Shown one piece after another: positions 1 through 22,386 of a stretch of 22,386 nucleotides of DNA (within the stretch, counting starts at the first letter, position 1; the number at the start of each line of letters is the position of its first letter). Source of the stretch: a virus; the IMG/VR virus record IMGVR_UViG_3300042397_000222, positions 1 through 22,386 of that record; one strand, given 5' to 3'. Both the position numbers and the translations under genes were made by a program. The notes beneath the pieces are model-generated. The model did not search any database. It was not told where the DNA came from and saw only the letters and a program-made list of their open reading frames with translations.

Positions 1-447
1 AACGCTGAGCCCGCTCCGAGTAAAACGCCCGCCCTGATGTACAACCTTCCCGTTGCCGAACGAATCGGTACGATGCTGCGGGAGTACAACAACCCAATCG
101 TTGCAGATGCCGCCGAGCTTAGGTTAGTAGTCACTAACAAACTACTGGACCTAGCGTCATGCGGTGACCCACGGATCGAGATCAAGGCAGCGGAGATGCT
201 GGGCAAGATCAGCGACGTGGGCTTGTTCTCCGAGAAGACCGAGATCACGGTTACGTACAACAACGTGACTGACTTGGATCAGGCAATCAAGGACAAGGTG
301 CGCAAGATGTTGCTGGCTCAAGGGGTTGTGGATGTGACCCCCATCGACATTGATCTGGACAAGGAATTTGGTGCACCCCAAGAGCTAGAAATGATTGAAG
401 AGGTGCAGCCCGAGCCGCCCGTTGAGGATGAAGATGCGCAGAATTGA
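1..447 (+). CDS. Terminase small subunit-like protein, 5' end cut by window
   Basis: The reading frame is open from the first base, so the true start lies upstream; the first in-window ATG (37) is probably internal. The visible 149 residues are mostly helical in appearance (residues around AAELRLVVTNKLLDLA and IEIKAAEMLGKISDVGLFSEK), followed by a strand-like ITVTYNN segment and an acidic, Glu/Pro-rich tail. The assignment rests on position directly before the large terminase and on resemblance to small terminase subunits of aquatic phages, which recognise the DNA and stimulate the large subunit. The DNA-binding N-terminus would lie outside the window, so it cannot be checked. The stop at 445-447 overlaps the start of the next gene, which suggests translational coupling. 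Confidence 0.6.
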   Translation, partial: NAEPAPSKTPALMYNLPVAERIGTMLREYNNPIVADAAELRLVVTNKLLDLASCGDPRIEIKAAEMLGKISDVGLFSEKTEITVTYNNVTDLDQAIKDKVRKMLLAQGVVDVTPIDIDLDKEFGAPQELEMIEEVQPEPPVEDEDAQN

Positions 448-1972
448 GTCTGCCCCAATGGACGCAGAGATGAAAACTCTGCTGGCCAACCTTGGAAAAC
501 TATCAGATGATCAGAAAAAGCTGATCCTTGCGGATTTGAATGTGCGGGATGAGCTGTACGAGAAGCAGAAGGCTCAGGATACGTTCATGGGGTTTGTGGA
601 AAAGGTCTGGCCGGAGTTCATAGGCGGGCGTCACCACAAAATTATGGCAAGAGCGTTTGAGCGGGTGGTGAATGGCGAATGTAAACGCCTGATCATCAAC
701 ATGCCACCCCGCCATACGAAGTCAGAATTTGCTTCCTACCTCCTTCCAGCATGGTTCTTGGGCAAATTTCCACACAAAAAGGTCATCCAAAGCTCGAACA
801 CGGCTGAATTAGCGGTCGGCTTTGGCCGAAAAGTACGAAATCTTGTGGATTTGGACACTTACAAGGAACTTTTTCCCGGTTTGGAGCTGCGGGCGGACTC
901 AAAAGCGGCTGGACGGTGGAATACCAGCAAGAATGGCGACTATTTTGCGATTGGTGTGGGCGGTACGGTCACGGGAAAGGGTGCTGACCTCTTAATCATC
1001 GACGATCCCCACTCAGAACAGGAGGCCGCGCTCGCCGCGAGCAACCCAGATGTGTTCGACAAGGTCACGGAGTGGTACACGTCCGGGCCACGCCAGCGTT
1101 TGCAGCCCGGTGGGGCGATTGTGATCGTGATGACGCGCTGGGCGATGCGGGATTTGACCGGTCAGGTGCTCAAAGCGGCAGCGCAGCGGGGTGGGGAGCA
1201 GTGGGAAGTCATTGAGTTCCCGGCCATCATGCCCTCGGGTAAACCCTTATGGCCAGAGTTTTGGAGTTTGGACGAGCTGGAAGCACTGCGCGAAGAGTTG
1301 CCCAACAGTAAGTGGCAGGCTCAGTATCAGCAGAACCCTGTGGGTAATGAATCAGCCATCGTCAAACGGGATTGGTGGAAATGGTGGGAGCATGAGCGTC
1401 CACCGTCGTGTGAGTACATCTTGCAGACGTGGGATACGGCGTTTGAGAAGAACAATCGGGCTGACTATTCCGCAGGAACGACGTGGGGTATCTTCAACTT
1501 TGACGAAGATCACGGAGCGCCGAACATCATCTTGTTGAATACTTATAAGAAGCGGGTTGAATACCCAGACCTGAAGAAGGACGTGCTGGAGGAGTACCGA
1601 GAGTATGAGCCGGACGGGGTTTTGATTGAGAAGAAGGCGTCTGGTGCGCCACTGATCTACGACTTACGGGCGATGGGGATCCCTGTGCAGGAGTACACGC
1701 CTAGTAAGGGTCAGGACAAAATTGCCCGCCTGAACTCAGTCTCGGACATAATTGCGTCGGGGAAGGTATGGGTTCCGCGCACGCGGTGGGCCGAAGAGCT
1801 AGTCGATGAGATTGCAGAGTTCCCATCTGGCGAGCATGACGACTTGGTTGACGCGACAACTCTGGCCCTCATGAGGTTTAGGCAAGGCGGGTTCTTACGT
1901 TTGCCCACGGACGAACCCGAAGAGATATCTTATTTTAGGAGCCGCAAAAAAGAGCGGTTCTACACAGTGTAA
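434..1972 (+). CDS. Terminase large subunit (ATPase and nuclease)
   Basis: This is the motor that pumps DNA into the capsid and cuts the concatemer. With the start used here (512 aa), the N-terminal ATPase has a Walker A-like MPPRHTKS at about residues 90-97, a Walker B LLIIDDPH at about 186-193 and a coupling motif MTRW at about 233-236. The C-terminal RNase H-like nuclease shows the expected acidic residues: D in LQTWDTAF (about 334), E in LIEKKASG (about 399) and DD in HDDLVDA (about 469-470). The frame is open back to an ATG at 395. I chose 434 because GAGG at 424-427 sits 6 bases before it; ATG 428 abuts that site and ATG 458 has a weak one. Length and motif order fit the family. Confidence 0.95.
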   Translation: MRRIESAPMDAEMKTLLANLGKLSDDQKKLILADLNVRDELYEKQKAQDTFMGFVEKVWPEFIGGRHHKIMARAFERVVNGECKRLIINMPPRHTKSEFASYLLPAWFLGKFPHKKVIQSSNTAELAVGFGRKVRNLVDLDTYKELFPGLELRADSKAAGRWNTSKNGDYFAIGVGGTVTGKGADLLIIDDPHSEQEAALAASNPDVFDKVTEWYTSGPRQRLQPGGAIVIVMTRWAMRDLTGQVLKAAAQRGGEQWEVIEFPAIMPSGKPLWPEFWSLDELEALREELPNSKWQAQYQQNPVGNESAIVKRDWWKWWEHERPPSCEYILQTWDTAFEKNNRADYSAGTTWGIFNFDEDHGAPNIILLNTYKKRVEYPDLKKDVLEEYREYEPDGVLIEKKASGAPLIYDLRAMGIPVQEYTPSKGQDKIARLNSVSDIIASGKVWVPRTRWAEELVDEIAEFPSGEHDDLVDATTLALMRFRQGGFLRLPTDEPEEISYFRSRKKERFYTV

Positions 1973-1981
1973 GGACACATC

Positions 1982-4471
1982 ATGTTAGACAAAGCACTTT
2001 ATCAAGCACCTCAAGGCATCACCATGCTCGAAGAGCCCGATATTGAAATTGAAATTGAGAACCCAGACGAGGTAAGTATTGGTCTGGGGGACATTGAGAT
2101 TGACTTGAAGCCTGAGAAAGAGACGGCCAAGGACTTTGATGCCAATCTTGCGAACTTCATGGATGACGGTGACTTGGATACTCTTGGCCAAGAGTTGATA
2201 GAAGATTTTGATAAAGACACCCAAGACCGCAAGGAGTGGATCAAAACTTATGTTGATGGCCTGAAACTGTTGGGCTTGCAGTATGAAGACCGCACTGAGC
2301 CGTGGCAAGGGGCTTGTGGCGTGTTTCATCCCATGCTTACAGAATCAGTCGTGCGTTTTCAGTCTGAGGCAATGATGGAAACATTCCCTGCTATGGGGCC
2401 TGTGAAGACTCAGATTGTTGGAGCCGTTGACTTGTTGCGTGAAGAGGCTGCTGCCCGCGTGCGCGAGGACATGAACTATCAGTTGACCGAGGTGATGACT
2501 GAGTACCGGCCAGAGCACGAGAAGATGTTGTGGTCACTCCCGTTGGCGGGCTCAGCGTTCAAGAAGGTGTACTACGATCCAAGTAAGGGCCGGCAGATGG
2601 CGGTGTTCATCCCCGCTGAAGACATCGTAGTTCCATACGGCGCGAGAGATTTGGAGACAGCCGAGCGGGTCACGCACGTCATGCGTAAGACTGAAAACGA
2701 GGTGCGCAAGTTACAAGAAGCTGGGTTCTACAGTGATGTAGAGCTGGGCGAACCCGGCTACGAGTTGGATGATATTGAGAAGCAGAAGGCCGAAGAACAA
2801 GGCATGTCGGCCTTGAACGATGACCGCTTCCGTATTCTTGAAATGCACGTTGACTTGGACTTGCCCGGATACGAGCACAAGGACAAGAAGGGTGAGGAGA
2901 CTGGGATTGCCCTGCCTTACGTAGTTACCGTGGAAAAGGGAACCCGCAAAGTTTTAGCCATACGGAGGAATTGGTACGAAGATGACGAACTACACATCAA
3001 GCGACAGCACTTTGTTCACTACCAATACATCCCCGGTTTTGGCTTCTATGGTTACGGCCTTATCCACCTTATCGGCGGGTACGCGAAAAGCGCGACGATG
3101 CTCATCCGCCAACTCGTGGATGCAGGAACACTTTCGAACTTACCCGGGGGCCTCAAATCTCGCGGTCTTCGCATCAAAGGTGACGATACACCTATCCAGC
3201 CCGGAGAGTTTAGAGACGTAGATGTCCCCTCGGGAAGTATCCGCGACAACATCTTACCTCTGCCGTACAAGGAACCAAGTCAGGTTCTGTTCGCACTGTT
3301 CCAGAATATTGTCCAAGAGGGCCGGGCGTTTGCCTCAAGTGGCGACATGAACGTGTCTGATATGAGTACTAACGCGCCGGTGGGTACAACTCTGGCTCTG
3401 TTGGAGCGTACTCTCAAGGTGATGACAGCGGTCCAAGCCCGCCTGCACTACACCATGAAGCAGGAGTTCCGTCTGCTCAAGGTAATCATCGCTGACTATA
3501 CCCCCGAGGAGTATGACTATGAGCCAGAAGACGCAGGTCGTAAAGCCAAGAAGTCGGACTACGACAGCACAGATGTTATTCCTGTCAGTGATCCTAATGC
3601 AGCAACTATGGCGCAGAAGATTGTGCAGTATCAAGCAGTTCTTCAGTTGGCTCAGTCTGCACCACAACTCTATAACTTACCTCTGCTGCATCGTCAGATG
3701 ATTGAGGTGTTGGGCATTAAGAACGCGGCCAAGCTTGTGCCGGTGGAAGATGACCAAGTGCCGACTGACCCAGTGCAGGAGAACCAGAATCTGTTGATCA
3801 TGAAACCGGTCAAGGCGTTCATCGAACAGAACCATGAAGCCCACATTCAGGCGCACATGGCTGCAATCCAGAACCCCAAGATTCAGCAGATGATGCAGAT
3901 GAACCCGCAAGCACAAGCGATCATGGCCGCAGCTATGGCTCACATCAACGAGCACATTGCGTTTGAGTACCGCAAGCAGGTGGAGATGGCCATTGGTATG
4001 CCGCTGCCCAATGAAGAGCAGAACAAGCAGGTTCCTCCAAACATGGCCGATCAGATTGCCATGATGACTGCCCAAGCGTCACAGCAGTTGACTCAGCAAG
4101 CTCAACAACAAGCTGCGCAACAACAAGCTCAGCAGCAGATGCAGGACCCAATTGTCCAGATGCAGATGCAAGAACTCCAGATCAAGATGGAGGAGTTGAA
4201 GCTCAAGCAGCAGAAGCAAACCATCGAAGCTGCTACCAAAGCAGACCAACTTCGTATCGAGGAATCTCGTATCGCGGCTCAAAAAGAGATCGCTGCAATG
4301 CAGGTCGCGGCCACAGCAGCCGCTGCGAAAGACAAACTGAAACAGTCGCAAGAGGCTGAAGGCGCTCGTCTGGGCGTGGACATTGCGAAACACCGGGCAC
4401 AGATAGCCATGCAACAAGCGCAACGGGCAGCGCAACGAAACCAGCCTAGCAACAAGAAGGAGAATAAGTGA
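1982..4471 (+). CDS. Portal protein
   Basis: This is an 829-residue protein directly after the large terminase, the usual place for the portal, the dodecameric ring through which DNA enters and leaves the head. After an acidic N-terminus, the core from about residue 70 includes sequences typical of large portals of aquatic podoviruses (WQGACGVFHPMLTESVVRFQ; later FALFQNIVQEGRAFASSGD and APVGTTLALLERTLKVM). From about residue 695 to the end the protein is Gln/Ala/Lys-rich and looks continuously helical or coiled coil, which recalls the C-terminal barrel of the P22 portal. AAGGA at 1971-1975 lies 6 bases before the ATG and overlaps the terminase stop. An alternative start at 2024 has no comparable site. 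Confidence 0.9.
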   Translation: MLDKALYQAPQGITMLEEPDIEIEIENPDEVSIGLGDIEIDLKPEKETAKDFDANLANFMDDGDLDTLGQELIEDFDKDTQDRKEWIKTYVDGLKLLGLQYEDRTEPWQGACGVFHPMLTESVVRFQSEAMMETFPAMGPVKTQIVGAVDLLREEAAARVREDMNYQLTEVMTEYRPEHEKMLWSLPLAGSAFKKVYYDPSKGRQMAVFIPAEDIVVPYGARDLETAERVTHVMRKTENEVRKLQEAGFYSDVELGEPGYELDDIEKQKAEEQGMSALNDDRFRILEMHVDLDLPGYEHKDKKGEETGIALPYVVTVEKGTRKVLAIRRNWYEDDELHIKRQHFVHYQYIPGFGFYGYGLIHLIGGYAKSATMLIRQLVDAGTLSNLPGGLKSRGLRIKGDDTPIQPGEFRDVDVPSGSIRDNILPLPYKEPSQVLFALFQNIVQEGRAFASSGDMNVSDMSTNAPVGTTLALLERTLKVMTAVQARLHYTMKQEFRLLKVIIADYTPEEYDYEPEDAGRKAKKSDYDSTDVIPVSDPNAATMAQKIVQYQAVLQLAQSAPQLYNLPLLHRQMIEVLGIKNAAKLVPVEDDQVPTDPVQENQNLLIMKPVKAFIEQNHEAHIQAHMAAIQNPKIQQMMQMNPQAQAIMAAAMAHINEHIAFEYRKQVEMAIGMPLPNEEQNKQVPPNMADQIAMMTAQASQQLTQQAQQQAAQQQAQQQMQDPIVQMQMQELQIKMEELKLKQQKQTIEAATKADQLRIEESRIAAQKEIAAMQVAATAAAAKDKLKQSQEAEGARLGVDIAKHRAQIAMQQAQRAAQRNQPSNKKENK

Positions 4472-4665
4472 ACGAGTACAAACTACTTGGTCCAATTTTT
4501 AACGAGATCCGCAAGCTGAAACAAGAGCGAGAAGCTTTTGTGGCGGCTGGGCGCTGCGATCACATTGAAGAGTACCGAAGAGTCTGCGGAGTTGTCCAAG
4601 GTTTGAACTACGCAGAGAACATCATTGAAGACCTTGTGCAAAAAATGGAGAAAGCTGATGACTGA
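4468..4665 (+). CDS. Small conserved-looking hypothetical protein
   Basis: This 65-residue protein starts with GTG. The GTG overlaps the portal stop by four bases (GTGA), and AAGGAG at 4457-4462 lies 5 bases upstream, so translation is probably coupled to the portal. The sequence is charged and apparently all helical (NEIRKLKQEREAFVAAG, then LNYAENIIEDLVQKMEK), with two Cys and no membrane segment or recognisable domain. Its place between portal and co-chaperonin suggests a role in head assembly, but this is inference only. Its end overlaps the next gene by 8 bases. Confidence 0.75.
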   Translation: MNEYKLLGPIFNEIRKLKQEREAFVAAGRCDHIEEYRRVCGVVQGLNYAENIIEDLVQKMEKADD

Positions 4666-5068
4666 ATTTGACGTTGCTGCGGTTGATCTGACCGGCATTT
4701 TGAACAAAAGCGCCGAAGAAAAAGCCAAACAATTGCCTGATCCCAAGACTTTCCGTCTGTTGTGTGTTGTTCCAGAAGCTATGGAAGAGTACGCTGACAG
4801 CGAGGTTGGTCTACTCAAAGACTCGAAAACCATGCACTACGAGGAAGTACTGACCCCGGTACTGTTCGTTATCAAGCTTGGCCCCGATGCCTACAAAGAC
4901 ACTACCCGGTTCCCAAGTGGACCGAGCTGTAAGGAAGGTGATTTCATCATCGTCCGCCCCAATTCAGGCACTCGCCTGAAGATTCATGGCCGTGAGTTCC
5001 GCATCATCAACGATGACAGCGTGGAAGCGGTTGTGGAGGACCCCCGTGGTATCACGCGTGCTGCATAA
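4658..5068 (+). CDS. GroES-like co-chaperonin
   Basis: The frame extends to an ATG at 4625, but I chose 4658 (136 aa) because GGAG at 4647-4650 lies 7 bases upstream and overlap with the previous gene is then minimal. Residues about 30-128 follow the GroES (Cpn10) layout: a first strand FRLLCVVPEAM; an EVGLL segment (49-53) where the GroES mobile loop carries its hydrophobic Ile-Val-Leu contact; VLFVIKLGPDAYKD matching the conserved 'G-x-V-x-x-x-G' region; CKEGDFIIVRPNSGTRLKI matching 'VGDIVIF..GYG'; and REFRIINDDSVEAVVED matching 'LIMSESDILAIVE'. The role would be to cap host GroEL during folding of capsid or other phage proteins, as T4 gp31 does. An extra N-terminal stretch of about 28 residues precedes the core. 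Supported by motif pattern, not by a search. Confidence 0.78.
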   Translation: MTEFDVAAVDLTGILNKSAEEKAKQLPDPKTFRLLCVVPEAMEEYADSEVGLLKDSKTMHYEEVLTPVLFVIKLGPDAYKDTTRFPSGPSCKEGDFIIVRPNSGTRLKIHGREFRIINDDSVEAVVEDPRGITRAA

Positions 5069-5078
5069 GGAGTAACAC

Positions 5079-6074
5079 ATGGCAACAAAATTTGATGAGA
5101 CTTATGAGTTCCCCGATGAGCTAGAAGCCAAGAAAGCTGCTGCCGAAGAGGGCAAACTTGAGATCGAGATTGAGGACGACACCCCAGCCGAAGATCGTGG
5201 CCGCAAGCCCATGAAAGAACCTGTCGAGGATGTGTCTGACGATGAGTTGGCCACCTACGACGAGAAAGTTCAGAAGCGCATTAAGAAGTTCACCCGTGGT
5301 TATCACGATGAACGCCGCGCCAAAGAACAAGCACTGCGCGAGCGCGAGGCCACTGAAGCCTATGCACGCCAGATCATTGAAGAGAACAAACGGCTTCAAC
5401 AACAGCTTTCTAATGGAAGTAAAGTACTAATTGAGCAGTCTCAGTCGGGCGCACAGCTTCAACTGGAAGCCGCCAAGAAAAAGTACAAAGAAGCTTACGA
5501 ACTAGCAGATGTTGATGCTCTAGCAGAAGCTCAAGCAGAAATTGCCAAAGCTACTCTGCATATGGACAAAGCCTCTGGGATGAGACCTATTGAGGTTGAA
5601 GAACGTCAGTATCAGCCTGCTGAACCAGAACGTCAGAAAGTTAGCCCCCGTACTCAGCGTTGGGTGGAAAACAACAGCGACTGGTGGGGTCAGGACGAAG
5701 AAATGACTATGGCCGCGATGGGTATTGACAAAAAGTTACAGCGCGAGTATGGTCCGGACTATGTAGGTACTGAAGAGTACTTCAAAACCATCGACAAAAC
5801 GATGCGCAAACGATTCCCTGAGCACTTTGAAAGTGATCAGAGCTACGAGGATGATGATCCGCCTCCTAAGAAAAGGACATCAGAACCGGTTGACGAGGAT
5901 GATGAAACCCCGCGCCGTGCAACAAGAATCACTTCGCCTGTAGCTCCGGCTACGCGGAGTACTCCGCCTAACCGTATTCGACTGAAAGCATCGGAGGCCG
6001 CGCAAGCGCGACGCCTTGGTGTACCAATTGAAGAATACGCAAGACAGGCTGCTTTACTTAGAAAAGGTGTTTAA
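5079..6074 (+). CDS. Capsid scaffolding protein
   Basis: This 331-residue, strongly charged protein without apparent globular domains lies between portal and capsid. Residues 1-75 are acidic. Residues about 75-170 are a long Lys/Glu/Gln-rich helix or coiled coil (RAKEQALREREATEAYARQI; LEAAKKKYKEAYELADV). A Pro/Asp-rich linker follows. The C-terminal 28 residues (LKASEAAQARRLGVPIEEY and on) form a basic helix-turn-helix-like segment; in P22-type scaffolds a similar basic C-terminal element binds the coat protein. The likely role is a transient internal scaffold for prohead assembly. AAGGAG at 5067-5072 lies 6 bases before the ATG and overlaps the preceding stop. No prohead protease is seen in the window. 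Confidence 0.82.
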   Translation: MATKFDETYEFPDELEAKKAAAEEGKLEIEIEDDTPAEDRGRKPMKEPVEDVSDDELATYDEKVQKRIKKFTRGYHDERRAKEQALREREATEAYARQIIEENKRLQQQLSNGSKVLIEQSQSGAQLQLEAAKKKYKEAYELADVDALAEAQAEIAKATLHMDKASGMRPIEVEERQYQPAEPERQKVSPRTQRWVENNSDWWGQDEEMTMAAMGIDKKLQREYGPDYVGTEEYFKTIDKTMRKRFPEHFESDQSYEDDDPPPKKRTSEPVDEDDETPRRATRITSPVAPATRSTPPNRIRLKASEAAQARRLGVPIEEYARQAALLRKGV

Positions 6075-6076
6075 TC

Positions 6077-6541
6077 ATGACTGAAGCAAAACAAAACCGT
6101 TCGGATCGCGGCTTGGAATCACGGGCAACTACTTATAGACCTTCGTCTTGGCAGGCCCCCGAAGCTCTTCCAATGCCAGATGAGCGTCCCGGCTGGAAGC
6201 ATCGGTATGTTCGATTGAGCACTATGGGTGTTGCTGATCCTAGCAATATCTCTTCTAAGTTACGAGAAGGATACGAACCCTGCAAAGCAGAAGACTATCC
6301 TGAGCTCATGATGCACGCTGCCGTTGACGGCCGCTTTAGAGGCGGTATCGAAATCGGTGGGCTGTTGCTCTGTCGTATTCCAAAAGAGTTTATGGACCAA
6401 CGTGCGCAACACTTTGCGAACTTGAACCAATCTCAGATGGACTCGGTGGACAACAATTTCCTTCGTGAACAAGACTCTAGGTCTAATATGGCGATGATCG
6501 TCGATAAAAAATCTAAGGTTTCGTTCGGTTCTGGTTCTTAA
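6077..6541 (+). CDS. Probable head-associated protein, unknown function
   Basis: This 154-residue protein begins two bases after the scaffold stop and has only a weak ribosome binding site, so it is probably translated by coupling. Readable features are an Arg/Pro-rich N-terminus, a central part with a strand-like RGGIEIGGLLLCRIPKEFM, and a Ser-rich tail ending GSGS. There is no membrane segment or catalytic motif. Its position between scaffold and capsid genes, and its resemblance to proteins often seen there in marine and freshwater phages, suggest a virion or head-assembly role. I cannot name a family. Confidence 0.75.
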   Translation: MTEAKQNRSDRGLESRATTYRPSSWQAPEALPMPDERPGWKHRYVRLSTMGVADPSNISSKLREGYEPCKAEDYPELMMHAAVDGRFRGGIEIGGLLLCRIPKEFMDQRAQHFANLNQSQMDSVDNNFLREQDSRSNMAMIVDKKSKVSFGSGS

Positions 6542-6559
6542 ATTTTAGGAGTCTTTCAA

Positions 6560-7216
6560 ATGGCTTTTCCAACGGTAAACGCCCCTTACGGGCTGAAGCC
6601 GATCAATCTGTACGGTGGTACACCTTTCGCAGGTGCAACTCGCCAGTACCGTATTGCTTCGGCATATCCAACCAGCATCTTCTATGGTGACCCCATCGAG
6701 ATGATTAACGATGGCACGATTATCAAATCCGCCATTACCACCGCCCGTGCAACTGTGACAACCTCACAGATCATTGGTGTTTTCTTGGGCTGCTCTTACG
6801 TTAACGCGCAAGGCCAGACCATTTTTGCTCAGTATTTCCCAGCTAATACAGCAGCGCCTACCGGTACGTTTATTACTGCTTATGTAAGTAATGACCCCGA
6901 CACGCTGTTTAAAGCTGTGATCGCTACTGGCGCTACAGCAGACGATGCAACTTCTGGTTTGCTGCCTTCCTCTACTACGCAATTTACCGTTATTGGTACT
7001 AACGTAGCATTGGTGCAGAACTCAGGTTTGACTTCAACTGGCAATAGCCGTGTTGCAGTTGCTTCTTCTGCTACTACAGGTACATTGCCTATGAACGTTG
7101 TCGATGTTGTCTATGAGACTTCATACGTTAACGGTTCTGGTAACGTTGTCTTCCCAGAACTCATCGTTCGTTGGAACTTTGAGATTCACACAACCACTAT
7201 CGCTTCTGGCGTTTAA
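6560..7216 (+). CDS. Beta-rich structural protein, possible capsid decoration
   Basis: This 218-residue protein is rich in Thr, Ala, Val and Gly, with an alternating hydrophobic pattern that implies mostly beta structure. The N-terminus (MAFPTVNAPYGLKPINLYGG) is typical of structural proteins placed just before the capsid gene in aquatic phages. AGGAG at 6547-6551 lies 8 bases before the ATG. The gene directly precedes the major capsid gene, where decoration or stabilisation proteins are often found, so a head-surface role is a reasonable inference. No signal peptide, membrane segment or catalytic motif is visible. Virion proteomics would settle whether it is abundant in particles. Confidence 0.7.
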   Translation: MAFPTVNAPYGLKPINLYGGTPFAGATRQYRIASAYPTSIFYGDPIEMINDGTIIKSAITTARATVTTSQIIGVFLGCSYVNAQGQTIFAQYFPANTAAPTGTFITAYVSNDPDTLFKAVIATGATADDATSGLLPSSTTQFTVIGTNVALVQNSGLTSTGNSRVAVASSATTGTLPMNVVDVVYETSYVNGSGNVVFPELIVRWNFEIHTTTIASGV

Positions 7217-7231
7217 TCAAGGAGCTAAATC

Positions 7232-8143
7232 ATGGCTATTTCACGCGCACAACTGCTGAAAGAGTTGCTCCCCGGTCTGAACGCTTTGTTCGGTATGGAG
7301 TACGCTCGCTACGGCGAAGAACACAAAGAGATCTACGAAACTGAGAGCTCTGAGCGTTCCTTCGAAGAAGAAACCAAACTGTCCGGCTTCTCTGCCGCAC
7401 CTGTCAAAAACGAAGGTTCTGCCATCGCTTACGACAATGCACAAGAAGCATGGTCAACCCGCTATACACACGAAACCATCGCCTTGGGTTTCTCAATCAC
7501 TGAAGAAGCGATTGAAGATAACTTGTACGACAGCTTGTCTGCTCGTTACACCAAGTCATTGGCTCGTGCTATGGCATACACCAAACAGGTCAAGGCTGCT
7601 GCCGTCCTGAACAATGGCTTTAGCAATAGCTACCCCGGTGGCGACGGCGTGTCCTTGTTCAACGCAAGCCACCCCTTGATCTCTGGCGGAACCAACAGCA
7701 ACACCCCCACCACCCAAGTTGATTTGAACGAGACTTCTTTGGAAGCCGCCGTTATTCAAATCGCCGCTTGGACTGATGAGCGTGGCTTGTTGATCGCCGC
7801 TAAGCCCAAGAAAATGATTGTGCCTCCAGCACTCATGTTCGTTGCCAAGCGTTTGCTTGACACTGAACTGCGTGTTTCCACTGCTGATAACGACATCAAC
7901 GCTATCAAACAGATGGGCGCAATCCCCGAAGGCTACGCTGTCAACCACTTCTTGACAGACACCAACGCTTGGTTCCTGACAACTGACGTGCCTAACGGTC
8001 TGAAGCACTTCGTTCGTACCCCGCTGTCTAACAGCATGGACGGCGACTTCGACACCGGCAACGTCCGTTACAAAGCTCGCGAGCGTTACAGCTTCGGCTG
8101 GTCTGACCCATTGGGTATGTGGGGTTCTTCAGGTTCGTCCTGA
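7232..8143 (+). CDS. Major capsid protein, Mu gpT-like HK97-fold family
   Basis: This 303-residue protein forms the icosahedral shell. The N-terminal half contains the pattern of the Mu major head subunit (gpT) group: an early segment LLPGLNALFGMEYARYGEEH, then YTHETIALGFSITEEAIEDN, then LFNASHPL after a long helix. The C-terminal part includes a helix-strand region around PPALMFVAKRLLDTELR and a strongly conserved-looking end with RERYSFGWSDPLGMWGS. AAGGAG at 7219-7224 lies 7 bases before the ATG. It is followed immediately by an intrinsic terminator, as expected for a highly expressed capsid gene at the end of a transcription unit. Codon use is uniform and GC-rich at third positions compared with the oxygenase region near 20 kb. 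Confidence 0.92.
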   Translation: MAISRAQLLKELLPGLNALFGMEYARYGEEHKEIYETESSERSFEEETKLSGFSAAPVKNEGSAIAYDNAQEAWSTRYTHETIALGFSITEEAIEDNLYDSLSARYTKSLARAMAYTKQVKAAAVLNNGFSNSYPGGDGVSLFNASHPLISGGTNSNTPTTQVDLNETSLEAAVIQIAAWTDERGLLIAAKPKKMIVPPALMFVAKRLLDTELRVSTADNDINAIKQMGAIPEGYAVNHFLTDTNAWFLTTDVPNGLKHFVRTPLSNSMDGDFDTGNVRYKARERYSFGWSDPLGMWGSSGSS

Positions 8144-8150
8144 TAAACCG

Positions 8151-8176
8151 AGAAAGGGGCCTTGTGCCCCTTTTTC
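8151..8176 (+). terminator. Rho-independent terminator after the capsid gene
   Basis: An 8-bp perfect stem AAAGGGGC (8153-8160) pairs with GCCCCTTT (8166-8173) around a 5-base loop, and a T-rich run continues through 8175. It begins about 10 bases after the capsid stop. This is the only strong hairpin with a T-tract that I noticed in the window. Confidence 0.88.
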
Positions 8177-8190
8177 TTTTGGTGTATATT
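8162..8190 (+). promoter_or_regulatory. Possible sigma70-type promoter
   Basis: TATATT at 8185-8190 matches the -10 consensus at 5 of 6 positions. TTGTGC at 8162-8167 matches the -35 consensus at 3 of 6, with a 17-base spacer. It lies just after the terminator and would restart transcription for the genes from 8279 onward, with RNA starting near 8197. The -35 match is poor and overlaps the terminator loop, so this is a weak call. Confidence 0.35.
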
Positions 8191-8272
8191 GAACACATTC
8201 CGGGGTTATCCGGTGTTCTGACAGTCCCGGCTGACGACATGCAGACAGAACACCCTCACTTGCATGTAAGGA
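8191..8272 (+). promoter_or_regulatory. Structured leader with interlocking inverted repeats
   Basis: Three complementary elements lie in this gap. GGTGTTCTG (8212-8220) is perfectly complementary to CAGAACACC (8246-8254). ACATGCA (8237-8243), inside the loop of that hairpin, is complementary to TGCATGT (8261-8267), outside it; together they would form an H-type pseudoknot ending one base before the AAGGA at 8268-8272. A second copy of GAACAC at 8191-8196 can also pair with GTGTTC at 8213-8218, with CCGG (8200-8203) pairing CCGG (8210-8213), giving an alternative hairpin. It could be a translational control element, operator dyads, or chance. Confidence 0.4.
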
Positions 8273-8278
8273 ACAATC

Positions 8279-8851
8279 ATGGCAAATACCACGTTCTCCG
8301 GCCCAGTCATATCACAAAATGGCTTCATCTCCGGAACAGCTTCCAGTCCTATCGTTGAGACTGCCGCTGGCAATATCTCCGAGTCATACGCCACCACTTC
8401 AGCCACCACTGGCGATACGCGCCTGTCGTACAACCGTTTGGAATTTACTTCCACCGGTTCTGGCGAAACCATTCGCGCACTGACACGAGTCACAGGCGCT
8501 GGTGCAGCTACTGGCGGTACTGTCAACGGTGCACACGTTAGCTTGAGCATCAACGGTTCTGGCACTATTTCTGGTGCGGGTAACGCTCTTCGCGCCACTC
8601 TGGGTGGTTCTTCTACCAACCCCGGCGGCACAATTGCAGCTATCCAAGCCGATTCTGACTTTGCTTCTGGTGGTACTTGGACAAATGCTTCGTTCATCCG
8701 TTTCACAAACAGCGGCACAGGCACTGTTGCAAACTTGTTCAACATCCCCGCAGCTTTGTTTGTAACAAGCACTGCCACCGTTGCCAAGACTTTGAGAGTT
8801 GTGGCATCAGACGGTACGCCCTATTTCATCATGTGTTCTAGCGCGGCTTAA
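8279..8851 (+). CDS. Beta-rich virion protein, unknown function
   Basis: This 190-residue protein is low in charge and rich in Gly, Ser, Thr and Ala, with the beginning MANTTFSGPVISQNGFISG that recurs in structural proteins of aquatic phages. No cysteine or charge cluster suggests an enzyme; the even alternation of small and hydrophobic residues fits a beta-solenoid or beta-sandwich. AAGGA at 8268-8272 lies 6 bases before the ATG. It is the first gene after the capsid terminator and follows the structured leader, so its expression may be set separately from the head genes. A head-fibre, decoration or tail role is possible; the sequence does not decide. Confidence 0.75.
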   Translation: MANTTFSGPVISQNGFISGTASSPIVETAAGNISESYATTSATTGDTRLSYNRLEFTSTGSGETIRALTRVTGAGAATGGTVNGAHVSLSINGSGTISGAGNALRATLGGSSTNPGGTIAAIQADSDFASGGTWTNASFIRFTNSGTGTVANLFNIPAALFVTSTATVAKTLRVVASDGTPYFIMCSSAA

Positions 8852-8852
8852 T

Positions 8853-9023
8853 ATGCAGATCACCAAGGAATTCTTGGAGTCTGAGATTCGTAGCCTAGAG
8901 ACTGAGGCAAATAAGGCAAACGCCTTTTTAATTCAGGCTCAGGCCACGATCCAAGCGTACAAGATGCTCATAAACAGGCTAGAAGCGCCAGAACCGGAGC
9001 AACAAAATGACGATGCAATTTGA
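8853..9023 (+). CDS. Short coiled-coil protein
   Basis: The frame is open from an ATG at 8799, but that would overlap the previous gene by 53 bases. The ATG at 8853, one base after that stop, gives a compact 56-residue protein. It is almost entirely helical: ITKEFLESEIRSLETEANK, then AFLIQAQATIQAYKMLINRL, with heptad-like hydrophobics, and an acidic tail. No strong ribosome binding site is seen, so coupling to the previous gene is likely. Function is unknown; size and heptads suit a small assembly or adaptor peptide. Its end overlaps the next gene by 17 bases. Confidence 0.65.
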   Translation: MQITKEFLESEIRSLETEANKANAFLIQAQATIQAYKMLINRLEAPEPEQQNDDAI

Positions 9024-9492
9024 CGTCAAGTCGTATCACAACACTGAATCTGGCGTTGCGTTTGCCAGCCGCACCCGTTTAAAAGGGGTGTTGATTTCCC
9101 CGTCTACGTCTGTAACGTTTAACACAGCAATTTGTGACAACGTAACTTCAACAGGTACGTATGATGTCCCCGGCACCACTACTTGTACAGTAACAATCGC
9201 CAATCATGGGTTGTCAAACGGAGATAGAGTTTTTTTAAACTTTACCAGTGGCACGACACAAGACAACACTTATACGGTTGCAAACGTAGCAACAAACACT
9301 TTTACCGTGACTGTGGCATCAGCTACTACCAGCGGTAATGTGACCATGTACGCAAAAATTCTGGCGGAGTTTGATTGCTCTAGCGGCACAGCGTTTTACA
9401 CGTTGATTCCCGGCGAAGGCATTTTGGCTTCTAACGGCATCTATGTTGGGCTTCCCAGTGCAGATGTTACGTCTACCATTTTCTACGGGTAA
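9007..9492 (+). CDS. Tandem paralogue 1, beta-rich structural protein
   Basis: This 161-residue protein is clearly paralogous to the next one. Both begin MTMQ-F/Y-DVKSYH and end with a G-I-F/Y-VGL ... FYG segment. The middle contains a module VTIANHGLSNGDRVFLNF ... NTYTVANVATNTFTVT. This 'HGL-x-x-GD ... YTV ... TFTVT' pattern is common in phage structural proteins and resembles what search tools often report as a small beta-barrel (FCCH-like) domain; that identification is from memory. It overlaps the end of the coiled-coil gene, and a GGAG lies about 7 bases upstream of the ATG. A virion role, perhaps in head or tail decoration, is inferred from context. Confidence 0.78.
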   Translation: MTMQFDVKSYHNTESGVAFASRTRLKGVLISPSTSVTFNTAICDNVTSTGTYDVPGTTTCTVTIANHGLSNGDRVFLNFTSGTTQDNTYTVANVATNTFTVTVASATTSGNVTMYAKILAEFDCSSGTAFYTLIPGEGILASNGIYVGLPSADVTSTIFYG

Positions 9493-9498
9493 TACGCA

Positions 9499-9987
9499 AT
9501 GACGATGCAGTATGACGTCAAGTCTTACCATGCCAGCGCATCTGGCAATGCGACGACTTATGCTGTCCGTTTAAAAGGCGTGACGGTAACGACGGCTACT
9601 GTGTCTGCAAGGAACATGGCTGTTGCCGACCCCGCAGTTTCAAAATCAGGTACTTGGAGTCGTACTGGGACGTTGGTCACTGTTACGATTAACGACAATG
9701 GCTTGGCAAATGGGCAGCGAGTGTTTTTGGATGTTGCTGCTGGAACCACAATGCGTGACGGCATGTATACGGTATCGAACGTTACGACCAACACGTTTAC
9801 GGTTACTTCAGTGACATCAGGCACGGCTTCTGGTACGGTGACAATGTACACAAACATCTATGTTGAGCTGGACACATTCAATACAGTTGGACTGCCTGTA
9901 CCTGTGCCCGGCGAAGGTATTTATTGCCCCAACGGCATTTTTGTTGGGCTCGGTTCAAGCGTAACAGCAACGGTTTTCTATGGCTAA
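9499..9987 (+). CDS. Tandem paralogue 2, beta-rich structural protein
   Basis: This 162-residue duplicate of the preceding gene begins six bases after its stop. It keeps the same start (MTMQYDVKSYH), the module VTINDNGLANGQRVFLDV ... YTVSNVTTNTFTVT, and the same end (PGEGIYCPNGIFVGLG ... FYG). The segment at about residues 30-50 differs most. The His of the 'HGL' motif in copy 1 is Asn here. No strong ribosome binding site is visible between the copies, so coupled translation is likely. The retained ends and diverged middle suggest both are used, perhaps as related virion subunits or a heteromer. Confidence 0.78.
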   Translation: MTMQYDVKSYHASASGNATTYAVRLKGVTVTTATVSARNMAVADPAVSKSGTWSRTGTLVTVTINDNGLANGQRVFLDVAAGTTMRDGMYTVSNVTTNTFTVTSVTSGTASGTVTMYTNIYVELDTFNTVGLPVPVPGEGIYCPNGIFVGLGSSVTATVFYG

Positions 9988-10303
9988 ATCACCAGCATGG
10001 CAACGCAAAGAGGGGAAGAGCGAGAGCGGAGGCTTGAACGCCAAAGGTCGGGCTTCCTACAACGCAGCGAATCCCGGGAAGCCGGGGTTGAAAGCCCCCC
10101 AACCAAAGGGAGGCAAACGCCGCGACTCTTTCTGCGCCCGTATGAAAGGTATGAAAGCGAAGCTTACGAGCGCCGAGACCGCACGCGATCCGGATTCGAG
10201 GATTAACAAAAGCCTTCGGGCTTGGAACTGCGCTGATGGTGGATACGTAACACAGGCTGACGGCTGCGCCACCCAAGGCAAAACGAGGGGTAGGTTTGTA
10301 TGA
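9980..10303 (+). CDS. Small basic conserved phage protein carrying the shared C-terminal motif
   Basis: This 107-residue protein overlaps the previous gene by 8 bases. The N-terminal 75 residues (AWQRKEGKSESGGLNAKGR; NPGKPGLKAPQPKGGKRRD; FCARMKGMKAKL) belong to a small basic family that I recall from many phages, probably the one catalogued as DUF6321; this needs a search. Arg/Lys and Gly richness suggests nucleic-acid contact. The C-terminus (DGGYVTQADGCATQGKTRG) matches the ends of the proteins at 11018 and 11728, although the N-terminal parts of the three are unrelated. The role is unknown; a virion or DNA-associated protein is plausible. Confidence 0.8.
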   Translation: MAKSPAWQRKEGKSESGGLNAKGRASYNAANPGKPGLKAPQPKGGKRRDSFCARMKGMKAKLTSAETARDPDSRINKSLRAWNCADGGYVTQADGCATQGKTRGRFV

Positions 10304-10500
10304 ACCAACAAGATCAAGAAACTGTTAAGCACATGATTGACGGTGCTTCTATCCTCACCGTCATAGGAACTCTTGTGGAATTCTTACCTGCCGTATCTGC
10401 GGTTCTCAGTATTATTTGGGTCGCTATTCGTATCTACGAAACTGACACTGTGCAGAAACTTGTTAACCGCAAGAAAGACGAAGATGCCAGCAACGAGTGA
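10300..10500 (+). CDS. Holin-like small membrane protein
   Basis: This 66-residue protein overlaps the preceding stop (ATGA), with GAGGGG at 10285-10290 upstream. After a charged N-terminus there is a hydrophobic stretch at about residues 16-45 (ASILTVIGTLVEFLPAV, then SAVLSIIWVAIRIY), long enough for one long or two short membrane segments broken at FLP. A Lys/Asp/Glu-rich tail follows. Size, charge pattern and phage context fit a holin, which makes the inner-membrane lesion that times lysis. No endolysin is seen nearby in the window, so the role is inferred from topology alone. It is unusual that it sits inside a run of structural-type genes. Confidence 0.6.
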   Translation: MNQQDQETVKHMIDGASILTVIGTLVEFLPAVSAVLSIIWVAIRIYETDTVQKLVNRKKDEDASNE

Positions 10501-11002
10501 AAAACAAAAGAAATTCATGGATGCTGTGGCCCATAACCCAGCATTTGCAAAGAAAGTTAAAGTACCTAAAGCCGTAGGCAAGGACTTCAGCGAAGCAAGT
10601 AAGGGTATGAAATTCGGGAAGGACAGATCGGTTTCAACCCGGGCTGACCGTCAAGTGGTAAACAGGCCAAAAACCAATCAAGGTAAGGCTGAACTTTTTA
10701 AAAAGGGTGGCGAGATGAAAGAATCTAAAGCAATGGTCAAAAAAGAAGTGTCCTTCATGAAATCCAAAGGCGCACCCAAGTCTATGGTTAAACATGAAAT
10801 GAAGGAAGCTGGTATGAAGAAAATGGCAGGGGGCGGTGCTATCACCAAGGCCAAGATGGGCGCAGTCCCTTCTGGCGGCAACAAAGGTAAAGGCGAGCAC
10901 GCTATTCAAAAGAGCGGTATCTCCAAAGGTACTACGGTCAAAATGTCTGGCTCTAAACCTCTGGGCATGAAAAACGGCGGCATGTCAAAAGGCAAGTGCT
11001 GA
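10484..11002 (+). CDS. Lysine-rich conserved phage protein, unknown function
   Basis: The frame is open from 10373, but the ATG at 10484 is preferred since it limits overlap with the holin-like gene to 17 bases and gives the start MPATSEKQKKFMDAVAHNP (172 aa). The N-terminal 45 residues (KQKKFMDAVAHNPAFAKKV; VGKDFSEASKGMKFG) are a pattern I recall in many aquatic phages. A second segment ESKAMVKKEVSFMKSKGAP looks helical and strongly basic. The remainder is Lys/Gly/Met-rich low complexity with several GG steps (FKKGGEM, MAGGGAI, KNGGMSKGKC at the end). Such proteins could bind DNA or an acidic surface in the virion. There are no catalytic residues and no membrane segment. Confidence 0.72.
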   Translation: MPATSEKQKKFMDAVAHNPAFAKKVKVPKAVGKDFSEASKGMKFGKDRSVSTRADRQVVNRPKTNQGKAELFKKGGEMKESKAMVKKEVSFMKSKGAPKSMVKHEMKEAGMKKMAGGGAITKAKMGAVPSGGNKGKGEHAIQKSGISKGTTVKMSGSKPLGMKNGGMSKGKC

Positions 11003-11017
11003 TTTAAGGAGCCGATC

Positions 11018-11719
11018 ATGGCAAAGAAAAATTTGGGTAGATTAGCGGGTCTTGCTGCTCTTGCGGGCGCAGCGTACATGGCGTCCAAGGGCAAGGACAA
11101 AGATGACGCGGGCGACCAAAAGACTAGTTCTTACACCGGCGACACTAAAAAAGTCGAAGATAAGGAAGAGCCACGTCGTCAAATTACTGACTACATGAAA
11201 AAGTCTGACGGCGACAGTAAATCCATTACTGAGGCCGATGTTGTCATGCCTGAAAAGGCAGCGCCTGCGGCCCCTAAAAAACCCACGCCTCCTAGCGCTT
11301 CTACTATCGCCAAGACCGACCCCCGTATCAATTCAACTCGTCGAGATCTAGAAGCTGGGATGAGTCGCGGTATGCCCGCGAAGCAAAAACCTGTTATTGA
11401 GGGAGTCAAGCCTGCTGAAGATATGAAGAACTACAAGTCCCGTGCCGCTTCGCCAGCAGCTCCTGCCCCTGCTGCAAAGCCCAAAGACCCCGCCCCTACA
11501 TTCACAACTACAAGCGCACCTAAATCTGAGCCTTACAAACACAAAATGCCTATATCAAGTTTTTTTGAAGGTATTCGTGAGCGCGGGAACAAAGATTTAG
11601 AGGAGCGTGGCTTAAGGGGTGGTGGTAAGGTCAAGAAGATGGCTTCTGGCGGTATGACTGCTTCCAAACGCGCCGATGGCATTGCCTCTCGCGGTAAAAC
11701 CAAATGCAAGATGTATTGA
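11018..11719 (+). CDS. Low-complexity protein with N-terminal hydrophobic helix and shared C-terminal motif
   Basis: This 233-residue protein is preceded by AAGGAG at 11006-11011. Residues about 6-24 (LGRLAGLAALAGAAYMASKG) form a hydrophobic or amphipathic helix. The next 170 residues are disordered-looking, Lys/Pro/Ala/Asp-rich, with Ala-Pro stretches. A short ordered piece MPISSFFEGIRERGNKDLEE precedes Gly/Lys-rich residues and the terminal motif GGMTASKRADGIASRGKT ending KCKMY. The ending is shared with the proteins at 9980 and 11728. A virion-internal or ejected protein is one idea, since a hydrophobic helix plus basic disorder is seen in such proteins; nothing in the sequence proves it. 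Confidence 0.7.
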   Translation: MAKKNLGRLAGLAALAGAAYMASKGKDKDDAGDQKTSSYTGDTKKVEDKEEPRRQITDYMKKSDGDSKSITEADVVMPEKAAPAAPKKPTPPSASTIAKTDPRINSTRRDLEAGMSRGMPAKQKPVIEGVKPAEDMKNYKSRAASPAAPAPAAKPKDPAPTFTTTSAPKSEPYKHKMPISSFFEGIRERGNKDLEERGLRGGGKVKKMASGGMTASKRADGIASRGKTKCKMY

Positions 11720-11727
11720 GGTGAATC

Positions 11728-12228
11728 ATGGCAAGAGTCGGAAAAAAACCTACGGACGATCAGCTACTTGAGGGTGGCGGTGGGGGTGGCGGTTTTCGCA
11801 GCATACCCTCTTCGACATTAAACCCTCGTCCTACGGGTAGCCGTTCCGCAAAAGACTACAAAGAAAAAGCTGACAGAGAATCGGAGTTTTCTGGTGAAAT
11901 GAGTTTTGGTTCTCCCCGAGGCAGAAGTTCTGATTCGAGTGACAGAACCCCACGCACAAGTGACGATTACGCCGGAGGTGGCATGACTGAAGACGACAAA
12001 AAAGCAGCAAAGTACCGAGCCGAAGCCAAGACTGGTGGTACTGACGCCCCTGCCCCAAAAGAGGTATTGCAGGAAATGGCAGACAAAAAGGCAGCCGCAA
12101 AAGCTGCTACTGCCCCAACTACCAAGACCACAATGGGTAAGCCCTTCGCCAAGGGTGGCATGACTGCTTCTAGCCGTGCAGACGGCTGTGCTCAGCGCGG
12201 CAAAACTCGCGGGACGATCATCCGATGA
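11728..12228 (+). CDS. Low-complexity Gly/Ser/Lys-rich protein with shared C-terminal motif
   Basis: This 166-residue protein starts after GAGGTG at 11718-11723, which overlaps the previous stop. It has an N-terminal glycine run (seven Gly after DQLLEG), then Ser/Arg-rich disordered sequence, an AGGGMTEDDKKAAKYRAEA helix-like piece, an Ala/Lys-rich segment, and the terminal motif GGMTASSRADGCAQRGKTRG. The terminal motif is similar in DNA as well as protein to the end of the preceding gene, so the pair may share an origin, although the rest does not align by eye. Function is unknown. Its stop overlaps the next start (ATGA). Confidence 0.68.
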   Translation: MARVGKKPTDDQLLEGGGGGGGFRSIPSSTLNPRPTGSRSAKDYKEKADRESEFSGEMSFGSPRGRSSDSSDRTPRTSDDYAGGGMTEDDKKAAKYRAEAKTGGTDAPAPKEVLQEMADKKAAAKAATAPTTKTTMGKPFAKGGMTASSRADGCAQRGKTRGTIIR

Positions 12229-12503
12229 TGGCGAGTCGTGGCATGGGCGCAATCCGAGCATCTAAGATGCCCGGTAGGAAAGTCGTTCGTCGCACCGATA
12301 AACCACAGGATGTAGATATGTATGCAGAAGGTGGCAAAGTAAACGCCGCCGGAAACTACACCAAGCCCGGCCTGCGCAAGCGGATCGTGTCTCAGGTCAA
12401 GGCGGCGGCTACTCATGGTACTGGGGCGGGCCAGTGGTCAGCCCGTAAAGCACAACTTGTTGCCAAGAAGTACAAGGCAGCAGGCGGGGGTTACCGAGAT
12501 TGA
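12225..12503 (+). CDS. Small basic conserved phage protein
   Basis: This 92-residue protein starts at an ATG overlapping the previous stop; a second ATG follows directly at 12228. The first 35 residues are Arg/Met-rich. From MYAEGGKVNAAGNYTKPGLRK onward the sequence (with GTGAGQWSARKAQLVAKKY near the end) has a pattern I recall in many marine and freshwater phages. It is Lys/Arg-rich with a probable pair of short helices and no Cys or membrane segment. The 'AEGG' step resembles the GG steps in the neighbouring proteins. Function is unknown; DNA or virion association is inferred from charge and context. Confidence 0.7.
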   Translation: MMASRGMGAIRASKMPGRKVVRRTDKPQDVDMYAEGGKVNAAGNYTKPGLRKRIVSQVKAAATHGTGAGQWSARKAQLVAKKYKAAGGGYRD

Positions 12504-12733
12504 AAGCGCCGCAGACTTCCCTTAAAAATTGGGGCGACCAAAAATGGAGAACCAAAAGTGGTAAAAAATCTTCTGAAACAGGTGAGCGATACCTTCCTGA
12601 AGCTGCGATCAAAGCTCTCAGTTCTTCTGAGTACGCTGCGACAACGCGTGCAAAAAGAGCAGGTAAAAAAGCCGGAAAACAATTCGTGAAACAACCGCCC
12701 AAAGTGGCGAAGAAAACGGCAGGATTTAGATAA
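12500..12733 (+). CDS. Small basic conserved phage protein, TTG start
   Basis: This 77-residue protein begins with TTG overlapping the previous stop (TTGA); no in-frame ATG is available nearby, and the ATG at 12544 is in another frame. The sequence LKNWGDQKWRTKSGKKSSET, then GERYLPEAAIKALSSSEYAA, then a Lys-rich tail (RAKRAGKKAGKQFVK) is a pattern I recall in phages and giant viruses, but I cannot name it reliably. It is strongly basic, and the central part (YLPEAAIKALSSSEYAATTR) looks like a helix-turn-helix-sized element. Translation is probably coupled to the upstream gene. The stop overlaps the next start (TAATG). Confidence 0.65.
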   Translation: MKAPQTSLKNWGDQKWRTKSGKKSSETGERYLPEAAIKALSSSEYAATTRAKRAGKKAGKQFVKQPPKVAKKTAGFR

Positions 12734-13659
12734 TGGCAACCACCTCTGGACAAACCGGTTTCAATCTAGACCTCACCGACTTGGTGGAGGAAGCGTTTGA
12801 ACGCGCCGGGGGTGAGTTACGTACTGGGTATGACTTACGTACTGCTCGTCGCAGTTTGAACATCATGTTCGCTGACTGGGCAAATCGTGGCATCAACCTC
12901 TGGACAATTGAGACAGGTACGATTGACTTCGTGCAGGGGCAAAACACTTACGCCCTGCCTGATGACACCATCGACTTACTTGAGCACGTCATTCGTACCG
13001 GTGGCAACATAGCTTCGACTCAATCCGACCTGACTATTACTCGGATTAGTGTTTCTACCTATGCCACAATCCCCAACAAAATTACCCAAGCCAGACCTAT
13101 TCAGGTTTGGATTCAACGATATAACGGGCAAACTTCACCCACAGGGTTAACCCTAAACGGGGCTATCACAGCCACTTCCACCCAAATAACTTTAAATTCT
13201 GCTGTTGGTTTACCCGCCGCTGGGTTCATCAAGATTGATAACGAGATTATCAATTATGGGTATATCGACGGAAATGTGCTTTATAACTGTTTCCGTGGGC
13301 AGCAAAACACAACTGCCGTAAGTCATACAAGCACAACCGCCGTGTACTGGCAGCAAGTCCCCGCAATTACTGTTTGGCCAACTCCAGACAACGCACAGCA
13401 ATACCAATTTGTGTATTGGCGTCTACGCCGCACTCAAGACGCAGGTGGCGGTGTCAACATCATGGATGTGCCTTTCAGATTCCTGCCTTGTATGGCGGCT
13501 GGATTGGCGTATTACGTAGCTGGGAAAATCCCCCAAGGCGCTGAGCGCCTACAGTTTCTGAAGGCTCAGTATGACGAGGCTTGGGAGCTGGCTGCGTATG
13601 AAGATCACGAGAAAGCCGCTTTGCGCCTTGTTCCCCGTCAAACCTACATCGGGAGGTAA
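12733..13659 (+). CDS. Head-tail connector or adaptor protein with an inserted beta module
   Basis: This 308-residue protein has an N-terminal helical region (LTDLVEEAFERAGGELRTG; LRTARRSLNIMFADWANRG; NLWTIETG) typical of podovirus head-completion or adaptor proteins of the P22 gp4 type, which bind beneath the portal. The C-terminal half resumes with WPTPDNAQQYQFVYWRLRR and a helical end (RFLPCMAAGLAYYVAGKIP). Residues about 134-207 look like an inserted module with the common phage pattern ITLNSAVGLPAAGFIKIDNE ... CFRGQQNTTAVSH, seen elsewhere in tail and baseplate proteins. The start overlaps the previous stop, and AGGA at 12721-12724 may serve as binding site. Confidence 0.78.
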   Translation: MATTSGQTGFNLDLTDLVEEAFERAGGELRTGYDLRTARRSLNIMFADWANRGINLWTIETGTIDFVQGQNTYALPDDTIDLLEHVIRTGGNIASTQSDLTITRISVSTYATIPNKITQARPIQVWIQRYNGQTSPTGLTLNGAITATSTQITLNSAVGLPAAGFIKIDNEIINYGYIDGNVLYNCFRGQQNTTAVSHTSTTAVYWQQVPAITVWPTPDNAQQYQFVYWRLRRTQDAGGGVNIMDVPFRFLPCMAAGLAYYVAGKIPQGAERLQFLKAQYDEAWELAAYEDHEKAALRLVPRQTYIGR

Positions 13660-13661
13660 AG

Positions 13662-14087
13662 ATGGGTAATAGGTTTGCCAGCGGTAAGAACGCAATTGCC
13701 CAATGCGACCGCTGCGACCAGCGGTTCATGCTCAAGGTATTGAAGACGGAAATCATCAAAACCAAGAACTACAACCTACTGGTGTGCCCAGAGTGTTGGG
13801 ACCCAGACCAGCCACAGTTGCAGTTGGGTATGTTCCCAGTGGATGATCCACAGGCTTTGAGAAATCCCCGTCCTGATCGCAGTTATGTGCTTTCGGGCAC
13901 AAACGGGTTGCAGCTTGATCCAACTGGCACTGGGACTGATGGAGCAGGGACAGTGGAAGCGGGTAGCCGCATCTTTCAGTGGGGATGGAATCCTGTTGGT
14001 GGATCTTCGTTTTTTGACGCTGCTCTAACGCCAAATAACTTGGTATTAGCAGTAGAACTTGGTACAGTTACGGTTACAACGACATAA
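13662..14087 (+). CDS. Zinc-ribbon phage protein
   Basis: This 141-residue protein is preceded by GGAGG at 13652-13656, 5 bases from the ATG. The first 50 residues carry two Cys pairs: C15-x2-C18 (QCDRCDQRF) and C42-x2-C45 (VCPECWDPD), a treble-clef or zinc-ribbon arrangement. It continues with GMFPVDDPQALRNPRPDRS, a segment I recall as conserved in this family in aquatic phages, then a Gly/Thr-rich segment and a hydrophobic beta end (LVLAVELGTVTVTTT). It lies between two connector-like proteins, so a small structural role at the portal vertex, with zinc for stability, is a fair inference. No DNA-modifying domain is attached. Confidence 0.78.
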   Translation: MGNRFASGKNAIAQCDRCDQRFMLKVLKTEIIKTKNYNLLVCPECWDPDQPQLQLGMFPVDDPQALRNPRPDRSYVLSGTNGLQLDPTGTGTDGAGTVEAGSRIFQWGWNPVGGSSFFDAALTPNNLVLAVELGTVTVTTT

Positions 14088-14097
14088 GGAGTCGATT

Positions 14098-14259
14098 ATG
14101 GACGCAAAGAAAGCAGTTCGCAAACACGAACAAAACATGCACCCCGGCAAAACGCCAACCAAGCTGCGTGCTGGTGGTAAGACCAACAGTGACATGCTGA
14201 AGTATGGTCGCAACATGGCGAAGGTAATGAACCAACGCAGCTCTGGCAGAGGCAAATAA
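14098..14259 (+). CDS. Very small basic protein
   Basis: The frame is open from 14059, but AAGGAG at 14086-14091 points to the ATG at 14098, giving 53 residues. The sequence (KKAVRKHEQNMHPGKTPTK; RAGGKTNSDMLKYGRNMAK) is strongly basic with no acidic cluster, and includes a 'RAGGK' step like the GG steps in the 10-12 kb proteins. I recall similar small proteins in aquatic phages, without assigned function. It sits between the zinc-ribbon and adaptor genes. Confidence 0.65.
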   Translation: MDAKKAVRKHEQNMHPGKTPTKLRAGGKTNSDMLKYGRNMAKVMNQRSSGRGK

Positions 14260-14260
14260 T

Positions 14261-14461
14261 ATGGCAACATACAAAGTACCTAAGAAGGTTCCTACTGTTG
14301 TCGTGGGTGAAGAGCCAGCAAAGACAACTATGCGCAAAGCAAACGTGGCTGTTGCAAACACGCGTAGTCAGGACTATCCCCCTACCAAAACCACTGGTAT
14401 CAAAATCCGTGGCACAGGCGCAGCAACTAAAGGCTTGATGGCCCGGGGCCCAATGGCATGA
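14261..14461 (+). CDS. Very small basic protein ending ARGPMA
   Basis: This 66-residue protein starts one base after the previous stop, with AGAGG at 14248-14252. It has a Lys/Val-rich N-terminus (ATYKVPKKVPTVVVGEEP), an apparently unstructured middle, and a conserved-looking end (GIKIRGTGAATKGLMARGP). I recall the ending in similar small phage proteins. Function is unknown. The stop overlaps the next start (ATGA), so expression is tied to the adaptor gene that follows. Confidence 0.65.
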   Translation: MATYKVPKKVPTVVVGEEPAKTTMRKANVAVANTRSQDYPPTKTTGIKIRGTGAATKGLMARGPMA

Positions 14462-15186
14462 CCTACACCGAGTTGATTGCCGCTATTCAGTCGTACACCG
14501 AGAACACGTTCCCGGCAACGTACCTGTATGACAATTCAACTGTGTCTCCCCAGACGCAGTTGAACACGTTCATTACACAGGCTGAGCAGCGCATCTACAA
14601 CACGGTTCAGTTTCCATCGTTGCGTAAGAACGTGACGGGTATCACATCAAATGGCAACAAGTACTTGTCGTGTCCGGCAGATTTTCTGGCGACGTATTCG
14701 TTGGCCGTTGAGACTGCGGACGGGCAAGAGTTCTTGCTGAACAAGGATGTGAACTTCATCCGTCAGGCGTATCCCAAGGCTACTGACACAGCGACACCCA
14801 AGTACTACGCTCTGTTTGGCCCGACAACCACAAACGACCCCAGCCCCGTCATCACCAATGAGTTGAGCTTCATTCTTGGCCCAACACCTGATGCGGCTTA
14901 CAACGTCGAGCTTCACTATTACTACTATCCCGAGTCCATCACAGTTGCAGCTTCTGGCCAGACTTGGTTGGGCGACAACTTTGATACCGTGCTGCTGTAC
15001 GGCTCATTGGTTGAGGCTTACACGTTCATGAAGGGCGAGCAAGACGTGATTGCTTTGTACGACGGTAAGTACAAAGAAGCTCTTGCATTGGCTCAGCGTT
15101 TGGGTGATGGTCTGGAGCGTAGCGACGCATACCGAAGTGGCCAGTTCAGAGTTCCTCCTCTGGCTCAGAATAACGGAGTGCGTTAA
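14458..15186 (+). CDS. Head-tail adaptor-like protein
   Basis: This 242-residue protein begins with MTYTELIAAIQSYTENTFP, a helix, then QLNTFITQAEQRIYNTVQFP, then a beta-rich middle (NKYLSCPADFLATYSLAVE; YYALFGPT; ELSFILGPTPDAAYNVELHY) and a helical end (LYGSLVEAYTFMKGEQDVI; YKEALALAQRLGD). This helix-beta-helix layout matches a phage adaptor group that I recall from podovirus SU10-type particles; the family name should be checked by profile search. The role would be in linking the portal to the tail. Its start overlaps the preceding stop, and it has no good ribosome binding site of its own, which points to coupling. Confidence 0.72.
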   Translation: MTYTELIAAIQSYTENTFPATYLYDNSTVSPQTQLNTFITQAEQRIYNTVQFPSLRKNVTGITSNGNKYLSCPADFLATYSLAVETADGQEFLLNKDVNFIRQAYPKATDTATPKYYALFGPTTTNDPSPVITNELSFILGPTPDAAYNVELHYYYYPESITVAASGQTWLGDNFDTVLLYGSLVEAYTFMKGEQDVIALYDGKYKEALALAQRLGDGLERSDAYRSGQFRVPPLAQNNGVR

Positions 15187-15608
15187 TGGCGTTTACCGGC
15201 AACTATTCATGCAACACCTTGCGTACCGCGCTGATGAACGGCACGATGAATTTTTCATCTGATGTCTTCAAGCTGGCTCTGTACACAAATGCTGCAACAC
15301 TGGATGAAACGACCACGGGCTACACAGCTACAGGCGAGGCTTCTGGTGGGAATTATGTGGCTACCGGGCAAGTAATTGCCGCCACCGTCTCCACAGCCAC
15401 GACAGCGGCTGGGAGCGTTGTTTATGTCACGTTTGCAGCGCCAGCTTGGACTGGAGTAATCACTGCTCGCGGTGCATTGATATACAACAATACCACTGGG
15501 GATGCAGTCTGCGTTCTGGACTTTGGTAACGACAAAACCTCAACTTCAACTTTCACTGTGACGATGCCTGCTAATACCAGCACATCGGCACTCATTCGGC
15601 TTGTATAA
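15186..15608 (+). CDS. Beta-rich structural (tail) protein
   Basis: This 140-residue protein begins MAFTGNYSCNTLRTALMNG and continues with FKLALYTNAATLDETTTGY, then a Gly/Thr/Ala-rich beta region ending PANTSTSALIRLV. The pattern 'start of a small tail protein that takes an expected value such as F-K-x-A-L-Y-T-x-A-A-T-L' is familiar from phage tail or fibre-base proteins. GGAG at 15175-15178 lies 7 bases before the ATG, and the ATG overlaps the previous stop by one base. No enzyme motif is seen. It probably starts the fibre and tail-tip block. Confidence 0.72.
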   Translation: MAFTGNYSCNTLRTALMNGTMNFSSDVFKLALYTNAATLDETTTGYTATGEASGGNYVATGQVIAATVSTATTAAGSVVYVTFAAPAWTGVITARGALIYNNTTGDAVCVLDFGNDKTSTSTFTVTMPANTSTSALIRLV

Positions 15609-15617
15609 GGAGCGACT

Positions 15618-16193
15618 ATGTTTAACGAAAAAGCAGCATCAACCGACACCGTCAGCGCAGGGCTGGTTGCTCGTACTGGAGCCGACTTTGGCGCTCGTGC
15701 GGGCGGCGTGTTCTATGTCGAGTGTTTTGACAAAGACGGCAACTTGAAGTGGAGTACTTCCAAGCATAACCTTGTGATGAACGAAGGCTTGCAAGACATG
15801 AACACGCAGTACTTCAAGGGCGCAACCTATACCGCCGCACTCTTTCTTGGCTTAGTTACCGGCCCCGGTTCTGGCACAACCTTTGCCGCAGCCGACACCT
15901 TGGCTTCCAAAGCATGGACTGAGTACACCGACTACGCCGGTTCACGCAAGGCTGTGACATTTGGTACGGCTACAACCGCAGACCCGTCTGTCATCAGCAA
16001 CTCTGCCGCGCCTTCTTCCTTCGCCATCTCTGGCGCTGGTGGCGTTATTGCAGGCGCGTTCTTGTGTACTGTGGCCAGTGGCACTTCAGGTGTTTTGTTT
16101 TCAGCCTCTGATTTTCAGTCCCCCGGCGACCGCACCGTTGTGTCTGGCGATACCTTGAATGTGACCTACACGTTCAGCCTCGACGCTGCTTGA
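15618..16193 (+). CDS. Beta-rich structural (tail) protein
   Basis: This 191-residue protein is preceded by AAGGAG at 15607-15612. The N-terminal half includes GGVFYVECFDKDGNLKWST and HNLVMNEGLQDMNTQYFKG, then AALFLGLVTGPGSGTTFAAA, a pattern seen in phage tail or fibre-associated proteins. The C-terminal half (SSFAISGAGGVIAGAFLCTV; GDTLNVTYTFSLDAA) is beta-rich and ends in alternating hydrophobics. No catalytic motif is visible. It likely acts with the preceding protein in the tail tip or fibre base. The exact role is unknown. Confidence 0.72.
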   Translation: MFNEKAASTDTVSAGLVARTGADFGARAGGVFYVECFDKDGNLKWSTSKHNLVMNEGLQDMNTQYFKGATYTAALFLGLVTGPGSGTTFAAADTLASKAWTEYTDYAGSRKAVTFGTATTADPSVISNSAAPSSFAISGAGGVIAGAFLCTVASGTSGVLFSASDFQSPGDRTVVSGDTLNVTYTFSLDAA

Positions 16194-16196
16194 TGA

Positions 16197-17420
16197 GTGT
16201 TTGGAACATCCGCATTTGCTGAAACCCCCTATGCTGCATTGCCAGCAGGGGGGCAAGTGCTTGATAGTTCTATTAGTGAATCGGCAACAGCCGCTGATCT
16301 AGCAGCGGTACTTGCAATATTTCAGTCCGCCCTTGCGGAAACATCGACGGCATCAGAAACTGTACTAGTTGCCCCGTCCACATTTACAACAATAATTGAC
16401 GAGTCTGCGCAGGGTAGCGAAACTGTATCTTCACTACCGATTTACGCCTGCGATATACAAGAAAGTGCGACTGCTGAAGACACGGTATCAACCCTCGCAG
16501 ATTTCTTGGCGGACATCACTGAGACTGCGGTGGCCGTGGATGACACAACAGCACTTGTTGATTTTGGGGTAAATATCCAAGAGCAAGCTGTCGGGGCGGA
16601 TGCGGTAGCTTCCAGCGCAGACTTCCAAGGCAGTATTTTGGAAACCGCCACTGGGGCCGATAGCGTAGCCGTAGCTGCTTCAAATTTCAACGCAGTAATT
16701 GCCGAACAAAGTTCCGGTTCGGAGACGGTTTCCAGTTTGGTTGACTTTGCAGCAGCCCTAGCCGAAGCCGCAACCGCCTCAGATTCCACATCAGCGTTGG
16801 TGGATTTTGCCGCCGCCATAGCCGAAGCTGCAACGGCGAGGGATGTTGCGTCTGCCTTGGTTGACTTTGCAGTGGCCATAACAGAGACTGCGCAGGCTTT
16901 TGACGCGGTAATAGGCGGGCTGGTGTATGTGGCATTTATTTCAGAGGTGGCTCAAGGGCTGGACACGCCGTCTTCAAACGCAGATTTCAATGCCGCAGTA
17001 GCTGAGCTTATTTCTGGTCTGGACACACCCAGCGCAGCCGCCGGGTTTGGTGTTGCGGTTTCTGAGGCTGCGGCTGGCTCCGACAGTACTTTGGTGGCCC
17101 CCTCCACCTTTAATGCCTCCGTCAGCGAAACGGCGCAGGTGTTGGACGCAGTGTTTGCAAGCGCAGCCTTTTTTGTTATTATTACTGAAGGTGCGGTGGC
17201 CGCAGATCAGATCATTGCACGGCTGCTTTGGGAGATCATCAACGATGCGCAAACAGCAGATTGGGGCAACATCAATGCTTCCCAGACAACGACTTGGGCT
17301 ACGATTGGGACAGCCCAGACCAACGGCTGGCAAGACATCAATTCTGCCCAGAATGCTGGTTGGACAGTCATCTACGACGGTCAAACTGACACATGGCAAG
17401 TAATTAAAACGCAGGGTTGA
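16197..17420 (+). CDS. Repeat protein: sixteen 20-21-residue repeats plus a C-terminal 11-residue repeat
   Basis: This 407-residue protein starts with GTG; the ATG at 16193 is in another frame and stops after nine codons. After a short N-terminus (FGTSAFAETPYAALPAGG), residues about 22-344 are sixteen degenerate repeats with the layout E-x5-D/E-x7/8-aromatic-x5. The conserved Glu recurs at 28, 48, 69, 89 and so on to 331, always followed six residues later by Asp or Glu. Residues 345-407 switch to a strict W-x2-I-x3-Q-x3 repeat with Trp at 345, 356, 367, 378, 389 and 400. This looks like a rigid fibre or beta-solenoid joined to a second repeating stalk. It is very acidic and almost free of Lys. 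A tail fibre or appendage shaft is inferred from neighbours. Confidence 0.78.
   Translation: MFGTSAFAETPYAALPAGGQVLDSSISESATAADLAAVLAIFQSALAETSTASETVLVAPSTFTTIIDESAQGSETVSSLPIYACDIQESATAEDTVSTLADFLADITETAVAVDDTTALVDFGVNIQEQAVGADAVASSADFQGSILETATGADSVAVAASNFNAVIAEQSSGSETVSSLVDFAAALAEAATASDSTSALVDFAAAIAEAATARDVASALVDFAVAITETAQAFDAVIGGLVYVAFISEVAQGLDTPSSNADFNAAVAELISGLDTPSAAAGFGVAVSEAAAGSDSTLVAPSTFNASVSETAQVLDAVFASAAFFVIITEGAVAADQIIARLLWEIINDAQTADWGNINASQTTTWATIGTAQTNGWQDINSAQNAGWTVIYDGQTDTWQVIKTQG
16260..17228 (+). repeat. Sixteen tandem coding repeats of 60-63 bases
   Basis: Each unit encodes 20 residues (three encode 21, where APSTF or AASNF replaces a shorter end). Conserved positions are Glu, then Asp/Glu six later, then Phe/Tyr (Trp once) at the unit end. 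At the DNA level only neighbouring units (for example around 16740-16870) are closely alike, so the array is old or under codon-level divergence. Confidence 0.85.
17229..17417 (+). repeat. 33-base coding repeat encoding W-x2-I-x3-Q-x3
   Basis: Six Trp codons are spaced at exactly 11 residues, Ile lies three residues after each Trp, and Gln lies seven after the first five. The last unit is cut by the stop. The unbroken 11-residue period suggests a hendecad-type helical or trimeric stalk. Confidence 0.85.
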
Positions 17421-17424
17421 GCAA

Positions 17425-19431
17425 ATGGCACTCGTAGTCAAAGATAGAGTTCAAGAAAGCACCACTACAACTGGCACTGGAACACTGACTCTTAACGGTG
17501 CGGTTTTTGGTTTTCAAACTTTTGCAATTATTGGCGACGGCAACGTCACATATTACGCAATTACAGACCCGGGTACGGGGAGTTGGGAAGTAGGTGTTGG
17601 CACATACACAGCTTCAGGCACAACGTTAAGCCGCACCACTGTTTTTGAATCCAGCAATTCTGGTAGTTTGGTTAATTTTGCCGCTGGGACAAAGAATGTG
17701 TTTTGTACATACCCGGCGGAAAGGGCGGTGTATTTAGATGCAGCAGGGTCTGCTGTAACTCTTTTAGATATTGGCACACTGGGCGCAAGCACTGCAAACA
17801 TCACAACGGCAAATATCACGTCCGGCACAATCACCACAACTCCGGTCAACAACACCGACATTGTCAACAAAGAATACGCTGACGCCATCGCATCCGGCAT
17901 TCACTTCCATGAAGCTGTAGCTTTAGCAACTACAACAACTCTACCAGCAAACACGTACAACAACGGTACATCCGGGGTAGGGGCAACGCTTACAGGAAAC
18001 GCTAATGGTGCTTTGTCTGTGGACTCAACACTTACTATTGTTGCGGAACGCATACTTGTAAAAAATGAAGCGGCGGGCGCAAATAATGGTGTTTACGTTG
18101 TTACTCAGGTTGGCTCTGCTGGAACACCGTACATACTGACCCGTGCAACTGACTTTGACACCGTTGGAACCGGCGTTGACCAGATTGACGAGGGTGACTT
18201 TTTCTTAGTGACCAGCGGCACTGCTAACGTCAATACCGCTTGGGTGCAGCAGACTGCTCCCCCGATAACGATTGGCACAACAGCGATTGTCTTCCAACAG
18301 TTTTCCGCCCCCATCACCTATACCGCAGGGACAGGGCTGAGTGAGTCCCCGTCCTACACATTCAATATTGCCAACACTGGTACGGCGGGTACGTATGGTT
18401 CAGCATCGTCAGTCCCAGTCTTTATTACCAACGCGCAGGGCCAAGTTACATCGGTCACAAATACAGGTATTGCTATTTCTTCGGCGGCAGTTTCAGGCTT
18501 GGCAGCTTCAGCAACAACGGACACAACTGATGCTTCAAACATTACTTCTGGTACGTTGGGCACTTCACGGTTGTCTGGCAGCTACACGGGCGTTACTGGA
18601 GTCGGTACTCTTACTGCTGGTACTTGGAACGCTACAACTATTGCTGCTGCTCGTGGCGGTACTGGTCAGTCCTCTTACGCTGTGGGAGACATTGTTTACG
18701 CAGATACGACTACGTCTCTGGCCAAGCTCGCGGATGTAGCAGTTGGTAACGCACTGATCTCTGGTGGCGTGGCTGCGGCTCCAAGCTACGGCAAGATTGG
18801 TTTGGCAACGCATGTCAGTGGAACTTTGCCTGTAGCAAATGGCGGAACAGGACAGACTACAGCCTTGATTCCGTCTGGTACTGTAATGATGTTTGTGCAG
18901 ACTGCGGCACCAACTGGTTGGACAAAAAGCACCACACACAACAATAAGGCTCTGCGCGTCGTGTCTGGAACAGCCGCATCTGGCGGTTCAGTAGCATTTA
19001 CCACAGCGTTCGCTTCTCAGGCAGTGTCAGGTTCGATTGGGAGTACAACGGCTACAGGCACTGTTGGAGGCACAGCCCTTACTGAAGCGCAATTACCCTC
19101 GCACACACACACTTTCAGTGGGACAACTTCAAACCCAAGTGTTAGCTTAACGGGCACCTTTGATGCGGGCAAACCTCCGGGTTCCAGCGGCATTTTTGCA
19201 ACACAAATTACCGGCCTCGCTGGCGGTGGTAGCGGGGCACAAGCCAGCGCCACTAGATATTCAATGAACGCCACGCACACCCACACCTATTCCGGTACAA
19301 CGGCAGGAGCAGGTTCGGGTTCGACCCACAGCCACACTTTTACAGGCACAGCGCATGACCACACATTCACGGGCACAGCAATTAACTTGGCTGTGCAGTA
19401 CGTTGATGTCATCATTGCAACCAAGGACTGA
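17425..19431 (+). CDS. Tail fibre protein with His-x-His C-terminal module
   Basis: This 668-residue protein has an N-terminal part (VVKDRVQESTTTTGTGTLTL; FAIIGDGNVTYYAI) typical of phage tail-fibre starts. A second recurrent fibre domain lies at about 145-290 (VNKEYADAIASGIHFHEAV; RILVKNEAAGANNGVYVVT). There follow repeat-like stretches with AARGGTGQSSY and LPVANGGTGQTT, a tail-collar-like segment (PSGTVMMFVQTAAPTGWTK) and a His-rich end: SHTHTFSG, ATHTHTYSG, STHSHTFTG, AHDHTFTG. His-x-His pairs at fibre tips bind metal in known trimeric fibres such as T4 gp12. The ribosome binding site is weak (AGGG about 9 bases away). It is probably the receptor-binding or collar fibre. Confidence 0.87.
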   Translation: MALVVKDRVQESTTTTGTGTLTLNGAVFGFQTFAIIGDGNVTYYAITDPGTGSWEVGVGTYTASGTTLSRTTVFESSNSGSLVNFAAGTKNVFCTYPAERAVYLDAAGSAVTLLDIGTLGASTANITTANITSGTITTTPVNNTDIVNKEYADAIASGIHFHEAVALATTTTLPANTYNNGTSGVGATLTGNANGALSVDSTLTIVAERILVKNEAAGANNGVYVVTQVGSAGTPYILTRATDFDTVGTGVDQIDEGDFFLVTSGTANVNTAWVQQTAPPITIGTTAIVFQQFSAPITYTAGTGLSESPSYTFNIANTGTAGTYGSASSVPVFITNAQGQVTSVTNTGIAISSAAVSGLAASATTDTTDASNITSGTLGTSRLSGSYTGVTGVGTLTAGTWNATTIAAARGGTGQSSYAVGDIVYADTTTSLAKLADVAVGNALISGGVAAAPSYGKIGLATHVSGTLPVANGGTGQTTALIPSGTVMMFVQTAAPTGWTKSTTHNNKALRVVSGTAASGGSVAFTTAFASQAVSGSIGSTTATGTVGGTALTEAQLPSHTHTFSGTTSNPSVSLTGTFDAGKPPGSSGIFATQITGLAGGGSGAQASATRYSMNATHTHTYSGTTAGAGSGSTHSHTFTGTAHDHTFTGTAINLAVQYVDVIIATKD

Positions 19432-19433
19432 CT

Positions 19434-19706
19434 TTGAAAATTGAGCCAAAAAATCAGTGCCCGCTAAATAACTTTGAGCCTTGCAAACAATTGGAGTGCG
19501 CTTGGTTTTTAAAAATTAGCGGCACAAACCCAAACACAGGGGAAGCCTTGGATGAGTGGGCGTGTTCGATTGCGTGGATGCCAATACTACTGATAGAAAA
19601 CTCACAGATGACTCGGCAAACAGGCGCGGCTATTGAGAGCTTTAGAAATGAGATGGTTAAGGCCAACGACGCCATGCACCATAAACTCATAGGTATAGAG
19701 AAATAA
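19434..19706 (+). CDS. Small Cys-containing conserved phage protein, TTG start
   Basis: This 90-residue protein starts with TTG three bases after the fibre stop. AAGGA at 19423-19427 lies 6 bases upstream, which supports this codon. The N-terminal third holds four Cys (C9, C17, C22, C44) in NQCPLNNFEPCKQLECAWF and EWACSIAWMP, suitable for a metal site or disulphides. The remainder is helical (SRQT-like MTRQTGAAIESFRNEMVKA). I recall similar proteins near tail-fibre genes in aquatic phages; none has a known role. The coding sequence is more AT-rich than the fibre genes around it. Confidence 0.7.
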   Translation: MKIEPKNQCPLNNFEPCKQLECAWFLKISGTNPNTGEALDEWACSIAWMPILLIENSQMTRQTGAAIESFRNEMVKANDAMHHKLIGIEK

Positions 19707-19707
19707 A

Positions 19708-20307
19708 ATGCCGCTAGTGAGCTACGAAAGCGCCAACTTATTCCCCACGCACGTATGGTCTTTTAAGGGGGACTACGTCTTTGAGGATGCCCTGCACCGG
19801 TGCTTAAAGATGCCCGACGAACAGCAAGGGCGCGTCAAGTCTAATCGAGGGGGCTTTCAAAGCGAAGCGTTTGCAATAGGCGATATTCCAGAATTAAATG
19901 CCGTCGAGATTTTTTTGAACGATTGTTTACGCGAGTTAGAGTTGTTAGCCGCGCAAAAATATAAATGCGCCATAAAACTGCGCGCGCAGTCCGGCGGCTC
20001 TTGTTGGGTCAATATAAATAAGAAAGGCGATTTCAACATCGCCCACACCCACCCCAATACGGCTTTTGCATTTGTTTGTTACTTGCAAGTAGACGACCCG
20101 GAAAGCAAGTTGGTGTTTAATCGCCCAGATTTATCCTTGCACTATCCTTTTGATAATTTTGAAACCAGCTTTTACGCAAAAGAAAGTTATTGTCAGGTGG
20201 CGGCGGGATTGGGCCTTATTTTTCCGGCATGGTTACAGCACGGGGTGTGCGAAAATAATAGTACGACTCCAAGGGTGTCCGTAGCTATCAATGTTGAACA
20301 GTATTAA
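19708..20307 (+). CDS. 2-oxoglutarate/Fe(II)-dependent oxygenase
   Basis: This 199-residue enzyme-like protein has the jelly-roll motif set of a family of putative 2OG-Fe(II) oxygenases (the PF13759 type). H113-x-H115-P (NIAHTHPNTAFAFVCYLQ) would provide proximal iron ligands. It is followed by strands ending KLVFNRPD, then LIFPAWLQHGVCENN with the distal ligand H178, and R189 (TPRVSVAINVE) for binding the 2OG carboxylate. Length and spacing fit a single small oxygenase domain. The reaction would hydroxylate a protein or small molecule using oxygen and 2-oxoglutarate; the substrate is not shown. It sits between two fibre genes. AGAG about 7 bases upstream is a weak binding site. Codon use is more AT-rich than its neighbours. 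Confidence 0.85.
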   Translation: MPLVSYESANLFPTHVWSFKGDYVFEDALHRCLKMPDEQQGRVKSNRGGFQSEAFAIGDIPELNAVEIFLNDCLRELELLAAQKYKCAIKLRAQSGGSCWVNINKKGDFNIAHTHPNTAFAFVCYLQVDDPESKLVFNRPDLSLHYPFDNFETSFYAKESYCQVAAGLGLIFPAWLQHGVCENNSTTPRVSVAINVEQY

Positions 20308-20321
20308 CTTCGGAGGTAGTG

Positions 20322-20711
20322 ATGGCCATTTCCTATACGTACACTGTTGTTTCTGTAGACGAGCCGTCTAACCGCATGGTGGTTTCATACGCTTCTGAAG
20401 GGTGCTCTACGGTAAACGAAAAAGTTCGTATGCCCATTGCGGGGATCGAATCGGTTGAAGATGTCATTAGCCTTCACGCCCCCTTGCCGTTTTGGAGAAC
20501 AGAAAAAGCAGTTACCGTGGTACCCCCTGTTGGGCTTTCTGGGGTATTGGCGGAGGTAGACGGCGCTGCGCCGCTTTCTGTCAAAGAACTGCGGCTAGAT
20601 GCTTATGTGGCAGAGGCCGACCCAATATTCTTCAAAGCACAGCGCGGCGAAGCAACGCTTGAGGAATGGCAAGCTAAGATCGCCGAAATCAGAGCACGCT
20701 TCCCAAAATAA
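20322..20711 (+). CDS. Short tail-associated conserved protein
   Basis: The frame also offers a GTG at 20319, but GGAGG at 20312-20316 lies 5 bases before the ATG at 20322, giving 129 residues. The N-terminal half is beta-rich (SYTYTVVSVDEPSNRMVVSY; RMPIAGIESVEDVISLHAPL), and the C-terminus is a helical tail (ADPIFFKAQRGEATLEEWQA; KIAEIRARFP) of a kind I recall from small phage proteins encoded beside tail fibres. A fibre-assembly or fibre-base role is possible. No cysteine pair, metal motif or membrane segment is seen. Confidence 0.75.
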   Translation: MAISYTYTVVSVDEPSNRMVVSYASEGCSTVNEKVRMPIAGIESVEDVISLHAPLPFWRTEKAVTVVPPVGLSGVLAEVDGAAPLSVKELRLDAYVAEADPIFFKAQRGEATLEEWQAKIAEIRARFPK

Positions 20712-20760
20712 TCCCCGTAATAGATAATCGCAGCATCTTTGAAGTGTTGAGTGTATGGTA

Positions 20761-20779
20761 AGCGGCAAAAACAGCCGCT
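20761..20779 (+). promoter_or_regulatory. Small GC-rich hairpin before the second fibre
   Basis: AGCGGC (20761-20766) and GCCGCT (20774-20779) form a perfect 6-bp stem with an A-rich 7-base loop. It ends four bases before the AAGGAG at 20784-20789. There is no T-tract, so it is not a typical terminator; it could protect the message or affect initiation. The rest of the 86-base gap (20712-20797) shows no convincing promoter. Confidence 0.4.
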
Positions 20780-20797
20780 CAACAAGGAGCAAATTAA

Positions 20798-22249
20798 ATG
20801 AGCAGCACATATTCAAACAGCCTTCGGGTTGAACTTGTTGGTTCAGGAGACCAAGCTGGTGCTTGGGGATCGACTACAAACGGCAACTTCTCTAACATTT
20901 TTGATGTTGCAATTGCGGGGTATCAGACTGTTAGCGTCACAAGCGCCAGCCAAGCCTTGACGTATTTAAATGGCCCAACCACAACCGCCAATTTGAACCA
21001 ATCTGTGTACGCCATGTTGCGCTTCACGACAACTACCGGCGCGGCGTTCAACGTCTATGCTCCCCCAGTGTCCAAGCAGTACATCGTGTACAACAACAGC
21101 GGTTACTCGATGACCATTTACAACTCGACTGTGATTGGCAACACTACCGCAGCGGGCACAGGCATTACAGTTACCAACGGCTCCAAGGTCATGGTTTGGT
21201 CTGATGGCACAAACTTTAATGAGTTGCAAGCGTCCAACTTGACAGGAACACTGGCTATTGCCAACGGCGGTACTGGGCAAACCACAGCCAATGCTGCGTT
21301 TAACGCGTTGGCTCCATCCCAAACAAGCGCCAATGGTAAGTACTTAAAGTCCGACGGAACAAACACAAGCTGGGATCAGATTGACATTAGCACCAGCGAC
21401 GTCACAGGTGTTTTGCTCGGCGCAAACGGCGGTACAGGCGTAGCGAATACAGGCCGGACAATTACGCTTGGTGGAAACATTTCTACTGCGGGGGCGCTTA
21501 CAACTTCCGGTGCTTTCGGTGTTACGCTCACTGCAACCGCCCTCACCAATGTAACGCTGCCGACAACCGGCACACTGGCGACTTTGGCTGGTTCGGAAAC
21601 TTTAACTAACAAGACCCTGACCAGCCCAGTGCTGACAGCTCCTGCGCTTGGTACGCCAGCCTCTGGCAACCTCGCCAACTGCACATTCCCCACGCTGAAT
21701 CAAAATACAACTGGAACAGCGGCTGGCCTGTCTTCAACTTTGGCAGTGGCTTCTGGTGGTACAGGTGTAACCACCGCCGCAGCCGTAGCTTCGCTTGTTG
21801 GCAATCTGTTGTTCCCCGTGGGCGCAATTTATACGGCCACTGTCGCTACTAACCCCGGCACACTGCTTGGCTTTGGAACTTGGACAGCGTTTGGTGCTGG
21901 TAGAGTTTTGATTGGTAACGGCGGCGGTTTTTCAGCGGGCGCTACTGGCGGTAGTGCAGACGCCGTTGTTGTAAGCCATACGCACACATACAGTGCTACC
22001 ACCAGCACTGCATCTTTATCTGGCACTTTCGAGGCTAGTAAACCCGCCGCTGCGTCTGGCATTGTGTCTATTGCGGCTACCGGTTTAGCTGGCGGGGCTG
22101 ACGGAGCACAGAGTACTGTGACGCGCTATTCAGTTGATGCGTCGCACTCTCACACAGTGTCGGGCACTACGGCCTCTTCTGGTGTTTCAGGGACAAACGC
22201 AAACTTGCAACCGTACGTTGTTGTGTACATGTGGCAGCGTACTGCCTGA
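20798..22249 (+). CDS. Second tail fibre protein with His-x-His C-terminal module
   Basis: This 483-residue protein starts after AAGGAG at 20784-20789. The N-terminal 150 residues (YSNSLRVELVGSGDQAGAWG; TTANLNQSVYAMLRFTTTT) are a common phage-fibre start that differs from the first fibre. Then come fibre repeats LTGTLAIANGGTGQTTANA and LASGSETLTNKTL-like stretches (LAGSETLTNKTLTSPVLTA). From about residue 350, LLFPVGAIYTATVATNPG and GFGTWTAFGAGRVLIG are tail-collar-like. The end (residues about 393-465) resembles the end of the first fibre, with SHTHTYSAT, a GLAGGADGAQSTVTRYSV segment and SHSHTVSGTT. This is probably a second adhesin. Both fibres may share a chaperone or metal-binding tip. 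Confidence 0.87.
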   Translation: MSSTYSNSLRVELVGSGDQAGAWGSTTNGNFSNIFDVAIAGYQTVSVTSASQALTYLNGPTTTANLNQSVYAMLRFTTTTGAAFNVYAPPVSKQYIVYNNSGYSMTIYNSTVIGNTTAAGTGITVTNGSKVMVWSDGTNFNELQASNLTGTLAIANGGTGQTTANAAFNALAPSQTSANGKYLKSDGTNTSWDQIDISTSDVTGVLLGANGGTGVANTGRTITLGGNISTAGALTTSGAFGVTLTATALTNVTLPTTGTLATLAGSETLTNKTLTSPVLTAPALGTPASGNLANCTFPTLNQNTTGTAAGLSSTLAVASGGTGVTTAAAVASLVGNLLFPVGAIYTATVATNPGTLLGFGTWTAFGAGRVLIGNGGGFSAGATGGSADAVVVSHTHTYSATTSTASLSGTFEASKPAAASGIVSIAATGLAGGADGAQSTVTRYSVDASHSHTVSGTTASSGVSGTNANLQPYVVVYMWQRTA

Positions 22250-22260
22250 CGGAGTAAGAC

Positions 22261-22386
22261 ATTGATCCGATCAGCATCCTCTTTGCTGCCAATGCTTGTG
22301 TTGCGGCTATCAAGGAAGGGTGCGAGCTTTACAAGCAGGCCAAGACTTCTTTCATGGAGGTCAAGGCTACAGTTGATGAAGCTGTT
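22261..22386 (+). CDS. Partial gene with an apparent ATT start, 3' end cut by window
   Basis: The frame from 22261 is open to the window end and reads IDPISILFAANACVAAIKE ... GCELYKQAKTSFMEVKATV, a helical segment of the kind found near the start of small phage proteins (D-P-I-S-I). A stop at 22255-22257 limits the start to 22258 or later, and the next in-frame ATG is at 22354. GGAG at 22251-22254 lies 6 bases before ATT at 22261, an ideal distance. A TTG at 22262 in another frame would give a Ser/Arg/Leu-rich product that looks like a shadow. The function is not clear from 42 residues. Confidence 0.65.
   Translation, partial: MDPISILFAANACVAAIKEGCELYKQAKTSFMEVKATVDEAV

Follow-up and report, generated by a model that had tools for sequence, protein, structure and literature searches.

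What is the role of a phage protein that consists largely of 16 short acidic repeats and is encoded beside a tail-fibre gene? The question is raised by a reading frame in a stretch of viral DNA of 22,386 nucleotides (IMG/VR record IMGVR_UViG_3300042397_000222, positions 1 to 22,386), here called the window. Its genes mark the window as the half of an uncultured tailed phage genome that codes for structural proteins. The gene order is terminase, portal, head protein, SU10-type adaptor, two small genes, the repeat protein (REP), a tail fibre and a second fibre or collar protein. The terminase is closest (49–56%) to those of phage DSL-LC04 from Dishui Lake, the pelagiphages HTVC023P and HTVC027P and a few others. 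We read REP as a length-variable and probably cation-stabilised β-solenoid stalk that belongs to the tail-fibre complex of this phage, a freshwater virus of lake bacteria, and we see about as much chance of this reading being right as wrong. The genes around REP are as follows.

14458..15186, + strand, SU10-type head-to-tail adaptor (Pfam SU10_adaptor, 2.5e-22)
15186..15608, + strand, PHROG 644 gene, a conserved upstream neighbour of REP (PHROGs)
15618..16193, + strand, PHROG 8123 gene, directly upstream of REP and accompanying the core with the Glu/Asp (E/D) pair (PHROGs)
17425..19431, + strand, tail-fibre gene after REP (PHROG tail fibre, E 6e-23, residues 137–307)
20798..22249, + strand, second fibre/collar protein with Gp10_C (Pfam, 7e-19); its N-terminal type follows REP in a few relatives

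Elsewhere in the window, the adjacent genes 9007–9492 and 9499–9987 encode similar small proteins starting with MTMQ[FY]DVKSYH and look like a tandem duplication. Positions 9980–12503 hold a run of small basic, glycine-rich ORFs, several with tails resembling GGMTASxRADGxAxRGKTxG.

REP consists of three parts: an N-terminal peptide of 21 residues, the repeats (residues 22–344) and a C-terminal array of Trp-marked units of 11 residues (Trp-11; residues 345–407).

16197..17420, + strand, REP ORF, 407 amino acids, GTG start (translated ORF)
16197..16259, + strand, N-terminal peptide MFGTSAFAETPYAALPAGGQV, with aromatics as residues 2, 7 and 12; kept in relatives with other cores
16260..17228, + strand, array of 16 units F-x-A-x-I-x-E-x-A-x-(A/G)-x-D-x-V-x-A-x-A-x, exactly residues 22–344
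16320..16382, + strand, unit 2, 21 residues, the additional residue lying in ..LVAPST ahead of the aromatic; position conserved among relatives
16623..16685, + strand, unit 7, 21 residues, marking an additional block of five units compared with 11-unit relatives
17046..17108, + strand, unit 14, 21 residues; relatives also have such a unit third from the end
17229..17417, + strand, Trp-11 array, W-x2-I-x3-Q-x3 six times over, each unit exactly 11 residues long and the last one shortened (Trp345 to Trp400)

The reading frame and its GTG start are the same in the relatives L001–L057. An antisense ORF at 16442–16879 mirrors the repeats and is not counted as a gene.

The sequence-only reading had described 16 units of 20 or 21 residues at 16260–17228, with a ladder of Glu residues, an Asp or Glu six residues further on and an aromatic residue closing each unit. 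Recomputed on the translation, all of this is exact; the N-terminal peptide and the six-Trp array had been left out. The conserved Glu is found at residues 28, 48, 69, 89, 109, 129, 149, 170, 190, 210, 230, 250, 270, 290, 311 and 331. Six residues on, the side chain is acidic in 16 of 16 units, being Asp in 13 and Glu in three (residues 54, 75 and 176). The closing aromatics are equally complete (Phe42, Phe63, Tyr83, Phe103, Phe123, Phe143, Phe164, Phe184, Phe204, Phe224, Tyr244, Phe264, Phe284, Phe305, Phe325 and Trp345), and the spacing is 20 throughout except for 21 in units 2, 7 and 14. The periodicity is far above chance: at a lag of 20, residues 18–345 give 101 identities compared with 33.9 ± 5.1 in composition shuffles, and the maximum at any lag from 2 to 61 across 2000 shuffles is 61. 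A recent tandem duplication is rejected as the origin of the array because the DNA identity between units averages 42–48% whatever the lag; only units 9 and 10 reach 70%.

The units follow a strict alternation. In a profile of 461 distinct units, a set that was chosen by the motif, hydrophobic or small residues predominate at positions 1, 3, 5, 9, 11, 15, 17 and 19, the even positions are mostly polar (Ser/Thr), and Glu7 and Asp13 share the odd, hydrophobic side. A MAFFT alignment without motif selection (545 cells) has an acidic residue in 96.9% at position 7 and 96.5% at position 13, and a basic residue in none. Of the 323 residues in the window array itself, 45 are acidic and only two are basic.

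Both ends of the protein are shared more widely than its core. The N-terminal spacing [FWYL]-x4-[FWYL]-x4-[FWYL] occurs in 80 of 80 proteins compared with 5% in shuffles, a count that is not independent because some of the loci were obtained by the motif itself. A similar Trp-11 array closes proteins with unrelated cores, the ends of the window protein and of L060 aligning with E 6e-17, and its copy number is 3 to 12 in most relatives. The Trp-11 units of the window have the 3-4-4 spacing of hendecads, yet are rich in Asn, Thr, Ser, Gly and Pro. In one relative (L057, 5001–5759) the reading frame seems to change close to where the Trp-11 array begins, through a frameshift or an assembly error.

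The genes next to REP are conserved as well. A gene that opens with the N-terminal domain of the window's tail fibre (MALVxxDRVxETTTTTGTG..GFQSF..IGxGNxTYY) starts 0–12 nucleotides past the REP homologue in 72 of 80 distinct proteins. For the other eight, the second fibre type is next in four, one is cut off and three have neither, so that 72 homologues, and four more ahead of the second fibre type, lie in a tail-fibre cassette. From this gene order we infer that REP belongs to the tail-fibre complex, presumably as a stalk. The PHROG 8123 gene at 15618 precedes E/D-core genes in 61 of 66 cases and genes with an ALTGVxASGxVGTV-type core in none of 12, a pairing that may be explained by shared descent.

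A search of IMG/VR with the window protein alone gives 80 loci, and a profile search gives 269 stretches that encode REP relatives, 80 of which were kept. No match to the window protein was found in an isolate-phage collection of 50,697 records. Among curated families the best Pfam hit has E 0.72, the best PHROG hit E 0.094 and NCBIfam gives none, while searches of the PDB by sequence and profile return only chance matches to helical designs and coat proteins. Thus no characterised repeat family, which would have spoken against the sequence-only reading, is confidently matched, whether in the PDB by sequence or in Pfam, PHROGs or NCBIfam. Longer repeat relatives do give Pfam and PHROG matches (MukB hinge, pentapeptide, BsuBI and others), but these are short, biased and mutually inconsistent and were rejected as repeat artefacts. 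No report of the REP motifs or of stalks of this kind was found in a literature search. The sole relative among genome contigs lies on a 3 kb contig (L159, RHAS01000139.1) binned in an actinobacterial MAG; this contig is probably viral because its gene order is identical to that of the phage, and the binning is either a hint to the host or a binning error.

Among named phages, comparable repeat proteins, all annotated 'hypothetical protein', are gp68 of the cultured pelagiphage HTVC023P (QGZ17697.1), gp68 of the cultured pelagiphage HTVC027P (QGZ17849.1) and WJZ48131.1 of phage DSL-LC04. Those of HTVC027P and DSL-LC04 are located like REP, past the adaptor and the PHROG 644 homologue (gp66 and gp67, the latter the homologue of the 15186 gene, in HTVC027P), and gp68 of HTVC023P sits ahead of a tail protein gene. 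The proteins of HTVC023P and DSL-LC04 end in Trp-11 units as REP does, and the N-terminus of HTVC023P gp68 is similar (LLGITAISQSPIASLGG versus MFGTSAFAETPYAAL). In contrast, all three have other repeat cores without E-x5-D. The pelagiphage gp68 proteins are probable rather than proven members of the REP group, since the similarity over the full length is weak.

The length of the array varies by whole units. The window and its nearest relatives (L001–L010) have 16 units, most others have 11 and L039 (206 residues) has six; these steps of five rest on two events only. More distant relatives have 8, 13, 14, 16, 23 and about 24 units. The extremes are L202 (81 residues), with one unit, and L068 (1020 residues), where 27 strict units in the second half are preceded by about 19 Trp-marked units of 20 residues, for about 45 in total. 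The length differences between close relatives are those expected for complete units: 407 − 306 = 101 residues (five units), 306 − 284 = 22 (two Trp units) and 284 − 273 = 11. In most close relatives the second and the third-last unit have 21 residues, and the additional 21-residue unit of the window at unit 7 is expected from an inserted block of five. A comparison of repeat numbers in relatives, from one to about 45, therefore supports well the earlier suggestion of a length-variable shaft.

The core can also be replaced outright. Loci such as L059, L060, L065, L069–L074, L077, L079, L080 and L161–L174 encode units resembling ALTGVxASGxVGTV between an N-terminal peptide of the REP kind and a Trp-11 end, at the same genome location. 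A third core type (ITPxVGSLTLTGVAPTVV) is present in a protein of 721 residues (L075, 2952–5117) that has the Trp-11 end and lies directly ahead of the fibre gene. At the DNA level, the window gene and its best relative are about 90% identical over the N-terminal peptide and over the Trp-11 array, and also in units 13, 14 and 16; identity is 82% in unit 15, while units 1–12 give just short or weaker matches. In the 11-unit form, entropy falls from 1.6–1.8 bits in units 1–8 to 0.9–1.3 bits in units 9–11. All segments of all pairs tested have dN < dS, and no positive selection on REP was seen, dS being saturated in the middle of the array in distant pairs. That the flanks of some such pairs are not saturated points to an exchange of core segments between lineages rather than to positive selection. 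Since the presumed rod is lengthened, shortened and replaced in whole units in related viruses, it looks like an interchangeable spacer within the attachment apparatus.

A single-sequence AlphaFold prediction of the window protein is helical with a mean pLDDT of 40 and was rejected as worthless. Using a relative of 306 residues together with 50 sequences, AlphaFold predicts two strands for each unit, 20 in all along the array, with a pLDDT of about 50–66 in the array, a mean pLDDT of 50 and a pTM of 0.39, and neither end resolved. Foldseek finds no match to this model below E 1e-3 in the PDB or BFVD (best PDB match E 0.26). Ranked by VIA-align within Foldseek's own list, where solenoids score high through their common arrangement, the top neighbour is region IV of the Marinomonas primoryensis adhesin MpAFP (PDB entry 3p4g; Z 16.8, 2.5 Å over 195 residues, spanning the whole array), followed by SufB (Z 13.1), other β-helices and the RTX domain 6sus (Z 12.1). 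Since the Foldseek match is not significant, the likeness of the model to 3p4g is one of fold and not of kinship. Mutual information within and between units, as an indicator of parallel or antiparallel pairing, was uninformative because differences between subfamilies dominate. With two strands per unit in the monomer model, Glu7 and Asp13 on the hydrophobic face and a Ca2+-bound β-helix as top neighbour, the array is likely to be a β-solenoid, a prediction with moderate support, and the proposal of stacked repeats holds to the same degree. The further proposal of a new fibre fold is not supported, because the model looks like known β-helices. The novelty lies in the sequence family and in the modular way it is built: REP is a protein of an ordinary kind, a repeat protein of a phage fibre cassette, that forms a new family of unusually clean modular design.

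In the model that we propose, each 20-residue unit would form one coil. Strand 1 would cover approximately positions 2–9, a tight turn positions 10–12 and strand 2 positions 13–19, and the aromatic residue at position 1 would close a second turn. The odd positions would point inwards, so that the rows of Glu7 and Asp13 would be buried. The two residues would flank the turn next to the small Ala9 and Ala/Gly11, each coil contributing one pair to two parallel acidic rows inside one edge of the rod. Since there is almost no Lys or Arg in REP, these rows would most likely hold divalent cations, with Ca2+ as the first choice, and the small side chains at positions 9 and 11 would leave space for the ion. 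Such cation binding, which the sequence-only reading had raised for calcium, is plausible, and loading would render folding cation-dependent outside the cell. The N-terminal peptide on one side and the conserved last units with the Trp-11 array on the other are candidate docking ends, one of which would receive the N-terminal domain of the fibre that the downstream gene encodes. Between them, the core would act as a spacer that changes by whole coils and can be exchanged for another repeat. At a presumed 4.8 Å per coil, the 16-unit core would measure about 77 Å and the 11-unit core 53 Å.

Two known systems are instructive here. The Ca2+-dependent β-helical antifreeze domain MpAFP region IV is built, like the predicted REP array, as a solenoid from short units in tandem; it has 13 units of 19 residues (PMC3492233), compared with 11–16 of 20 in REP and its close relatives. 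No sequence similarity was found between the two; REP has another motif than the 19-residue RTX-like repeat with its outward Thr/Asx ice-binding array, has no Gly-rich Ca2+ loop, carries two acidic rows per coil and is encoded beside a phage tail fibre, whereas MpAFP region IV is part of a giant bacterial adhesin. In RTX β-rolls (nonapeptide XUXGGXGXD) an acidic residue likewise recurs one coil apart, with Ca2+ as the likely staple: the ion bridges Asp residues about 4.8 Å apart, and without it carboxylate repulsion works against folding (PMC6891781). Two acidic rows with only two basic residues in 323 would pose the same electrostatic problem for REP. The unit, however, is 20 or 21 residues and not 9 or 18, the turn is around T-(A/G)-S rather than GGxGxD, the type I secretion context is lacking, and the unit profile shows neither the GGxG turn of GGxGxDxUx repeats nor a Pfam or NCBIfam match.

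Phage tail fibres are mostly trimers, and on this general ground REP could instead be a trimeric β-rod whose strands intertwine and whose acidic rows lie where the chains meet, hydrated or protonated and not loaded with metal. The fibres of phages 7-7-1 (PDB entry 9rkv, Z 10.5) and Kp7 (Z 9.8) are among the structural neighbours, and the alternation of odd and even positions suits any β-rod. A regular array of two strands per unit nevertheless appears already in the monomer model, and burying an E/D pair in every unit with neither a basic partner nor a cation would be costly, which makes the trimer rather unlikely in our view. The middle of the array, its most diverged part, raises the alternative of a receptor-facing adhesin or decoration whose variable units directly bind glycans of the host or the environment, ice or particles. 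The outward positions of the array are rich in Ser and Thr, a feature shared with several solenoid adhesins and ice-binding proteins, but the units have no loops or insertions able to make a binding pocket and dN < dS leaves no sign of diversifying selection; we regard this function as improbable. The adhesin role suggested by the sequence-only reading finds no support either, gene order placing REP with the tail-fibre gene. Against the solenoid stalk stand the moderate quality of the model (mean pLDDT 50, pTM 0.39) and the lack of a glycine-rich RTX loop.

The C-terminal part brings in a different comparison, as some phage tape measure proteins contain Trp-marked repeats of 11 residues in varying number (PMC3271669), which is exactly the period seen here. 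REP might then be an assembly ruler outside the fibre, with its repeat number setting a length and the Trp-11 array as a tape-measure-like segment. A 12-copy Trp-11 array gives weak tblastn matches to tape measures, but at E 2e-3 at best, and the Trp-11 units, rich in Asn, Thr, Ser, Gly and Pro, differ from helical tape repeats; kinship was rejected on these grounds. Composition, length and genome position differ too, with no convincing similarity: only 3–12 C-terminal units carry the Trp, compared with a long tape protein that sets tail length and has Trp or Phe at 11-residue intervals through much of its sequence, the gene lies in the SU10-type adaptor cassette beside fibre genes, members are as short as 81 residues and the genes searched gave no tape measure match. 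A ruler is thus very improbable. We give equally little credence to a largely disordered, low-complexity linker without a fold. The simple composition (Ala, Ser, Thr, Val, Asp and Glu) and modest pLDDT would suit it, whereas the phase-locked alternation, the conservation by position of Phe1, Glu7, Asp13 and Ala17 over hundreds of units and purifying selection would not.

Taken more broadly, the solenoid stalk may exemplify a widespread, uncharacterised class of phage stalks with fixed docking ends and an interchangeable core of β-repeats. One such core would be a buried Glu/Asp cation ladder that needs one divalent ion per coil, the repeats setting both the length of the stalk and its dependence on calcium. 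We put this forward tentatively, as somewhat less probable than its opposite. The phages concerned are abundant in lakes and the ocean, and their attachment machinery is hardly covered by current family libraries. Such a stalk, variable in length by complete coils and with a core exchangeable between constant ends, would offer a simple illustration of how a virus attachment organ evolves by modules. It would also provide a testable rule, that length follows unit number, for which the REP relatives form a natural series of rods from one to about 45 coils. If the acidic ladder binds calcium, the attachment or stability of these phages would be tied to the calcium of fresh water.
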